A stretch of 64,000 nucleotides of DNA from Shimia thalassica. GTDB taxonomy: Bacteria; Pseudomonadota; Alphaproteobacteria; Rhodobacterales; Rhodobacteraceae. Location: assembly GCF_001458215.1 (NCBI RefSeq), contig NZ_CYTW01000001.1, positions 868,001 to 932,000 of the forward strand. The letters are read 5' to 3'. Positions 1 through 64,000 of the stretch are shown in pieces (positions within the stretch are counted from its first letter, which is position 1; each line of letters begins with the position of its first letter). The translations under genes were made by a program, and so were the position numbers. Below the pieces are notes generated by a model. That model saw nothing but the letters and a program-made list of their open reading frames with translations. It did not search any database and was not told the DNA's origin.

Positions 1-180
1 CATTTCGCCAGAGGTTTGATCCTCCAGACCGGCGATGATGCGCAGCAAGGTTGTCTTGCCACAGCCAGAGCCGCCGAGCAGGCAAATGAACTCGCCCGAG
101 GCGATGTCCAGATTCACATCCTCAAGGGCCTGAAAGTTGCCAAAAGTCTTCTGGATGTTCTTGAGCGAAAGCCGCGCCAT
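1..180 (-). CDS. ABC transporter ATP-binding protein, N-terminal 60 residues (cut by window edge)
   Basis: Only the first 60 residues are inside the window; the rest continues beyond position 1. The reading begins [20 protein letters not shown] and carries a Walker A loop, GGSGCGKTT, at about residues 36-44, which identifies an ABC ATPase. The loop and the following [13 protein letters not shown] match the importer class that includes PotA, FbpC and UgpC. It lies 61 nt downstream of a polyamine-type binding protein on the same strand, so it is inferred to energise that importer in the cytoplasm, with the permease genes beyond the edge. The ATG at 178-180 is the only good start near this conserved N-terminus. 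Confidence 0.9.
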
Positions 181-241
181 TGCACTGTGCCTTTTTGTGT
201 GTCGGGTCGGCGTCTGTGCACCAACCCGACAAGAGGGTGTG

Positions 242-1291
242 TTACTGGGAGATCATCTCGAGATACTTATCCGACAACCAGTCCCCTTCGCGCAGGTGAA
301 TGTGGGTCTGGCTGCGAATGGGCGTGCCCGAGCTTCCGACCGATGCGAATTCTTCATCGGTCAGATCCATCGCGTCGCGTTTTGCGACGGGCGCAACGCC
401 AAGGTTGCGGGCCATTTCTGCCTGCACGTCCGGACGGATCATATAGTTGATGAACTTCTCGGCGGCTTCGATGTTTTTAGAGTCGCGTGGCACGATCCAG
501 TAAGCATCCCCCAGAATGCCGCCTTCTCGTGGGAAAGTCGAAACAACCGGCAGGCCGTCCATGGCCGACAACATTGTAACATCGTGATAGTAAAGGCCAC
601 CAACCAGCTCTCCGGCTTCAAGGCTTTGTTGGAACTGTCCCTCATCGCGATACCAAAGCTGGACCTGCGGTTTGAGTTCGGCAATCTTGGCGATCACCTT
701 TTCCAGACCTTCGCGGGTTTCCATCACGTCATAGCTGCCAAAGAACGTGAGCGCGGTTGCTTCCATCAGGCCGCTGTTGGCATTCGAGGTCAGGCCAAGT
801 TTCCCATCCCAATCACGGGTCCACAGATCGGCCCAAGATGTCGGTGCCTCTGCCACGGTATCGGTATTGGTCACAAATGTCGTAAACCACGATAGGGCGC
901 CGACGGCATTCAGGTTGCCGTTATCACTTGTTTTGGTGAATCCGTCCAAAAGTGTTTGTGTGTTGGGAATATTGTCGGCGTTCAGGTTTGCCCACAAATT
1001 GATGGATTGTCCGCGAACGAAAACTTCGTCGGCAACAAGTGACAGGTCCGCTGGGGCCTTCTTGGCACGTGCGGCGTTGGTCAATTGCGTCAACCAGGCC
1101 TGATCTGCCGGTTGTGCAATCGAGCGAACGGTGATGCCGGTTTCCTCTGTGAAACCGGGGTAGATGACTTCTTTGAGGGTTTCCTCAAAAAAGCCGCCCC
1201 ATGCACTGACTGTGATTTCTTCGGCAAAGACACCGCTGCCGGTCAGCGCAGCACAGCTGGCAACGAGGGTGAAAGTTTTACGCAAGCTCAT
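242..1291 (-). CDS. Periplasmic substrate-binding protein of a spermidine/putrescine-type ABC transporter
   Basis: The 349-residue product has a clear Sec signal peptide ([18 protein letters not shown], cleavage near VFA-EE at about 23). The mature part has the fold features of family 1 extracellular solute-binding proteins of the PotD/PotF type ([37 protein letters not shown]). A start further upstream is possible, but it would put 35 unsuitable residues before the signal peptide, and a GGGAGCC sequence precedes the ATG at 1289-1291. The protein is secreted and captures the ligand for the importer whose ATPase starts at 180. The gene is divergent from the LysR gene at 1478, and a perfect dyad lies between them. 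The ligand is unknown; a polyamine or related amine is an inference from family membership. Confidence 0.88.
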
Positions 1292-1390
1292 CGGTAAGGC
1301 TCCCTGAGTGAAAGGCATGTGCCACGCCTTAAATCCAGGCGCGACGAATTGAATTGCCTCGACCTTAGATAGCCACCCCTGACGGAACCA

Positions 1391-1406
1391 TATCAATCTG
1401 TTGATA
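1391..1406. promoter_or_regulatory. Dyad between divergent binding-protein and LysR genes; candidate operator
   Basis: TATCAA-TCTG-TTGATA is a perfect 6-bp inverted repeat with a 4-nt spacer. It lies about 100 nt upstream of the binding-protein start and 70 nt upstream of the LysR start. LysR-type regulators usually bind dyads of this size in the space they share with a divergent target. The assignment to this LysR is inference. Confidence 0.45.
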
Positions 1407-1477
1407 CAAGTATAAGCCAGTCGACATGTATCGTTTTTTTTGCTTTGCTTTCAGGCAGATCATGACTGGGGAACAAG

Positions 1478-2389
1478 ATGCGTTTGACCGATATCGATTT
1501 GCGATTGCTGCGCGTTTTCAAGGCAGTGGTCGAGGCAGGGGGCTTTGTCAAAGCGCAGGCCGAGCTGGGAATCAGCCAACCCGCCATCAGTTCCCATATC
1601 GCCAACCTCGAACAACGCCTGAGTGTGCGATTGTGTAATCGGGGGCGTCAGGGGTTCTCTCTGACACCGCAGGGCGAACAGGTTTTGGCCGAGACAAACC
1701 AACTGCTCAATCATTTGGATTCCTATGCCAACCGGCTGAATGAAATTGGACGCACGCCGGAAATGCTGCTTCGGATCGGGGTGGTGGATTGCATGGTGAC
1801 AGATACGCAGAACCCGCTTTCTGCGACGATCTCGAAAGCGGACCAGTACTTTGACAACCTGAAAGTCCGGATCGGGGTCTATGACTATCTCGATTGCATC
1901 ACAGAACTGCGCTCCGGTCGGCTTGATATCGCTCTGGTCGGCATGGGGGTGAACGAAAAAGCCCCGAGCGATGTCGAGGCTAAACACTTGTACGACGAGC
2001 CGAGCGGGCTTTTTTGCAGTCCGCAACACGCGTGTAGCCGAACAGAAGATCCTGATGCGCTTGAGGGGCTGGTGCAAAACAGCAAAATCTCGGCGCACAG
2101 TTTTCTGAGCAACCCAATGGATGAGACGCTGGATATCCGCTTGCTGGAAGAGAACTCCGAGATTTCACAAGGCAATATCGAGTCGACCACCTACCTGACA
2201 TTGGCAGGGTCACATGTTGGTCTGATCCCGGTGCACTTTGCAGGTTTCTGGGTGAATGAGGGCAAGCTGGTTGAACTTGCCCCCGAGCGCTACAGGGTTG
2301 TTTCTGAAATACACGCGCTCAGGCTTCAGAACCCGAAACACAGCGACGCGGTGGACTGGGTCTGGTCTCACATTCTGGATGCGCGCTAA
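1478..2389 (+). CDS. LysR-family transcriptional regulator
   Basis: The protein has 303 residues, the usual LysR size. Its N-terminal winged helix-turn-helix (residues 1-65) reads RLLRVFKAVVEAGGFVKAQA, then GISQPAISSHIANLEQRL and FSLTPQGEQV, the standard LysR signature. The rest is the effector-binding domain. It is transcribed away from the polyamine-type binding protein, the arrangement in which a LysR protein often controls its divergent neighbour and itself. The gene ends 2 nt before the convergent nitroreductase stop. The inducer cannot be read from sequence. Confidence 0.93.
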   Translation: MRLTDIDLRLLRVFKAVVEAGGFVKAQAELGISQPAISSHIANLEQRLSVRLCNRGRQGFSLTPQGEQVLAETNQLLNHLDSYANRLNEIGRTPEMLLRIGVVDCMVTDTQNPLSATISKADQYFDNLKVRIGVYDYLDCITELRSGRLDIALVGMGVNEKAPSDVEAKHLYDEPSGLFCSPQHACSRTEDPDALEGLVQNSKISAHSFLSNPMDETLDIRLLEENSEISQGNIESTTYLTLAGSHVGLIPVHFAGFWVNEGKLVELAPERYRVVSEIHALRLQNPKHSDAVDWVWSHILDAR

Positions 2390-2391
2390 CC

Positions 2392-3078
2392 TCAGGAAGA
2401 GGCGTTATCGAACCCTAGAAAGCGCGTTGTATTGCTTTCGGGGCGTCTGCGCGACACCACCGAATTTGCTGCAAAGTCTTCATCCGGCCAGCCAAGTGCA
2501 ACACAGGTCAAGATAACCTGATCTTCGGGAATGTTGGCCACTTCACGCACAACGGGGCTTTGCATGATGCCTTGACCGTTGATAACGGCCCCAAGACCAC
2601 GGCTCCATGCCGCAAGTACCAGACCATAGGTCATCGCACCTGTGTCGAAATGGGCGATGGTATTGTCCAAAAGCGAGCGGTCGAAACACACAACAACCGA
2701 AACCGGCGCATCAAACTGGCGAAACCCGCGCATGACCCAGTCCTGGCGTTTCTCTGCGTCGTGACGTTCGATGCCCATCGCTTCGAACAGCTGAATGGCG
2801 ATTTCGATCTGGCGTTCGCGGTGCGGCCCTTCATACGCAGCATAATCTTCGATCTCGCGGCTGGGCGGGACACCCCCGAGCATTTTTTCGGTATTCCCTT
2901 TGCGCACACGTTCCAGCGGCTCGCCCGTCAGCACATGCAGGTGCCAGGGTTGCGTATTCATCGACGATGGGGCGCGATTTGCCAGCGCGATAATCTCTTC
3001 CAAAAGGTCTCTGGAAACCGGCTGATCCGTAAACCCACGGATTGAGCGGCGCTGTTGAATGGCTTGGTCGAGGTTCAT
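2392..3078 (-). CDS. Nitroreductase-family FMN oxidoreductase
   Basis: The 228-residue product begins MNLDQAIQQRRSIRGFTDQP, the RRSxRxF motif that contacts FMN phosphate in nitroreductases. It continues with ANRAPSSMNTQPWHLHVL (the APSSxNxQPW motif) and later GLGAVINGQGI and ILTCVALGWPDE. Family members are dimeric cytosolic flavoproteins that reduce nitroaromatics, quinones or enoate-like compounds with NAD(P)H. The gene converges on the LysR gene and diverges from the acyl-CoA synthetase at 3314 across 235 nt. Its physiological substrate is not predictable from this context. Confidence 0.93.
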   Translation of the reverse strand: MNLDQAIQQRRSIRGFTDQPVSRDLLEEIIALANRAPSSMNTQPWHLHVLTGEPLERVRKGNTEKMLGGVPPSREIEDYAAYEGPHRERQIEIAIQLFEAMGIERHDAEKRQDWVMRGFRQFDAPVSVVVCFDRSLLDNTIAHFDTGAMTYGLVLAAWSRGLGAVINGQGIMQSPVVREVANIPEDQVILTCVALGWPDEDFAANSVVSRRRPESNTTRFLGFDNASS

Positions 3079-3313
3079 TTAGGCACCTTTCATGGGGGCT
3101 TGGAGCGTGTCGGAGCGGTCGAAAAAGATGGAAGCCCGAAAAGCAAATACCAAGCAACTGAAACCCGCTGGATCAGGATTGTTTCGTTCCGTCATTTCAC
3201 GACAGGGACCGGACAAGGCGTGTGGGGCAACCACAGACACGGTGTGGCGCAGGGTTGCTTTGTGATCCTCTTCGGGCAAGGCTGACCCCTGTCAGTATCC
3301 GGGGGGACACATC

Positions 3314-5182
3314 ATGGCCGTTTTTAGCGCAGACCCAATTCGCACCTTTGACGATCTTCAGACATTCGAGACCGAGCTCACGCTGGAACAACGCCTTCCA
3401 GAGCGCAGTATTCTGGACGTGTTTGTCGCGAGCGCGGTAAAACACCCCGATGCAACGGCGATTACCATGCTGATGACCGGAGCCGCGGACGAGGAACCAA
3501 GGCGCGTGTCTTACAGTGCGCTTCTTGGCATGATCCAAGGTGCCGCAAACATGTTTACGGCGCTTGGCGGGCCGGTTCCGGGGGTGGCCTATATGCTGCC
3601 GTCGCTTGTCGAAACCTATGTAACCTTGTGGGGGGCAGAGACGGCAGGCACTGCAGTGCCAATCAATTTCCTGCTTCAGCCGGACAGTATCACAGAGCTG
3701 ATCCGTGCCTCGGGGGCAAAGATCCTCGTGGCGCTTGGGCCCCATCCTCAACTGGATATCTGGGAAAAAGCAATGCACATAAGGGATCAGGTGCCCGGCT
3801 TGATACTGGTTCGCGTTTCTCCTCCCGGAACACCGGCAGAGGACGGTGTTGTGGATTTCGGAACCACATTGCCCCAGTACCCTCAGGACAGACTGTCCTT
3901 TGGAGATGCGCGCAGCGGCGATGATGTTGCTGCTTATTTCCACACAGGCGGGACAACGGGTGTTCCAAAACTTGTCGCACACACCCACCGAAGCCAGCTT
4001 GTCGCGGCGTTTGGGGGCGCGGCAATGTGTGGGTACACGCCTGACGATACTCTCACGGCGACTTTGCCCCTGTTTCATGTCGCGGGCACAATCGTCGCGG
4101 GGCTAAGTGCGTTTATGGCAGGGGTTGAATTGCTGGTGATGACACCGGGCGGCTTGCGCAACCCTGTGATCGTCGAGAGCTTTTGGCGTCTTGTCGACCA
4201 ATACAAGGCAACCTTGGTAGGAGGCGTGCCGACCGCGATTGGAGCCGTGTTGCAAACCCCTGCCGATGACTGCGACCTGAGTGCATTGCGCGCGGGCCTG
4301 ACGGGGGCGGCGCTTCTGCCACCCGCGGTCAGGGATCGGTTCAAGGAGGTGACAGGGCGCAATCTTTACGAAATTCTGGGCATGACCGAGGCCTCGGGAT
4401 TGATCAGCATCGATCCGTTGAGCGGGCCGGGTGGCGTTGGCTCCGTTGGCTGGGCCTTGCCCTATACGCAGGTCGATGTTTTGACCCTGACACAGGATGG
4501 TCGTCTGGGAGATCCCTGCAAACCCGGAGATATCGGTGTGATCGCGATCAAGGGCGATCATATCTCTCCGGGATACCGCAATCCCGCGCACAACGCAGGC
4601 GTCTTTGAGAATGGCCTGCTGAATTCGGGTGATCTTGGGTACAAGGATGCCGCGGGGCGTCTTTACGTGGCAGGACGGTCCAAAGACCTTATCATTCGAA
4701 GCGGTCACAACATTGATCCGGCCATGATTGAGAACGCCTTGAGCGCCCATCCCGCAGTGGCTGTTGCGGCGGCGGTTGGCATGCCCGATGCCTATGCCGG
4801 AGAGCTTCCCATCTGTTTTGTTGAGCTGCACGAAGGTGCAGAAGCCAGCATCGAAGATTTGATGCAGCATGCGCAATCGCACATTGACGAACGCCCCGCG
4901 TGGCCCAAGCAGATTCATGTGATCGAGACCGTGCCCCTGACCTCTGTTGGCAAGATTTACAAACCCGGCCTGCGATGTGATGCGGCCAGACTGATGGTTT
5001 CGGACCTTGTCCAAACCGTCTTGGGGGCGGGGACTGCCAAGGTGGACGTCAAAGAAGGCGGGGCACGTGGGATGGTGGTCGAGGTCGCGCTGGGCCCAGC
5101 AGATCAAGAGGTCGCATCAAAGGTTGAACAGGCGCTGGCAACGTTTCTTTTCGAGGCGAAAGTTTACACTCAAACGGGGTAA
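3314..5182 (+). CDS. AMP-dependent acyl-CoA synthetase/ligase
   Basis: The 622-residue protein belongs to the ANL adenylating enzymes. Core motif A3 is YFHTGGTTGVPK at about residue 208, followed by LPLFHVAGT, then A5 GMTEASG, A7/A8 SGDLGYKDAAGRLYVAGRSK and the A10 lysine in TSVGKIYKPGL near the C terminus. It should activate a carboxylate to the acyl-adenylate and then to the CoA thioester. A further 60 or so residues follow the A10 motif, so the tail is longer than in minimal family members. A GGGGGGA stretch precedes the ATG. The gene stands alone, so the substrate is open; a medium-chain or branched fatty acid is a guess. Confidence 0.92.
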   Translation: MAVFSADPIRTFDDLQTFETELTLEQRLPERSILDVFVASAVKHPDATAITMLMTGAADEEPRRVSYSALLGMIQGAANMFTALGGPVPGVAYMLPSLVETYVTLWGAETAGTAVPINFLLQPDSITELIRASGAKILVALGPHPQLDIWEKAMHIRDQVPGLILVRVSPPGTPAEDGVVDFGTTLPQYPQDRLSFGDARSGDDVAAYFHTGGTTGVPKLVAHTHRSQLVAAFGGAAMCGYTPDDTLTATLPLFHVAGTIVAGLSAFMAGVELLVMTPGGLRNPVIVESFWRLVDQYKATLVGGVPTAIGAVLQTPADDCDLSALRAGLTGAALLPPAVRDRFKEVTGRNLYEILGMTEASGLISIDPLSGPGGVGSVGWALPYTQVDVLTLTQDGRLGDPCKPGDIGVIAIKGDHISPGYRNPAHNAGVFENGLLNSGDLGYKDAAGRLYVAGRSKDLIIRSGHNIDPAMIENALSAHPAVAVAAAVGMPDAYAGELPICFVELHEGAEASIEDLMQHAQSHIDERPAWPKQIHVIETVPLTSVGKIYKPGLRCDAARLMVSDLVQTVLGAGTAKVDVKEGGARGMVVEVALGPADQEVASKVEQALATFLFEAKVYTQTG

Positions 5183-5272
5183 TGACGATGGTCTGCTGAG
5201 GCAGGGCGCCGTCGCCGTTCCCGTGATCTTTTGACGTGTCTCGGCCTTCTGCCACCCATTTCGTACCAGTGC

Positions 5273-5332
5273 CAAAACGCCAGTTTTGCAGGTTTCCCGT
5301 GCAAAATAGCACTATTTTATGCGTTTCACGCA
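5273..5332. promoter_or_regulatory. Chain of four overlapping or adjacent inverted repeats upstream of the RTX gene
   Basis: Four perfect inverted repeats follow one another: CAAAAC/GTTTTG (5273-5288), TTTTGCA/TGCAAAA (5284-5306), AAAATAG/CTATTTT (5303-5318) and TGCGT/ACGCA (5320-5332). The first three share arms, so as RNA they would be mutually exclusive. They lie 100-160 nt upstream of the RTX start, in an AT-rich stretch. They may be operators, an attenuator, or part of the terminator region of the upstream synthetase gene. Confidence 0.45.
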
Positions 5333-5432
5333 AACCTACTATTATATATCAATATTAAGATGTCTCGGTTGAGGCATATCAATGCTGTGACGCCAATTCC
5401 CAAATAAAATTGAGGGAAGAGGAGAGATATCT

Positions 5433-8400
5433 ATGGCTGATTATTTTGTGACCAACGTCTACACAGACGATGACGACAACACGATTCATGGCGGCGGAAG
5501 CAATGATCGGTTGACCTATTCCTATACGATCCCGAACACCGGCGTTACGACGGGCTATTTCTCGGGCGGTCTGCCCGGTGGGTATTCGGGGCTTTTTGAT
5601 GGAAGCGGTAGCAACAACGCTTGGTATAGCGGCATGGAGCACCTGACCTTCCTGACGTCCGTAGCGGGCAACGACAATATCCGCTCCGGCGACGGAAACG
5701 ACTCGTTGATGTCAGGGGCGGGCAACGACACGCTGAGTTCCGGCGGTGGCCATGATACGATTGATGGCGGATCAGGCGTGGACTACTGGAATGCGGACCG
5801 CTCGGCCGATGCCACGGTTTCTATCGATCTCAACGGTGTGAGCACACTGACCGGCGGTGGTTCGGTGCGCAACATGGAAGGGTTTCATCTGACCACAGGC
5901 TCGGGCAATGACAACGTGACCGGTTTTATCAACAGCACGTTGCACGATTGGGTGTCCACTGGCGACGGGAATGATCTGATCACCATGTGGAGCGGTGGCA
6001 CGGACGAAATCCATGGTGGCTTGGGGAATGACAGGCTTGTGCTAACGAATGCGCTTGGGCCTGTCTCGACCAGCTATTGGTCTGGTGACCTGACCCAAGG
6101 CTACAGCGGTCTGTTTGATGGCCCCGGCGGGGCGAATACCTGGTTCTATGGAATTGAGAATTTCACCTACACCGACGAGGCAGGGGGCGCCGACGTCATC
6201 CGCACGGGCGATGGCAATGACAGCATTTCAACGGCGTTGGGCAACGATACGATCAATTCAGGCGGTGGCGTCGACACGCTTGATGGCGGGGAGGGCACAG
6301 ACTACTGGCAGGCAGATCTATCTGGTCATGCATTGGTCAATGTAAACCTCAACGAACCTTCGACACTTGAAGGCGGCGGATCGGTGCAGAATATGGAAGG
6401 TTTCCATCTGACCACCGGCGCTGGCAACGATAGTATCACCGGACATGTCGACAGCGTCCTGACGGATCGGGTTTACAGTGGCGCGGGTGACGACCTGATC
6501 ACCATGTGGGTGGGCAACACGGACGAAATTCACGGCGGTGCCGGAGAAGACCGTTTGGTCGTGATCAATGACTCCGGGGCGATCAACACAAGCTATTGGA
6601 CCGTGGACACGGGCAATGGCGGCTATAATGGCCTGTTTGATGGTCCGGGTGGCGATAACATGTGGTTCTATGGCATTGACCACTTCACCTATACCGATCT
6701 GGCGGGTGAAAATGACAGGGTACGCACCGGTTATGGCAACGATAGCGTTCTTGCGGGAGACGGAAACGATACCCTGAATTCTGCTGGTGGTGACGATACG
6801 CTAGACGGAGGCGCGGGCACCGATTACTGGATCGCGGATTTGTCCGGTCACGCGATGGTTGACGTCGACCTGAACGAGGTTTCGGACTTTGAAGGCAACG
6901 GCACCGTTCGCAATATGGAAGGCTTTAATCTGACGACGGGTGATGGTGATGACCGCATCACCGGCCACCGGGAAGGCGCATTGAATGACCGTGTCGCTGG
7001 CGGCGAGGGTGATGACCTCATCACCATGTGGACGGGCGGAGACAACCAAATATACGGCGGACCGGGGGACGACCGGTTGGTGGTGACCAATGAAGTCGGC
7101 GCAACCACGACCAGTTATTGGGCCTTGGACGCCGATCATGGGGGCTATAACGGCTTGCTTGATGGTCCGGCTGGGAACAACACCTGGTTCTATGGCATCA
7201 ACCATTTCACCTATACCGGCACAATCGATGAAAATGACAATATCCGCACAGGGGACGGGAACGACAGCGTCACAACTGCTGGCGGCAATGACATCATTCA
7301 TTCCGGCGGTGGACACGATACGGTGGACGGCGGCGCCGGAACCGATTACTGGCATGCGGATCGCAGTGCCGATGACGTTGTAGACGTGGACCTGAACGTG
7401 GTCTCGGACCTCACAGGGGGCGGTTCTGTCCGCAACATGGAAGGGTTCAACATAACCGCAGGTGCCGGCAATGACAGCATCACCGGCTTTGAGGCCAACT
7501 CGTCCAATGACTTTGTCTATGGTGGTGACGGGGATGACCTGATCCGTATGTGGATGGGGGGCACGGACGAGATTCGCGGCCAAGGCGGGTCGGACCGGCT
7601 GGTCTTGACCAATGCCCAAGGCGCCACCAACACCAGCTACTGGTCAGGAAATGCTACGGACGGCTACAGCGGTTTGTTCGATGGTCCGGGGGCTGCCAAT
7701 ACATGGTTCTATGGAATTGAGCATTTCACCTATACCGACGAGGCAGGAGAGAACGACAACCTTCGAACCGGCGCTGGCGATGACAGCATTGCAAGTGCCG
7801 GCGGCAATGACACGGTCAATTCGAACGCTGGCGACGATACCGTCGACGGCGGGGCAGGGACCGACTTCTGGCTGGCAGATCGCAGCGCGGATGCTCTGGT
7901 CGACGTAAACCTGAATGAAACCTCCATGCTGACGGGCGGTGGCTCGGTCCAGAATATGGAAGGCTTCAACATCACCACCGGAAGCGGCAACGACAGCGTC
8001 ACGGGCCACACCGACAGCGCATTCGGGGACTATGTGAACACTGGCAGTGGTGACGACCTGATCACCATGTGGATGGGAAACACTGACGAAATCCATGGTG
8101 GGGCCGGATCGGATCAGCTGGTCCTGACAAACGCCCAAGGGGCCATCAGCACGAGCTATTGGTCAGGCAACGCCACTGATGGGTACAGCGGGTTGTATGA
8201 CGGTCCGGGTGGGCACAATACCTGGTTCTACGGGATCGAAAGCTTTGTCTACGTTGATGACGCTGGCGGAAGTGACACCATCAGAACCGGCGACGGCGAT
8301 GACAGTATTGCCGCCGGTGCGGGCAACGATACCATCTTGTCCGGTGCAGGCGACGATACGGTTGATGGCGGGGCAGGCACCGATCGCATGGTCTGTTCAA

Positions 8401-10409
8401 TCGCAAGCACGGCGATCTCAAGCGTTTCGATGGATGGCTCTCATTTTTACATCAACACCAGCGCTGGGCGCGATACTGTTTCGCGGAATGTCGAGTTCTT
8501 CGATTTCACCGATATGTCGCTGACAAACGCAGAACTTCTGGCATATGCGGGCCAGGCGCCAACAGGTGAGGTCGTTGTTACGGGCACGCCGGAACAGGGG
8601 CAAACCCTGATCGCAGACTCATCAACGCTCGACGATGCAGACGGTCTGGGCCCATTGTCCTATCAATGGTTGCGGGATGGCGCGGACATCACGGGTGCGA
8701 CCGGCGACTCTTATGGTCTTGGACAGGAAGATGTCGGCACCGCAATCTCGGTGCGGGTCAGCTTTGTTGACGGGGCAGGCACACCGGAAACGGTCACCAG
8801 CAGTGCTACGGCGTACATCGCGAACGTGAATGACCCCGTGGAAGGCGCGCCTGTGATTACCGGCGATGCGACACAAGGGGAAACCCTTTCGGTGGACACA
8901 TCAGGTCTGTCTGATCCCGATGGGTTGGGTCCATTGTCCTATCAATGGTTGCGCGATGGCGCGGACATCACGGGCGCGACCGGCGACTCTTATGGTCTTG
9001 GACAGGAAGATGTCGGCACCGCGCTCTCGGTGCGTGTCAGCTATGTTGACGGCTCGGGCACACCGGAAACGGTCACCAGCATTGCCACTACAGACATCGC
9101 CAACGTGAATGACCCCGTGGAAGGCGCGCCTGTGATTACCGGTGATGCGACACAGGGGGAAACCTTGTCTGTGGATACATCAGGTCTGTCTGATCTTGAT
9201 GGGCTGGGAGCGTTCTCCTATCAATGGTTGCGGGACGGCGCGGATATCACTGGCGCGACCGGCGACTCTTATGGTCTTGGGCAAGAAGATGTCGGCACCG
9301 CGATCTCGGTGCGTGTCAGCTATGTTGACGGCTCGGGCACACCGGAAACGGTCACCAGCATTGCCACTACAGACATCGCCAACGTGAATGACCCCGTGGA
9401 AGGCGCGCCTGTGATTACCGGTGATGCGACACAGGGGGAAACCTTGTCTGTGGATACATCAGGTCTGTCTGATCCCGATGGGCTGGGAGCGTTCTCCTAT
9501 CAATGGTTGCGGGACGGCGCGGACACCACCGGAGCCACGTCTGACAGCTATATTCTTGGCGCGGAAGACGCAGATGCCGCCATATCGGTCAGGGTCGCTT
9601 ACACGGACGGTCAAGGCACAGCCGAGGCCGTGACAAGTGCCGCAACTGATCCGGTTATGGGCTCAGGCCTGCATCTGATCGGGACCTTGGGGGCTGACAG
9701 GTTGGATGGCGGCGTCGGAGATGACACATTGGAAGGTCTGGCTGGGCCTGACCGCCTGAACGGGCAAGACGGTGATGACAGCATCTTTGGCGGCGATGGC
9801 GTCGACACGTTGATTGGTGGAGAAGGTGACGACATGATCGTCGGCGGCGATACCGATGCCGATCTGCGCGACGTGGTCTATGGTGGCGGCGGACATGACA
9901 GCATTGACGGTGGTTATGGTAATGACGAGCTGCGCGGTGATGCGGGCAATGACACCATCGCGGGGGGCTTTGGCGCCGATACGGTGATCGGGGGCACCGG
10001 CAACGACACCCTGACGGGGTCTGCCTTTGCCGACCAGATCTTTGGCAGCGCCGGAGATGACTTTGTGAACGGCGGCTTCGGGCATGATCTGTTGAACGGG
10101 GGCGCTGGCGGCGACCGGTTCTTCCACATCGGGATCTTCGATCACGGGTCAGACTGGATTCAGGATTACAACGCGGCGGATGGCGATGTTCTGCACTTTG
10201 GCAACGCCTCTGCCTCGATCAGCCAGTTTCAGGTCAACACAACCCATACGGCCACGGCCGCCGGAGAACGATCGGGGGATGACGACGTCGAAGAAGCGTT
10301 CGTTATCTACCGTCCCACAGGACAGATCATGTGGGCGCTTGTGGATGGCGGTGGTCAGTCATCGATCAACCTGCAGATCGGCGGAGATGTCTTTGATCTG
10401 ATGGCATAG
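5433..10409 (+). CDS. Large RTX-type calcium-binding secreted protein with internal tandem repeats
   Basis: The 1658-residue product has no N-terminal signal peptide, as expected for type I secretion. Residues 25 to about 990 consist of five full and one partial units of 173-175 residues. Each unit holds a YWSG...GYSGLFDGPG segment, WFYGIEHFTYT, and RTX-like GNDSI / GNDT / DTVDGG turns. Residues about 1045-1409 are four tandem units of 93 residues with SYQWLRDGADITGATGDSY, an Ig/cadherin-like design. The C-terminal 250 residues carry classic GGxGxDxLx nonapeptides (GGEGDDMIVGG, GGTGNDTLTG) and end in a short hydrophobic tail (GGDVFDLMA) like a type I secretion signal. GGAAGAGGAGAG precedes the ATG. 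No T1SS exporter genes are in the window. A surface adhesin or matrix protein is likely; no enzymatic domain was recognised. Confidence 0.9.
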   Translation: MADYFVTNVYTDDDDNTIHGGGSNDRLTYSYTIPNTGVTTGYFSGGLPGGYSGLFDGSGSNNAWYSGMEHLTFLTSVAGNDNIRSGDGNDSLMSGAGNDTLSSGGGHDTIDGGSGVDYWNADRSADATVSIDLNGVSTLTGGGSVRNMEGFHLTTGSGNDNVTGFINSTLHDWVSTGDGNDLITMWSGGTDEIHGGLGNDRLVLTNALGPVSTSYWSGDLTQGYSGLFDGPGGANTWFYGIENFTYTDEAGGADVIRTGDGNDSISTALGNDTINSGGGVDTLDGGEGTDYWQADLSGHALVNVNLNEPSTLEGGGSVQNMEGFHLTTGAGNDSITGHVDSVLTDRVYSGAGDDLITMWVGNTDEIHGGAGEDRLVVINDSGAINTSYWTVDTGNGGYNGLFDGPGGDNMWFYGIDHFTYTDLAGENDRVRTGYGNDSVLAGDGNDTLNSAGGDDTLDGGAGTDYWIADLSGHAMVDVDLNEVSDFEGNGTVRNMEGFNLTTGDGDDRITGHREGALNDRVAGGEGDDLITMWTGGDNQIYGGPGDDRLVVTNEVGATTTSYWALDADHGGYNGLLDGPAGNNTWFYGINHFTYTGTIDENDNIRTGDGNDSVTTAGGNDIIHSGGGHDTVDGGAGTDYWHADRSADDVVDVDLNVVSDLTGGGSVRNMEGFNITAGAGNDSITGFEANSSNDFVYGGDGDDLIRMWMGGTDEIRGQGGSDRLVLTNAQGATNTSYWSGNATDGYSGLFDGPGAANTWFYGIEHFTYTDEAGENDNLRTGAGDDSIASAGGNDTVNSNAGDDTVDGGAGTDFWLADRSADALVDVNLNETSMLTGGGSVQNMEGFNITTGSGNDSVTGHTDSAFGDYVNTGSGDDLITMWMGNTDEIHGGAGSDQLVLTNAQGAISTSYWSGNATDGYSGLYDGPGGHNTWFYGIESFVYVDDAGGSDTIRTGDGDDSIAAGAGNDTILSGAGDDTVDGGAGTDRMVCSIASTAISSVSMDGSHFYINTSAGRDTVSRNVEFFDFTDMSLTNAELLAYAGQAPTGEVVVTGTPEQGQTLIADSSTLDDADGLGPLSYQWLRDGADITGATGDSYGLGQEDVGTAISVRVSFVDGAGTPETVTSSATAYIANVNDPVEGAPVITGDATQGETLSVDTSGLSDPDGLGPLSYQWLRDGADITGATGDSYGLGQEDVGTALSVRVSYVDGSGTPETVTSIATTDIANVNDPVEGAPVITGDATQGETLSVDTSGLSDLDGLGAFSYQWLRDGADITGATGDSYGLGQEDVGTAISVRVSYVDGSGTPETVTSIATTDIANVNDPVEGAPVITGDATQGETLSVDTSGLSDPDGLGAFSYQWLRDGADTTGATSDSYILGAEDADAAISVRVAYTDGQGTAEAVTSAATDPVMGSGLHLIGTLGADRLDGGVGDDTLEGLAGPDRLNGQDGDDSIFGGDGVDTLIGGEGDDMIVGGDTDADLRDVVYGGGGHDSIDGGYGNDELRGDAGNDTIAGGFGADTVIGGTGNDTLTGSAFADQIFGSAGDDFVNGGFGHDLLNGGAGGDRFFHIGIFDHGSDWIQDYNAADGDVLHFGNASASISQFQVNTTHTATAAGERSGDDDVEEAFVIYRPTGQIMWALVDGGGQSSINLQIGGDVFDLMA
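5505..8400 (+). repeat. Five and a half tandem 519-525 nt coding repeats in the RTX gene
   Basis: The DRL(V/T) landmark codons recur at 5505, 6030, 6549, 7071, 7593 and 8112, giving periods of 525, 519, 522, 522 and 519 nt. Units are clearly homologous but diverged at DNA level. They share the protein segments FDGPGG.NTWFYGI, NMEGF.LTTG and DLITMW.G.TDEIHGG. The sixth unit is cut short after GTDRMV and runs into a different sequence. Confidence 0.92.
8565..9659 (+). repeat. Four tandem 279-nt coding repeats (93 residues each) in the RTX gene
   Basis: Units begin at 8565, 8844, 9123 and 9402. The first is the most diverged at its start. Units 2 to 4 are almost identical over long stretches; the first halves of units 3 and 4 differ at only a few positions. 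This points to recent duplication or gene conversion and makes the copy number prone to change. Confidence 0.93.
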
Positions 10410-10430
10410 ACTGTTCAATAAACGCTAAGG

Positions 10431-10458
10431 AGCCCGCCATGATACTTGGCGGGCTTTT
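10431..10458 (+). terminator. Rho-independent terminator of the RTX gene
   Basis: AGCCCGCCA (10431-10439) pairs perfectly with TGGCGGGCT (10447-10455) around a 7-nt loop, followed by a short T run. It lies 22 nt after the stop codon of the RTX gene. Confidence 0.87.
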
Positions 10459-10542
10459 CTGTTTACCCGAGCGCGACAGCACGTTCCGGCTGGCCCTAGC
10501 CAATCAAGCCGAGGGAATGCAGATGTTCGTCGTCTCATGTTG

Positions 10543-11217
10543 TCAGCGTGCGCGACGCCATCCGGCGTTACGTGCATCGGCTTCTGAACAGAACCAACGT
10601 TCGCCGTAGCGTTCGCTGATTTTTGTGCGGCTGTACCATTTGGTTCCGGGCATGTGGTAAATGCGTGCGCCTTTGGAGCTGATGTTGCCCTTGATGTTGC
10701 AGTTACCGCTTTGCGGTGCGGCGCGCACAGGCGTATGCGCCTCAAGCCGCGCCCCATTTCTCCATTTGTCGGGACGCACAAAACTGCCCTGCCAGAGCCC
10801 CAGTTCGGCATTCTGTGCATAGCGTTCATGCGCGGTGTAGTCGTTTGAATACTTGCGATAGGCGACGGCCCAACCGTTTTGAACCATCCATCCATTGAGA
10901 TCGGTATCCCCGACAGAACAGGTGCCAATCAGGCGGTCATACCGGTCTTTGCCGGTAATTCTGCAGGTGACTCTTTGCCGGTCTATCGCGTGATCAAGAG
11001 CCCAAGCCGCCTTTTGCCCGCACCGCCAGCTTTTGCTTTTGGCGTCCTGACACCTCTGGCCGCTCTCGGGCGCATCAATGCCATGCAGGCGGATACGCGT
11101 GCCGTGCAGATCAATTGTATCGCCATCAATGACACTGGCCCGGCCAGACAGGGTCGGGGGCTCGGCAGCAAATGCAGGAGAAGACAAGGCCAGCAAGAGG
11201 GAAATCAGACGGATCAT
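10543..11217 (-). CDS. Secreted SNase-like (thermonuclease-family) nuclease
   Basis: The 224-residue product starts with a signal peptide (MIRLISLLLALSSPAFA). The SNase domain follows: ASVIDGDTIDLHGTRIRLHG (D and R metal/phosphate contacts), IDAPESGQ, KDRYDRLIGTC, LNGWMVQNGWAVAYRKYS and ERYAQNAELGLWQG, all typical of Staphylococcus-nuclease homologues. A Cys-containing C-terminal module (GNCNIKGNISSKGARIYHMP...RWFCSEADARNAGWR) is common in alphaproteobacterial members. It is likely a periplasmic or extracellular nuclease. The ATG at 11215-11217 was chosen over an in-frame GTG at 11227-11229. Neither has a clear Shine-Dalgarno, and the direct repeat TTTGGTTAAT-A-TTTGGTTAAT (11232-11252) sits just upstream. 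Confidence 0.88.
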   Translation of the reverse strand: MIRLISLLLALSSPAFAAEPPTLSGRASVIDGDTIDLHGTRIRLHGIDAPESGQRCQDAKSKSWRCGQKAAWALDHAIDRQRVTCRITGKDRYDRLIGTCSVGDTDLNGWMVQNGWAVAYRKYSNDYTAHERYAQNAELGLWQGSFVRPDKWRNGARLEAHTPVRAAPQSGNCNIKGNISSKGARIYHMPGTKWYSRTKISERYGERWFCSEADARNAGWRRAR

Positions 11218-11229
11218 GGGATCACTCAC

Positions 11230-11587
11230 AGTTTGGTTAATATTTGGTTAATTATTCGCGGGATACAAGGCGGCTGGAATTGGTTCGATCATGTCAGGAT
11301 CTCGAGGATTGGGGGCAGATGACGCTTTCGAAGCCGCGTTTGGTGCGGCTCTCACATTGGTCTCGTCTGCCGTTCGAACCGATGATCCGCCTTGGTTAAC
11401 TTGACCATGAGATACGGGGAACTGGCCGCCCATGTTTGGTTTTTCACGTCAGCCTTTATTGAAAACCAGCCAAGTTTTGCTTTCGAAACAGGTGAATATG
11501 GCGTTTTATGCTCTTGGTGTTCCGATTGGGCCGCCTCGACCCGACGCCGGCGCCGGACTGCGGGAAACCAACTAGGACAGGTGAGTC
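11230..11587. other. 358-nt intergenic region between nuclease and AraC genes
   Basis: This spacer separates the divergent nuclease and AraC-type genes and presumably holds both promoters. The only clear structure is the 10-bp direct repeat TTTGGTTAAT at 11232-11241 and 11243-11252, next to the nuclease start. Short open frames here show no family resemblance. Confidence 0.5.
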
Positions 11588-12574
11588 ATGAACGTAGACA
11601 GTTTTCGCTTGCGGTTTCTCATGGAACAATTGCGACAGCGGTCTGATGATCAAACCGTGCAGGACGTGCTCAAGGTGATCGGCATCCGGAATCCCGAAAA
11701 CCCAATCGAGGCGGTGGACGAAGCACAATTTATCAGGGTCGCCTGCGATGTTCTGAAAGATTCGTTGTTTGGTATCAAAGCCGGTTTGAACTTTCGCCAT
11801 TCGACAACTTTGGTGGGATATGTCGCCAAGTATTCGCGGTCTCTCGAGATGGCGATCAGGAACGCGCGGCGCATCAACGGGGCCGTTTTTCCCGCCTATG
11901 ATTATCTACTGACCGTGTCGGGAAATGCGGCGTCTTTCGAGCTTTCCGCGATTGATGCCCAGCTGTCAAAGTTTCACCGGCATCGGGAAATGCTGATGTT
12001 CGGCGCTTTGTCCTATTTGCGTGAACTCACACAAACGGGGTTCTATCCCTTGGAGATGCGGTTTGATCACCTTGTCGGAGGGCGAGAGGCCGACATCCGC
12101 AAAATGGCGGGGTGTCCGGTTATGTTTGGAGCAGAAAAGCTTGAGATGATCCTGCCGCTTTCGGCGCTGGATATTCCTGTGCCAACCTATGAGCCCGCGC
12201 TTCGAGACCACCTTATCGCATATGGGGAACGTCTGGTCGCGGACCAGCCGAACCAGAACCCGAGCCTGCGCGCACGTGTCGAGGGGATACTTGTCAGTGG
12301 CCTTCCTGACAGGCTTGTCCCGGCCGAGGAAGTGGCATCTGACATTGGTATGAGCCCGCGCACAATGGCCCGCAGATTGAAAGACGAGGGTCTGACTTTT
12401 CGCAGTATTGTGGATGACCTGCGGCTTGATCTTGGCAAGACCTACCTGAAATCCGGGATCAGTGTCACCGAAGTGGCGTTTCTTCTGGATTACGCAGACA
12501 CCGCCGGTTTTTCCACGGCCTTCAAGCGCTGGACCGGGGTGTCACCACGACAGTTCGCACATGCCACCGAATAG
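11588..12574 (+). CDS. AraC-family regulator with OruR-type N-terminal domain
   Basis: The protein has 328 residues. The N-terminal 200 residues resemble the arabinose-binding-like domain of OruR/ArgR-type AraC regulators (DSLFGIKAGLNFRHSTTLVGYVAKYSRSL). The C-terminal 100 residues carry the two HTH motifs, seen in VASDIGMSPRTMARRLKDEG, VTEVAFLLDYADTAGFSTAF and KRWTGVSPRQF. It would act as a cytosolic DNA-binding activator. A nucleotide cyclase gene follows 87 nt downstream on the same strand, so the two may be co-transcribed. The ligand is unknown. Confidence 0.9.
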   Translation: MNVDSFRLRFLMEQLRQRSDDQTVQDVLKVIGIRNPENPIEAVDEAQFIRVACDVLKDSLFGIKAGLNFRHSTTLVGYVAKYSRSLEMAIRNARRINGAVFPAYDYLLTVSGNAASFELSAIDAQLSKFHRHREMLMFGALSYLRELTQTGFYPLEMRFDHLVGGREADIRKMAGCPVMFGAEKLEMILPLSALDIPVPTYEPALRDHLIAYGERLVADQPNQNPSLRARVEGILVSGLPDRLVPAEEVASDIGMSPRTMARRLKDEGLTFRSIVDDLRLDLGKTYLKSGISVTEVAFLLDYADTAGFSTAFKRWTGVSPRQFAHATE

Positions 12575-12661
12575 AGACGTGTTGGGTTAACTGTCGAGGG
12601 TACCAAGAGGGGCGTGGTTTTGTGCTTTGCACATTTGGCAAGCCAAGCCTAACCTGCTTTC

Positions 12662-13837
12662 ATGGATGCCATTGATAAACTCACGCACTGGATGATCACC
12701 GAGGGGCGTCGCTCGGGGGATCCGGTGAAAGTGGTGTCGCATTTTTGTTCTTCCCTCATTGAGGCTGGTGTTCCGTTTTGGCGCGTGAATATCGGCCAGC
12801 GTTTTGCCAATCCGTTGCTCATCGCGTGGGGGGTCGTTTGGACACCTGACGGCACCGAAAGCTATGACGTGACCCACGAGCGGATGCTGACCGATGGCTA
12901 TGTCGGAAGTTCGTTCGAACACCTGATGATCCATAGGGCACCCCTTCACAAAAGCCTGCGTGGGCTTGATCCGGAGAGTGACCACCTTTCCTACATCGAA
13001 TTCGCAGAGATGGGCGGCACGGATTACTATGCGACCCTGATGTATTACGGGGATGGGTCTCTGCACGGATGTACGTTTGTCACGCAGTCCGATGCGGGAT
13101 TTCTGCCGGAACATGTGAAGATGATCGAAGCGGCATTGCCCGCCTTATCGGCCGCGATGGAACCCATCACCATGCGCAAGTCGTCTCAAAGCCTGTTGAG
13201 AACGTATCTCGGGGCCGGACCCTCTCGGGCTGTTTGGGACGGGTCGATCAGGCGTGGCGAACGAACCTCGCTGGAAGCCGTGGTGATGTTTTCCGACCTG
13301 CGTGGCTTTACCGCGCTTTCCGACACCGCAAAGGAAGAAGACCTCTTTGGTGCCCTGAACGGCTATTTCGATGTTGTTGTTCAGGCGGTCGAGGAAATGC
13401 AGGGCGATGTGCTCAAGTTTATGGGGGACGGTATTTTGTCCATATTTCCAATCGCTTCCCCCGATGAGCGGACGCATCAGTGTCGCCAGTCCGTTTTGGC
13501 CGCGCAGAAAATTCTGGCAGACCTGGCCGTATTGAACCTGGACCGGTCAAAGGCGCATCTTACCCCGCTTGAAATTGGCATCGGTCTCAATTCGGGCCAG
13601 GTCAGCTATGGCAATATTGGCAGTCCCGGCAGGCTGGATTTCACGGTGCTGGGTGGGGCGGTCAACGTCGCCAGCCGGATCGAAGGATTGACCAAATCCC
13701 TCGGCCACCGCCTGCTGGCCACCAAGGCAATCGCGCAGGAAACCCCTGAGTGTTTTGAACCATGCGGTACACACGATGTTCGCGGTCTGGATCGCCAGAT
13801 TGATCTGTTCCACTTGATCGAGGCGGAATCTGGATAA
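12662..13837 (+). CDS. Class III adenylate/guanylate cyclase
   Basis: The 391-residue protein has a C-terminal class III cyclase domain (about residues 200-380). It shows the metal-binding aspartates in VVMFSDLRGFTALSD and MQGDVLKFMGDGILSIF, and a later GIGLNSGQVSYGNIGSPGRLDFTVLGGAVNVASRIE. The N-terminal 190 residues form a separate sensor-like region without membrane segments and with no domain I can name. It probably makes cAMP in the cytoplasm; guanylate cyclase activity cannot be excluded. The gene follows the AraC regulator and converges with the TetR gene. Confidence 0.9.
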   Translation: MDAIDKLTHWMITEGRRSGDPVKVVSHFCSSLIEAGVPFWRVNIGQRFANPLLIAWGVVWTPDGTESYDVTHERMLTDGYVGSSFEHLMIHRAPLHKSLRGLDPESDHLSYIEFAEMGGTDYYATLMYYGDGSLHGCTFVTQSDAGFLPEHVKMIEAALPALSAAMEPITMRKSSQSLLRTYLGAGPSRAVWDGSIRRGERTSLEAVVMFSDLRGFTALSDTAKEEDLFGALNGYFDVVVQAVEEMQGDVLKFMGDGILSIFPIASPDERTHQCRQSVLAAQKILADLAVLNLDRSKAHLTPLEIGIGLNSGQVSYGNIGSPGRLDFTVLGGAVNVASRIEGLTKSLGHRLLATKAIAQETPECFEPCGTHDVRGLDRQIDLFHLIEAESG

Positions 13838-13869
13838 GGCAGCAGGGGCGGCCCGTCCGGCAGGACCGG

Positions 13870-14439
13870 TCACCCCGAGAGGCGCCCCTTCAAGAGTTTG
13901 AGCGCCATATCAAACAGGACGACATCTTCTTCTGCACGCGCAGCAAGCTGTGCTCCTTCCAGCACGGCAAGAGCAGCCGCACTCTCTAGTTCAGGGTGCG
14001 CTACGCCGGCAATGCTGCCATCCGTTTGACCCGCTTCGAATGTCTTGGTGAGCCAACCAATCAGCATGGCGCGAAACTGTCTGATTTGCGCGATGACTTC
14101 GGGCGGAAGGCTTTCGGGACTTGAGGAAAAAGACACACACAGGCACAGGCTTTTCCCGTTCTCCAAGGCCTCTCTATAGATATCGATCAAGGCCAGCAGG
14201 CGCGCACCGCCGCTGGTCTTTTCCTCGTGGATCCTCAGAATCTCCGTTTCAAAGGCTTCGGCATACCTGCGCATGAGTGCGACAGACAGGTTTGCCTTTG
14301 ACGGAAAGTGATGGTGGATGCTGGCTTTGCGGATGCCGACATCTGTTGCAAGATCGGCATAGCTAAAGCCGTCGAAACCACGCGCGCGCGCGGCCCGTTC
14401 AGCAGAGTTCAACAGAGCGGTTTTCGTATCGGCTGGCAT
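13870..14439 (-). CDS. TetR-family transcriptional repressor
   Basis: The 189-residue product has an N-terminal TetR helix-turn-helix (ARARGFDGFSYADLATDVG, IRKASIHHHFPSKANL) and an all-alpha ligand domain. It starts 5 nt after the amine oxidase stop on the same strand, so it is the last gene of an operon with the flavin amine oxidase and the bicupin. A dyad near 16226, in front of the first gene of that operon, is a possible binding site, which would make the operon autoregulated. Confidence 0.92.
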   Translation of the reverse strand: MPADTKTALLNSAERAARARGFDGFSYADLATDVGIRKASIHHHFPSKANLSVALMRRYAEAFETEILRIHEEKTSGGARLLALIDIYREALENGKSLCLCVSFSSSPESLPPEVIAQIRQFRAMLIGWLTKTFEAGQTDGSIAGVAHPELESAAALAVLEGAQLAARAEEDVVLFDMALKLLKGRLSG

Positions 14440-14444
14440 TGCAT

Positions 14445-15500
14445 TTACCTCTTTTCAGCCATCAGCATCTGCAGGGCGCTTTCCGCAGCTTCCAAAGCAC
14501 CTTCGAGATAGCCACCAAACTCTGATGCCACTTCTGTACCGGACAACACCAGTTGCCCGTCCCAGAGGGTGCTCAACGCTTGCGGCAACCCATAGGTTGG
14601 ATGTGCATAAAGGGGGGCTTTGTCGGCCTCGATCGATGTGTGCGGGTCGCTTGCCCAGTCTTTGATATAGATTTGCCTTGGCGTTACGGCGTCAGGCCCG
14701 AACAGGCGGGTTAATTGAGCCTGAACTTGATCGCGTAAGACCTCTTGATCTTCGCGGGCGCCGGGCGGAATTCCGATAAACCCGAACAATGCATAAGGCC
14801 CGCCCGTTGCAGGCGACGCATCATGAATTTCAACCATAGGCCCAATCCGGCTTTGTGCATCGCCAGACAGACCGGCGTTGCGCCAGAAAGGGGTGTCATA
14901 CACGGCAAGCGCCTTGGCTTGTCCTGCCATCCAGGTGGCAATGCTCTGCATCGTTTGCACCGCTGGTTGGGGCAGGGGCGGCGTGAACCTGATTTGCGTT
15001 GCGACACGTGGCGGTAGGGCCAGAACCACTCGATCTGCCCTCACAACCTCACCGTTTTGGCAGGTTGCGGTGATGCCCATTTCTGTTCGCTCAAGCGCAG
15101 TGACAACAGAATTCAGCCGTTTTCGTGCGTCGGGGATGCGATCCGCAAGGGCCGCGGTCAGAGCCGCAAGCCCGCCTTTGAGCCGCCATGACCCTTGCAT
15201 TGATGAAAACCCCCGCCCGCGCTGCACCTGTCCGCGTTCATTTTCATACATCAGATCGCCGCTGGCAAACTGGTCAAACTGTTCTAACCCGAGCCTGTCG
15301 ATCAAAGCGGCCATGCGCGGCTGTCCGGGCCAAAACCAGGCAGGCCCCATGTCGAAATATCCGCTGTCGAGGTGTTCGGTCTTGATACGACCGCCAAACC
15401 GGCTTCGCGCTTCGACAAACTCATAGTTTTGGTTGAAGGACTGCAAGGTTTCTGCGAGGGCAAGGCCCGACAAACCGCCGCCGATGATCAGGGTTTTCAT
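14445..15500 (-). CDS. FAD-dependent amine oxidase-like flavoprotein
   Basis: The 351-residue protein opens with a dinucleotide-binding motif ([19 protein letters not shown]), followed by FVEARSRFGGRI. It ends with the second FAD contact region (VLSGTEVASEFGGYLEGALEAAESAL). This is the layout of monoamine-oxidase-like flavoproteins, though shorter than the usual 430-500 residues. The ATG used here overlaps the stop codon of the upstream bicupin gene (TAATG); an upstream in-frame extension of 37 residues has no family resemblance. Substrate unknown; an amine or a carotenoid/lipid-like molecule is possible. Confidence 0.87.
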   Translation of the reverse strand: MKTLIIGGGLSGLALAETLQSFNQNYEFVEARSRFGGRIKTEHLDSGYFDMGPAWFWPGQPRMAALIDRLGLEQFDQFASGDLMYENERGQVQRGRGFSSMQGSWRLKGGLAALTAALADRIPDARKRLNSVVTALERTEMGITATCQNGEVVRADRVVLALPPRVATQIRFTPPLPQPAVQTMQSIATWMAGQAKALAVYDTPFWRNAGLSGDAQSRIGPMVEIHDASPATGGPYALFGFIGIPPGAREDQEVLRDQVQAQLTRLFGPDAVTPRQIYIKDWASDPHTSIEADKAPLYAHPTYGLPQALSTLWDGQLVLSGTEVASEFGGYLEGALEAAESALQMLMAEKR

Positions 15501-16168
15501 TAGACAGTTGGCGCCTGTGCAAAGGGCAGATGACCGGTTTTGATCCACACCTTCGCGCCATCTGGCCCTGCGGTTATGGACAATGCTTGCCCCTCGGGAA
15601 GACGCAGCCACCCCCCTTTGCCCAGTGTATCCGTATCTTGTGTCACCTCTCCATCGATGACCAACATTTCTATTCCGCCGGTATCCGTGTTTGCCAGCAC
15701 AGCGCCAGCATCCAAATGGCTGTATGTCACGGTTTCGCGGACGTCGCGGTGCAACACTGCCGTGGCAACGCCGTCGACGGGGGCGTTCAACTCGTCGGCC
15801 ATGTATTTGCGGAACTGCGTGCGATCCTCTGGATCAAACTGCCAGAGCTTGACGAAAATGGTGCACCCGCCCTCAGATCCGGGCGTGTGCGCGCTTGTCG
15901 GAGGATTGCGCACATAGGTGCCTGCGGGAAAGTCACCATGTTCGTCCTGAAACACACCTTCCAGCACAATAAATTCCTCGCCACCCGTATGGGTGTGCGC
16001 CGAGAATTTGCTGTTGGGGGCGTATCGCACGATGGATGTGGCACGCGCGACTTCGGCGCCCAGCCGATCCAGCATACGCCGATCGACCCCGGGCATAGGG
16101 GACGCGACCCAGTCAATCTGATCCGAATGGACAACGACACGTTTTTTGAAATCTGCGTTCAGTTCCAT
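15500..16168 (-). CDS. Bicupin protein related to ChrR-type anti-sigma cupin domains
   Basis: The 222-residue product contains two cupin repeats. The first shows the metal-ligand pattern H-x-H-x(4)-E in [19 protein letters not shown] followed by [10 protein letters not shown]. The second is more degenerate ([26 protein letters not shown]). This resembles the cupin half of ChrR-like proteins, but the zinc-binding N-terminal domain of ChrR is absent. It is the first gene of the operon with the amine oxidase and TetR genes and overlaps the amine oxidase start by one base. A role as a metal-dependent dioxygenase or ligand-binding protein is possible. Confidence 0.82.
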
Positions 16169-16225
16169 TTTTTCCTATCCCGTTTTGCTCTGACCGGGCA
16201 CGGCCTGTCTTGTTTACGATCATCA

Positions 16226-16239
16226 ACCTATCAGTAGGT
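16226..16239. promoter_or_regulatory. Candidate TetR operator upstream of the bicupin operon
   Basis: ACCTA-TCAG-TAGGT is a perfect 5-bp inverted repeat with a 4-nt spacer, extended by a further AGG. It lies 58 nt upstream of the bicupin start codon, where a repressor site would block transcription of the bicupin / amine oxidase / tetR operon. The link to the TetR protein is inference from position. Confidence 0.42.
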
Positions 16240-16309
16240 AGGCGAATTCGTCAATTGCCCTTCCCGAGGCAGCAGGACACTTCGAAAAGAAGAAAATTTA
16301 AACAGAAGC

Positions 16310-16324
16310 TTAGGCACAGGCTAA
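16310..16324. promoter_or_regulatory. Candidate LysR-type operator, copy 1 of 3
   Basis: TTAGGC-ACA-GGCTAA is a near-palindrome (one mismatched pair) centred 91 nt upstream of the flavin oxidoreductase start at 16408. It matches the dyads at 20129-20143 and 24044-24058 in the same amine-catabolism region. The binding protein is inferred to be the LysR encoded at 23098. Confidence 0.5.
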
Positions 16325-16407
16325 TCAACGCTTTTACAAGCTTAACTGTCACCAACGCCCTGATAGGGTATTCATTCACAATAATCTGCTTTTGAAGGAG
16401 CCGGTGG

Positions 16408-18477
16408 ATGCGCGATCCTCGCTATGATATTTTGTTTGAACAGGTCAAAATTGGTCCCCTAACGACCAAAAACCGGTTCTATCAGGTGCCGCACTGTAAC
16501 GGCGGCGGCTACCGGGATCCTTCGGCAGCGGCTGAGATGCGCGGGATCAAGGCCGAAGGTGGCTGGGGTGTCATCTTTACCGAACAGTGCGAGATGCACC
16601 ATACCTCGGAAATCACGCCGTTTATCGAGCTGCGCCTGTGGGAAGACAAAGACATTCCCCAGCTTCGCAAGATGTCGGAAAAGATGAAGACCTATGGTGC
16701 CCTGGCAGGGATTCAGTTGGCCTATTCCGGGATCAACGGCCCGAACCTTTATACAAAAGAAGTGCCCTTGGCGCCATCGGCCCTGCCTATCCGGACCTTT
16801 ACCAATGACCCTGTACAGGCACGCGCGCTTGATAAAACAGACATCAAGAACCTGCGCCGCTGGTTCGTCAACGCGGCGCTGCGCTCGAAAGAGGCTGGTT
16901 TTGATCTGATCAACCTCTATGGCGCCCACGGGTTTGGTATTTTTCAACACTTTCTGAGCCGCGCCACCAATCAGCGCAGCGACGAATATGGCGGCAGCCT
17001 TGAAAATCGGGCGCGGTTCTCGCAAGAGGTGATCAGTGACATCAAGGATGCCGTTGGCGACACCATGGGGATTGCCCTGCGGATTTCGCTCGACGAATCC
17101 ATCGGCGATCTGGGGTTTTCCAACGCCGAGGTGCGCGACTATATCGAGATGAACAAAGACCTTCCCGATCTCTGGGATCTGGCCCAAGGCACTTGGGAGG
17201 ATTGTTCTGGTCCCTCACGGTTCAAAGGCGAGGCTGCACAGCAGGATCTTGTGCGTGGCATCCATGAATTGACAGACAAACCCGTTGTTGGCGTGGGGCG
17301 TTTCACATCGGCTGATACGATGGCCAAACAGGTAAAATCGGGTCTGCTTGACATGATCGGCTGCGCCCGCCCATCGATCGCTGATCCTTTCCTGCCGAAA
17401 AAGATCGAAGAAGGCCGGATTGAAGACATTCGCGAATGCATTGGCTGCAATATCTGCATCACCGGCGACATGACCATGTCGATCAGCCGCTGCACCCAGA
17501 ACCCGACCTTCATGGAAGAATGGCGTAAAGGGTGGCACCCAGAGCGGATGAATACTAAAGGCAATAGCGACAACGTGCTGGTTGTCGGATCAGGGCCTGC
17601 CGGTCTTGAAGCGGCACGTGCCTTGTCCGAGCGGGGCTATGATGTGGCGATTGCCGAAGCGGGTACGGAACTGGGGGGGCGCGTTGCAAAGGAACGCAAA
17701 CTGCCGGGCCTGAGCGCCTGGGGCAGGGTGCTGGAATATCGCGAGTATCAGATCAGCCAGAAACCCAATGTCGAAACCTATTTCGACAGCGAGTTGGACG
17801 CCGAAAGCATTCTTGAGTTTGGCTTTGAAAACATCTGCCTTGCGACCGGTTCAAAATGGCGCAGAGATGGCGTCGCTCGCCAGCACGTCGTGCCCATGCC
17901 AATTTCGCCCGACGCCAAAATCTATACGCCCGATGATCTGATGGACGGCACCGTCCCGTCCGGCAAAGTGATCGTGTTTGATGACGATCACTACTACATG
18001 GGCGGGGTGCTGGCTGAACTTCTGGCTAAACAGGGCGCGGATGTGACTTTGATCACACCAGCAGCCTATGTGAGCGACTGGACCAATAACACACTGGAAC
18101 AAGCTACAATTCACCTCAAACTGGTCGAGGCTGGCGTTGATATCGAGTTGAACCGTGGTGTCACCGAAATCCATGCTGACCACGTGGTCAGCAACTGTGT
18201 CTACACCGGCAGAACGCAAAACGTCGAAGCAGATGCAGTTGTGGTTGTCGCGGCGCGTCTGGAAGAGAACGGTGTTTATAACGACCTCAAGGCGCGCGAA
18301 GCCGAATGGGCAGATGCCGGTATCAAATCGGTCGAACTCATCGGCGATGCCAATGCTCCGGGGCCGATTGCATGGGCGACCTATGCCGGACACCGCTATG
18401 CCCGCGAACTGGACGGCGAAGACATCGGTGATGCTTTGCCCTTCAGACGGGAAATCACCGAATTGGCTGTGGATTAA
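16408..18477 (+). CDS. Trimethylamine dehydrogenase-like FMN/4Fe-4S flavoprotein
   Basis: The 689-residue protein matches the three-domain plan of trimethylamine and histamine dehydrogenases. An Old-Yellow-Enzyme-like barrel (1-350) has RNRFYQVPHC-like sequence with Cys30, the position of the 6-S-cysteinyl FMN. YGAH at 171-174 retains the Tyr/His pair. A 4Fe-4S site follows at Cys344, Cys347, Cys350 and Cys362. The C-terminal half has a Rossmann motif (NVLVVGSGPAGLEAARAL). The aromatic bowl that holds trimethylamine is not kept: by alignment from memory Tyr60 is Gln, Trp355 is Asp354, and only Trp264 remains (Trp263). It is therefore probably a demethylating or oxidising enzyme for another N-methylated or cationic amine. 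GAAGGAG precedes the ATG. Confidence 0.88.
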   Translation: MRDPRYDILFEQVKIGPLTTKNRFYQVPHCNGGGYRDPSAAAEMRGIKAEGGWGVIFTEQCEMHHTSEITPFIELRLWEDKDIPQLRKMSEKMKTYGALAGIQLAYSGINGPNLYTKEVPLAPSALPIRTFTNDPVQARALDKTDIKNLRRWFVNAALRSKEAGFDLINLYGAHGFGIFQHFLSRATNQRSDEYGGSLENRARFSQEVISDIKDAVGDTMGIALRISLDESIGDLGFSNAEVRDYIEMNKDLPDLWDLAQGTWEDCSGPSRFKGEAAQQDLVRGIHELTDKPVVGVGRFTSADTMAKQVKSGLLDMIGCARPSIADPFLPKKIEEGRIEDIRECIGCNICITGDMTMSISRCTQNPTFMEEWRKGWHPERMNTKGNSDNVLVVGSGPAGLEAARALSERGYDVAIAEAGTELGGRVAKERKLPGLSAWGRVLEYREYQISQKPNVETYFDSELDAESILEFGFENICLATGSKWRRDGVARQHVVPMPISPDAKIYTPDDLMDGTVPSGKVIVFDDDHYYMGGVLAELLAKQGADVTLITPAAYVSDWTNNTLEQATIHLKLVEAGVDIELNRGVTEIHADHVVSNCVYTGRTQNVEADAVVVVAARLEENGVYNDLKAREAEWADAGIKSVELIGDANAPGPIAWATYAGHRYARELDGEDIGDALPFRREITELAVD

Positions 18478-18794
18478 GCCCCTTTAAACAAGGTGTACCA
18501 AGATCTGCGACGGGTGACCGCTTCACGGGCCGACAGGTAAGCTCCCCCTTTTGAGGGGGGCTTCTACGCTGCTTCCGGCTTCTGGATTGGAGTCAGACCT
18601 CTGATGCCCGTGTCTGCCTTGCTTTGACAAGAAAACCACCGCACCCAATCCCCCTTAGTTTTCAGGTGCTCCCTGATTAGCCACAGCCAAACCAACGCTT
18701 CTTGATTCCGTATTTTCGGCCTGTCGAAGGCTCCACTAGGGTGAATGCAAGATGCCTCCTACGGCGGCAAATACCTCGATCAAAGGATCTACAA
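18478..18794. other. 317-nt spacer with a terminator-like hairpin
   Basis: The region between the flavoprotein and the monooxygenase holds one clear hairpin: AAGCTCCCCC (18539-18548) can pair with GGGGGGCTT (18555-18563) around a short loop. There is no T run after it, so termination is uncertain. The rest presumably contains the promoter of the next gene; no shared operator dyad was seen here. Confidence 0.4.
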
Positions 18795-20054
18795 ATGTCG
18801 ATTGAAAAAACCGATACGCTTGTTGTGGGCGGTGGGCAGGCGGGCATCGCGATGAGCGAACACCTGCGTGCAAACGGAATTGAACACCTCGTTCTGGAAA
18901 AGAACCGGGTGGCCGAGGCATGGCGGTCCGGTCGGTGGGATTCTCTTGTTGCCAACGGTCCAACATGGCATGACCGCTTCCCCAACCTGGGGTTCGACGA
19001 TTGTGATCAGGACGCGTTCGCCAGCAAAGAACGGATTGCCGATTATCTGGTGGATTACGCCAAGATGATTGACGCGCCGATCCGTGCGGGCGTCGAAGTG
19101 ACCAAGGCCGAGCGCACGGCAGATGGCGGGGCTTTTCTGGTGGAAACCAGCGACGGGACCATCGAAGCCAAGAACATCGTCGCCGCCACTGGCGCATTTC
19201 AAACACCTGTCATCCCGCCCATCGTGCCCGCCGACACGGATATCAAACAGCTGCATTCGTTTAACTACAAGAACCCCGAACAACTGCCCGAAGGCGCCGT
19301 AATGGTTGTTGGCGCTGGGTCCTCAGGTGCCCAGATCGCAGACGAATTGAACCGTGCGGGCCGCAAGGTGTTCCTGTCGGTCGGACCACATGATCGCCCG
19401 CCACGCGCCTATCGCGGGCGAGATTTCGTATGGTGGCTGGGCGTTCTCGGCCTTTGGGATGTGGCCGCGATGAAACCCGGTACTGAACATGTCACGATTT
19501 CCGTCAGCGGTGCCTATGGCGGCCAGACGATGGATTTCCGCCGCTTGGCTGGCGAAGGCGTCACGCTGACCGGCCTGACAGACGCCTTCAAAGAGGGTGT
19601 GCTGACCTTCAAAGGCGATCTTAGGGACAACATCGCGGCAGGGGATGCCAACTATGCTGAAATGCTGGACATGGCAGACGCCTATGTCGCGCGCACCGGC
19701 ATCGACCTTCCCGAAGAGCCGGAAGCGCGCACCTCATTTCCTGATCCAGCGTGCCTGACAACGCCGGTCACTGAACTGGACCTCGCCAAAGAAGGCATCA
19801 CGACAATCATCTGGGCAACAGGTTTTCGTCAGGATTTCAGCTGGCTCAAGGCGGATGCCTTTGACGAAAAGGGCGCACCCAAGCATCAACGCGGCGTGTC
19901 GAGTGAACCTAACATCTTTTTCCTTGGTCTTCCGTGGCAGTCCCGCCGGGGGTCCACATTTATCTGGGGCGTTTGGCATGATGCAAAACATGTGGCGGAC
20001 CAGATCTCGATCAAGAAAGCCTATTTGAACTATCGCGCCCCGACAGAGGGCTAA
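18795..20054 (+). CDS. FMO/YUCCA-like NAD(P)H flavin monooxygenase
   Basis: The 419-residue product has an FAD Rossmann motif (TLVVGGGQAGIAMSEHL) near the N terminus, WDSLVANGPTWHDRFPN, and a second NADPH-binding motif (VMVVGAGSSGAQIADEL) at about residue 170. A TIIWATGFRQDFSW segment near the end is typical of FMO and Baeyer-Villiger-related flavoproteins. The start with AAAGGATCT upstream was preferred to a longer frame from 18702 that adds 31 residues without homology. It probably hydroxylates or oxidises an amine or carbonyl substrate, together with the flavoprotein upstream and the ridA operon downstream. Substrate unknown. Confidence 0.88.
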   Translation: MSIEKTDTLVVGGGQAGIAMSEHLRANGIEHLVLEKNRVAEAWRSGRWDSLVANGPTWHDRFPNLGFDDCDQDAFASKERIADYLVDYAKMIDAPIRAGVEVTKAERTADGGAFLVETSDGTIEAKNIVAATGAFQTPVIPPIVPADTDIKQLHSFNYKNPEQLPEGAVMVVGAGSSGAQIADELNRAGRKVFLSVGPHDRPPRAYRGRDFVWWLGVLGLWDVAAMKPGTEHVTISVSGAYGGQTMDFRRLAGEGVTLTGLTDAFKEGVLTFKGDLRDNIAAGDANYAEMLDMADAYVARTGIDLPEEPEARTSFPDPACLTTPVTELDLAKEGITTIIWATGFRQDFSWLKADAFDEKGAPKHQRGVSSEPNIFFLGLPWQSRRGSTFIWGVWHDAKHVADQISIKKAYLNYRAPTEG

Positions 20055-20128
20055 TTCCCAAAACCCAAGGGCTCTGCCTTGCAGGTGTCGAAAGGGAATG
20101 GACAGACCTAATCAGTTTCTCTGATTGA

Positions 20129-20143
20129 TTAGGCGTTGCCTAT
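20129..20143. promoter_or_regulatory. Candidate LysR-type operator, copy 2 of 3
   Basis: TTAGGC-GTT-GCCTAT holds a perfect TAGGC-N3-GCCTA dyad. It matches the element upstream of the flavoprotein gene (16310) and the M20 gene (24044). It lies about 320 nt before the ridA start and directly follows another LysR-like dyad (ATCAG-N5-CTGAT, 20111-20125). Confidence 0.5.
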
Positions 20144-20418
20144 CCGATGCTGAGCGAAACGATGCTTTCCATGTCGTTCACCAGCGTGACATCTTTTGCG
20201 CAGTTCCGGGCCCGCGGGCTGCTTTTTGGTCAAGTGCGCTTTGAAGGTCGAGACATGTTTCCAGCAGATGTCCAATCTCTTGTCTTCCTTCACCAAAGCC
20301 GCAACACCCACCTGATCCGAGGGCGCAGAATGCGCTGAACGATCTGCTTTGGGCCTTGGCCCGCGACAGGGCGCAGGTTCGGGGGATGCTCCCCTGATCC
20401 TCCCTGAAAAAACACCGG

Positions 20419-20438
20419 TGCAGACAGATCTGTCTGCA
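20419..20438. promoter_or_regulatory. Perfect 20-bp palindrome upstream of ridA
   Basis: TGCAGACAGATCTGTCTGCA is a perfect palindrome with no spacer, ending 24 nt before the ridA ATG. The position fits an operator overlapping the promoter or leader, for a symmetric dimeric repressor. The cognate regulator is not identified. Confidence 0.55.
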
Positions 20439-20462
20439 ACTTGAAACACGACGGAGACCCCA

Positions 20463-20879
20463 ATGGCGCACACGCGGATACGTAAATTCAACACGTCTAA
20501 AACCTACCCCGAACAAAATCTGGACAACGACCTGTGTCAGGCAGTTGTGACCACGGGCGGCAAAACTGTCTGGCTGCGCGGACAATGCCCGCAAAATCTG
20601 GATGATGCCGTGAACATCGACAGCCATGATCCGGTCGAGCAGACCCACAAAGTCATGCAAAACATCAAACAGCTGATCGAAGAGGCCGGCGGGTCAATGG
20701 AGCATCTGGTGAAAGTGGTGGTTTACATCACCGACGTGCGCCACCGTGAAGACGTCTATCGCACCATGGGCGAATACATCAAAGGGGTGCATCCGGTTTC
20801 CACCGGTCTCGTGGTTCAGGCTCTGGCCCGTCCTGATTGGCTGGTTGAAATCGACGGCACCGCCGTTATTCCGGATTGA
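20463..20879 (+). CDS. RidA/YjgF/YER057c/UK114-family protein
   Basis: The 138-residue product has the RidA family layout, including TTGGKTVWLRGQCPQ, a MQNIKQLIEEAGGSMEHLVKV-like helix, VVYITDVRHREDVYRTM, and STGLVVQALARPDWLVEID with the conserved substrate-contacting arginine. RidA proteins hydrolyse reactive enamines/imines released by PLP enzymes and amine oxidases. The setting, an amine oxidase-type cluster with an aldehyde dehydrogenase, fits handling an imine intermediate. It is the first gene of a likely operon with the DUF1028 protein, aldehyde dehydrogenase and LysR; the next gene starts 4 nt downstream. Confidence 0.92.
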   Translation: MAHTRIRKFNTSKTYPEQNLDNDLCQAVVTTGGKTVWLRGQCPQNLDDAVNIDSHDPVEQTHKVMQNIKQLIEEAGGSMEHLVKVVVYITDVRHREDVYRTMGEYIKGVHPVSTGLVVQALARPDWLVEIDGTAVIPD

Positions 20880-20883
20880 TGCC

Positions 20884-21558
20884 ATGACATTTTCACTGGT
20901 TGCCCGTTGTGTCGAAACCGGAATGTTCGGCATTGCCATCTCATCATCGTCCCCCGCGGTTGCGGCCCGCTGTTCGTTCGCGCGGGCGGGTGTTGGGGTG
21001 GTTGCTTCGCAAAATGTAACGGACCCGTCTTTGGGGCCGTTGACGCTCGACCACATGGCACAGGGGCTGTCTGCGGCCCAAGCTGTGGCCGCCGTTGTCA
21101 AACAGGGCAAATTTATCGAATACCGACAGGTTCTGGCCGTCGACAACGCAGGCACAACCGCCATTCATTCAGGTCCCAACTCGTTGGGAATCTGGACGCA
21201 GGCCTCGGCCGAGAATGTTGCGTCCGGTGGAAACCTTCTGGCCAACGACACCATCCCGCAGGCGGTGGTGGATGGATTTTTGTCCGCAACCGGACATCTG
21301 GGTGACCGCCTGATTGCTGCCATGCGCGCGGGTCTTGCGGCAGGTGGCGAAGCGGGGCCGGTTCATTCGGCCGGTATGAAAATCGTCGACAAGGTCAGCT
21401 GGCCCGTTGTCGACCTGCGCTGTGACTGGAGCGAAGGGTGTCCGATCGAAAACATCGCCACGGCTTGGGACGTCTATAAACCACAACTGGATGCCTACAT
21501 CCAACGGGCCTTGGACCCACGCGAGGCACCGTCTTATGGCGTGCCCGGAAACGAATAA
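20884..21558 (+). CDS. DUF1028 family putative Ntn-type hydrolase
   Basis: The 224-residue product begins MTFSLVARCVETGMFGIAIS and contains SPAVAARCSFARAGVGVVASQN, VTDPSLGPLTLDHMAQGLSA and LLANDTIPQAVVDGF, which are hallmarks of the DUF1028 family. These proteins resemble N-terminal-nucleophile hydrolases but have no settled reaction. They commonly lie beside RidA, amidases or amine catabolism genes, as here. A longer frame from 20746 overlaps ridA and was rejected in favour of the ATG at 20884, 4 nt after ridA. A role in opening an amide-containing intermediate is an inference. Confidence 0.87.
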   Translation: MTFSLVARCVETGMFGIAISSSSPAVAARCSFARAGVGVVASQNVTDPSLGPLTLDHMAQGLSAAQAVAAVVKQGKFIEYRQVLAVDNAGTTAIHSGPNSLGIWTQASAENVASGGNLLANDTIPQAVVDGFLSATGHLGDRLIAAMRAGLAAGGEAGPVHSAGMKIVDKVSWPVVDLRCDWSEGCPIENIATAWDVYKPQLDAYIQRALDPREAPSYGVPGNE

Positions 21559-21572
21559 GGACAGAGACGATC

Positions 21573-23069
21573 ATGTTGGATTACACCAATCAAGACTGGA
21601 AATCACGCGCATCAGAGCTGTCTTTTCGAGGGCAGGCGTTCATCGAGGGCGCTTTTGTGAATGCCGTTTCGGGAAAGACCTTCGACAATATCAACCCTGC
21701 AACCGGAGAGATCCTGAATCAGGTTGCTGAATGCGATGCGGCAGACATTGACCTTGCCGTGGCGGCGGGGCGCCGCGCGTTCGAAGATGGCCGGTGGTCA
21801 CGGATGGCACCGGAAGGACGCAAGGCGATCCTGCTCAAACTGGCGGATTTGATCCGCGCCAACCTCGTTGAAATGGCGCTGCTGGACAGCCTTGATATGG
21901 GCAAGTTGATCACCGATGCCGTCACTGTCGACGCCCCGGGAAGTGCCCATTTCTTCCAGTGGTATGCGGAGTCTATCGACAAGGTCTATGACGAGGTTGC
22001 CCCAACTGCACCGGGTGATCTGGCGCTGGTGCGCCGTGTGCCGTTGGGCGTTGTCGGGGCTGTAACCCCATGGAATTTCCCGTTGGATATGGCGACGTGG
22101 AAGGGCGCGGCTGCCTTGGCCGCAGGCAATTCCGTCGTGCTGAAACCAGCCGAACAATCGCCCCTGTCCGCGTTGCGCCTTGCAGAGCTTGCCGCCGAGG
22201 CTGGCGTGCCGGATGGCGTCTTTAACGTGGTGCCGGGCTTTGGGGCCACAGCAGGTCAGGCGCTGGGTCTGCACATGGATGTGGATTGTCTGGCCTTTAC
22301 CGGATCAACGCAGATCGGCAAGCGCTTTATGGAGTACTCCGGCCAATCCAACCTCAAACAGGTGTGGCCCGAGACCGGCGGCAAAAGCCCCAATTTGGTT
22401 TTTGCGGATTGTGAAGATCTTGATGCTGCTGCCGACATGGCGGCATTCGGAATCTTCTTTAACCAAGGCGAGGTTTGTTCCGCCAATTCAAGGCTTTATG
22501 TCGAACGCTCAATAAAGGACCAGTTCGTCGAGAAAATGATCGAACGGGCAAAGGGCATGCAGCCGGGCGATCCCCTTGATCCGGCTTCGAAAATGGGGGC
22601 GATCGTCAACGAACGGCAAACACAGGGCATCATGCGCTTTGTCGAGGCTGGCAAGGAAACGGCGAATTTGGTCGCCGGTGGCGAACGTGTTACGGTCGAT
22701 GGCAAGGGCTGTTTTGTCCAGCCGACGATCTTTGACGGTGTGACCCACGATAACCCATTGGCCCGAGACGAAATTTTCGGGCCCGTTTTGTCCGTCATCG
22801 CGTTTGATACAGAAGAAGAGGCCGTGTCGATGGCCAATGATTCAATCTATGGCCTCGCGGCATCGGTGTGGACAGACAACCTCAGCCAGGCTTGCCGCGT
22901 CGCTGACAACCTGCATGTGGGCACGGTTTCGGTCAACACGGTGGATGCTTTGTCCGCCCAGACCCCGTTTGGCGGAATGAAGCAATCTGGATTTGGGCGT
23001 GACTTGTCGCTTCATTCTCTCGATAAATACACGGCACTCAAAACGACCTGGATCAAATACAAACCCTGA
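21573..23069 (+). CDS. PuuC-like aldehyde dehydrogenase
   Basis: The 498-residue protein is a full-length ALDH. It has PWNF (Asn168), the catalytic Glu267 in WPETGGKSPN, the nucleophile Cys302 in FFNQGEVCSAN and the late motif FGGMKQSGFGRD. Long segments (WYAESIDKVYDEVA, LTxxWKxxxALAAGNSVVLKPAEQSPLSALRLA, LKTTWIKY) resemble E. coli PuuC, the gamma-glutamyl-gamma-aminobutyraldehyde dehydrogenase of putrescine degradation. It would oxidise an aminoaldehyde with NAD(P)+ in the cytoplasm. Its position between ridA/DUF1028 and the LysR gene, and near potABCD, supports an aminoaldehyde substrate; the exact one is not fixed. Confidence 0.93.
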   Translation: MLDYTNQDWKSRASELSFRGQAFIEGAFVNAVSGKTFDNINPATGEILNQVAECDAADIDLAVAAGRRAFEDGRWSRMAPEGRKAILLKLADLIRANLVEMALLDSLDMGKLITDAVTVDAPGSAHFFQWYAESIDKVYDEVAPTAPGDLALVRRVPLGVVGAVTPWNFPLDMATWKGAAALAAGNSVVLKPAEQSPLSALRLAELAAEAGVPDGVFNVVPGFGATAGQALGLHMDVDCLAFTGSTQIGKRFMEYSGQSNLKQVWPETGGKSPNLVFADCEDLDAAADMAAFGIFFNQGEVCSANSRLYVERSIKDQFVEKMIERAKGMQPGDPLDPASKMGAIVNERQTQGIMRFVEAGKETANLVAGGERVTVDGKGCFVQPTIFDGVTHDNPLARDEIFGPVLSVIAFDTEEEAVSMANDSIYGLAASVWTDNLSQACRVADNLHVGTVSVNTVDALSAQTPFGGMKQSGFGRDLSLHSLDKYTALKTTWIKYKP

Positions 23070-23097
23070 CCAACCCACCCAAGGCACAGGAGAGAAC

Positions 23098-24021
23098 ATG
23101 CTGAGATACACTCTCAGGCAACTGGAATATTTTGTTGCTGTCGGCGAAGCCGGCAGCATTTCTCTTGCGTCTGAAAAGGTCAACGTGTCGTCGCCCTCCA
23201 TCTCGGCGGCGATCAACCAGCTGGAAAAGGAATTTGGTCTGCCGCTGTTCGTGCGCCAGCATGCACAGGGGTTGTCTTTGTCCCAAGCGGGCCGCCGGAT
23301 GTTGGTTCAAGCGAAGCTGGTGCTGAAAAACGCCGAAGGCCTCATGGCACTGGCAGGAGACATTTCCGGCGTGGTGCGCGGACCGCTGGCCGTGGGATGT
23401 CTGATGACCTTCGCTCAGGTCGTTTTACCCTCGGTGAGAAAAAGCTTTGAGACCGAAAATCCAGAGGTCGACGTCTCGCAATACGAACTGGATCAATCCG
23501 CAATTTTCAATCAACTTCGGCGGGCCGAGATTGATGTCGCGCTGACCTATGATTTGAACCTGCCCGCAGACCTGCAATTTGTATCCCTGCTAGAGCTGCC
23601 GCCCTATGCGCTTGTGGACGAGACCCACCCGCTGGCCCATTTGTCAGAGGTCTCTGTCACCACCCTCAAGGACCATCCGATGGTTCTTTTGGATTTGCCC
23701 TTCAGCGCGGACTATTTCCTGTCCTTTTTTTCGCAGGCTGATGTCACCCCGAATATTGCCGAGCGCACAAAAGACATGGCCGTGATGCGAAGTCTTGTGG
23801 CCAACGGATTCGGGTATTCGATTGCCAATGTCAGGCCCGTGAACGATCGCTCGCCAGACGGCAAGCTGCTCAAGTTTATCCCCCTCGTCGGAGATGTTCG
23901 GCCTATGCGGCTGGGGTGCCTGATGTCGCAAGATGCCGACACCTCCAGCGTTGTGCGTGCATTTGTCGACCATTGCGTCGAACAGCTCAAGAATGACAAC
24001 TTCGCAGGGCTGGAAGGATGA
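23098..24021 (+). CDS. LysR-family regulator of the amine-catabolism region
   Basis: The 307-residue protein has the LysR HTH (LRQLEYFVAVGEAGSISLAS, VNVSSPSISAAINQLEKEFG, LSLSQAGRRML) and an effector domain of normal length. The start has GGAGAG upstream and lies 28 nt after the aldehyde dehydrogenase stop, so it is probably the last gene of the ridA operon. Dyads of the type TTAGGC-N3-GCCTAA occur upstream of the flavoprotein, ridA and M20 genes and nowhere else that I noticed, so this regulator is the best candidate to bind them, although that is inference. Confidence 0.92.
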   Translation: MLRYTLRQLEYFVAVGEAGSISLASEKVNVSSPSISAAINQLEKEFGLPLFVRQHAQGLSLSQAGRRMLVQAKLVLKNAEGLMALAGDISGVVRGPLAVGCLMTFAQVVLPSVRKSFETENPEVDVSQYELDQSAIFNQLRRAEIDVALTYDLNLPADLQFVSLLELPPYALVDETHPLAHLSEVSVTTLKDHPMVLLDLPFSADYFLSFFSQADVTPNIAERTKDMAVMRSLVANGFGYSIANVRPVNDRSPDGKLLKFIPLVGDVRPMRLGCLMSQDADTSSVVRAFVDHCVEQLKNDNFAGLEG

Positions 24022-24042
24022 CAAGCGTCCCTCCATAAATAT

Positions 24043-24059
24043 CTTAGGCATAGCCTAAG
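24043..24059. promoter_or_regulatory. Candidate LysR-type operator, copy 3 of 3
   Basis: CTTAGGC-ATA-GCCTAAG is a perfect 7-bp inverted repeat with a T-N11-A core, 22 nt after the LysR stop and about 120 nt before the M20 gene start. It is the most symmetric of the three related dyads. Confidence 0.58.
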
Positions 24060-24181
24060 CATTGCGAATGAAGGCTCTTCTTTCTGCCCGTTGATCCAAT
24101 TGTATGATGAGTGGGATGGTATCGGCATCACGCCGCCCGTCGTCGGAAGACGTCCGCACAGGATTTGAAACTGGAAGAGCA

Positions 24182-25330
24182 ATGACACTGACCCTTGAAA
24201 CACTTGAAAAACTGATTGGTTTCAATTCAGTAAGTGCGCGTTCAAATCTGGATATCATCGCCTTTATTGAAGATTTCCTTCAGACCCGCGGCTTTCGGCT
24301 GACACGCATTCCTGATGCGTCGGGACAAAAGGCGGGCCTCTTTGCCGAAATCGGCCCCTCCGAAGGCGGGGTTCTCTTGTCCGGGCACACCGATGTGGTG
24401 CCAACCGAAGGTCAAAACTGGACCAAAGACCCTTTCCGGCTGTCTCGTGAAGAAGATCGCGTCTACGGGCGCGGCACCACCGATATGAAGGGGTATCTTG
24501 CCGCCATGCTCACCGTTGCGGATGCGGCGGCCAGTCGGGATTTGAAAGAACCGCTCAAGCTGGTGTTTTCCTACGACGAAGAAATCGGCTGCGTAGGCAT
24601 TCAGCACATGTTGCCAGCGTTGAAACCTCTGTTGGGCGCCCCGCGAATGTGTCTGGTGGGAGAGCCGACAGAAATGCAGGTTGCGGTCGGGCACAAAGGC
24701 AAGGCAGCGATCCGCGCCAGATGTTTTGGCCAAAACGGGCATTCCGCACTGGCCCCGATGTTTGTGAATGCCCTGCATCTTGCCACCGATTTTGTCGCCG
24801 TACTGCGCCACATTCAGGCCGAGTATGCCCAAAATGGCAGCCAAGACGCGGCCTATTCCATCCCGTACACCACGTTACATGTCGGCAAACTGTCTGGTGG
24901 CATGGCGTTGAACATTGTGCCCGACAGCGCCGAAGTTGTATTTGAATACCGGCATCTGGCGGCGGACGATCCTGAAGATATCATGGACCGGATCGCGCGC
25001 GCTGCCGAAGCTATCGCCCGAAAATACCGCCCCGACTTTGCCGAAGCGGATATCGTTCTGGATCGCTATAACGCCTATCCCGGATTGGACGTTTCCCAAG
25101 ATGCCCGAATTGCGGGCATCGCCCAAAGATTGGCTGAAAATCAAAGCATCACCAAAGTTGCCTTCGGAACCGAGGCTGGATTTTTCTCGAATTTGGGGAT
25201 TGAAACGGTGGTGTGCGGACCGGGGTCAATGGCGGGGCAGGGACATAAGCCGGACGAATATATTGCTCTCGACCAGTTGGACGCTTGTGACCGCATGTTG
25301 ATGCGCACATTGGATGAATTATCACAATAA
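24182..25330 (+). CDS. M20-family deacylase (ArgE-like)
   Basis: The 382-residue product shows the two-zinc M20 site: His69 and Asp71 in LLSGHTDVVPTEG, Asp101 in GRGTTDMKGYLA, and Glu133/Glu134 in YDEEIGCVGI. The dimerisation domain (GHSALAP, VFEYRHLAADDP) and FGTEAGFF near the end follow. The overall match is to acetylornithine deacetylase (ArgE), which removes an acyl group from an alpha- or omega-amine. Here the setting suggests it may deacylate an N-acylated amine intermediate rather than serve arginine biosynthesis. The start at 24182 was preferred to a longer frame from 24104 because the family begins at about this point. Confidence 0.9.
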   Translation: MTLTLETLEKLIGFNSVSARSNLDIIAFIEDFLQTRGFRLTRIPDASGQKAGLFAEIGPSEGGVLLSGHTDVVPTEGQNWTKDPFRLSREEDRVYGRGTTDMKGYLAAMLTVADAAASRDLKEPLKLVFSYDEEIGCVGIQHMLPALKPLLGAPRMCLVGEPTEMQVAVGHKGKAAIRARCFGQNGHSALAPMFVNALHLATDFVAVLRHIQAEYAQNGSQDAAYSIPYTTLHVGKLSGGMALNIVPDSAEVVFEYRHLAADDPEDIMDRIARAAEAIARKYRPDFAEADIVLDRYNAYPGLDVSQDARIAGIAQRLAENQSITKVAFGTEAGFFSNLGIETVVCGPGSMAGQGHKPDEYIALDQLDACDRMLMRTLDELSQ

Positions 25331-25568
25331 AACAGTTTGTTACGATTGTTTGACGGTGGCTTTTAGATGCAGTTTTTCGTGCAGAAAAGCTCCGCTCACC
25401 CGGTGCTACCCGCGATGCAATACACGGTTTTGCGGTGTCCTGCCGCTGTAAGGAAATAGACGATGACGAGAAGGCGCAACATGCATGAGCAGACCTATCC
25501 CCCATCCGGGGGACACGACACCTCGCGGCCGCGACCTTTAGAGTTTTGCCGACAAAGGAGCGATCGCA

Positions 25569-26660
25569 ATGAACGATGAGACCCTGAGCGCAGTCGATGT
25601 GCGGGATGCTGTGAAACGCTATGGCGACTTCACCGCCTTGAAGACGATATCACTTTCGATCAAAGACAATGAGTTCTTTACGCTGCTTGGTCCCTCCGGT
25701 TGCGGCAAGACCACATTGTTGCGGATGATCGCCGGTTTTGAAGATGTGACCGAAGGCGCGATATTCCTCTACGGGGACGAGATCGAGAACCTGCCGCCGC
25801 ACCAGCGGCCAGTGAACACCGTGTTTCAGAACTATGCGCTGTTCCCCCAAATGACCATTCTCGACAATGTCGCCTTTGGCGTCGAGATGCGCGGCAATTC
25901 CAAGGCCGAGGCCCGCCGTCGGGCCGGTGAGATGCTCGAACTTGTCCAGCTGTCGCAGTTTTCATCTCGCAAGCCTTCGCAGCTGTCCGGCGGACAGCAG
26001 CAACGCGTGGCGCTGGCACGTGCCTTGGCTCCGGAACCCAAGGTTTTGTTGCTGGACGAACCTTTGTCGGCGCTTGACCTGAAACTTCGCAAGGCCATGC
26101 AGCTCGAGCTGAAGCACCTGCAGCGCGAAACGGGCATCACCTTTATTTTTGTTACCCACGATCAGGAAGAAGCCCTGACCATGTCGGATCGTATCGCGGT
26201 CATGTCCGCTGGGGAGCTTCAGCAACTGGGTGCACCAACAGATATTTACGAGCGGCCGCACAACATGTTCGTGGCGGATTTCATCGGGGAAACCAATCTT
26301 CTCGAAGTGTCCGTCGACAAGATCGCGCAAGGCCGTGCAACCTGTCACCTTGGGGGCGGTCACGAGCTGACCTGCAATCAGGTGGATGACATTGGCGTCG
26401 GCGCAAAGGTACACATGTCGATCCGCCCCGAGCGCCTGTTCATGTCCGACATTCCCGCAGAAGCCGAGAGCCTCAAGGGGACGGTCAAGGAAAACATCTT
26501 TGCCGGAACGGACATCACAACCATTGTGGCGCTGGCCGAAGGTCCCGATTTCATCGTGCGCACCTCGAATTCGGATCGCGGTAACAAACGTATCTTCGAG
26601 CCGGGAACAGAGATGTACGTCAACATGGAGATGGGGGCAGGTCGCCTCCTCGTAGACTGA
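25569..26660 (+). CDS. potA: Spermidine/putrescine-type ABC transporter ATP-binding protein
   Basis: The 363-residue ATPase has Walker A GPSGCGKTT (41-49), the Q-loop, the signature LSGGQQQRVALARAL, Walker B VLLLDEPLSALD and a switch histidine in FVTHDQEEAL. A C-terminal regulatory domain with the TOBE-like SIRPERLFM segment follows. Start has AAAGGAGCG upstream. It is the first of four genes encoding a complete polyamine-type importer and overlaps the first permease gene in the TGATG manner. It couples ATP hydrolysis to uptake. The symbol reflects family; the actual substrate may be another amine. Confidence 0.9.
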   Translation: MNDETLSAVDVRDAVKRYGDFTALKTISLSIKDNEFFTLLGPSGCGKTTLLRMIAGFEDVTEGAIFLYGDEIENLPPHQRPVNTVFQNYALFPQMTILDNVAFGVEMRGNSKAEARRRAGEMLELVQLSQFSSRKPSQLSGGQQQRVALARALAPEPKVLLLDEPLSALDLKLRKAMQLELKHLQRETGITFIFVTHDQEEALTMSDRIAVMSAGELQQLGAPTDIYERPHNMFVADFIGETNLLEVSVDKIAQGRATCHLGGGHELTCNQVDDIGVGAKVHMSIRPERLFMSDIPAEAESLKGTVKENIFAGTDITTIVALAEGPDFIVRTSNSDRGNKRIFEPGTEMYVNMEMGAGRLLVD

Positions 26661-27586
26661 TGGCCGGTGGCGCAGCAAGCGGTGGCAGTGCAACCACCGA
26701 TACCTACAAGGACGCGCGAGGCTGGCTGTTGATGCCTGCATGGAGCGTGTTGCTTGTGCTGTCACTGGCTCCTGTATTTATGATGCTGGTGTATTCGTTC
26801 CTGACCAAGGAATTCAGAGGCGGCGTGATCTGGGAATTCAGCCTGGCCGCCTATGACCAGTTCTTCTTTGACAGGGGGTTGTTTGGCGACGACCCGCCCG
26901 TGATTGAATGGACCTATCTGACGATTTTCTGGCGTTCCATCTGGCAAGCAGGGGCCGCCACAATCCTGAGCCTGCTTATCGGGTTTCCAACGGCCTATTA
27001 CATTGCGACGCGCCCCGAAAACGTGCGCCCTGTCTGGCTGTTTCTCATCACGATCCCTTACTGGGTGAACCTGTTGATCCGCACGGTGTCGATGAAATTC
27101 CTGTTGCGTGATCAGGGGCCGTTGAATGACCTGTTGATGTCGACCGGATTGATCAGCGAACCCATCCACATCATCAACACCAATCTGGCGGTTCAACTGG
27201 GCCTGTTCTATTCCTACCTGCCTTTCATGGTCCTGCCGATCTATGCCGCCGTCGAACGGTACAACTTTGCCCTCTCCGAAGCGGCCGCCGACCTCTATGC
27301 AAACAAATGGGTCACATTGCGCAGGGTGCTTTTGCCTGCCGTGAAGCCCGGTGTCGTGGCCGGCTGTATTCTGGTGTTCGTGCCGTCATTGGGCGCGTTC
27401 CTTGCGCCGGACCTGTTGGGCGGTGCCAAGAACTTTATGATCGGTTCCCTGATCGAAGAACAGTTCAAGGGCAATGCCGGCAACTGGCCCTTTGGCGCGG
27501 CGGCTTCGATGGTGCTTTTGACGATGGTGCTCATCATCCTGCTGATCTGTGCGCGCCAACAATCCAAAGCCGGAAAGGAGGTCTGA
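26660..27586 (+). CDS. potB: Spermidine/putrescine-type ABC transporter permease, PotB-like
   Basis: The 308-residue membrane protein has about six hydrophobic segments. The cytoplasmic EAA loop ([20 protein letters not shown]) contacts the ATPase. Its ATG overlaps the stop of the ATPase gene, giving translational coupling, and the stop is one base before the next permease start. With the following PotC-like subunit it forms the transmembrane channel of the importer. Confidence 0.9.
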
Positions 27587-27587
27587 C

Positions 27588-28397
27588 ATGGCAACTCCAG
27601 GAAACGATATCAAATCCTATCCCGGCTTCCGGTTCATCACGATTGCCTGCCTGATTATCCTTTATGCGCCACTTGTGGTGGTCACGATCTATTCGTTCAA
27701 CGCCTCGAAATCGATCACGGTCTGGGAAGGGCTTTCGCTGCACTGGTATGCGGATGTCTTCACAGGCCCCGACAGCGGAAAATTCAAACTGGCGGCGCGC
27801 AATTCCTTTGTGATTGCGATCATTGCCGCCTCGGTTTCAACGGCCATTGCAACACTCGCGGCGACGGCAATGGTGCGCGGCGGACAGTTCAAGCTGCGCA
27901 CCGTGTCGTTCGGGCTGATTTCATTGCCCCTCATGGTGCCCGAAATCGTGACGGCGGTTGCCACATTGATCTTTTTCAACGCCATCGGCTTTGATCGTGG
28001 GTTGATGACCATCCTTGTGGCCCATATCGCGTTCTGTATTCCGTTCGCCTATCTGCCGATCTCGGCGCGGATGCAGGGCATCGAAGACACCTATGAGCAG
28101 GCGGCAATGGATCTCTATGCCACCAAGCGGCAGGCCTTCACAAAGATCCTGATGCCCTTGATGATGCCCGGTATCATTTCGGGGTTTCTGCTCGCCTTTA
28201 TCGTCAGCCTTGATGACTTCATCATCACCAATTTCGTCAAAGGGGCAGGGGTCGAAACACTGCCCACGGCGATCTTCGGATCCGTCAAACAAGGGATCAA
28301 ACCCAACATCATGGCGATATCCACCATGCTGCTTGGCCTGTCCATCGTGATGGTCACCATCAGCTATTTCGTAAGCAAGACCGACAATACAAAATAA
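27588..28397 (+). CDS. potC: Spermidine/putrescine-type ABC transporter permease, PotC-like
   Basis: The 269-residue membrane protein has several transmembrane segments and the EAA-type loop ([20 protein letters not shown]). The start at 27588 follows AAAGGAGG; a longer frame from 27549 overlaps the potB-like gene and was not chosen. [16 protein letters not shown] segment is typical of PotC permeases. It pairs with the PotB-like subunit and precedes the binding protein gene. Confidence 0.9.
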
Positions 28398-28417
28398 ACG
28401 ACAACACGGAGAAAGAC

Positions 28418-29455
28418 ATGAAACACATGATCAAAGCGTCAGCCACAGCAATGGCTCTTGCCCTTGCCGCGACAGGTGCCAGCGCCGAAGGTAAACTGGT
28501 CGTCTATCACTGGTTCGAGTACATTCCGCAGGACCTGCTGGACAAGTTCACGGCCGAAACCGGCATCGAAGTGACCATGGACACTTACGACTCGAACGAA
28601 GCCATGCTCGCTTCGCTCAAGGCCGGTGCAATCGGCACGTATGATGTTGCGGTCCCCGGTGATTACATGGTGTCGATCATGGCGGGCGAAGGTCTGCTGG
28701 ACACGATCGCAGACGGCGAATTGGCCAACAAGGGCAACATCTCTTCGGATTGGGCCGACCCGTCTTTTGATCCCGGCCGTATGCATTCAATCCCCTACCA
28801 GTGGGGCTCGACCGCGTTCATGGTGGATACAGCGTCCTATTCCGGCGACATCAACTCGACAGACATCCTGTTCAACCCGCCTGCGGAACTCTCTGGCAAG
28901 ATCAACATGCTGGACAGCCAGGGGGAAGTCATGGCGATGGCAGCCCTGCACTTGGGAATGGAGCAATGCTCGACCGACCGTGACAAACTCAAGGCGCTGA
29001 ACGCAATGCTGCAAGAGGCCAAGGGCCACTGGGCCAGCTTCAACTCGGATACGGCCAAAGAAGTGCTGGTCTCGGGCGATGTTTCGGTCGGCATGATCTA
29101 TGACGGTTTCGGCGCCAAAGCCCGCAGCGAAAAAGCCTCGCTGAAGTATGCGTTCCCCTCACAGGGCTATGTCGTCTGGATGGACAACGTCGTTCTTTTG
29201 AAAGACGCGCCCAACCGCGACAGCGCGATCAAGTTCATGGACTTTCTGCTTGAGCCGGAAAACATCGCCGCTGTTTCCAACTATGCGCGTTACGGCCTTG
29301 GTGTGAATGGCGCCGGAGAGTTCCTTGATCCCGAACTGGCCACCTTGCCAGAGTCCAACCCGCCCGCAGAAGCAGGCGCAGGTGTGTTCATCGAAGTGTG
29401 TGACGAAGCAACACAAGCGGTCTATGACAAGATCTGGACCAACCTGAAAAAGTAA
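28418..29455 (+). CDS. potD: Periplasmic polyamine-type binding protein, PotD-like
   Basis: The 345-residue product has a signal peptide (MKHMIKASATAMALALAA, cleavage near ASA-EG) and the PotD/PotF fold: LVVYHWFEYIPQDLLDKFTAETGIEV, NEAMLASLKAG, YDVAVPGDYMV and IPYQWGSTAFMVD. It captures the ligand outside the membrane for the PotABC-like importer. A strong terminator follows at 29463. It is a different gene from the other PotD-like protein at 242-1291. Confidence 0.9.
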   Translation: MKHMIKASATAMALALAATGASAEGKLVVYHWFEYIPQDLLDKFTAETGIEVTMDTYDSNEAMLASLKAGAIGTYDVAVPGDYMVSIMAGEGLLDTIADGELANKGNISSDWADPSFDPGRMHSIPYQWGSTAFMVDTASYSGDINSTDILFNPPAELSGKINMLDSQGEVMAMAALHLGMEQCSTDRDKLKALNAMLQEAKGHWASFNSDTAKEVLVSGDVSVGMIYDGFGAKARSEKASLKYAFPSQGYVVWMDNVVLLKDAPNRDSAIKFMDFLLEPENIAAVSNYARYGLGVNGAGEFLDPELATLPESNPPAEAGAGVFIEVCDEATQAVYDKIWTNLKK

Positions 29456-29462
29456 TCAGCAC

Positions 29463-29494
29463 AAAAGGCCGCGCGTTTGCGCGGCCTTTTCTTC
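29463..29494 (+). terminator. Rho-independent terminator of the potABCD-like operon
   Basis: AAAAGGCCGCGC (29463-29474) pairs with GCGCGGCCTTTT (29479-29490) over 12 bp around a 4-nt loop, giving T residues at the 3' side. It starts 8 nt after the binding-protein stop and ends about 28 nt before the next gene. Confidence 0.85.
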
Positions 29495-29518
29495 GCTCTT
29501 ATTCGCGGTTTTCAAACT

Positions 29519-30280
29519 ATGATCGTCGGCTTTTACCAATGCCCGTCTCCAAAGGGCGATTTGGATGTGGGGTTAGGGGCCGTGGAAACGGCGCTTCAAT
29601 CTGCGGCAGACGCAAATGCCGATATGTTGGTCATGCCCGAGGTTTTCCTGCCGGGATATGGCGCAACAACCCAAGCCGCACCCGAAGGCTGGGACAGGGT
29701 TGAGCTGCGTTTATCCGAGTTGTGCCAGCACTACGGCACGGCTCTCACCATTGGATTGCCAGACTATCAATCAGGGCAGGTGTTCAACACGGCGGTGGTC
29801 TTTGACCCTGACGGAGGCACGCTGGCGCGCTATCGCAAGATCCAGCTTTTCGGAGAGGCCGAGAAAGCCCTTTACTCCCCCGGTACGGACCATGTTGTTT
29901 TTGGCTATCGCGGAAAAAAGTGGGGGTTGCTGATCTGTTACGATGTCGAGTTCCCCGAACACGTGCGCGCCCTCGTACGTGCGGGCGCTGACATCGTTCT
30001 GGTGCCAACCGCCAATATGAAGCCTTTCGTGAACGTCAATCGGATCATGGTGCCCAGTCGCGCGGCAGAAAACGGCGTGCCGCTGGTCTATGCCAATTAT
30101 TGTGGAACCGAAGGCGCATTGTCCTACACCGGCATGTCTGTGATTTGCGGACCGGACGGCACCGCGCTTGCATCACAGGACCAGTCCACCGGTCTGTGCG
30201 TTGCCGAAATATTGGGCAACCCCGACGCGCAAGACATTCCCTTATCCACCCAACTGGCCGATTTTCAGCAACCGGGCTAG
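29519..30280 (+). CDS. Carbon-nitrogen hydrolase (nitrilase superfamily)
   Basis: The 253-residue protein has the Glu-Lys-Cys triad of the superfamily: Glu41 in MPEVFLPGYG, Lys107 in ARYRKIQLFGE, and Cys140 in GLLICYDVEFPE. The conserved PTANMKPF and VPSRAAENGVPLVYANY segments follow. Members hydrolyse amides, N-carbamoyl amines or nitriles in the cytoplasm. Its place after the importer suggests it acts on an amide form of the imported amine. A start 14 codons upstream was rejected because the family begins near this methionine. No clear Shine-Dalgarno is visible. Confidence 0.9.
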   Translation: MIVGFYQCPSPKGDLDVGLGAVETALQSAADANADMLVMPEVFLPGYGATTQAAPEGWDRVELRLSELCQHYGTALTIGLPDYQSGQVFNTAVVFDPDGGTLARYRKIQLFGEAEKALYSPGTDHVVFGYRGKKWGLLICYDVEFPEHVRALVRAGADIVLVPTANMKPFVNVNRIMVPSRAAENGVPLVYANYCGTEGALSYTGMSVICGPDGTALASQDQSTGLCVAEILGNPDAQDIPLSTQLADFQQPG

Positions 30281-30325
30281 GCTAGGCGCTTTCTTTTTGG
30301 CGTGTTCTCGGGCAACATCCGGCGT

Positions 30326-31156
30326 ATGGACTTGATACTGACTGACGATGAAACCGAGCTGGTCGCCGCTTGCGTCAACGCGATCGGGACCCCTGATTTT
30401 CCTCGCTTTATTGGCCAGCTTTGCGCGTCGCTTTGCAGTTCGGACAATGTATACCTTACTGTTCTGTTTGACAGTCTGGCGCCGGTCGCCCTTTACAGCA
30501 ATCACGGCAAGGCCTCACAGCATGAACTGTTGAAACTATACCTTGAGGCCGCCTATTTGCTGGATCCGTTTGTTCTGCAGTTTCGCAGAAAACTGGGCGA
30601 TCAGGTTCTGTCACTGGATGAAGTCGCCCCCGACGATTTCAAACAATCCGAATATTTCGCCAAGTTCTTTCGCGATATGGGGCTGCGTGACGAATGCGGC
30701 ATGATCCTGCATTTTGATGCGCAAACTGCCCTGTTCTTTTCCATGGGCAACGAACTGTCTGGTGCTTCGGCCAAACCCGAACGTCTGAAAAATGCCTATC
30801 CGATTGTGTCCTCTCTTGCGCGTCGGCACTGGACCAACCTGTCACCGGACAACACGGATGGCGCGGGCCGGCTTGGGGCGCACCTGCAAGCCGCGTTTGA
30901 TGCCTTCGGAACGTCCGTACTCAGCCCGCGAGAGGGCGAAATCGTGCGCATGATCCTCAAAGGGCACTCGTCCAAATCGATTGCGCGCGCTTTTGACAAC
31001 AGCCCCGAAACCATCAAGGTGCACCGCAAGCGGATCTACACCAAGCTTGGCGTCGCCTCGCAGGGCGAGCTGCTATCGATTTTCCTCGAGGCATTGTCCA
31101 ATATGCCTGCCACCGCAACGTGCGACCCTCTCGAATTTTATCTGATCACCGAGTGA
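30326..31156 (+). CDS. LuxR-family regulator
   Basis: The product of 276 residues ends in a LuxR/GerE HTH domain (LSPREGEIVRMILKGHSSKS, IARAFDNSPETIKVHRKRIYTKLGV). The N-terminal 190 residues form a sensor-like domain without a match I can name. It is not an obvious autoinducer receptor. The ATG at 30326 was chosen over an upstream in-frame GTG at 30302; both are possible. It may control the nearby amine genes such as the aminotransferase downstream. Confidence 0.88.
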   Translation: MDLILTDDETELVAACVNAIGTPDFPRFIGQLCASLCSSDNVYLTVLFDSLAPVALYSNHGKASQHELLKLYLEAAYLLDPFVLQFRRKLGDQVLSLDEVAPDDFKQSEYFAKFFRDMGLRDECGMILHFDAQTALFFSMGNELSGASAKPERLKNAYPIVSSLARRHWTNLSPDNTDGAGRLGAHLQAAFDAFGTSVLSPREGEIVRMILKGHSSKSIARAFDNSPETIKVHRKRIYTKLGVASQGELLSIFLEALSNMPATATCDPLEFYLITE

Positions 31157-31259
31157 ACTGGCGCCACACCATCAGGGCAGTACCCCTTACAGGGGACTGA
31201 TTGGCACCTTCGGTATGGCCTAGCATCAACGGCATGAACCGGAGTGAGGATAACCCGTC

Positions 31260-32627
31260 ATGACCAAAACAGATGCCAATTCCGCTTGGGCCAAAGACCG
31301 GAACCATGTGTTGCACCCCTACACGGATTTTTCGACCTTCAAGGAAGAAGGCAGTCAGGTGATCGAGACCGCCAAAGGCATGTATGTGACCGACACGGAC
31401 GGGCGCAAGTTGCTCGACGGGATTGCAGGGCTCTGGTGCGTGAACATCGGCCATGGCCGGCGCGAGATGGCCGAGGCCATTTCCGATCAGGTCCTGAAAA
31501 TGCAGTATTACAACCCCTTTGGTCACTCGACCAGCGAACCGGCTGCAGAACTGGGTTACTGGCTGGCCAGCCATGCCCCCGGCAGCCTGAACCACGTCTA
31601 TTACACGACGGGCGGCTCAACGGCGAATGACGCCGCCATCCGGCTGGTGCACTACTATTTCACAATGCGGGGACAGCACCGCAAGAAAAAGATCATCTCG
31701 CGCAATGATGCCTATCACGGCTCCACCTATGTGGCTGCAGAGCTGACCGGCATCCACGCCACCAAGAACAGCTTTGACAAGGTGGCCGAAAACCTGATCC
31801 ATCATGTGTCGGCTGCGAACATGTATGCCAAACCACAGGACATGTCCGAAGAGGCCTACTGTGATTTCCTTGTGCAAGAGTTCGAGACCCGCATTCAACA
31901 GCTTGGTCCCGACAATTGCGCCGCCTTTATTGCCGAACCTGTGATGGGGGCAGGCGGCGTTCTGGTTGCGCCCAAAGGATATCACCGGCGTATGTGGGAG
32001 GTCTGCAAACGCCACGATATGCTCTATATCGCTGACGAAGTTGTCACCGCCTTCGGACGGCTTGGCGCGTGGTTCGCGTCCGAGGACGTGTTCGATTATC
32101 AGCCCGACATTCTGGTGTCCGCCAAAGGGGTCACCTCGGGGTATATTCCCTTGGGCGTGACGCTGATTTCGGATGAAATCTATGACGTGATCAGCCGCCC
32201 GCAATGCGAAGGGGGCGTCTTTTCCATGGGCTTGACCTATTTCGGTCATCCGGTTGCCTGCACCGCCGCCTTGAAGAATATCGAGATCATGGAAACCGAA
32301 GGCCTGCTGGCCAATTCCCGCGACGTCGGCAGCTATTTTCACGAGGCCGCACAAGGCCTCACCGATCTGGACATTGTGGGGGATGTCCGGGGGCACGGTC
32401 TTATGCTGGCGGTGGATCTGGTGGCTGACAAAGCTACGAAAGAAGGCTTCCCTGTCACCTCTCAAATGGGCGCGCGCGTGTTCAAGAAATGCATCGAAAA
32501 CGGCGTTGTTGTGCGCCCTGTCGGGGACCGGATTGTCCTGTCTCCTCCGATCATTATCTCCAAAGACGAGGTGAACACGATTGTCTCGGCACTGCACAGT
32601 GCAATCACAGACGTCAGCAACGGTTGA
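31260..32627 (+). CDS. Class III PLP-dependent aminotransferase
   Basis: The 455-residue enzyme has the class III layout: LLDGIAGLWCVNIGHG, YYTTGGSTANDAAIRLVHYY, IISRNDAYHGST, the IADEVVTAFGRLG aspartate pocket, and the PLP lysine 289 in DILVSAKGVTSGYIPLG. It resembles putrescine-, beta-alanine- or taurine-pyruvate aminotransferases (SpuC/Tpa-like). It would move an amino group from an omega-amine to pyruvate, making an aldehyde for the PuuC-like dehydrogenase. Which amine is used is not determined. It stands alone after the LuxR gene with about 100 nt between. Confidence 0.9.
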   Translation: MTKTDANSAWAKDRNHVLHPYTDFSTFKEEGSQVIETAKGMYVTDTDGRKLLDGIAGLWCVNIGHGRREMAEAISDQVLKMQYYNPFGHSTSEPAAELGYWLASHAPGSLNHVYYTTGGSTANDAAIRLVHYYFTMRGQHRKKKIISRNDAYHGSTYVAAELTGIHATKNSFDKVAENLIHHVSAANMYAKPQDMSEEAYCDFLVQEFETRIQQLGPDNCAAFIAEPVMGAGGVLVAPKGYHRRMWEVCKRHDMLYIADEVVTAFGRLGAWFASEDVFDYQPDILVSAKGVTSGYIPLGVTLISDEIYDVISRPQCEGGVFSMGLTYFGHPVACTAALKNIEIMETEGLLANSRDVGSYFHEAAQGLTDLDIVGDVRGHGLMLAVDLVADKATKEGFPVTSQMGARVFKKCIENGVVVRPVGDRIVLSPPIIISKDEVNTIVSALHSAITDVSNG

Positions 32628-32739
32628 CCAAGGCGCCCTTCCAAAATCAACTGCCGAGGCCCCCTGGCCTCGGTATCCCAAACTTCGGGAAACGCTCTGG
32701 CAGTCGCATCCAAACAATTTTCAAGAAACGTCGTTGGAG

Positions 32740-32753
32740 CTAACAAAAGTCAA
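32740..32753. promoter_or_regulatory. NNR/DNR-type Crp-Fnr box upstream of the nos operon
   Basis: CTAAC-AAAA-GTCAA is the reverse-complement form of the boxes near norC (TTGAC-N4-GTTAA or GTTAG). It resembles the TTGAC-N4-GTCAA consensus of nitric-oxide-responsive Crp/Fnr regulators. It lies 59 nt before the first gene of the nos operon. The likely binder is the cluster-less regulator at 46954. Confidence 0.6.
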
Positions 32754-32812
32754 GTCGCGGATCGGGTGATCGCTTCATTCTCACACGCAGAATGTAACCG
32801 ATGGATTCGTAA

Positions 32813-33292
32813 ATGCCCGCCTCTGTGCTCTCTGCTGCCAACCCGATCCCGCCGCTCGCCGGACGGATCCGTATGGTGCATGGGGCAATCGTTGTGGCCA
32901 CCGTTTTGCTGTTTGTTCTGCAAATGGCGCTCCCGTCTCTGGCACATGACGCAAAAGGCGAATGGATCGAAATCTGCTCGGAATACGGGATTTCGATGGT
33001 TCAGATCGAGGTCGACGAAGCCGGCACCCCACAAGAGAAACCCTGTCCCGAATGCGAGGATTGCGTGTGTAGCGCAGCCGCTGATGTGTCCCCGTTCCTG
33101 AACAGCGCCATGGGCGTTGCGCACTGGGTGGCTTTGGGGGCAGGGGCGAAGGCTGCGCCATTTGATATCTTGCCCCCCAATCGGAAAATCCGGCCCGAAA
33201 CACGTGGCCCCCCGACCGCCCCCAATTTCATAACAACGCGCGCGCCGCGTGTGTTCAAAGCGTCATTCCCATCAAAAGGAGGTGCGCTGTGA
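32813..33292 (+). CDS. Small secreted or membrane-anchored Cys-rich protein, DUF2946-like
   Basis: The 159-residue product has a hydrophobic segment (VVATVLLFVLQMALPSLAHD) that can be a signal peptide or anchor. It then has EICSEYGISM and a Cys-rich KPCPECEDCVCS motif, which match DUF2946 family proteins often linked to copper. Its stop overlaps the nosR GTG start (GTGA), so it is translationally coupled to nosR. It lacks a good Shine-Dalgarno at the first ATG; a start at 32873 would give a cleaner signal peptide. A role in copper handling for nitrous oxide reductase is an inference. Confidence 0.68.
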   Translation: MPASVLSAANPIPPLAGRIRMVHGAIVVATVLLFVLQMALPSLAHDAKGEWIEICSEYGISMVQIEVDEAGTPQEKPCPECEDCVCSAAADVSPFLNSAMGVAHWVALGAGAKAAPFDILPPNRKIRPETRGPPTAPNFITTRAPRVFKASFPSKGGAL

Positions 33293-35466
33293 ACTCGAAG
33301 CGCGCAATCTACTCTTGGTTAACTGTGCTGATCGTCTCTTTGATGTCGATCATCCCTATGCAGGCACAGGCCGACAGTCTCGCCAGTTTTTTGCCGGATA
33401 TCGCGCCTGCTGACCTTGCGCCGGACGCCGATGCATTTGGCCCCATTCGCGAAGACGTGGGTGTCGCACCTGTTCTGAAAGGCGGCGAAACCATCGCTTG
33501 GGCCTTTCTGACCTCTGATTTTGTTGGCACCACCGGGTACTCGGGCAAGCCTATCCATGTGATTGCATCCATCGATGCCGACGCCGTTTTGACCGGTGTA
33601 AAGCTGGTCAAACACTCGGAACCGATTGTGTTGATCGGTATTCCCAACTCGAAAATGCTGAAGCTGACCGAAGGCTATGCGGGTCTTGACCTCAAGGTCG
33701 AGGCGGAAACCGGCGGCGAAGGCCATGACCTCGACATCATTTCGGGGGCGACCGTCACCATCATGGTGATTGACGACAGCATTGTGCGCGCAGGTCTCAA
33801 AGTTTCTCGTGCCCTCGGGTTGGGCGGTTTGTCTCCCATCACGTCCGACGGCCCCAAACGTGAAATCGACATGACCATTGATCGGGCTCTGGATTGGGAC
33901 ACAATGACCGGAGACGGATCTGTGCGCCGCATGACGCTGGACATTGGCCAGATCAACAAAGCCTTTGAAGACACCGGCGATGAACGGGCCGCAAAACGCC
34001 CCGAAGCGGGCGCGGTGGACGACACCTTTATCGACATGCATATGGCGCTGGTCAGCGTGCCCTCGATCGGCCGCAGCCTGCTCGGAGACGCCGAATACGA
34101 GAACCTTGTTGCGTGGCTGGAACCGGGTGAGCAGGCGATCCTTGTTCTGGGCCGTGGCGCCTACAGCTTTAAAGGGTCGGGATATGTTCGGGGCGGCATT
34201 TTTGATCGCATCCAGCTTATCCAGGGCGACAATGGCGTGCGTTTCTTTGACAAACAACAGCGCCGCTTGGGGGCTTTGGCCACAGGGGACAGCCCCTCTT
34301 TCACCGAGCTGGACATCTTCAAAATTCCCGCAGACGCCGAATTTGACCCCACCGAACCCTTCCGTCTTCAGCTTCTGGTCCAACGTGCGGTTGGCGCAAT
34401 CGAGAAGATCTTTCTGACCTATGACCTCGGCTATAAACTGCCCGAGAGTTTCCTGCTGCCCGTCGCTGCGCCCGTAGTCGTCGATGACGCCACAGACGAG
34501 GCCGCCGCCAAGTCCGCGCTTTGGAAACGCATCTGGAAAGACAAACAGGTGGAAATCGCCGTGCTGGGCCTCATGCTTCTGGTGCTGACGGCTGTCTTCT
34601 TCTTCCAGTTTCAGGCGACGATGAATGCGCGTGTCTTCTACTGGTTCCGCATCGGCTACCTGTCTGTCACGCTGGTCTTTCTGGGATGGTATGCCAACGC
34701 CCAACTGTCCGTCGTCAACCTGATGGCGCTGGCGGGCAGCCTCAGATCAGGCTTTACGTGGGACGCGTTCCTGATGGACCCTCTGGTGTTCATCCAGTGG
34801 TTCGCGGTGGCCGCTGCCCTGCTGTTCTGGGGACGTGGCGCCTATTGCGGCTGGCTGTGCCCCTTTGGTGCCCTGCAAGAGCTGACCAACAAACTCGCCT
34901 GTGCGCTGAAGGTGCCGCAATGGACCTTGCCATGGGGGCTGCACGAACGCCTCTGGCCCCTGAAATACATGATCTTCCTCGGCCTCTTTGCCTTGTCGAT
35001 GGTGTCGATCCCGCTGGCCGAAACCTATGCCGAGATCGAGCCGTTCAAAACCGCGATCATTCTGAAGTTCGTGCGTGACTGGCCGTTCGTCGTGTTTGCC
35101 TTGCTGCTGCTGTTGGCCGGTCTGTTCATCGAACGCTTCTATTGCCGTTACCTGTGCCCGCTCGGGGGGGCATTGGCCATCCCCGCGCGCATCCGCATGT
35201 TCGACTGGCTGCGCCGATACAAGGAATGCGGCAGCCCCTGCCAGACATGCGCCAATGAATGCCCCGTTCAGGCGATCCACCCCACCGGTGAAATCAACCC
35301 GAACGAATGTGTCGACTGCCTGCACTGTCAGGTTCTCTACCAGTCCGAAACCAAATGTCCGGTCGTCATCCGTCAGCTCAAGCGACGGGCGAAGGTCGGC
35401 TCGGCTGAGATCAAGATCCCTGTGGGTCAACCGCCGAAAAATCACCCGAATGCCAAACCGACTTAG
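33289..35466 (+). CDS. nosR: NosR, flavin/Fe-S regulator of N2O reductase
   Basis: The 725-residue membrane protein has a signal segment, an FMN-binding periplasmic domain ([17 protein letters not shown] with the FMN threonine site), five or six transmembrane helices, two CxxxCP motifs ([13 protein letters not shown] and [11 protein letters not shown]), and a C-terminal ferredoxin-like part with two 4Fe-4S motifs ([17 protein letters not shown]...CP). NosR supports expression and electron delivery to NosZ at the membrane. The start is GTG, supported by AAAGGAGG upstream. It begins the nosRZDFYLX core. Confidence 0.96.
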
Positions 35467-35486
35467 GATTCTTGAAGGAGGAAACC

Positions 35487-37400
35487 ATGTCTGAAGAAAT
35501 CAAAAAAGGCCTATCGATGACCCGCCGCGGTATGCTCGGCGCCACTGCAACCGGAGCCGTTCTGGCCACCACCGGTGTCGGCGGCTCAATGCTCGGCGCC
35601 ACCCCCGCCCAGGCGGCTGGTGCCAAGGTGAACCTCGCGCCGGGCGAGCTCGACGAATACTACGGTTTCTGGTCCTCGGGCCAGACCGGCGAGCTGCGCA
35701 TTCTGGGCATGCCGTCGATGCGTGAACTGATGCGCGTGCCCGTGTTCAACCGCTGCTCGGCCACCGGCTGGGGCCAAACCAACGAGTCCCTGAAAATCCT
35801 GACCGAGGGCCTCTTGCCCGAGACCAAGGAATTCCTCGCCGCCAACGGCAAGGTCACCTATGACAACGGCGACCTGCACCACCCGCACATGTCGTTCACC
35901 GATGGCACCTATGATGGCCGCTATCTGTTCATGAACGACAAGGCCAACACCCGTGTGGCCCGCGTGCGTTGCGATGTGATGAAAACAGACAAGATCATCG
36001 AAATCCCCAACGCCCATGACATCCACGGTCTGCGCCCGCAAAAATTCCCACGCACGGGCTATGTCTTTGCCAATGGCGAACACGAAGCCCCGCTGGTGAA
36101 CGATGGCAAAATCCTTGATGACCCGTCGCAATATGTGAACATCTTTACCGCCATTGATGGCGACGAGATGGAAGTCGCATGGCAGGTGATCGTGTCGGGC
36201 AACCTCGACAACACCGATTGCGATTATCAAGGCAAATATGCCTTCTCGACCTCGTATAACTCGGAAATGGGTGTGAACCTCTCCGAGATGACCGAGAACG
36301 AGATGGACCACGTTGTTGTCTTCAACATCAAGGCCATCGAAGAGGCCATCGCCGCTGGAAACTATCAGGAACTGAAAGGCGCCAAGGTTGTCGACGGCCG
36401 TAAAGAAGCCAAAAGCAACTTTACCCGCTACATCCCGATCCCGAACTCGCCCCACGGCGTGAACGCGGCACCGGACAAACGCCACATCTGTATCAACGGC
36501 AAACTGTCCCCCACCGTTTCGGTGATTGATGTTCAGAAACTGGATGCGCTGTTCACCGATGGTGCCGACGAACGCTCGGCGATTGTGGCCGAACCACAGC
36601 TGGGCCTTGGCCCGCTTCACACCGCGTTCGACAACAAGGGCAACGCCTATACAACGCTGTTCCTCGACAGCCAGGTTGTGAAATGGAACATCGAAGATGC
36701 CATCGCGGCCTTTGCTGGCAAAGACGTGGATCCGATCAAAGACAAGGTCGACGTGCATTACCAACCGGGTCACAACTCGACTTCGATGGGCGAAACCTCC
36801 GAGGCTGACGGCAAGTGGCTGATTTCGATGAACAAGTTCTCGAAAGACCGCTTCCTGAATGTCGGTCCGCTGAAGCCTGAAAACGAACAGTTGATCGATA
36901 TCTCGGGCGACAAGATGAAGGTGGTCCATGATGGCCCGACCTTTGCTGAACCGCACGATTCCATCATTGTGCACCGCTCGAAGGTGAACCCCGTCGATGT
37001 CTGGGACCGGAACGATCCGATGTGGGCCGACGCGCGCGCACAGGCCGAGGTCGACGGCATCGATCTGGACGATTGGCAGGACACTGTCATCCGCGACGGC
37101 AACAAGGTCCGCGTCTACATGTCCAGCCAGGCCCCGAACTTTGCTCTCGAGCAGTTCTCGGTCAAGCAAGGCGACGAGGTCACCGTGATTGTTACCAACC
37201 TTGATGACATCGATGACCTGACCCACGGCTTCTGTATGGCGAACTTTGGCGTTGCCATGGAAATCGGCCCACAAGCCACCGCATCCGTGACCTTCGTTGC
37301 GGAACGTCCCGGTGTGCACTGGTTCTATTGCCAGTGGTTCTGTCACGCCCTCCACATGGAGATGCGCGGCCGGATGTTTGTAGAACCTCGCGAGGCATAA
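35487..37400 (+). CDS. nosZ: Nitrous oxide reductase NosZ (clade I, Tat-exported)
   Basis: The 637-residue enzyme reduces N2O to N2 in the periplasm. A twin-arginine signal ([13 protein letters not shown]) precedes the beta-propeller, whose CuZ site includes DLHHPHMSF and other His-containing loops. The C-terminal cupredoxin domain carries CuA ligands Cys615, Cys619, His623 and Met626 in [12 protein letters not shown]. Tat-type export and this gene order mark the typical (clade I) form. A GGAGG sequence precedes the ATG at 35487; the frame could be read from five codons earlier, but that lies on the Shine-Dalgarno. Confidence 0.98.
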
Positions 37401-37404
37401 ACCG

Positions 37405-38664
37405 ATGAAATGGCTTCTGACCGCTCTGACATTACTGACCGCTGACTGCGTCCTGGCGGCGGATTGGGACGTGCCGGCGCGGGCCGGAGCCATTTCAAAA
37501 ACTCTGGCGCAGGCGGCGGATGGGGACACCCTTCGCCTGCGTCCCGGCCTCTATCTCGAAAATGTCGTGCTGGACCGGCCTGTCATTCTGGACGGGCAGG
37601 GGCACGCGACAATTGACGGGCAGGGCAACGGCAGTGTGATCACGGTCACCGGCACAGACATCACCGTCACAGGCGTGACCGTGATCGGGTCCGGTTCCTC
37701 TCACGAGACGATCGACAGCGGCATCAAGCTGACCAAGACCGCACGCGCGCCGCAGATTACCGACAATGTTGTTTTGGGAAACCTCTATGGCATCGACATC
37801 CACGGGGCGCGCAATGCCTATGTCGCGGGAAACCGGATCGAAGGACGTCTGGATCACCACGTGAACGCGCGCGGCAACGGTGTGTATGTCTGGAATGCCC
37901 CCGGCGCCGTGGTTGACGGCAATGACATCCGGTTCGGGCGGGACGGTATCTTTGTCAATTCAAGCCGTAAGAACATCTTTCGCAACAACCTGTTTCGCGA
38001 CCTGCGTTTCGCGGTGCATTATATGTATGCCGACGACAGCGAAGTCTCGGGCAACGTCTCGATCGGCAACGATCTGGGGTATGCGGTGATGTTTTCGACG
38101 CGGGTGCGGGTGGTCGACAACGTGTCGGTCAACGACCGCGAACATGGCGTGATGCTGAACTATACCAACCGCAGCGAGATCCGCGGGAACTATGTACAAA
38201 ACGCACAAGAGAAGTGCACATTTTTGTACAATTCACACAAAAACCAGTTTTCGGACAACTGGTTCGAAGGGTGTGGCATCGGAATCCACTTTACCGCAGG
38301 CAGCCAGAAAAACCGCATTCTGGGAAATGCCTTTGTCGGAAACCGGACGCAGGTGAAATTTGTCTCTTCCAAATGGCACGAGTGGTCCGAAGAGGGCCGC
38401 GGCAACTATTGGAGCGACAATGCGGCCTATGATGTGAACGGCGACGGGATCGGCGATGCCCCGTACCGCCCGAATGACAGTATGGACCATGTTTTATGGA
38501 CCCAACCTGCGGCGAAGATGTTGCTTGGATCGCCCGCAGTTCAACTGGTGCGCTGGTCTCAGGCCGCCTTTCCGGCCCTGTTGCCGGGCGGCGTGATTGA
38601 CAGCAATCCCCTTATGAAACCCGTCAGACCAGACGTTAGCGAAAAGGTGCCTCATGACGGATAA
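37405..38664 (+). CDS. nosD: NosD, periplasmic copper-processing protein
   Basis: The 419-residue protein has a signal peptide (MKWLLTALTLLTADCVLA) and a right-handed beta-helix with CASH-type repeats (GIDIHGARNAYVAGNRIEG; GIFVNSSRKNIFRNNLFRD; GVMLNYTNRSEIRGNYVQN). NosD helps form the CuZ centre of NosZ together with NosF and NosY. It begins 4 nt after nosZ and its end overlaps nosF. Confidence 0.96.
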   Translation: MKWLLTALTLLTADCVLAADWDVPARAGAISKTLAQAADGDTLRLRPGLYLENVVLDRPVILDGQGHATIDGQGNGSVITVTGTDITVTGVTVIGSGSSHETIDSGIKLTKTARAPQITDNVVLGNLYGIDIHGARNAYVAGNRIEGRLDHHVNARGNGVYVWNAPGAVVDGNDIRFGRDGIFVNSSRKNIFRNNLFRDLRFAVHYMYADDSEVSGNVSIGNDLGYAVMFSTRVRVVDNVSVNDREHGVMLNYTNRSEIRGNYVQNAQEKCTFLYNSHKNQFSDNWFEGCGIGIHFTAGSQKNRILGNAFVGNRTQVKFVSSKWHEWSEEGRGNYWSDNAAYDVNGDGIGDAPYRPNDSMDHVLWTQPAAKMLLGSPAVQLVRWSQAAFPALLPGGVIDSNPLMKPVRPDVSEKVPHDG

Positions 38665-39547
38665 GGCTCTGGAAATAAGTCAAGTTTTCAAAAAACGGGG
38701 CGCGACACCGGTATTGCAGGACGTGACCCTGAACGTCGCCACCGGAGAGCGCGTTGCCCTGCTTGGTCACAACGGTGCCGGTAAATCAACGTTGATCAAA
38801 TCGGTGCTGGGGCTGACCCCGATCCACGGCGGTTCAATCCGCGTGTCGGACGCCAAACCGGGCAGCGGCAAGGCCCGCCGCCTGACCTCGTTTTTGCCCG
38901 AGGCAATCAGCTTTCATCCGGCTCTGACGGGGCGCGAACAGCTCACCCTGTTTGCTCAGCTGTCGGGCGAAAAACCGGATATCGCGGCACTGCTGGAGCG
39001 TGTCGGTCTGGCCGACGCCCTTGATCGCCGCATTGGCACCTATTCCAAAGGCATGCGCCAGCGTCTGGGTCTGGCACAAGTTCTTTTGGGCAAACCTGCG
39101 GTGGCTCTTCTGGACGAGCCGACCAGCGGTCTTGACCCGATCTCGCGTCAGGATCTATATGAAATCATTGATGAATTAGCGGGTCAGGGCACAGCCGTCT
39201 TGATCGCCAGCCACGCCCTGACCGAGGTTGAGGCCCGCACGGATCGCATCGCCATCATGCGCAAGGGACGCGTCGTTGCGGATGACACGCTTGCGGGACT
39301 AAGCCGCCGCGCGGGACTTCAAACCAAAATACGCATCCGTGCCTCGCACAATGCAGATCTGATCGCGCGCCACATCGGGGGGCAGCGGATCAATGGGGCT
39401 TCTGTCGAAATTGCCTGTGACGTTGGTGACAAAATGGCGGCGCTTCGCCAGATCACCAGCCTTGGCGGCGAGGTCGAGGACATCGAAATCACCCCGCCGG
39501 GTCTGGAAGACCTGTACCGCCACTACGCACAGGAGATCAGACAATGA
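38654..39547 (+). CDS. nosF: NosF, ABC ATPase for N2O reductase maturation
   Basis: The 297-residue ATPase has Walker A GHNGAGKST (38-46), the signature YSKGMRQRLGLAQVL, Walker B VALLDEPTSGLD and the H-loop in LIASHALTEVE. With NosY it forms the transporter that supplies the NosD complex, proposed to carry a sulfur species for CuZ. It overlaps nosD by 11 nt and nosY by 4 nt. Confidence 0.96.
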   Translation: MTDKALEISQVFKKRGATPVLQDVTLNVATGERVALLGHNGAGKSTLIKSVLGLTPIHGGSIRVSDAKPGSGKARRLTSFLPEAISFHPALTGREQLTLFAQLSGEKPDIAALLERVGLADALDRRIGTYSKGMRQRLGLAQVLLGKPAVALLDEPTSGLDPISRQDLYEIIDELAGQGTAVLIASHALTEVEARTDRIAIMRKGRVVADDTLAGLSRRAGLQTKIRIRASHNADLIARHIGGQRINGASVEIACDVGDKMAALRQITSLGGEVEDIEITPPGLEDLYRHYAQEIRQ

Positions 39548-40365
39548 CACGTTTTCTTGCCATCGCATCTTGCGAGATGCGCATTCTTCGCCGCAACAGA
39601 TGGTTGTTCATGGCCACGCTGATCATGGTTTTGTTCGCCCTTGCGCTGACTTTTGCAGGCAGCGCGCCAACGGGTGCCCTTGGCGTTGATATGTTGACGA
39701 TATCCGTTGCCTCGATGACAACGCTTTCCGTTTATCTTGCCCCTCTTTTGGCACTGATGATCTCATTCGACGCGATTGCAGGGGACGCCGACCGAGGCAG
39801 TCTGGCCCTGTTGCTGTCCTATCCCGCCAGCCGTGGCGAGGTTCTTTTGGGTAAGTTCGCGGCGCATCTGGCGGCCTTGGCCTTTGCCATGATTGTGGGC
39901 TTTGGGGCTGCGGGGGCCGTTGCGGCGTGGTTCGGCGGCGCGGGCACGGACAGCCTGATCGCGCTGGGCCGGTTGATCGCAACCTCGATCTTGCTCGGGG
40001 GCGTGTTTCTAACACTTGGATATCTGATGTCTGCACTCAGCAAAAGCGCAACCTCGGCCGCAGGCATGTCTGCCGGATTGTGGGTGATTTTTGTGGTGTT
40101 GTTTGATCTTGGCCTTTTGGGGGCCGTTGTGGCCGATGACGGTGGCATGTTCACCAAGAAGATATTCCCGTGGGTCATGGTGGCCAATCCCGCCGATGCG
40201 TTTCGGGTGTGGAATATGGCGGCCTCAGATGGCGTTGCCCTGGCCAGCGGGATGACAAGCGCGGCGAAAGCCTTGCCCGTTTGGGCCGCGCCTTTGTCTC
40301 TCATGATTTGGCCGTTTCTGGGGTTCGCGGCGGCGCGCGGTGTTTTTGCAAGGATAGAGCCATGA
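39544..40365 (+). CDS. nosY: NosY, membrane permease for N2O reductase maturation
   Basis: The 273-residue integral membrane protein has six hydrophobic helices and the ABC-2-like NosY pattern (LLALMISFDAIAGDADRGSLALLLSYPASRGEVLLGKF). It forms the channel energised by NosF. It overlaps nosF and nosL by ATGA-type junctions, as in the standard nosDFYL order. Confidence 0.95.
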   Translation: MTRFLAIASCEMRILRRNRWLFMATLIMVLFALALTFAGSAPTGALGVDMLTISVASMTTLSVYLAPLLALMISFDAIAGDADRGSLALLLSYPASRGEVLLGKFAAHLAALAFAMIVGFGAAGAVAAWFGGAGTDSLIALGRLIATSILLGGVFLTLGYLMSALSKSATSAAGMSAGLWVIFVVLFDLGLLGAVVADDGGMFTKKIFPWVMVANPADAFRVWNMAASDGVALASGMTSAAKALPVWAAPLSLMIWPFLGFAAARGVFARIEP

Positions 40366-40886
40366 AACAATTTGCCTTGGTATTGATGGCACTCGCCGTG
40401 TTGGGCGGTTGCAAGGAAGAGGCTGCAAAGGCTCCTCCGGCGCCTGTTGATCTGACCGAAACGGCGCTCAGCTATTTCTGTCAGATGAACATTGCGGAAC
40501 ATGGGGGCCCGAAAGGGCAAATCCATCTTGAGGGCTATCCCGCGCCGATCTTCTTTGCGCAGGTGCGCGACCTCGTGGTGTATCTGAAAAGCCCCGAAAG
40601 AGACGCCGATATTGTTGCCATCTATGTGAGCGATATGAACGCCGCGTCGAGCTGGGAAGAGCCGGGGTTTGACAATTGGATCATGGCGCAGGAAGCGGTG
40701 TTTGTCGTCGGCGCACGCGTCGCAGGCGGCATGGGCGCACAGGAAGTGGTCCCTTTCTCGGATGCAGAGGGCGCGCAGGCTTTCGTCGAAAACTATGGGG
40801 GGGCGGCAATGACATTGGACGATATCCCGGATGAAGACGTGCTGGGGCCAATTGATTTCAAAATGAAGCTGGAGACACCGTCATGA
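40362..40886 (+). CDS. nosL: NosL, copper-binding outer-membrane lipoprotein
   Basis: The 174-residue product has a lipobox (LAVLGGCKEE, Cys17) and the NosL pattern YFCQMNIAEHGGPKGQIHL with the Cu(I)-binding Cys and Met residues. NosL delivers copper to apo-NosZ. The start at 40362 overlaps the nosY stop (ATGA); a longer frame upstream was rejected because the lipobox needs this start. Confidence 0.94.
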   Translation: MKQFALVLMALAVLGGCKEEAAKAPPAPVDLTETALSYFCQMNIAEHGGPKGQIHLEGYPAPIFFAQVRDLVVYLKSPERDADIVAIYVSDMNAASSWEEPGFDNWIMAQEAVFVVGARVAGGMGAQEVVPFSDAEGAQAFVENYGGAAMTLDDIPDEDVLGPIDFKMKLETPS

Positions 40887-41764
40887 GCCTGTTGAACCGC
40901 CGAGGTTTTCTGACGATTGCGGCTGCGAGCGCCGTTGTTCCTGTGGGGGCCAGAGCCAGCCAGCCGGCGGTTTGGTCGGGCCGCGCGATGGGCGCAGCTG
41001 TGTCCATGCAACTTGTCGGAGTGGATGAAACCAGATCGGAAATGGTCTTTCAAAAGGTCGAAAATGAACTGGAGAGATTGGAATACATCTTCAGCCTGTT
41101 TCGCACCGAGTCCGAGATAAGTCGTTTGAACCGCGATGGGGTTCTGCGGTTGCCTTCGCCTGATCTTTTGGCCGTTCTGGGGCTGGCGGGCACAGTGCAC
41201 CGCGCCAGCGCTGGGCGTTTTGATCCGACGATCCAACCTGTTTGGCAGGCTTTGGCGGAAGGACGACCCGTTGAAGAGGTCACGGACAAGGTGGGCTGGT
41301 CGCGGCTGCGCTTTGACGCAGGCATAGTTGAAGTCGATGGGGCGCTGACCTTGAATGGTATTGCGCAGGGCGCGATCACCGATCGCATTGTTGCGTTGTT
41401 GCGGTCTTTGGGGTTGCGCGACGTTCTGGTTGATATGGGTGAGATCGCAGCTTTGGGTCATCGGGCAGATGGACATCCATGGGCGGTTGGGGTTGCCGAT
41501 CCGGACGCACGGATCGTGGCGCGGTTGAACCTGTCCAACCGTGCCGTGGCTACCTCGGCACCACGGGCAACGTTGGTGGGGGCAGGGCAAGGTCACATCC
41601 TGTCGCCGGTCGGGGCCACGACCATGCACAACCTTGTATCGATTTCGGCGCCTCACGCGGCCTTGGCGGATGCCCTGTCGACGGCTGCTTGTCTTATGCC
41701 CGCGCATGAAATCGACGGGATGCTTGCCACATTTTCGGGAACCAAACTCGAAGTGCTGGCCTGA
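40883..41764 (+). CDS. nosX: NosX, ApbE-like FAD:protein FMN transferase
   Basis: The 293-residue protein has a twin-arginine-type leader (LNRRGFLTIAAASAVV) and the ApbE fold: GRFDPTIQPVWQAL, ALTLNGIAQGAITDRIVALL, DVLVDMGEIAALGHR. NosX attaches FMN covalently to NosR in the periplasm. It overlaps nosL by 4 nt and is the last gene of the nos operon, followed by a terminator. Confidence 0.93.
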   Translation: MSLLNRRGFLTIAAASAVVPVGARASQPAVWSGRAMGAAVSMQLVGVDETRSEMVFQKVENELERLEYIFSLFRTESEISRLNRDGVLRLPSPDLLAVLGLAGTVHRASAGRFDPTIQPVWQALAEGRPVEEVTDKVGWSRLRFDAGIVEVDGALTLNGIAQGAITDRIVALLRSLGLRDVLVDMGEIAALGHRADGHPWAVGVADPDARIVARLNLSNRAVATSAPRATLVGAGQGHILSPVGATTMHNLVSISAPHAALADALSTAACLMPAHEIDGMLATFSGTKLEVLA

Positions 41765-41783
41765 ACGATCAAGGTCATCGGGG

Positions 41784-41815
41784 AAAAGGGGGCAGCTTAT
41801 CGGGCTGCCCTTTTT
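41784..41815 (+). terminator. Rho-independent terminator of the nos operon
   Basis: GGGCAGC pairs with GCTGCCC around a short loop (TTATCGG), preceded by an A run and followed by a T run. It lies 20 nt after nosX and abuts the stop of the convergent small gene, so it could stop transcripts in both directions. Confidence 0.75.
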
Positions 41816-42070
41816 CTATTTATCCGAAAGGTGTGGGGGCGCGTCTGCCTCATCCATCAGGCCTCGCACCCATTTGCCCAAAAGCCATGTTGCCGGAATT
41901 CCCAACGGGACAGAGCACCAAAGCGCCAGATGCGGGGAAATGGCGGGCAAGCCGATGGCCTGCCACATCAGCCCGAGAAGAAACAGGTTGATGGCCACCG
42001 CTGCCATCGCAAACGGATAAAACACGAGGGAGAGTTTTCTGACGGTCCATCGGGTTTGCGCGTCGGGCAT
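41816..42070 (-). CDS. Small two-helix membrane protein, possibly NnrT-like
   Basis: The 84-residue product (MPDAQTRWTVRKLSLVFYPF start) has two transmembrane segments (AMAAVAINLFLLGLMW and LALWCSVPLGIPATWLL) and a short acidic tail. It is divergent from norC and has its own NNR-type box upstream. Proteins of this size called NnrT occur in denitrification clusters of Rhodobacterales; I note the resemblance from memory and cannot confirm it. Function unknown; an accessory role in nitric oxide metabolism is an inference. Confidence 0.7.
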   Translation of the reverse strand: MPDAQTRWTVRKLSLVFYPFAMAAVAINLFLLGLMWQAIGLPAISPHLALWCSVPLGIPATWLLGKWVRGLMDEADAPPHLSDK

Positions 42071-42139
42071 AAAGGCAGTCTCACATAGTTTCTGGGTTGG
42101 TCTGAGGGCCATGTTGTGCATCCCTTTTCGGGCTTTGCA

Positions 42140-42153
42140 TTGACTTTGGTTAG
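42140..42153. promoter_or_regulatory. NNR/DNR-type box upstream of the small membrane protein
   Basis: TTGAC-TTTG-GTTAG is a near-copy of the norC box (TTGAC-TTTC-GTTAA). It lies about 70 nt upstream of the start of the divergent gene at 42070 and 138 nt upstream of norC, so it could serve either. Confidence 0.5.
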
Positions 42154-42212
42154 GTGTTTTTTCCTTTTATTTTCAAGGCGCACGCGGCTGCTGCACACAA
42201 AACCTGATCTGC

Positions 42213-42226
42213 TTGACTTTCGTTAA
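42213..42226. promoter_or_regulatory. NNR/DNR-type Crp-Fnr box upstream of norC
   Basis: TTGAC-TTTC-GTTAA is close to the TTGAC-N4-GTCAA consensus for nitric-oxide-responsive Crp/Fnr regulators. It lies 65 nt upstream of the norC start codon, a common position for activation of norCB. Confidence 0.65.
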
Positions 42227-42290
42227 GGCCCTCCGCGTTCAGGATCGGCATTTTCTCTAAATCAACAATCAAGGCGCAAAGGAGAGCCCA

Positions 42291-42743
42291 ATGCGCGAAG
42301 TCATGACCAAAAGCATGGCCCGGAACATATTCTATGGCGGGTCCCTGTTTTTCATCATCATCTTCCTGGGACTATCAATCCACTCGCATCGCTACATCGT
42401 CACAACCTCGACCAATGCAGAGACGCTGACCGAAAGCGTCGCCGCCGGCAAAAAGGTTTGGGAAGACAAGGCATGCATCAACTGTCATTCGATCCTTGGG
42501 GAGGGTGCCTATTTCGCGCCCGAAGTCGCCAATGTGATGACCCGCTGGGGCGTCGCTGACGACCCCGAAGGCGCGTTTGACATGCTCAAAGGCTGGATGG
42601 ATGCCCAGCCGACCGGCATCGAAGGCCGCCGTCAAATGCCCCAGTTCAACCTGAGCGACGAAGAGGTCCAGAACCTGACCGACTTTTTCCTCTGGGTCGA
42701 GACAATCGACGCGCAGGGCTGGCCACCGAATGAAGCGGGCTAA
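42291..42743 (+). CDS. norC: Nitric oxide reductase cytochrome c subunit NorC
   Basis: The 150-residue subunit has an N-terminal membrane anchor (NIFYGGSLFFIIIFLGLSI) and a c-type heme site (CINCHS; Cys62, Cys65, His66) with Met116 as the likely axial ligand in RRQMPQF. It passes electrons to NorB. It leads the norCBQD operon and has an NNR-type box upstream. AAAGGAGAG precedes the start. Confidence 0.97.
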   Translation: MREVMTKSMARNIFYGGSLFFIIIFLGLSIHSHRYIVTTSTNAETLTESVAAGKKVWEDKACINCHSILGEGAYFAPEVANVMTRWGVADDPEGAFDMLKGWMDAQPTGIEGRRQMPQFNLSDEEVQNLTDFFLWVETIDAQGWPPNEAG

Positions 42744-42755
42744 GGAGACAGAGAC

Positions 42756-44123
42756 ATGAAATATCAAACGCAAAGAATTGCCCTCGTCTATTTTGCCGTG
42801 GCGATGGGCCTGTTCGTGGTGCAGGTTCTGGGCGGCCTTCTGGCTGGCTGGATCTATGTGGCACCAAACACGCTTTCCGAGGTGCTGCCGTTCAACATCG
42901 TGCGTATGCTGCATACCAATTCGCTTATTGTGTGGCTGATCACCGGCTTCTTCGGTGCCGCCTATTTCCTGATACCGGAAGAGGCGGAACGCGAAATCCA
43001 CAGCGAAAAACTGGCCTATATCCAGCTGGCGATCCTTGTGATCGGCACATTGGGTGTGGTCGTGACCTATACCTTCAACCTGTTCGAGGGGAACTGGCTT
43101 CTGGGCAAAGAAGGCCGCGAGTTCATCGAACAGCCCAAATGGGTCAAGGCGGGGATCGTCGTCGCGGCGCTGATCTTTCTTTACAACGTGTCGATGACGG
43201 TTCTGAAGGGCCGGAAAACCGCAATCACAAATATCCTTCTTCTGGGGCTTTGGGGATTGGCGCTTCTATTCCTGTTCAGCTTTTACAATCCCGACAACCT
43301 GTCGCTCGACAAACAGTACTGGTGGTACATCGTCCACCTGTGGGTTGAGGGTGTTTGGGAGCTGATCATGGCGTCCATTCTGGCCTATCTGATGCTGAAA
43401 CTGACGGGTGTGGACCGTGAAGTGGTCGAAAAGTGGCTCTATGTCATTGTCGCGGCTGCGTTGTTCTCGGGTATCCTTGGCACCGGCCACCACTATTACT
43501 GGATCGGGACCCCGGGATACTGGCAGTGGATCGGGTCGATCTTCTCGGCGCTCGAGGTTGTTCCGTTCTTTGCCATGATGGCTTTTGCCTTCGTCATGGT
43601 CTGGAAGGGGCGCCGCGACCATCCCAACAAAGCCGCTCTTTTGTGGTCGCTCGGCTGTGCGACGCTGGCGTTCTTTGGCGCAGGTGTCTGGGGCTTTCTG
43701 CATACGCTACACGGGGTGAACTACTATACTCACGGAACGCAGATCACGGCGGCCCACGGACATCTCGCCTTCTTCGGGGCCTATGTTTCCTTGAACCTCG
43801 CGATCTTCAGCTACGCCATGCCGATCCTGCGCGGGCGCGATCCCTATAACCAGGTGCTGAACATGGCGTCGTTCTGGATGATGTCGGGCGGTATGGTCTT
43901 CATGACCTTCGTGCTGACGTTTGCGGGGACCATCCAGACACATCTGCAACGTGTTCTGGGCGATTACTTCATGGACGTGCAGGACCAGCTGGCGATCTTC
44001 TATTGGATGCGCTTCGGGTCCGGCGCGGTGTTTGTGATCGGGGCAATCTTGTTTGTCTATGCCATGTGGGTGCCGCGCAAAGAGGTGATTGACACCGGCG
44101 CTGCCCAAAGCCCTGCGGAGTGA
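42756..44123 (+). CDS. norB: Nitric oxide reductase catalytic subunit NorB
   Basis: The 455-residue membrane enzyme has about 12 helices and the heme and non-heme iron histidine motifs of cNOR (NIVRMLHTNSLIVWLITGFF; TGHHYYWIGTPGYW; AAHGHLAFFGAYVSLNLA). It reduces two NO to N2O. It has no quinol-oxidising N-terminal extension, so it is the cytochrome c-dependent form, matching NorC. The gene lies 12 nt after norC. Confidence 0.97.
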   Translation: MKYQTQRIALVYFAVAMGLFVVQVLGGLLAGWIYVAPNTLSEVLPFNIVRMLHTNSLIVWLITGFFGAAYFLIPEEAEREIHSEKLAYIQLAILVIGTLGVVVTYTFNLFEGNWLLGKEGREFIEQPKWVKAGIVVAALIFLYNVSMTVLKGRKTAITNILLLGLWGLALLFLFSFYNPDNLSLDKQYWWYIVHLWVEGVWELIMASILAYLMLKLTGVDREVVEKWLYVIVAAALFSGILGTGHHYYWIGTPGYWQWIGSIFSALEVVPFFAMMAFAFVMVWKGRRDHPNKAALLWSLGCATLAFFGAGVWGFLHTLHGVNYYTHGTQITAAHGHLAFFGAYVSLNLAIFSYAMPILRGRDPYNQVLNMASFWMMSGGMVFMTFVLTFAGTIQTHLQRVLGDYFMDVQDQLAIFYWMRFGSGAVFVIGAILFVYAMWVPRKEVIDTGAAQSPAE

Positions 44124-44950
44124 TGGATATGGATGGATCAATTCCGCCGAAGACTGAAAAAGGGACGGGGGCGGCTGACGCCCCCTTCTACCTCGCTCAA
44201 AGTGATGAGCGCGAGGTGTTCAGGGCCGCCGCAGACAACAACCTACCGATTCTTCTCAAAGGTCCAACCGGATGCGGCAAAACCCGCTTTGTGGCGCATA
44301 TGGCCGCGCAGTTGGAGCGCCCTTTATACACGGTTGCCTGTCACGATGATCTGGCGGCGTCCGACCTGATCGGGCGCTACCTTTTAAAAGGGGGAGAAAC
44401 CATCTGGGTGGATGGGCCGCTGACTCGCGCAGTGCGCGAAGGCGCGATCTGCTATCTGGATGAGGTGGTCGAGGCCCGCAAGGATGTAACCGTTGTGTTG
44501 CACCCGCTGACCGACGACCGGCGTATTCTGCCCATTGATCGCACCGGCGAAGAGCTCGAGGCGGCACCGGGCTTCATGCTCGTGGCGTCCTATAATCCTG
44601 GCTATCAGAGCATTCTGAAAACTTTGAAACCGTCAACGCGGCAACGTTTCATTTCGGTGGAATTCGATTTTCCCGCACCTGACGTCGAAATTCGGGTGGT
44701 CGCCGCAGAAAGTGGTTTGCCGATCGACCGCGTGAAGCCGCTGGTGCGTCTGGCCGGAAAGCTGCGCGATCTCAAAGGGCAGGATCTGGAAGAGGGCGTG
44801 TCGACACGGCTGGTGGTTTATGCGGCGACCCTGATTGCCCAAGGCATGAACGTAGATCGCGCCATTCGCGCCGCAATGATCGAACCACTGACCGATGACG
44901 AAGACATCAAACGGGGCTTGCTTGATTTGGTCGCAGCGGTCTTTGGATAG
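44123..44950 (+). CDS. norQ: NorQ, MoxR-type AAA+ ATPase for NO reductase assembly
   Basis: The 275-residue protein has Walker A LKGPTGCGKTRF (46-54) and the MoxR-like ICYLDEVVEARKDV Walker B, followed by VASYNPGYQS. NorQ works with NorD to insert the non-heme iron in NorB. The ATG at 44123 overlaps the norB stop (TGATG); an in-frame GTG one codon earlier is an alternative start. Confidence 0.95.
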   Translation: MDMDGSIPPKTEKGTGAADAPFYLAQSDEREVFRAAADNNLPILLKGPTGCGKTRFVAHMAAQLERPLYTVACHDDLAASDLIGRYLLKGGETIWVDGPLTRAVREGAICYLDEVVEARKDVTVVLHPLTDDRRILPIDRTGEELEAAPGFMLVASYNPGYQSILKTLKPSTRQRFISVEFDFPAPDVEIRVVAAESGLPIDRVKPLVRLAGKLRDLKGQDLEEGVSTRLVVYAATLIAQGMNVDRAIRAAMIEPLTDDEDIKRGLLDLVAAVFG

Positions 44951-44958
44951 AGGCGGAT

Positions 44959-46893
44959 ATGGTCAAAATCGACTTTGAACCTTGGGAGCCCGAAGAAACC
45001 GTCGGAAAGATATGGCACAGTTTTGCCAGCCGTCTTGATGCGCCAGAAGTACATGACGGTGCGGCTGTTGCCCTGTCAGAGGTCGCGGGCCGGTTGGCGG
45101 TGCTGTTTCGTGGTTTGGGGGGGAACCCAAGTGTCGAGCTTCGGCCGGTCGCAGACGAGGTTTCGCACCACCGGCTAAGCTGGCGTCGCAGATTGGGGAC
45201 CGAGGTTGAATTGGTTCCCTGCGCCAGCTTTGATGGGGAAGTGCTGCGCTTGCCTGCCCGCCTTGCGGTGTTGCCGACGCGCGAAGCGAACGCCGCGTTG
45301 TATGTCTGGCTGGCAGCGGTTTCGGCCCACACGCAATCGGCTGTTGATGACGCCGATCCGCTGGTGTCGGACCTGCGCAGGCTTTGGTGCGTGCGCCGTA
45401 TGGTCGAGGCCACGTTAAAAAATGCGCCGGGCATGCGGGATCTTTATGCCGCCTTGTGCGAGGGTATCTTGCATTATCGCGCCCAAACAGAGGCAGCAGG
45501 GATCGAAGGGCAAGTCGAGGCGCTGGTGCGTCATCTCTTGGGGCGCTCGTTGCCCGCCCATGCCAGCACACTGTGGCAGGCCCTTGAAACCGGCGATTTC
45601 GAAGGGTTGGTTGCTCCAAAGAATTACCGTCCGTTTCGGCCGGTTCCCGTGTGGCCGGATGTTCGCGCTGTGCGTTTTTCACAGCCTCATGAAGTCGAAC
45701 ACCCCGAGGTCGAAGGCGTGGCCGAAGACCCCACTGAAGAGAAAACTCGCCGCGCCACGCGGCGCAAGTCGGATCAGGCAGAGCGCAGTGACAGCTTCAT
45801 CCTGCACAAGTTCGAAGCCATTCTGAGTTGGGCTGAATTCCTGAACCTGAACCGTCGTGTAGATGACGATGATCCTGACAATGCCAAAAAGGCCGTTGAT
45901 GATCAGGACGAGATCGGTCTGGGGCAAATCTCGAAAGCTCCGCCGACAAAACTTAAGCTGCATCTTGATCTGGCCCCTGAAGATGTTGATCGCGAACGGC
46001 TTTCGGGACGGGTTCTCTATCCGGAATGGGATGTGCGCAGCGGTCAATATCTGCCTGATCATTGTTGTGTTTTGACCAGCACTGTTGTCCCCACTAAAGA
46101 CCAATCCCTGTTCACGCATGATGCGGCCGCGGCCAGACGCATTCGCACCGTGAAACGTCAGTTCGAGGCGCTGCGTCCGGGGCGGGTGACCACGCGGGGG
46201 CATCTGGACGGCGATCTTCTGGACATGGATGCTGCCGTTCGGGCGCAGGTGGATCACCATGCAAAGGGCGACGGCAGCGACCGCATATGGCTTCAATCCC
46301 GCCCCGAGGCGCGCGACCTTGCAGTGTCGATCTTGTTGGACGTGAGCCGGTCAACCGAAAGCTCGGTGTCGGGGCGCGCGGTCATCGATATCGAACGCGA
46401 GGCCCTGGATGCTTTGGCGTGGGGGTTACAGGCATGCGGCGATGATTTTGCGATACACGCGTTTTCATCGTTAAAGCGTGATCGGGTCTACATCCAGAAA
46501 TGCAAAGGTTTTGACGAGCCGATGGGGGCGCTTGTTGAGCAACGCATCGCCAGTCTGTCGCCCGGTTTTTATACCCGTTTGGGGGCGGCCATACGCCATA
46601 TGTCGGCAGACCTGTCCGCACAACGCCAAAAGCGCAGGCTTTTGTTGGTGATCACGGATGGCAAGCCCAATGATCTTGATCATTATGAAGGGCGGCACGG
46701 GATAGAAGACACGCATATGGCAGTACGCGAAGCCCGCCGCGCAGGCCACACGGTGTATGGTGTGACGGTTGACCGAACGGGCAAAAGATGGTTCGCGCGG
46801 ATGTTCGGCCAAGGCAAATTTACGGTTGTGCCCGAGCCGGACAGATTGATCTTTGCGCTACCGCAAATCTATAAACAGCTGGTCGCGGGATAA
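44959..46893 (+). CDS. norD: NorD, VWA-domain protein for NO reductase assembly
   Basis: The 644-residue protein has a variable N-terminal part and a C-terminal von Willebrand A domain. Its MIDAS motif is DVSRSTESS at about residue 461, followed by FAIHAFSS and LLLVITDGKPND. NorD pairs with NorQ to activate NorB. It is the last gene of norCBQD; there is no norE here. It converges with the Crp/Fnr gene. Confidence 0.93.
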   Translation: MVKIDFEPWEPEETVGKIWHSFASRLDAPEVHDGAAVALSEVAGRLAVLFRGLGGNPSVELRPVADEVSHHRLSWRRRLGTEVELVPCASFDGEVLRLPARLAVLPTREANAALYVWLAAVSAHTQSAVDDADPLVSDLRRLWCVRRMVEATLKNAPGMRDLYAALCEGILHYRAQTEAAGIEGQVEALVRHLLGRSLPAHASTLWQALETGDFEGLVAPKNYRPFRPVPVWPDVRAVRFSQPHEVEHPEVEGVAEDPTEEKTRRATRRKSDQAERSDSFILHKFEAILSWAEFLNLNRRVDDDDPDNAKKAVDDQDEIGLGQISKAPPTKLKLHLDLAPEDVDRERLSGRVLYPEWDVRSGQYLPDHCCVLTSTVVPTKDQSLFTHDAAAARRIRTVKRQFEALRPGRVTTRGHLDGDLLDMDAAVRAQVDHHAKGDGSDRIWLQSRPEARDLAVSILLDVSRSTESSVSGRAVIDIEREALDALAWGLQACGDDFAIHAFSSLKRDRVYIQKCKGFDEPMGALVEQRIASLSPGFYTRLGAAIRHMSADLSAQRQKRRLLLVITDGKPNDLDHYEGRHGIEDTHMAVREARRAGHTVYGVTVDRTGKRWFARMFGQGKFTVVPEPDRLIFALPQIYKQLVAG

Positions 46894-46953
46894 CTGTACC
46901 CGCACGCATTTGGGGCCGTCAGGGATATCAAAAAGGCCGTATCGCACCTTTGA

Positions 46954-47637
46954 TCACTCGGCGTTGTCAACAAAGGTTTGAAGCACGCCGATGTCTTCGA
47001 TCAAGGCGTGGTTCTTTTCGATTTTTACGCCAAACTGTTTCAGGCGCATAAAGGCGCGCGAAAGGCTTTCCGGTTTCATACCAAGCTTTCCAGCAATCAG
47101 CACCTTGTCATAAGGCAAGGTCACCATACAGCTTCCCTCTCTGCAATCACTCAGATCCAGCAAAAACTCAGCGACCCGTTGACCACCGGTTTGTGCCTTG
47201 AGTTGTTCCAGCTGGGCAACCAGCGAATGCAGGTGCGTAAAGGTTGACGACAACACGGACAATGCCACTTCGGTGTCGTGACGGATCAGATCAATCAGAA
47301 CCGATGTGGGGATATGCATGACATGGCACCGCGTCGCGGCCATTCCGGACACCGGATACGGCAGGTTCTTGAGCGCGACCGCCTCGCCAAAGCTTTCGCC
47401 TTTGGTAAAGATGCTGACAACGGCCTCGGTGCCGTTTGGCGTGACACGATACAGTTTGACCCATCCGTCGATCACGACGTGGATCACGTTTGCCACTTCT
47501 TCCTGAATGAACAACGTCTCTCCGCGTTCATGTTGTTTCCAGATGGCTTTGGACAACACGGCGTCAACGTGTTGCGCTGGCAAGGACTTTATCAAAAGCG
47601 AATTGCGCGCAATCGCCTTTTGCATTTGATGCGGCAT
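46954..47637 (-). CDS. Crp/Fnr-family regulator lacking the Fe-S cysteine cluster (DNR/NNR-like)
   Basis: The 227-residue product has a cyclic-nucleotide-binding-like beta-roll (GETLFIQEEVANVIHVVIDG, GESFGEAVALKN) and a C-terminal HTH (IAGKLGMKPESLSRAFMRLK). The N-terminal Cys cluster of Fnr is absent, as in NO-sensing NNR/DNR regulators. It sits next to the nor operon and is the likely binder of the boxes at 32740, 42140 and 42213. The start could lie 5 codons further upstream; neither ATG has a strong Shine-Dalgarno. Confidence 0.85.
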   Translation of the reverse strand: MPHQMQKAIARNSLLIKSLPAQHVDAVLSKAIWKQHERGETLFIQEEVANVIHVVIDGWVKLYRVTPNGTEAVVSIFTKGESFGEAVALKNLPYPVSGMAATRCHVMHIPTSVLIDLIRHDTEVALSVLSSTFTHLHSLVAQLEQLKAQTGGQRVAEFLLDLSDCREGSCMVTLPYDKVLIAGKLGMKPESLSRAFMRLKQFGVKIEKNHALIEDIGVLQTFVDNAE

Positions 47638-47930
47638 GGGGGCGCCTTTCATGTCGTGGTCTGCGTTTGACGCAAGCCACATGTGTAAAGCCTAGGCGCG
47701 CCTCGCACAAGAACCACTCCGGCTGTACCGAAATCCAAAGAGGGCAGCGGGGCGGGCGTGACGGCGAGGGGCAGCGGAAAATGATGCAGGAAAGGGCAGA
47801 AGCGGTTTTCGGGGGGCAACTGCGCTCTGCTTTCTGGTGTGACGCTTGAAGACAATTTGAAATCGGGTACGTTTTGAACACCTGCGGCACACTGGGCTGT
47901 TCGCGCGATCTCAATACAACAGGTTCAATC

Positions 47931-49313
47931 ATGCCAAAATACAGAACTCTTCTTGGCGGCGAGATGCATGACTTTGGAACGCTGGCCCGCCTTATGGCGG
48001 CGGCCACGCCACCCCGATCTGGTGATAGCCTTGCAGGACTGGCCGCCCGAACCGAGGTTGAACGCGTTGCCGCCCAGATGGTTCTGGCCGATCTGCCCTT
48101 GCGCGTGTTTTGCCGAGAGGCGCTTGTCCCCTACGAGACTGACGAGGTGACCCGCCTGATTATCGATACCCATGATGCGGATGCCTTTGGCGTTGTGGCC
48201 CATATGACGGTTGGACAATTTCGTGACTGGTTGCTGTCCGAGGCCGCGACGGGCGCCGTTCTGGCGCGGCTTGCCCCCGGTTTGACACCTGAAATGGTCG
48301 CAGCGGTGTCCAAGTTGATGCGCAATCGGGATTTGATTGCAGTTGCGCGAAAGATCACCGTCAAAACGGCGTTCCGGACAACCTTAGGGCTGCCGGGGCG
48401 GATCGGATCACGGTTGCAACCCAACCACCCGACGGATGATCTGGCAGGTATTGCGGTCTCGACACTGGATGGGCTTGTGTTTGGGGTGGGGGATGCGGTG
48501 CTGGGCGTGAATCCGGCGACCGACAATATTCCAACGGCGATGGCAATTCTCGACATGTTGGAGGACCTGAGGTGCCGCCATGCCATCCCCACACAAACCT
48601 GTGTGCTAACCCACATCACAAACTCGATCCAGATGATCGAACGTGGCGCGCCGGTTGATCTTGTGTTCCAGTCGGTCGCAGGAACGGAGGCAGCGAACAA
48701 GGGATTTGGTGTTGATATGTCCTTGTTGCACGAAGCCCATGATGCGGCGCGGTCGCTGGATCGGGGCACTGTGGGCCAGAACGTCATGTACCTTGAAACC
48801 GGGCAGGGGGCGGCGTTGTCGGCAGATGCGCACCACGGCGTCGATCAACAAACCCTCGAGGCACGTGCCTATGCGGTTGCGCGGGCGGTTGAGCCGCTGA
48901 TCGTGAATACCGTGGTCGGGTTTATCGGCCCAGAATACCTGTTTGACGGTAAGGAAATTATTCGCGCCGGTCTGGAAGACCATTTTTGCGGCAAGATGCT
49001 TGGCCTGCCGATGGGGGTGGATGTTTGCTATACCAACCACGCCGAGGCTGATCAGAATGATATGGATGTGCTGATGACCCTTTTGGCATCGGCAGGGGTG
49101 CACTTCCTGATCGCCGTACCGGGGGCGGATGACATCATGTTGAATTACCAAAGCCTGTCTTATCACGACATTGCCTATCTTCGAAACGCGCTGGGCTTTC
49201 GTGCGGCACCAGAATTCGAAGCCTGGCTTGAGGAAATGGGGTTTGTGGATACGGCGGGGGCGTTGCTGCCTGATGCCGCGCCGTCACGCCGATTGCTGGA
49301 GATGGCGCAATGA
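47931..49313 (+). CDS. eutB: Ethanolamine ammonia-lyase large subunit EutB
   Basis: The 460-residue protein matches EutB over its length: SKLMRNRDLIAVARKI, GSRLQPNHPTDDLAGI, FQSVAGTEAANKGFGVDMSL, YLETGQGAALSADAHHG and GVDVCYTNHAEADQ. With EutC it converts ethanolamine to acetaldehyde and ammonia using adenosylcobalamin. The start at 47931 was chosen because the family begins at MPKYRTLL; an upstream in-frame start at 47874 adds 19 non-conserved residues. The following gene overlaps by ATGA. Confidence 0.95.
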   Translation: MPKYRTLLGGEMHDFGTLARLMAAATPPRSGDSLAGLAARTEVERVAAQMVLADLPLRVFCREALVPYETDEVTRLIIDTHDADAFGVVAHMTVGQFRDWLLSEAATGAVLARLAPGLTPEMVAAVSKLMRNRDLIAVARKITVKTAFRTTLGLPGRIGSRLQPNHPTDDLAGIAVSTLDGLVFGVGDAVLGVNPATDNIPTAMAILDMLEDLRCRHAIPTQTCVLTHITNSIQMIERGAPVDLVFQSVAGTEAANKGFGVDMSLLHEAHDAARSLDRGTVGQNVMYLETGQGAALSADAHHGVDQQTLEARAYAVARAVEPLIVNTVVGFIGPEYLFDGKEIIRAGLEDHFCGKMLGLPMGVDVCYTNHAEADQNDMDVLMTLLASAGVHFLIAVPGADDIMLNYQSLSYHDIAYLRNALGFRAAPEFEAWLEEMGFVDTAGALLPDAAPSRRLLEMAQ

Positions 49314-50068
49314 GCACACCCACCAAGGACCCTTGGGCGCGGGTGCGCGCCGCCACACCGGCACGTGTTGGTCTCGGCCGCAGTGGGACAGCCCTGCCCA
49401 CCAAACACAGTCTTGAATTCCAGTATGCCCACGCAAGGGCCCGTGATGCGGTGCACAGGCAAGTTGATCTGGCATGTCTTGAGGACGATCTGGCCCCTCT
49501 TGAGGTAGTGCGGGTCAATAGCGCCGCTGCGGACCGCGCAACCTATCTCAGGCGGCCGGATCTTGGGCGCCGTCTGGAGGAGGGAAGCAGGCTTAGCCCC
49601 GAAATCAGCACCGCGCCGGATATCGTCTTTGTCATTGCCGACGGCCTGTCTGCGGATGCCGTGCAAACCCATGCTGCGGCAGTGACGCGCGCTGCAATGG
49701 AGGCTTTGCCAGAGTTCACCATTGCGCCGGTATTTCTGGCGTCGCAGGCGCGGGTGGCAATCGGGGACGAAATTGGCGCGATGCTGGGCGCGCGTCTTGT
49801 CATCCTGCTGGTGGGTGAACGGCCCGGCCTGACCGTTGCGGACAGTTTGGGGGCCTATCTCACCTACCGTCCCGAAGTGGGACGCAGAGACAGCGAACGC
49901 AATTGCATTTCAAACATTCACGGTCAGGGTGGGTTGGACTATGCCACGGCGGCGCGAAAAATCGCGTGGTTGACGCGCGAGGCCCTGCGCATCGGTGTGA
50001 CTGGCACGGCATTGAAAGAAGATGCCGAGGTCTTGGGCGACACCACGGTGGATATATTGCCCGACTAA
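49310..50068 (+). CDS. eutC: Ethanolamine ammonia-lyase small subunit EutC
   Basis: The 252-residue protein matches EutC: ARVGLGRSGTALPTKHSLEF, DIVFVIADGLSADAVQTHA, VAIGDEIGAMLGARLVILLV, GERPGLTVADSLGAYLTY and CISNIHGQGGLDYATAA. It forms the alpha/beta complex with EutB that binds B12. The ATG overlaps the eutB stop (ATGA). No eutA reactivase or microcompartment shell gene is in the window. The gene converges with tdm. Confidence 0.95.
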   Translation: MSTPTKDPWARVRAATPARVGLGRSGTALPTKHSLEFQYAHARARDAVHRQVDLACLEDDLAPLEVVRVNSAAADRATYLRRPDLGRRLEEGSRLSPEISTAPDIVFVIADGLSADAVQTHAAAVTRAAMEALPEFTIAPVFLASQARVAIGDEIGAMLGARLVILLVGERPGLTVADSLGAYLTYRPEVGRRDSERNCISNIHGQGGLDYATAARKIAWLTREALRIGVTGTALKEDAEVLGDTTVDILPD

Positions 50069-50146
50069 CGGGTCGTCATCGACCTGTTCTGCAAGGTAGG
50101 TTTCCAGCGATGGGTACATCGCCAGAAATGTCTGTATGATCCGGTG

Positions 50147-52519
50147 TTACGACCTTGGGCGTTCTTTTTTCGGATCGTAATGTGGAAACGCCGCAACCCG
50201 CGCCGCAAGGCGTTTGATATGGCCGTCCAGCCGTCCCACCTCGACCTCTGTTCCCTCTGCTGCGTGGGCCACATCAAGGCGCGCCAAAGCAATCCATTGC
50301 CCTGTACGAGGCGAGCGCATTGCTGAACAGACTTCGCCGATTTGGGCGCGGCCGATGCGGACACAGTCGCCGTGGGCGATCGGGTCCTGCCCATCGACCT
50401 CAAGCCCGACGAATTTGCGGGCGGGGGTTTCTTTGCGCCGGATCAGTGCGTCGCGGCCAACAAAATCGGCGGTTTTTGATTTCAAGGGCACGGTAAACCC
50501 GACGCCGGCCTCGAAAGGATCGGTCTGGTCGCTAAAGTCGTAGCCTGCAAAAACCAAGCCCGCTTCGATACGCACAAGATCCAGTCCGGCAAGCCCCATC
50601 GGTTTGATGCCAAGGGGCAGGCCCGCCTCCCAGATGGCTTTGAAAATGGCATCGCCGTCTTTGGGGTGGCAGAACACTTCATAGCCCAATTCGCCCGTGT
50701 AACCGGTACGGGAAATCACCACGGGGATGCCTTCGGCACCGCCAAGTCGGGCAGGCGTGAACCGGAACCACCCCATTTCCTGAAGGTCGGTTTGGTGTGG
50801 TGGTGTCCAGAAGATCGACGTGATCAGTTCGCGCGATTTGGGTCCTTGAACGGCAAGGTTGTGCATTTGGTCTGTGGAGGCGCGGATCATCACGCTCAGC
50901 CCCAGACGGGCCGCTTCTTCCCGCATCCAGACGCCGCCTTCATCAGAGCCGCCAATCCAGCGGAAATTCTGTTCTCCCAAACGGAACAAGGTGCCGTCGT
51001 CGATCATACCGCCATGCGGATAACACATCGCGGAATAGACGACCTGTCCGATGCCCAGTTTTTCGACGTTGCGTGTCAGAACCCAGTTCATCAATGCTTC
51101 GGCGTCGGTGCCGGTGATCTCGAATTTGCGCAAGGCCGACAGGTCCACGGCGACCACGCCTTCGCGACAGGCCCAGTAGCTTTCAACCGCGTCTGTTTGA
51201 GGAAAACTGTTTGGAAGCCAGAACCCGTTATATTCGACGAAATCCTGTGTCATCTCGGCAAAGTTTGCTTGAAAGGCGCTTTCTCGCGTCATGATCGGGT
51301 CCTCGTCGGTGGTAGAGCGCCAGGCGACAGCGCGGGAAAAAGATTGGTTGGCATCATAGGTGCGCACGTGAATATCGCTGAGGTGCCATCCATTGGCCGC
51401 CGACGTATCGTCGGGGCAGGCAGACGAGACACAGATCAAATCCGTCAGGGCCCGCAGCAGGACATAATCACCGGGGCGTGACCACGGTTCGTCGGCATAC
51501 AGCACGCCGTGCTCATCAATGCCCGTGTTGAAAAAGAAATTTGCCGCCATCCATCCCGGACGCCCGGCAATTCCAAAATCCTTGAGCGCGGCGTTGAAAT
51601 TGTCGGAACAGTTGACGTGTCCGGGATACCCGATGTCGTCATAGTATTTTGCGTTACAGGCCATTGCGAACGTGTCATGGCGCCCGCAAGTGTCCTGAAC
51701 GACCTCGATCAAGGGGGTCAGATCCCGATCATAGTATTTCCCGTGCAATCCCGGCATCGGGTAGGCGTGTCCAAGCGTCGTGCGCGTTGTTGTGACGTCC
51801 AGCGGGTGAAAAATCCCGCGGTCGACTTTTCGCGCATCAAAACACTGAAAATCGGTGCATTGGCGTCCGTCCACATCCATGATCTGGATATAGTCCCCTT
51901 TGCGAACGGTATACGCTTTGGCGGTTGCCGAGGCGACACGCAGGTCTTGCACCGGATCCGCCAGAGGGTCGGGCAGGGCAAAGCTGCCGACCGCGCGCGG
52001 TGTGGCACGGGTGATGGTCACCGAAAGGGGCGTCGCGGTGTCTTGGCGCGTGTAGTCCATTTTGGCCGCGGGGGCGGTGATCAAAAGCCATCCGTCGTCC
52101 TCGGCATTGAACGTGCCGGTGTCGCCAGCAGGGCTTGATGCCGAGAAAAGGCCGATTGCGGGCGCATTCGTAAGGTCGATGCCCCGTTTTTCGAGGCCGG
52201 ACCGCAACCGCGAGATGCCCGAGCTGTCGTCCGTCATCACGGCACGCAGCCCCTCACCGGATGTATCCGCCCGAATATCTAAGAGGGCACTGTCGACCGT
52301 GCCGTTCGATCTGGCGGCCAGAATTTCGCAATACTGGCCGCCTTCGGTATTTGTAATCGTGATCCTGTCACCGGTTTTGATTTCCAACAAAGACGCGCCA
52401 CCGCCTGCAACCGTGTACCGCTCTTCATTTGATGCCAGTCGATAGGCTGCTGCCCGCCTTGCGACCGACCCTTTCGGAGGACCGGGACGGGTGAGGTGCC
52501 CGTAGGGATCAAGGATCAT
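50147..52519 (-). CDS. tdm: Trimethylamine N-oxide demethylase Tdm
   Basis: The 790-residue protein fuses an N-terminal DUF1989 zinc-binding part (about 1-380; MDVDGRQCTDFQCFD, QDTCGRHDTFAMAC and GHVNCSDNF with Cys221, Cys278 and Cys304 as candidate ligands) to a C-terminal GcvT-like folate-binding part (about 420-790; VVAVDLSALRKFEITG, GYTGELGYEVFCH). Tdm splits TMAO into dimethylamine and formaldehyde, and the GcvT part channels the formaldehyde to tetrahydrofolate. It is cytoplasmic. It follows tmm on the same strand; a terminator-like hairpin lies between them, so its level may be set separately. Confidence 0.93.
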   Translation of the reverse strand: MILDPYGHLTRPGPPKGSVARRAAAYRLASNEERYTVAGGGASLLEIKTGDRITITNTEGGQYCEILAARSNGTVDSALLDIRADTSGEGLRAVMTDDSSGISRLRSGLEKRGIDLTNAPAIGLFSASSPAGDTGTFNAEDDGWLLITAPAAKMDYTRQDTATPLSVTITRATPRAVGSFALPDPLADPVQDLRVASATAKAYTVRKGDYIQIMDVDGRQCTDFQCFDARKVDRGIFHPLDVTTTRTTLGHAYPMPGLHGKYYDRDLTPLIEVVQDTCGRHDTFAMACNAKYYDDIGYPGHVNCSDNFNAALKDFGIAGRPGWMAANFFFNTGIDEHGVLYADEPWSRPGDYVLLRALTDLICVSSACPDDTSAANGWHLSDIHVRTYDANQSFSRAVAWRSTTDEDPIMTRESAFQANFAEMTQDFVEYNGFWLPNSFPQTDAVESYWACREGVVAVDLSALRKFEITGTDAEALMNWVLTRNVEKLGIGQVVYSAMCYPHGGMIDDGTLFRLGEQNFRWIGGSDEGGVWMREEAARLGLSVMIRASTDQMHNLAVQGPKSRELITSIFWTPPHQTDLQEMGWFRFTPARLGGAEGIPVVISRTGYTGELGYEVFCHPKDGDAIFKAIWEAGLPLGIKPMGLAGLDLVRIEAGLVFAGYDFSDQTDPFEAGVGFTVPLKSKTADFVGRDALIRRKETPARKFVGLEVDGQDPIAHGDCVRIGRAQIGEVCSAMRSPRTGQWIALARLDVAHAAEGTEVEVGRLDGHIKRLAARVAAFPHYDPKKERPRS

Positions 52520-52540
52520 GTGCGCGTTCCTTTACGTTGG

Positions 52541-52573
52541 AAAAAAGCACCCGAGAGCACGCTGGCTCTCGGG
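52541..52573 (-). terminator. Terminator-like hairpin between tmm and tdm (possible attenuator)
   Basis: Read on the minus strand, CCCGAGAGC pairs with GCTCTCGGG (52565-52573 with 52550-52558) over 9 bp, followed after TGC by a run of six T (52541-52546). It lies after the tmm stop and 22 nt before the tdm start. It would limit read-through from tmm into tdm. Confidence 0.65.
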
Positions 52574-52588
52574 GCGGGGGAGTGGGGA

Positions 52589-53932
52589 TCAGTTTTGCAG
52601 GTACACTTCGAGTGAATCGTCCAAAGCGTCTTTCCAAGGGGTGTGGTGCTTTGGTGCCAGCGTGCCGGTGATAACCGATGTGTACGAGTTGTTGCGGAAC
52701 GCCATGATGTCTTCGGCTTTGTGCTTTTTCCATTCAAAGAAGGCTTCACAGGCGCCATCAATGTTGAAGCTGGGATAGTCCGTTTCGGCCACCAGTTCCT
52801 TGACGTAGTCCGCCTGATATTTGATTGCGTATTTTACGTCATCCGAGGCGTCTTCGCGGGCGACACGTTCCGCAACATCCGCAAGCAGGGTCTCTTTGTC
52901 GGCGGGCACGGCAATGCGGTCCATGATCACGTCGCGCACATACCATGCTTGGGCGTCAAACATGTTGAAGGTGAACCACTGGTCCTGCATGCCCAGATAG
53001 AACATCTTGGGATTGTTGACGTAAACCACGCCCTTATAAAGATCCGCCGTGGCCAACCGGTTGGCTGTTTTCAGGCGCAAATCGTCCGGCAGGAATGGGA
53101 AATAGTGTTTATAGCCGGTGCACAAGATGATGGCGTCGATGTCTTTTGTCGTGCCATCCACAAAATAGGCCGTGCGCCCCTCGACTTTCTCGAGTGCGGG
53201 TTTTTCTTCCCAGTTGTCCGGCCAGTCAAAGCCCATCGGCGCGCTGCGGTATGAGGTCGTGACCGTTTTTGCACCGTATTTCCAGCACTGCGATCCGATG
53301 TCTTCCGCTGAATAGGACGCGCCAAGCAGCAGCACGTCTTTGTCGGCGAATTCACGGGCATCGCGAAAATCATGCGCATGCACAATCCGTCCGTTGAAGG
53401 CCGCAAAACCGGGGTATTCGGGTACATTGGGGGACGAAAAGTGACCAGAGGCGCAGATGAAATTGTCAAAGCGTTCTTTATAGACGGTGTCGTTTTCCAT
53501 GTCGTGCACGGTGATTTCAAAGTCACCTTTTTCGTCGTCATATTCGACAAAGCGCACGACGGTCGAGAACTTGATCCACTTGCGTACATCGGCCTTGAGA
53601 ACGCGCCCTTCGATATAGTCAAACAGCACGGCCCGTGGCGGATAGGACGCGATCTGTTTTCCAAAATGTTCTTCAAAGGAATAATCTGCGAATTCAAGAC
53701 CTTCCTTGGGGCCGTTTGACCATAGATACCGGTACATTGAGCCATGTACAGGCTCGCCGTTTTCATCGACGCCAGTGCGCCAAGTATAGTTCCAAAGGCC
53801 ACCCCAGTTCGACTGCTTTTCAAAGCACACGATTTCAGGAATGTCCGCGCCGTTTTGTGCAGCGGACTGAAAGGCGCGAAGCTGGGCAAGTCCAGAGGGG
53901 CCAGCGCCGATGACGGCAACGCGTTTGCTCAT
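52589..53932 (-). CDS. tmm: Trimethylamine monooxygenase Tmm
   Basis: The 447-residue flavoprotein has the FAD motif [17 protein letters not shown] (GxGxxG at 9-14), the FMO fingerprint [11 protein letters not shown], and an NADPH motif in [27 protein letters not shown]-like residues and a [13 protein letters not shown]-type end motif match bacterial Tmm. It oxidises trimethylamine to TMAO with NADPH and O2. GGGAGAAC precedes the ATG at 53930-53932; a longer frame from 54028 has no family match. Upstream, a repeated 16-bp element lies in the spacer to the divergent gene. Confidence 0.95.
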
Positions 53933-53954
53933 TGATGTTCTCCCGTTTGGTTCG

Positions 53955-54012
53955 TTGGTATGGACCAAAAGCGGAAACTGGTGCAATTGGCTGTTATTGG
54001 TGTGGGCCAAAA
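53955..54012. promoter_or_regulatory. Two copies of a 16-bp dyad element upstream of tmm
   Basis: TTGGTATGGACCAAAA (53955-53970) and TTGGTGTGGGCCAAAA (53997-54012) match at 14 of 16 positions and have a TTGGT-N4-(A/G)CCAA dyad core. Their starts are 42 nt apart, close to four helical turns. The spacing suggests cooperative binding by a dimeric regulator at the divergent tmm / binding-protein promoters; the XRE-cupin protein at 55439 is one candidate. Confidence 0.6.
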
Positions 54013-54106
54013 ATTTTCCGGTGGTCAATGAATTTTCTTTAGAGGAATATATGATTCATAAAGTGATCGAGGTGTTTGGGTTGTTTTTTAAGCGTGAGGT
54101 GAAAAA

Positions 54107-55390
54107 ATGAGCAGCGTTTCTCTTGCGCAGCGTCTCGCAGTTGCCGGGAATCTTCCGCGTCTTTCCGTGCAGGATCGTGCCCCCATCAAGATCGGGGCTT
54201 TGGTGCCTTTATCTGGGTCGGAAGAGGCATGGGGGCGGCCCGGTGTCGAGGGCAGCCAGATTTGGGTCGACTGGATCAACAACCGCGGGGGCATGATGAT
54301 TGGCGGCCATCGCCGACCTGTCGAGTTGATTGTGCATGACAGTGCCCACTCGGCGCAGAGTGCCTTTGATGCGGCGCGCCAGATGGTCGAGACAGATCAG
54401 GTGTGTCTTGTGCTGACATTGGGTGGGGGGCAGCTTGCCCTTGCCTTGGACTATTTGATGCAGCGGCGCGTTCTGACCACAACCTTGCTGCCGTCTGATC
54501 TATCGCCGGATCATCCCTGCTTGATCGCACCTGCCGAGGTGCACCCGTTCTTTAATGTGACAGGGGTTGAGTGGTTGGCGCGCACCCAGCCAGAGGCGCG
54601 GCGCGTGGCCTTGTGTTCGCAACGTGACCTGTTGGGCTTGCCCTCGCTGGCCACATATCGCGCGGCCTTTGGTGTTGCGGGGCGGGACCTTGTCAAAGAG
54701 GTGATTTACGAGCCGGAAGAGGGCAGCGCCACCGAGATCGTGGCGGCGTTAATGGCCGAAGCACCGGATGTTCTGTGCTGGTGTTCGGCCGCGCCGCAGA
54801 TGATGGAAGACCTCACCGTCGCGGCATATGAGCAGGGATTTCAAGGGCAGATCATCGCCTGTACCTGCGATCACTACGACAGGATGATAGAGCGCACATC
54901 GCCGGAATTTATGGAGCGGTTTACCTTTCAGTTCCCTGACTTTGATGATCCGGCACTTGCAGAGATGGCGTTTTTCTTTCACCGGCCGGGTGCGTTTTTT
55001 GAAGAGTTCAATCAGCGGTTTCCTGGAAAATGGAGTGCGGTTAGCTGGGAATATGCTTCAATTCTGGATATTTGGCACAATGCCGTTGAAACTGCGGACA
55101 GTGTGAATACCGCGCCTGTTCTTGCGGCTCTGAAGCGGGGACGGCAAATGCCGAACGCCTTTGGGCAAGCGAACTGGTGGGGTAAAGACGTGTTCGGCAT
55201 CGACAATGCCTTGGTTGGAGATTGGCCCGTTGTCGCCATTCGAGATGGCAAGGCGCGCATACAGGAATTTGGATCGGTTCTGCGTTGGGTCGAGGCCAAC
55301 GGCACAGAGTTGGCCCGCGAACTCGAACGGTTGGGCCAGCTTTGGTATCAGAAAATGCCGTCTGATCTTGCCGGTGCATTGGCCAAGTGA
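54107..55390 (+). CDS. Periplasmic-binding-protein-like (Peripla_BP_6 / AmiC-type) protein without a signal peptide
   Basis: The 427-residue product begins MSSVSLAQRLAVAGNLPRLS and shows no signal peptide. The rest matches the family of amide/urea/leucine binding proteins: IKIGALVPLSGSEEAWGRPG, IWVDWINNRGGMMIGGHRRP, LAALKRGRQMPNAFGQANWWG. No cognate ABC permease or ATPase lies next to it. Without export it could be a cytoplasmic ligand sensor, as AmiC is for the amidase operon. It is divergent from tmm and followed by an XRE-cupin regulator. The ligand may be a methylated amine; this is inference. Confidence 0.8.
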   Translation: MSSVSLAQRLAVAGNLPRLSVQDRAPIKIGALVPLSGSEEAWGRPGVEGSQIWVDWINNRGGMMIGGHRRPVELIVHDSAHSAQSAFDAARQMVETDQVCLVLTLGGGQLALALDYLMQRRVLTTTLLPSDLSPDHPCLIAPAEVHPFFNVTGVEWLARTQPEARRVALCSQRDLLGLPSLATYRAAFGVAGRDLVKEVIYEPEEGSATEIVAALMAEAPDVLCWCSAAPQMMEDLTVAAYEQGFQGQIIACTCDHYDRMIERTSPEFMERFTFQFPDFDDPALAEMAFFFHRPGAFFEEFNQRFPGKWSAVSWEYASILDIWHNAVETADSVNTAPVLAALKRGRQMPNAFGQANWWGKDVFGIDNALVGDWPVVAIRDGKARIQEFGSVLRWVEANGTELARELERLGQLWYQKMPSDLAGALAK

Positions 55391-55438
55391 TCGGCCAAGT
55401 CCCCCGTGATGGAAATAGTAAAGTAAAAGGAGATTGGT

Positions 55439-56074
55439 TTGAGCAAAGGTGACAAGGCCCTTCGGCAGAACCCCCACGCGACACGAGAAGCGCGAGAAAA
55501 AAACCTTGAGGTTGCGATCGGACGGCAGGTGCGTGAATTGCGCAAACGTCAGCGGATGACCGGATCGGATCTTGCGGCACAAACAGGTGTTTCTGTCGGA
55601 ATGCTCTCAAAGATCGAGAACGGGGTCATCTCGCCCTCTCTGAATACCATCTCCGCTTTGGCGGATGCACTGAAGGTGCCCCTCATTCAGTTGTTCTCCG
55701 GGTACGAGGAAGAGCGTGGATGTATGCACGTGAAAGCGGGGGAAGGTGTCGAGATCGAACGCGAAGGCACAAGGGCCGGTCACCAATACAGCCTGTTGGG
55801 GCACATTGGGTCCAACAATTCGGGCGTTGTGGTCGAGCCTTATCTGATCACCCTCACCAGCGAGAGTGACAGGTTCCCCGCCTTTCAGCATGAAGGCATC
55901 GAGATGCTCTATGTTCTTGAGGGGAAAGTTCAGTACCGCCACGGCGACAAGACATATGAATTGGGGGCAGGGGATACGTTGCTGTTTGATGCGGACGCCC
56001 CGCACGGGCCCGAAGTGATCCTTGAGCTGCCGGTGCGATTCCTTTCGATCATCACCTATCCACAGCAAAGATAG
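55439..56074 (+). CDS. XRE-family regulator with a C-terminal cupin domain
   Basis: The 211-residue protein has an XRE helix-turn-helix (RQVRELRKRQRMTGSDLAAQ, TGVSVGMLSKIENGVISPSL) and a cupin sensory domain (EGIEMLYVLEGKVQYRHGDK). The start is TTG at 55439-55441, supported by AAAGGAG about 7 nt upstream. Such regulators sense small molecules; here they probably control the methylamine genes on both sides. It lies between the binding-protein-like gene and the mgs operon, in the same direction. Confidence 0.9.
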   Translation: MSKGDKALRQNPHATREAREKNLEVAIGRQVRELRKRQRMTGSDLAAQTGVSVGMLSKIENGVISPSLNTISALADALKVPLIQLFSGYEEERGCMHVKAGEGVEIEREGTRAGHQYSLLGHIGSNNSGVVVEPYLITLTSESDRFPAFQHEGIEMLYVLEGKVQYRHGDKTYELGAGDTLLFDADAPHGPEVILELPVRFLSIITYPQQR

Positions 56075-56193
56075 GTTCGGCATTCGCACAAAAAGTAATC
56101 ATTCGCTCAATTGATGGTCAGACAACCCTTCGGGAGTGAATGAGCACGGTCAACTTTCGGGAATTTTCCGGTACCGACAAAAAGTTTCTTGAA

Positions 56194-56260
56194 GGGAAAA
56201 TAGATTTCCCATTAGGAAGGGTGCAACGACCCCGTGCGGGTCGAGGCAACTAATGGAGGT
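56194..56260 (+). promoter_or_regulatory. Structured 5' leader of mgsA, possible riboswitch or attenuator
   Basis: GGGAAA/TTTCCC (56194-56199 with 56205-56210) forms a hairpin with a 5-nt loop. CCATTAG (56209-56215) can pair with CTAATGG (56250-56256), enclosing a third hairpin CGACCC/GGGTCG (56227-56232 with 56238-56243). The CCATTAG arm shares two bases with the first hairpin, so the two folds compete. The CTAATGG arm overlaps the start of the GGAGG Shine-Dalgarno before the mgsA ATG at 56265, so that fold would hide it. I could not match it to a known riboswitch class. Confidence 0.45.
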
Positions 56261-56264
56261 ACCA

Positions 56265-57155
56265 ATGTGTGGAATCGTTGGTCTGTTTCTGAAAAAGGAC
56301 GAGCTGCGCCCGCAATTGGGTGACATGCTGACAGATATGCTCATCACGATGACGGATCGTGGCCCGGATAGCGCCGGGATCGCAATCTACGGTGAAGAGA
56401 CCGAAGGCATGGTCAAAATCACGGTTCAGTCGGACACGCCGGAAGAGGCTTTTGCCGAACTCGATGGTGCGCTGACGTCGGCCATCCACAGCCCTGTGTC
56501 GATGAAAGTTATCGACACCCATGCCGTGTTGACTGTCGCCGATAGCGTCGAGGCCAAAGCGATTGAGGTGCTGGAAGAAAAAGGCCTGCGCATCATGGGG
56601 TCGGGCCAGACGATGGAAATCTACAAGGAAGTTGGTCTTCCCAAAAATGTCGCGTCCCGCTTTGGGCTGCGTGACATGGGCGGAAGCCACGGCATTGGCC
56701 ACACACGCATGGCCACCGAAAGTGCCGTAACCACAATGGGCGCGCATCCATTTTCGACCGCAGATGACCAGTGCCTCGTGCACAACGGATCGCTGTCGAA
56801 CCACAACCAGATGCGTCGCAAGCTGGCCAAAAAGGGTGTCTTTACCCGCTCGGAAAACGACACAGAGGTCGGGGCCGCCTATATTTCGTCGCGCATTGCA
56901 GACGGGGCTACACTGGGCGAAGCGCTGGAAGGCACCATTGAAGACCTTGATGGGTTCTTTACCTTTGTCACCGGCACCAAGGATGGGTTCGGCGTTGTCC
57001 GTGATCCGATTGCCTGCAAACCCGCTGTCATGGCCGAAACAGACGACTATGTCGCCTTTGCCTCGGAATACCGTGCCTTTGCGGACCTGCCCGGCATTGA
57101 TGGTGCACGCGTCTGGGAACCTGAACCCGCAACTGTTTATTTCTGGGAGCGCTGA
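56265..57155 (+). CDS. mgsA: N-methylglutamate synthase subunit MgsA (class II glutamine amidotransferase)
   Basis: The 296-residue protein begins MCGIVGLFLKKDELRPQLGD; after Met removal Cys becomes the N-terminal nucleophile of class II amidotransferases. RGPDSAGIAIYG and GIGHTRMATESAVTTMGAHP follow. In the Mgs complex this part resembles the amidotransferase domain of glutamate synthase. It acts on gamma-glutamylmethylamide, passing methylamine to 2-oxoglutarate. It is the first gene of mgsABC-gmaS. The start was chosen at the Cys, with GGAGG upstream, rather than 4 codons earlier. GlxB is the closest alternative family name. Confidence 0.88.
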   Translation: MCGIVGLFLKKDELRPQLGDMLTDMLITMTDRGPDSAGIAIYGEETEGMVKITVQSDTPEEAFAELDGALTSAIHSPVSMKVIDTHAVLTVADSVEAKAIEVLEEKGLRIMGSGQTMEIYKEVGLPKNVASRFGLRDMGGSHGIGHTRMATESAVTTMGAHPFSTADDQCLVHNGSLSNHNQMRRKLAKKGVFTRSENDTEVGAAYISSRIADGATLGEALEGTIEDLDGFFTFVTGTKDGFGVVRDPIACKPAVMAETDDYVAFASEYRAFADLPGIDGARVWEPEPATVYFWER

Positions 57156-57158
57156 ACC

Positions 57159-57845
57159 ATGAGCATTTCTCTTGATATGGCGCAGACCGAACTGCGCGAG
57201 GTAAATACAACCCTGCAAGCCGCCGCCAAGGCGCAAGCCAACGAAGACTATGTCATCGAAAACCCGCGCGGCAGCCATGCCGTGGCCTGTGGTCTTGATG
57301 GCCCTGTGAGCGTCACCGTCAAAGGATCAACCGGATATTACTGCGCCGGTATGAACAAAGACGCAGAGGTCACGGTCGAAGGATCGGCCGGTCCGGGTGT
57401 TGCGGAAAACATGATGTCCGGCGTTGTCACGATCGAAGGTGACGCCAGCCAATACGCAGGTGCAACCGGACATGGCGGCCTTTTGAACATCAAAGGCAAT
57501 GCAAGTTCGCGTTGTGGCATTTCGATGAAGGGTATCGACATCGTCGTGCACGGAAACATCGGCCACATGTCCGCGTTCATGGCACAAAAAGGCAACCTTG
57601 TTGTGTTGGGCGACGCAGGAGACGCATTGGGTGACTCGCTGTACGAGGCCTGTTTGTTTGTGCGCGGCGACGTCAAGTCTTTGGGTGCGGATTGCATCGA
57701 AAAAGAACTGCGCCCCGAGCATATCGAGGTTTTGGCAGACCTTCTGGCCAAAGCCGGGGCCGATGCCAAGCCCGAAGAGTTCAAACGCTATGGCTCTGCC
57801 CGCACCCTCTATAATTTCAACATCGACAACGCTGACGCATACTAA
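57159..57845 (+). CDS. mgsB: N-methylglutamate synthase subunit MgsB (GltB C-terminal-like beta-helix)
   Basis: The 228-residue product shows the beta-helix of the GXGXG domain of glutamate synthase: GPVSVTVKGSTGYYCAGMNK, VTVEGSAGPGVAENMMSG, VTIEGDASQYAGATGHGG. It is the GlxC/MgsB type. With MgsA and MgsC it reassembles a glutamate-synthase-like enzyme from separate chains. It starts 3 nt after mgsA and is followed 10 nt later by mgsC. Confidence 0.88.
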   Translation: MSISLDMAQTELREVNTTLQAAAKAQANEDYVIENPRGSHAVACGLDGPVSVTVKGSTGYYCAGMNKDAEVTVEGSAGPGVAENMMSGVVTIEGDASQYAGATGHGGLLNIKGNASSRCGISMKGIDIVVHGNIGHMSAFMAQKGNLVVLGDAGDALGDSLYEACLFVRGDVKSLGADCIEKELRPEHIEVLADLLAKAGADAKPEEFKRYGSARTLYNFNIDNADAY

Positions 57846-57855
57846 GGAGCGCGAT

Positions 57856-59181
57856 ATGGAAAAGACACCTGACACCGAACCGCGCCAGTCCTGGACGTTT
57901 TCGAACGACACCAACTCGGAAATCCGCCGTGCAGCGGCCACCGGCATCTATGACATTCGTGGAGGTGGCGCCAAACGCCGCGTGCCGCATTTTGATGACC
58001 TGTTGTTCCTTGGCGCCTCGATGAGCCGCTATCCCTTGGAAGGCTATCGCGAGAAATGCGATACTTCGGTCACATTGGGCACACGGTTTGCGAAAAAGCC
58101 GATTGAGCTGAAAATCCCGATCACCATTGCGGGCATGTCCTTTGGCTCGCTGTCTGGTCCTGCAAAAGAGGCACTGGGACGCGGGGCTTCCATGGCCGGA
58201 ACGTCCACCACCACTGGTGACGGCGGCATGACCGAAGAAGAGCGCGGCCATTCCGAAAAGCTGATCTATCAGTACCTGCCATCGCGCTATGGTATGAACC
58301 CTGACGATCTGCGCCGTGCAGATGCTATCGAAGTCGTGGTTGGCCAAGGTGCCAAACCGGGCGGCGGTGGTATGCTTCTGGGTCAGAAGATCACCGAACG
58401 TGTTGCGGGCATGCGGTGCTTGCCCGAAGGTATCGACCAGCGGTCGGCCTGTCGTCACCCGGACTGGACTGGACCGGATGACCTTGAAATCAAAATTCTC
58501 GAGCTGCGTGAAATCACCAACTGGGAAAAGCCGATTTACATCAAGGTTGGTGGCGCGCGCCCCTACTATGACACGGCTTTGGCGGTGAAGGCCGGCGCGG
58601 ATGTGATCGTTCTGGATGGGATGCAGGGCGGTACGGCGGCGACACAGGATGTGTTTATCGAACACGTCGGTCAGCCGACACTGGCATGCATTCGACCTGC
58701 TGTTCAGGCGCTTCAGGATCTGGGTATGCACCGTGAGGTACAGCTTGTTGTTTCCGGCGGCATTCGCACCGGTGCAGATGTGGCCAAAGCGCTGGCGCTG
58801 GGCGCGGATGCGGTTTCGATCGGTACTGCGGCGCTGGTGGCGCTGGGGGACAACGATCCGAAATGGGAAGCGGAATACCAGAAACTGGGCACGACGACGG
58901 GCGCCTATGATGACTGGCACGAGGGTCGCGACCCTGCGGGTATCACCACGCAGGATCCCGAACTGATGAAGCGCCTGGATCCCGAAGCCGCTGGTCGCCG
59001 TTTGCGCAACTATCTGAATGTGCTGACACTGGAATGCCAGACACTGGCGCGGGCCTGTGGTCACAACCACGTTCACAACCTCGAGCCCGAGGACCTGTGC
59101 GCGCTGACCATGGAGGCCGCTGCGATGGCGCAGGTGCCTTTGGCGGGCACCAACTGGTATCCCGGCAAAACCGGCTTCTGA
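57856..59181 (+). CDS. mgsC: N-methylglutamate synthase subunit MgsC (GltS FMN-domain-like)
   Basis: The 441-residue protein has the glutamate synthase FMN barrel: IPITIAGMSFGSLSGPAKEAL, GTSTTTGDGGMTEEER, SRYGMNPDDLRRADAIEVVV, GQGAKPGGGGMLLG, KVGGARPYYDTALAVKAGAD and VVSGGIRTGADVAKALALGAD. It supplies the synthase site that joins methylamine to 2-oxoglutarate. The GGAGC sequence precedes the ATG; an earlier frame from 57598 lies inside mgsB and is not used. A hairpin follows before gmaS. Confidence 0.9.
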   Translation: MEKTPDTEPRQSWTFSNDTNSEIRRAAATGIYDIRGGGAKRRVPHFDDLLFLGASMSRYPLEGYREKCDTSVTLGTRFAKKPIELKIPITIAGMSFGSLSGPAKEALGRGASMAGTSTTTGDGGMTEEERGHSEKLIYQYLPSRYGMNPDDLRRADAIEVVVGQGAKPGGGGMLLGQKITERVAGMRCLPEGIDQRSACRHPDWTGPDDLEIKILELREITNWEKPIYIKVGGARPYYDTALAVKAGADVIVLDGMQGGTAATQDVFIEHVGQPTLACIRPAVQALQDLGMHREVQLVVSGGIRTGADVAKALALGADAVSIGTAALVALGDNDPKWEAEYQKLGTTTGAYDDWHEGRDPAGITTQDPELMKRLDPEAAGRRLRNYLNVLTLECQTLARACGHNHVHNLEPEDLCALTMEAAAMAQVPLAGTNWYPGKTGF

Positions 59182-59190
59182 AACTTGAAT

Positions 59191-59217
59191 AAAGAGGGGC
59201 TGCGCGCCCCTCTTTGA
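59191..59217 (+). terminator. Hairpin between mgsC and gmaS (possible partial terminator)
   Basis: AAAGAGGGGC (59191-59200) pairs with GCCCCTCTTT (59206-59215) over 10 bp around TGCGC. The T run is short, so it may be a partial terminator or an RNA-stability element that sets gmaS levels apart from mgsABC. Confidence 0.55.
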
Positions 59218-59246
59218 CCATCCAAAACGGAAACGAGGAGAACGAT

Positions 59247-60563
59247 ATGAGTGTTCTTGCTAAATTTGCCGAAGAAAATGGCGTTAAGTACTTCATGGTG
59301 TCCTACACGGATCTGTTTGGCGGACAGCGCGCCAAGCTGGTTCCGGCACAGGCCATTGCCGATATGGAAGAAGACGGTGCAGGTTTCGCCGGTTTCGCGA
59401 CATGGTTCGACATGACCCCCGCGCACCCGGATATGCTGGCCGTGCCGGATCCATCCGCGGTGATCCAGCTGCCATGGAAACCCGAAGTGGCTTGGGTGCC
59501 CGCCGATTGCGTCATGGAAGGCCAGCCGGTTGAGCAGGCACCACGTCAGGTCTTGAAAAAGCTGGTTGCCGAAGCTGCCGAGGCTGGCTTGCGCGTCAAA
59601 ACTGGCATCGAAGCCGAGTTCTTTCTGCTGACGCCGGAAGGAAACGAGATTTCCGATCCGTTCGATACTGCCGAAAAGCCGTGTTATGACCAGCAGGCCG
59701 TGATGCGCCGCTATGACGTGATCGCCGAGATCTGCGATTACATGCTGGATCTGGGCTGGGGCCCTTACCAAAACGATCATGAAGATGCGAATGGCCAGTT
59801 TGAAATGAACTGGGAATTCGACGATGCCTTGGTCACCGCCGACCGCCATTCGTTCTTCAAGTTCATGGTCAAATCGGTTGCCGAAAAATACGGATACCGT
59901 GCGACCTTCATGCCGAAACCTGTCGAAGGTTTGACCGGCAACGGATGTCACGCCCACATTTCGGTCTGGGATCTGGACGGCAAAACAAACGCCTTCGCGG
60001 GCGATGCCGGTGGTCAAATCGGTGAAGTCGGTCTGTCCGAGCAGGGCGGGTTTTTCCTTGGCGGGATCATGAAGCACGCCGAAGCTTTGGCGGCCCTCAC
60101 AAACCCGACCGTCAACAGCTACAAGCGTATCAACGCACCGCGCACGATGTCTGGGGCCACCTGGGCGCCAAACACCGTGACGTGGACGGGCAACAACCGC
60201 ACACATATGGTGCGCGTGCCCGGTCCGGGCCGGTTCGAACTGCGCCTTCCTGATGGTGCGGTGAACCCCTATCTCTTGCAGGCGGTCATCATTGCGGCAG
60301 GTCTCTCGGGCATCGGGTCCAAAGCAGATCCCGGCCCACGGTATGACATTGATATGTATGCAGAAGGCCAATCCATCACGGATGCGCCGAAGCTGCCTCT
60401 CAATATGCTGGACGCCATCCGCAACTTTGACGCGGATGTAGAGCTGAAGTCAAAACTCGGTGACAGTTTCTCGGCCAGCTACATCAAAATGAAGCATCAG
60501 GAATGGAACGCGTTTGTGACCCATTTCTCGGCTTGGGAAAAACAAAACACCCTCGACATCTGA
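59247..60563 (+). CDS. gmaS: Gamma-glutamylmethylamide synthetase GmaS (glutamine synthetase family)
   Basis: The 438-residue protein has glutamine synthetase motifs: RVKTGIEAEFFLLTPEGNE, NGQFEMNWEFDDAL, KPVEGLTGNGCHAHISVWD and NRTHMVRVPGPGRFELRLPD. In the mgs operon it is GmaS, which ligates methylamine to glutamate with ATP. The ATG at 59247 follows CGAGGAG; an in-frame ATG at 59214 lies inside the hairpin region and is less likely. It feeds gamma-glutamylmethylamide to MgsABC. Confidence 0.92.
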   Translation: MSVLAKFAEENGVKYFMVSYTDLFGGQRAKLVPAQAIADMEEDGAGFAGFATWFDMTPAHPDMLAVPDPSAVIQLPWKPEVAWVPADCVMEGQPVEQAPRQVLKKLVAEAAEAGLRVKTGIEAEFFLLTPEGNEISDPFDTAEKPCYDQQAVMRRYDVIAEICDYMLDLGWGPYQNDHEDANGQFEMNWEFDDALVTADRHSFFKFMVKSVAEKYGYRATFMPKPVEGLTGNGCHAHISVWDLDGKTNAFAGDAGGQIGEVGLSEQGGFFLGGIMKHAEALAALTNPTVNSYKRINAPRTMSGATWAPNTVTWTGNNRTHMVRVPGPGRFELRLPDGAVNPYLLQAVIIAAGLSGIGSKADPGPRYDIDMYAEGQSITDAPKLPLNMLDAIRNFDADVELKSKLGDSFSASYIKMKHQEWNAFVTHFSAWEKQNTLDI

Positions 60564-60588
60564 GCGGTTTGAAACCTCTTCCTCCCTG

Positions 60589-60620
60589 CGGGTCCGACCT
60601 AGGTCGGGCCCGTTTTTTTG
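60589..60620. terminator. Rho-independent terminator shared by gmaS and the convergent AraC gene
   Basis: CGGGTCCGACC pairs with GGTCGGGCCCG (one G-T pair) and is followed by seven T. It overlaps the stop codon of the convergent AraC gene, so the hairpin can serve transcripts from gmaS and perhaps from the other side. Confidence 0.82.
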
Positions 60621-61552
60621 CGTCTGGCAGACGGGGTGATGCCAAAGGTGCGCCGGAAGATGTCAGAGAAATGCGCCTGACTTGAGAAACCGGTCATGCG
60701 CGCGATTTCACCCACGCTTAGGTTTGATGACAGAAGCAATTCTTGTCCTGTTTCCAGACGGATACGCCGGTAGGTTTCCATCAAGGATGTTCCAAAACTG
60801 TCGCGAAACTGGCGCTGCAATTGTCGTGTGGACAGGCCCGAAAGATGTGCGATCTGGTCTTGATCCAAGGGGTCCGCGATGTGGGTTTCCATCAGTTCCA
60901 GTGCCGCGCTTACGGGGCGTGGTAAAACACCGTAACGTGCTGAGATGGACGCGGTTTGCGGGGCTTCGGCACCGCGCACTTCTGTCTGAATGAACCAGTC
61001 TGAAATACGCTGCGCAAAGGGCGTTCCAAAGTCACGCGCAATGATCGCGTGCATCATATCCAGCGGGGCCGACCCGCCCGCACATGTATAGCGGTCACGG
61101 TCGATCACGAACAATCGCCGCTCCAACAACCAATTGCCAGGCAGCGTTTCAAAGTCTTCGTAGTGGTGCCAATGCACAGTAAAACGGTGCTGGTTCAAAA
61201 GATCCGCACGCGCCAGAATGACCGAGCCGCCCGATATCCCGCCAAGCGCCACGCCTGCGCGATCCGCGCGGCGCAGCCATGCAAACAGAGACGGGTCGTT
61301 CATTCGCGCCGGATCGCCGCCAGCAACCACAAAAATCAGATCAAAATCAGGCTCGCATTCCCGAAAGGAGCGGGTTTCGAACTGCGCCCCAATCGACGAT
61401 TTTGCGACGGAATCCCTGTCTGACAACAGGGTAATGTCGTACCGCGGCGGGTCGGAAAACATGTTGGCAGCCCGCAAAGGTTCGAGCGCGGCGGCGGTCG
61501 ATAAAAGGGCGAATCCATCAACCAAAACAAAGGCGATTTTAAACAACGACAT
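60599..61552 (-). CDS. GlxA-type AraC-family regulator with a DJ-1/PfpI-like N-terminal domain
   Basis: The 317-residue protein has an N-terminal amidotransferase-like domain (KIAFVLVDGFALLSTAAALE, FDLIFVVAGGDPA, GVALGGISGGSVILARADLL) and a C-terminal AraC HTH pair (IAHLSGLSTRQLQRQFRDSF, SVGEIARMTGFSSQAHFSDIF). GlxA-type regulators control glycine-betaine, carnitine or methylamine genes. It is divergent from the mgd genes and convergent with gmaS. Likely activator of one or both operons by inference. Confidence 0.92.
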   Translation of the reverse strand: MSLFKIAFVLVDGFALLSTAAALEPLRAANMFSDPPRYDITLLSDRDSVAKSSIGAQFETRSFRECEPDFDLIFVVAGGDPARMNDPSLFAWLRRADRAGVALGGISGGSVILARADLLNQHRFTVHWHHYEDFETLPGNWLLERRLFVIDRDRYTCAGGSAPLDMMHAIIARDFGTPFAQRISDWFIQTEVRGAEAPQTASISARYGVLPRPVSAALELMETHIADPLDQDQIAHLSGLSTRQLQRQFRDSFGTSLMETYRRIRLETGQELLLSSNLSVGEIARMTGFSSQAHFSDIFRRTFGITPSARRKKTGPT

Positions 61553-61655
61553 ATGAGCTTTGCTTTGTCCTGAATGTGAATGAAAAAGACCTGATATTGA
61601 AAGAATGACTTATTTCCAACCGTTAGAAAAGAGGGGAATTGCAAGGAGCAGGTTG

Positions 61656-62906
61656 ATGAAGTTCTCCGGTTTTCGGGTCGTCAAAGAAGCCCTAACAGGG
61701 CACAAAGGCTGGGGCGCACTCTGGCGCAACCCCGAGCCGAAGCCCGACTATGACATCGTGATCATCGGCGGCGGCGGGCATGGCCTTGCAACCGCGTTTT
61801 ATCTTGCCAAAACCTTTGGCAAGGCGCGGGTCGCGGTTCTGGAAAAAGGGTGGCTTGGATCGGGAAACATTGGTCGCAACACGACGATCATCCGGTCGAA
61901 CTATCTTTTGCCGGGCAACGAGCCTTTTTACGAGTTCTCCATGAAGCTCTGGGAGAACCTCGAGCAGGAAACCAACTTTAACTCGATGGTCAGCCAGCGC
62001 GGGATCATCAATCTGTTCCACACGGATGGTCAGCGGGACGCGTTCAGACGGCGGGGCAACGCGATGATGTTGGCCGGAGCGGATGCGCGTTTGCTGGACC
62101 AGTCAGAGTTGCGCAAGATGGCCCCCTTCCTGAACTTTGATAATGCCCGCTTCCCGATCAAGGGCGGCCTGATGCAATCGCGCGCCGGTACAGCCCGTCA
62201 CGATGGTGTGGTCTGGGGGTATGCGCGCGGCGCGGACATGCGTGGCGTGGACATTATCCAGAATTGCGAAGTCACCGGTTTCCGGATTGAAAACGGTGCG
62301 GTCAAAGGCGTTGAAACCTCGCGCGGATATATTGGCGCGGGCAAGGTCGGTGTTGCCGTCGCCGGCAACTCGAGCCGGGTCATGGCGAAGGCGGGCATGC
62401 GTCTTCCGATGGAAAGCCACGTGTTGCAGGCCTTTGTGTCCGAAGGGCTGAAACCAACCATACCGGGGGTCATTACCTTTGGGGCAGGGCACTTCTATGT
62501 CAGCCAGTCCGACAAAGGGGGCTTGGTCTTTGGTGGTGATATCGACGGCTATAACTCGTATGCGCAACGCGGCAACCTGCCTGTTGTCGAAGACGTTCTG
62601 GAAGGCGGAATGGCCTTGATGCCAATGATTGGCCGCGGGCGATTGCTGCGCAGCTGGGGCGGCGTCATGGACATGTCGATGGATGGCTCGCCGATCATTG
62701 ATCGTACGGACATTGAAGGTCTCTATTTCAACGGGGGCTGGTGTTACGGCGGGTTCAAGGCGGCACCCGCATCTGGATACGCCTTCGCGCATCTTCTTGC
62801 CACGGACCGCCCGCATGAGACGGCCAGCGCCTATCGGTTCGACCGGTTCGCACGCGGCCATATTATTGATGAAAAGGGCGTCGGTGCCCAACCCAACTTG
62901 CATTGA
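61656..62906 (+). CDS. mgdA: N-methylglutamate dehydrogenase subunit MgdA (sarcosine oxidase beta-like)
   Basis: The 416-residue flavoprotein has FAD motif YDIVIIGGGGHGLATAFYLA and VLEKGWLGSGNIGRNTTIIR, with PIIDRTDIEGLYFNGGWCYG near the end, as in SoxB of heterotetrameric sarcosine oxidase. Next to mgs and gmaS it is best read as MgdA of N-methylglutamate dehydrogenase; sarcosine oxidase itself cannot be ruled out. The start at 61656 follows AAGGAG; an upstream frame from 61605 is weaker. Next gene starts 9 nt downstream. Confidence 0.85.
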   Translation: MKFSGFRVVKEALTGHKGWGALWRNPEPKPDYDIVIIGGGGHGLATAFYLAKTFGKARVAVLEKGWLGSGNIGRNTTIIRSNYLLPGNEPFYEFSMKLWENLEQETNFNSMVSQRGIINLFHTDGQRDAFRRRGNAMMLAGADARLLDQSELRKMAPFLNFDNARFPIKGGLMQSRAGTARHDGVVWGYARGADMRGVDIIQNCEVTGFRIENGAVKGVETSRGYIGAGKVGVAVAGNSSRVMAKAGMRLPMESHVLQAFVSEGLKPTIPGVITFGAGHFYVSQSDKGGLVFGGDIDGYNSYAQRGNLPVVEDVLEGGMALMPMIGRGRLLRSWGGVMDMSMDGSPIIDRTDIEGLYFNGGWCYGGFKAAPASGYAFAHLLATDRPHETASAYRFDRFARGHIIDEKGVGAQPNLH

Positions 62907-62915
62907 GGTGAAAAG

Positions 62916-63203
62916 ATGCTGATCCCTCATCCCCTTCTTGGCCTGCGTGATGCGCAAGAGTTCACCTATCTTGGTGATGCGTCATTGATGGACCGTCCGG
63001 ACCCTACACTAGACAACGCCGAGACCGCGTTCTGCGACTATGTGTTCATGCGAGACAACCCCGCCGGTGTGCACCGAGAATTGTGGTTCCATGAACAGGG
63101 CGACCGGTCCTGGCTGGTTGTGACACGCAACACGATCACACATGAAATTCTGGGTGCTGAACTGGCCAAAGATCTCAAGTTGAACCGGAAGGACGCGCAA
63201 TGA
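62916..63203 (+). CDS. mgdB: N-methylglutamate dehydrogenase subunit MgdB (sarcosine oxidase delta-like)
   Basis: The 95-residue protein has the SoxD pattern: LLGLRDAQEFTYLGDASLMD, ETAFCDYVFMRDNPAGVHRE and LWFHEQGDRSWLVVTRNT. SoxD-like subunits carry zinc in some enzymes, but the Cys ligands are mostly absent here. It overlaps the next gene by ATGA. Small size and neighbours support the call. Confidence 0.85.
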   Translation: MLIPHPLLGLRDAQEFTYLGDASLMDRPDPTLDNAETAFCDYVFMRDNPAGVHRELWFHEQGDRSWLVVTRNTITHEILGAELAKDLKLNRKDAQ

Positions 63204-64000
63204 GCCGTTTGCAAGGTGGTCACATTGACCGGAACGCACCCCTGAATTTCAGTTTCAACGGGCAGTGTTACCAAGGATACCAGGGCGACACGCTCGCTTC
63301 GGCGCTCTTGGCGAATGATGTGCAACTCATGGGGCGGAGTTTCAAATATCACCGCCCGAGAGGCGTGTTTTCGGCCGGTTCGGAAGAGCCGAACGCCATG
63401 GTCGAACTGCGATCCGGAGCACGAAAAGAGCCCAACACGCGGGTCACCGTGACCGAGCTGTTCGAAGGGCTTGAGGCGCAAAGCCAAAACCACATCGGGC
63501 CGCTGAACCGTGATCTTCTGGCGGTGAATGATTTGTTCGCCCCGTTCTTTGCCGCAGGGTTTTATTACAAGACATTCATGTGGCCCCGTGCCTTTTGGGA
63601 AAAGCTGTATGAACCGGTGATCCGAAGTGCGGCGGGCCTTGGACGCTTGTCGATGGAGGCCGACCCTGACAGCTATGATCGTGGGTTTCTGCACTGTGAT
63701 GTTCTGATCATCGGCGGGGGCGCCGCAGGTCTGGCAGCTGCGTTGACGGCAGCACGAGCGGGCGCTCAGGTGCTTCTCGCGGATGAAGATTTTCAGTTCG
63801 GCGGGCGATTGTCTTCAGAGAGCCATACACTTGACGGGGCATCTGCTTCGGAGTGGGTAGGGCAGACTCTGGCAGAACTCGACGCCCTTCCAAACGTCAA
63901 ACTCATGACGCGAACAACCGTGTTCGGGGCCTATGATCACGGCGTGTTTGGCGCGGTCGAACGGGTGTCAGATCACCTTGCTACTCCGGGTGAAGGCGTG
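63200..64000 (+). CDS. mgdC: N-methylglutamate dehydrogenase subunit MgdC (sarcosine oxidase alpha-like), N-terminal part
   Basis: The window holds the first 267 residues; the full protein is expected to be near 1000. It starts MSRLQGGHIDRNAPLNFSFN and shows a ferredoxin-like fold region with SFKYHRPRGVFSAGSEEPNA, followed by the Rossmann motif VLIIGGGAAGLAAALTAARA. This matches SoxA alpha subunits. The ATG overlaps the mgdB stop by 4 nt. The missing C-terminal half would contain a GcvT-like folate domain. Confidence 0.86.
   Translation, partial: MSRLQGGHIDRNAPLNFSFNGQCYQGYQGDTLASALLANDVQLMGRSFKYHRPRGVFSAGSEEPNAMVELRSGARKEPNTRVTVTELFEGLEAQSQNHIGPLNRDLLAVNDLFAPFFAAGFYYKTFMWPRAFWEKLYEPVIRSAAGLGRLSMEADPDSYDRGFLHCDVLIIGGGAAGLAAALTAARAGAQVLLADEDFQFGGRLSSESHTLDGASASEWVGQTLAELDALPNVKLMTRTTVFGAYDHGVFGAVERVSDHLATPGEGV

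Follow-up and report, generated by a model that had tools for sequence, protein, structure and literature searches.

On balance, we read the leader of mgsA in Shimia thalassica as promoter and operator DNA, at which an XRE-cupin protein likely represses transcription, followed by a constitutive stem-loop in the transcript; we do not read it as a two-state switch. The dyads of this promoter are conserved in relatives and recur before the operon of the regulator, and a hairpin downstream of them is conserved in the mgsA leaders. The first-pass annotation of the window (the whole 64,000-nucleotide stretch of DNA analysed) had proposed a cis-regulatory RNA leader; what stands of this proposal is a structured leader between the promoter and the Shine-Dalgarno sequence in relatives, but not the two competing folds that were thought to hide the Shine-Dalgarno.

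RESULTS

The mgsA locus and the leaders compared

The operon's first gene, mgsA (glxB-like; 56265..57155, forward strand, as are all features below unless stated), encodes a class II glutamine amidotransferase domain; its product starts with MCGI, as is usual for class II amidotransferases. On the 3′ side are genes for a GXGXG subunit, a glutamate-synthase-like subunit and then a type III glutamine synthetase (gmaS-like). On the 5′ side, the stop codon of a gene for an XRE-cupin transcriptional regulator (55439..56074; Pfam HTH_3 and Cupin_2) is 190 nt from mgsA, and this gene is itself preceded by one for a Peripla_BP_6 protein (54107..55390; Pfam PF13458, E 3.5e-41), a possible partner of the regulator. 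The N-terminus of the Peripla_BP_6 protein, MSSVSLAQRLAVAGNLPRLSVQ, is by eye unlike a typical export signal, so that the protein may act in the cytosol as a sensor similar to AmiC. Genes for a trimethylamine monooxygenase and a TMAO demethylase lie on the opposite strand, and an AraC-type regulator with a DJ-1/PfpI domain (60599..61552, reverse strand) is TmaR-like by architecture and position only.

For comparison, we retrieved 80 mgsA relatives, the best of 225, and additional leaders came from 394 genomes of the family (118 with a match) and, in eleven cases, from named plasmids. Leaders with this type of promoter (58 of 100) were chosen for having the regulator and for resembling the promoter block (no more than 14 mismatches in 34 positions, with the block 66-100 nt away from the start codon); the hairpin played no part in the choice. 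Thinning to <75% identity gave 40 representatives, to which five plasmid leaders were later added to make 45; 63 leaders were available without thinning. The alignment used for the promoter (A2) holds 39 of the 45 representatives.

Dyads and promoter elements

Many leaders of mgsA relatives carry the block TTTCTTGAARRGAAAATAGNTTTCCCNNTAGTNA (64/81 at no more than 13 mismatches of 31 letters). The block consists of dyads of the form TTTCY-N5-RGAAA, each 15 bp long and repeated with a period of 20 bp, whose copies in the window begin at 56165, 56185 and 56205. Leader alignment and a PWM scan gave unit 1, TTTCTTGAAGGGAAA (56185..56199), and unit 2, TTTCCCATTAGGAAG (56205..56219); the 3′ half of unit 2 is weaker, with 63% of cells paired. 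Unit 0, TTTCCGGTACCGACA (56165..56179), is imperfect (PWM score 7.8), and its TTTTCC and its G, placed 20 bp ahead of unit 1, are weakly conserved in 61-63 leaders. In the organism's own genome, the exact tandem pattern is found a single time.

The spacers differ from one dyad unit to the next: TTG is kept in one, and TA in the following one, 24 bp later. Across the 39 aligned leaders, these two words have the geometry of a -35 and a -10 element with an 18-bp spacer. The likely -35 is TTGAAG (56189..56194), in which T at 56190 is invariant, and the likely -10 is TAGGAA (56213..56218), in which T at 56213 is invariant and A at 56214 is present in at least 90% of the leaders. Because this geometry falls in the dyad spacers, we read the block as promoter plus operator, with the dyads as the probable operator. 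The likely -10 predicts a transcription start near 56225. A weak point of the promoter reading is that in the leader alignment the -10 usually ends in A, and a strict sigma-70 consensus scan found no promoter at the leader. We also considered reading CTTGAA-N14-CCCAT as a putative heat-shock-sigma promoter. By eye, TTGA, a 17-bp spacer and TA can be seen in leaders of other clades and in five rhizobial leaders.

A second dyad array (54014..54048) precedes the Peripla_BP_6/XRE-cupin gene pair, with a PWM match at 54034 (score 16.4) and a TTTTCC word 20 bp upstream of it. Among relatives, four further sites reached the threshold of 12, three upstream of the XRE gene and one upstream of the binding-protein gene, compared with 0 in 20 shuffled loci. 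The array before the binding-protein gene is mostly below threshold (1 of the 18 loci having the gene reached 12); counterparts were visible by eye in the five relatives inspected, none of which reached 12. The second array has the binding-protein/XRE pair on one side and the divergent gene for trimethylamine monooxygenase (tmm) on the other, so that the same regulator may also act on tmm.

The likely regulator

An XRE-cupin homologue is found within 3 kb upstream of mgsA in 65/80 loci (best 80 of 225 relatives). In Pseudomonas, according to the available part of PMC7901475, XRE-cupin proteins inhibit neighbouring genes via palindromes in the core promoter. Corresponding features are present here: palindromic sites lie in the core promoter of the neighbouring gene, and a site precedes the regulator's own operon (54034, with four relatives scored and five more seen by eye). 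The position of the gene upstream of mgsA in most loci, the arrays before the regulator operon and the Pseudomonas precedent together make the XRE-cupin protein the likely binder of the dyads.

A further regulator may bind the mgsA promoter too, namely TmaR. In Ruegeria pomeroyi the pathway is activated by TmaR, whose DNA-binding domain binds the gmaS-mgs promoter, as described in the accessible portion of PMC13390433. Neither a leader element nor an XRE regulator was reported for this operon in the open-licence literature searched. We note that mgsA leaders having no XRE gene in the fetched flank (L104-L110) show by eye TTTCCnnnnnGTTGAG and then GCTAGCGT, with repeats approximately 21 bp apart, a layout that resembles an AraC-type activator site over the -35.

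The proposed competing helices

Every word on which the competing folds were built is present in the sequence: GGGAAA (56194-56199) and TTTCCC (56205-56210) for helix 1 (56194..56210), CCATTAG (56209-56215) and CTAATGG (56250-56256) for helix 2 (56209..56256), and the inner arms CGACCC (56227-56232) and GGGTCG (56238-56243) for helix 3. It is also correct that helices 1 and 2 overlap, with 56209-56210 common to both, and that CTAATGG includes the first two bases of the Shine-Dalgarno GGAGG (56255..56259). The 72 nt from 56194 to 56265 fold better than dinucleotide shuffles (z -2.26; 5/200 shuffles at least as good), and the minimum-energy fold contains helix 1 and the helix-3 hairpin together, with helix 2 absent. 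A 7-bp perfect inverted repeat arises in 391/5000 shuffles, and helix 2 alone is therefore not beyond chance.

Among relatives, the proposal of two exclusive, conserved folds did not hold up. Helix 2 is not conserved: six or more consecutive pairs joining the -10 region to the sequence ahead of the start codon were found in 10/63 leaders, with 7.0 expected from mispaired leaders, and its 5′ arm did not favour its own partner (z -0.9 to -1.3, arm swap with fixed splits). Helix 1 coincides with the junction of dyad units 1 and 2 and is conserved mainly as fixed letters: four of the six pairs hardly vary, and two outer pairs covary somewhat. Its covariation exceeds that of shuffles (0.168 vs 0.118; 1/500), but a slid control scored higher (0.224), and so the covariation is no proof of pairing in RNA; operator/promoter DNA is the best reading of helix 1. 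The hairpin of helix 3 is conserved among the leaders, with changing letters.

The expected transcript bears on both helices. The predicted start would lie downstream of 56215, a placement that the first-pass annotation itself had named as incompatible with its proposal. The 5′ arm of helix 2 overlaps the likely -10, and most of this arm would thus probably be untranscribed; a start near 56225 or at 56213-56215 would place helix 1 and most of the helix 2 5′ arm outside the transcript. A transcript reading through from the XRE gene could possibly include helix 1 and the 5′ arm of helix 2.

The leader hairpin

The leader hairpin (56222..56248) has a lower stem UGC/GCA, an internal loop AA/AG, an upper stem CGACCC/GGGUCG and a loop CGUGC. 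Judging from the comparisons below, it is a real hairpin between the -10 and the Shine-Dalgarno that is kept in relatives while its letters change. A 4-8 bp apical stem is present in 67/70 leaders, its end mostly 19-27 nt before the start codon, with varying loops and letters. An A precedes the upper stem in 29/42 leaders; the loop and the other flanks vary.

Folding of the region between the -10 and the Shine-Dalgarno had a mean z of -1.75 in the 40 representatives (-1.69 when begun six bases later), and of two regions further upstream the one containing a dyad unit gave -0.74 and the other -0.42. Beyond position 40, inside the predicted transcript, z was -1.14. A fixed window before the mgsA start codon gave a mean z of -1.49 (n=40); the means for control leaders were -0.10 for XRE genes (n=34), -0.32 for gmaS (n=34), -0.27 for the binding-protein gene (n=10) and -0.25 for mgsA leaders of other-promoter clades (n=15, one of which, L111, has an XRE homologue), and coding sequences ranged from -0.28 to +0.40.

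With fixed splits, the leaders' own hairpin arms paired better than arms swapped between leaders; the gain was 3.3-4.3 kcal/mol, with z from -8.9 to -12.0, and 30 shuffled sets spanned -4.1 to +0.5. Positions 56215-56225 contribute to this fit, at z -3.3 to -4.7 compared with +0.1 to -0.4 for the reversed control, and 56213-56218 gave z -2.7, a value to be read beside the -2.9 reached by one shuffled set. A control segment, block positions 0-7, scored -2.6 to -3.2, and because its reversed control scored alike (-2.3 to -3.1) we attribute that signal to composition; two numerically unsound rows, for positions 12-19, were left out. An earlier version of the swap, split at each leader's predicted apex, was dropped because it favours native pairs: dinucleotide-shuffled sets gave a fold z of -2.4 on average, compared with -11.2 for native ones, and the outer-arm value of -3.8 was indistinguishable from shuffled sets (mean -2.3, lowest -4.6). 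An early stem-score test (z approximately 4), which pooled the -10 with neighbouring bases, was likewise superseded.

In 26 leaders (set A1), 91.9% of the upper-stem cells pair and covariation is 0.169 vs 0.087 (0/500; slid controls at most 0.067), a result favoured by the choice of these leaders by eye, mostly for CGGCG-like stems. Sister leaders gave no support for pairing: where both partners had changed, 6/16 pairs were kept, compared with 3-7 of 13-16 in slid controls, and one-sided changes kept pairing less often than in slid controls (26/121 vs 46-65 of 121-156), in a comparison for which many of the 28 alignments, at 60-75% identity, are unreliable. Relatedness is only partly controlled in all of these tests of the hairpin. 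A covariance model of the upper stem (R1) is weak, with E <0.01 for 20 leaders (62 sources), of which only L029 lies outside the training set. In the organism's own genome R1 gave 8 matches, the mgsA leader not among them, which means that the true site had been discarded by the first-look filter; the three matches whose open reading frames were inspected (L124, L125 and L126) are in or across coding sequence.

The complementarity of the arms reaches 56215-56225 and so extends approximately 10 nt 5′ of the start that the -10 predicts. It follows that either the start is nearer 56213-56215 or the repeat is partly kept at the DNA level.

The ribosome-binding site and known RNA classes

In the window, the Shine-Dalgarno has an unpaired probability of 0.36-0.62 over six assumed start sites, and it lies outside the conserved stem. 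Across 39 leaders its unpaired probability was 0.40 vs 0.49 in shuffled sequences for RNA beginning at the conserved TA (p 0.008), 0.41 vs 0.49 for a start six bases later (p 0.05) and 0.44 vs 0.49 for a start twelve bases later (p 0.24). By these predictions, masking of the Shine-Dalgarno would be at most slight.

The earlier failure to match the leader to a known class agrees with Rfam 15, which had no match at the gathering score in the window, no match up to E 10 in 55900-56500 and none in 30 related loci. A translational riboswitch of described family is thus not indicated by Rfam 15, nor, with helix 2 at the frequency given above, are two exclusive conserved helices. The leader contains no intrinsic terminator of the kind expected of an attenuator; the single terminator-like match in 56060-56300 is at 56261-56282, across the start codon, with 0.2 expected in shuffles. 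In this match, ACCAATG...CGTTGGT can pair over the mgsA start codon, and the ACCA word is not kept in the neighbouring Celeribacter leaders shown. In the portions of three structured-RNA surveys that mention Rhodobacterales (PMC2864571, PMC8632094, PMC2704228), the elements that matched the search terms are other ones, none tied to this operon.

Rhizobial glxB leaders (L117, L118, L119, L120 and L122) extend only 88-90 nt after the XRE gene in annotated records. The leaders of the same gene contain a repeat, like CCTTTC...GAAAGG or TCTCCAA...TTGGAGA, that takes in the Shine-Dalgarno.

DISCUSSION

The likeliest scenario is that the DNA from 56165 to approximately 56219 serves as promoter and operator, with the -35 and the -10 in the dyad spacers. 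The most likely binder of the dyads is the XRE-cupin protein, which would keep both mgsABC-gmaS and its own operon repressed for as long as no metabolite occupies its cupin domain; the TmaR-like AraC activator probably works at the same mgsA promoter. The transcript would form a short GC-rich stem-loop from approximately 56220 to 56248, just before a mostly open Shine-Dalgarno, and this stem-loop is most likely constitutive, either guarding the mRNA at its 5′ end or leaving the ribosome site accessible. A constitutive stem-loop is the plain reading because the Shine-Dalgarno is outside the stem, its masking fades with later starts, the terminator-like match spans the start codon and Rfam has no match.

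There are other possible scenarios. It is unlikely, though worth serious consideration, that the hairpin is a regulatory RNA, in which a ligand, a protein or a small RNA alters mgsA translation in addition to control at the promoter. A structure kept while its letters change, and kept in mgsA leaders and not in those of the XRE, gmaS and binding-protein genes, would be expected of such an element, as would the recurrent A before the upper stem and the slightly lower openness of the Shine-Dalgarno for the earliest assumed start. However, the letters of stem and loop vary widely with no long fixed unpaired stretch, and the position of the Shine-Dalgarno and the negative Rfam result argue in the same direction; conservation is the sole positive evidence that the hairpin is possibly a sensing element. 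A narrower form, in which the hairpin would control translation as an element not described before and peculiar to N-methylglutamate synthase operons of the XRE-cupin type, is doubtful in our view. We also consider it rather improbable that the inverted repeat is preserved as DNA, for a DNA-binding protein or by repeat-perfecting mutation, with the RNA hairpin as a by-product. The reach of the complementarity upstream of the predicted start and the lack of an excess of paired substitutions in sister leaders are consistent with this, but the repeat letters are too variable for one binding protein, and the folding excess is also strong within the predicted transcript.

Very little probability remains for two mutually exclusive folds, one of them hiding the Shine-Dalgarno, in a transcript begun upstream of 56194. 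The words are present and do overlap, such an RNA could arise by read-through from the XRE gene, and helix 1 has mild covariation over shuffles; against this, helix 2 is scarcely more frequent than expected and its 5′ arm does not prefer its own partner, and helix 1 reappears in other promoters as a dyad in the DNA and is outscored by its slid control.

The favoured reading, an operator for an XRE-cupin repressor beside a constitutive stem-loop, has parallels in known systems. As with PauR, PsdR and ErfA of Pseudomonas, in the part of PMC7901475 available, the regulator is beside its target, dyads lie in the core promoter and sites are found on both sides of the regulator operon. Here, in contrast, there are three dyads with a 20-bp period over the -35 and -10, these putative sites are known from sequence, and the target is the N-methylglutamate synthase operon. 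TmaR of Ruegeria pomeroyi is comparable in that it acts on the gmaS-mgs promoter and the window has a TmaR-like gene; the accessible portion of that study (PMC13390433) gives no binding motif and makes no mention of an XRE or cupin protein. A likeness to the gltD motif, a riboswitch candidate, is the structured leader before a glutamate-synthase-type gene; the gltD motif, as presented in the portion of PMC8632094 available, has an aptamer-like part and a hairpin masking the ribosome site, whereas the mgsA leader has a single simple hairpin.

5′-terminal stem-loops of the type found in E. coli ompA stabilise bacterial mRNAs. The mgsA hairpin, as predicted from its letters, is similar in being a short GC-rich stem-loop near the 5′ end, with variable letters and an open ribosome site.

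Finally, this case illustrates that an operator dyad adjoining a hairpin can be mistaken for a riboswitch. If the hairpin were a translational element after all, the operon would be under double metabolite control, by the cupin protein at the operator and by the leader RNA. Methylated amines are an important organic nitrogen source in marine bacteria, and the switching of methylamine genes is only partly known, through TmaR and TmoR (PMC13390433, available portion). We suggest that the XRE-cupin protein is a second candidate regulator of the methylamine genes, with a defined putative operator.
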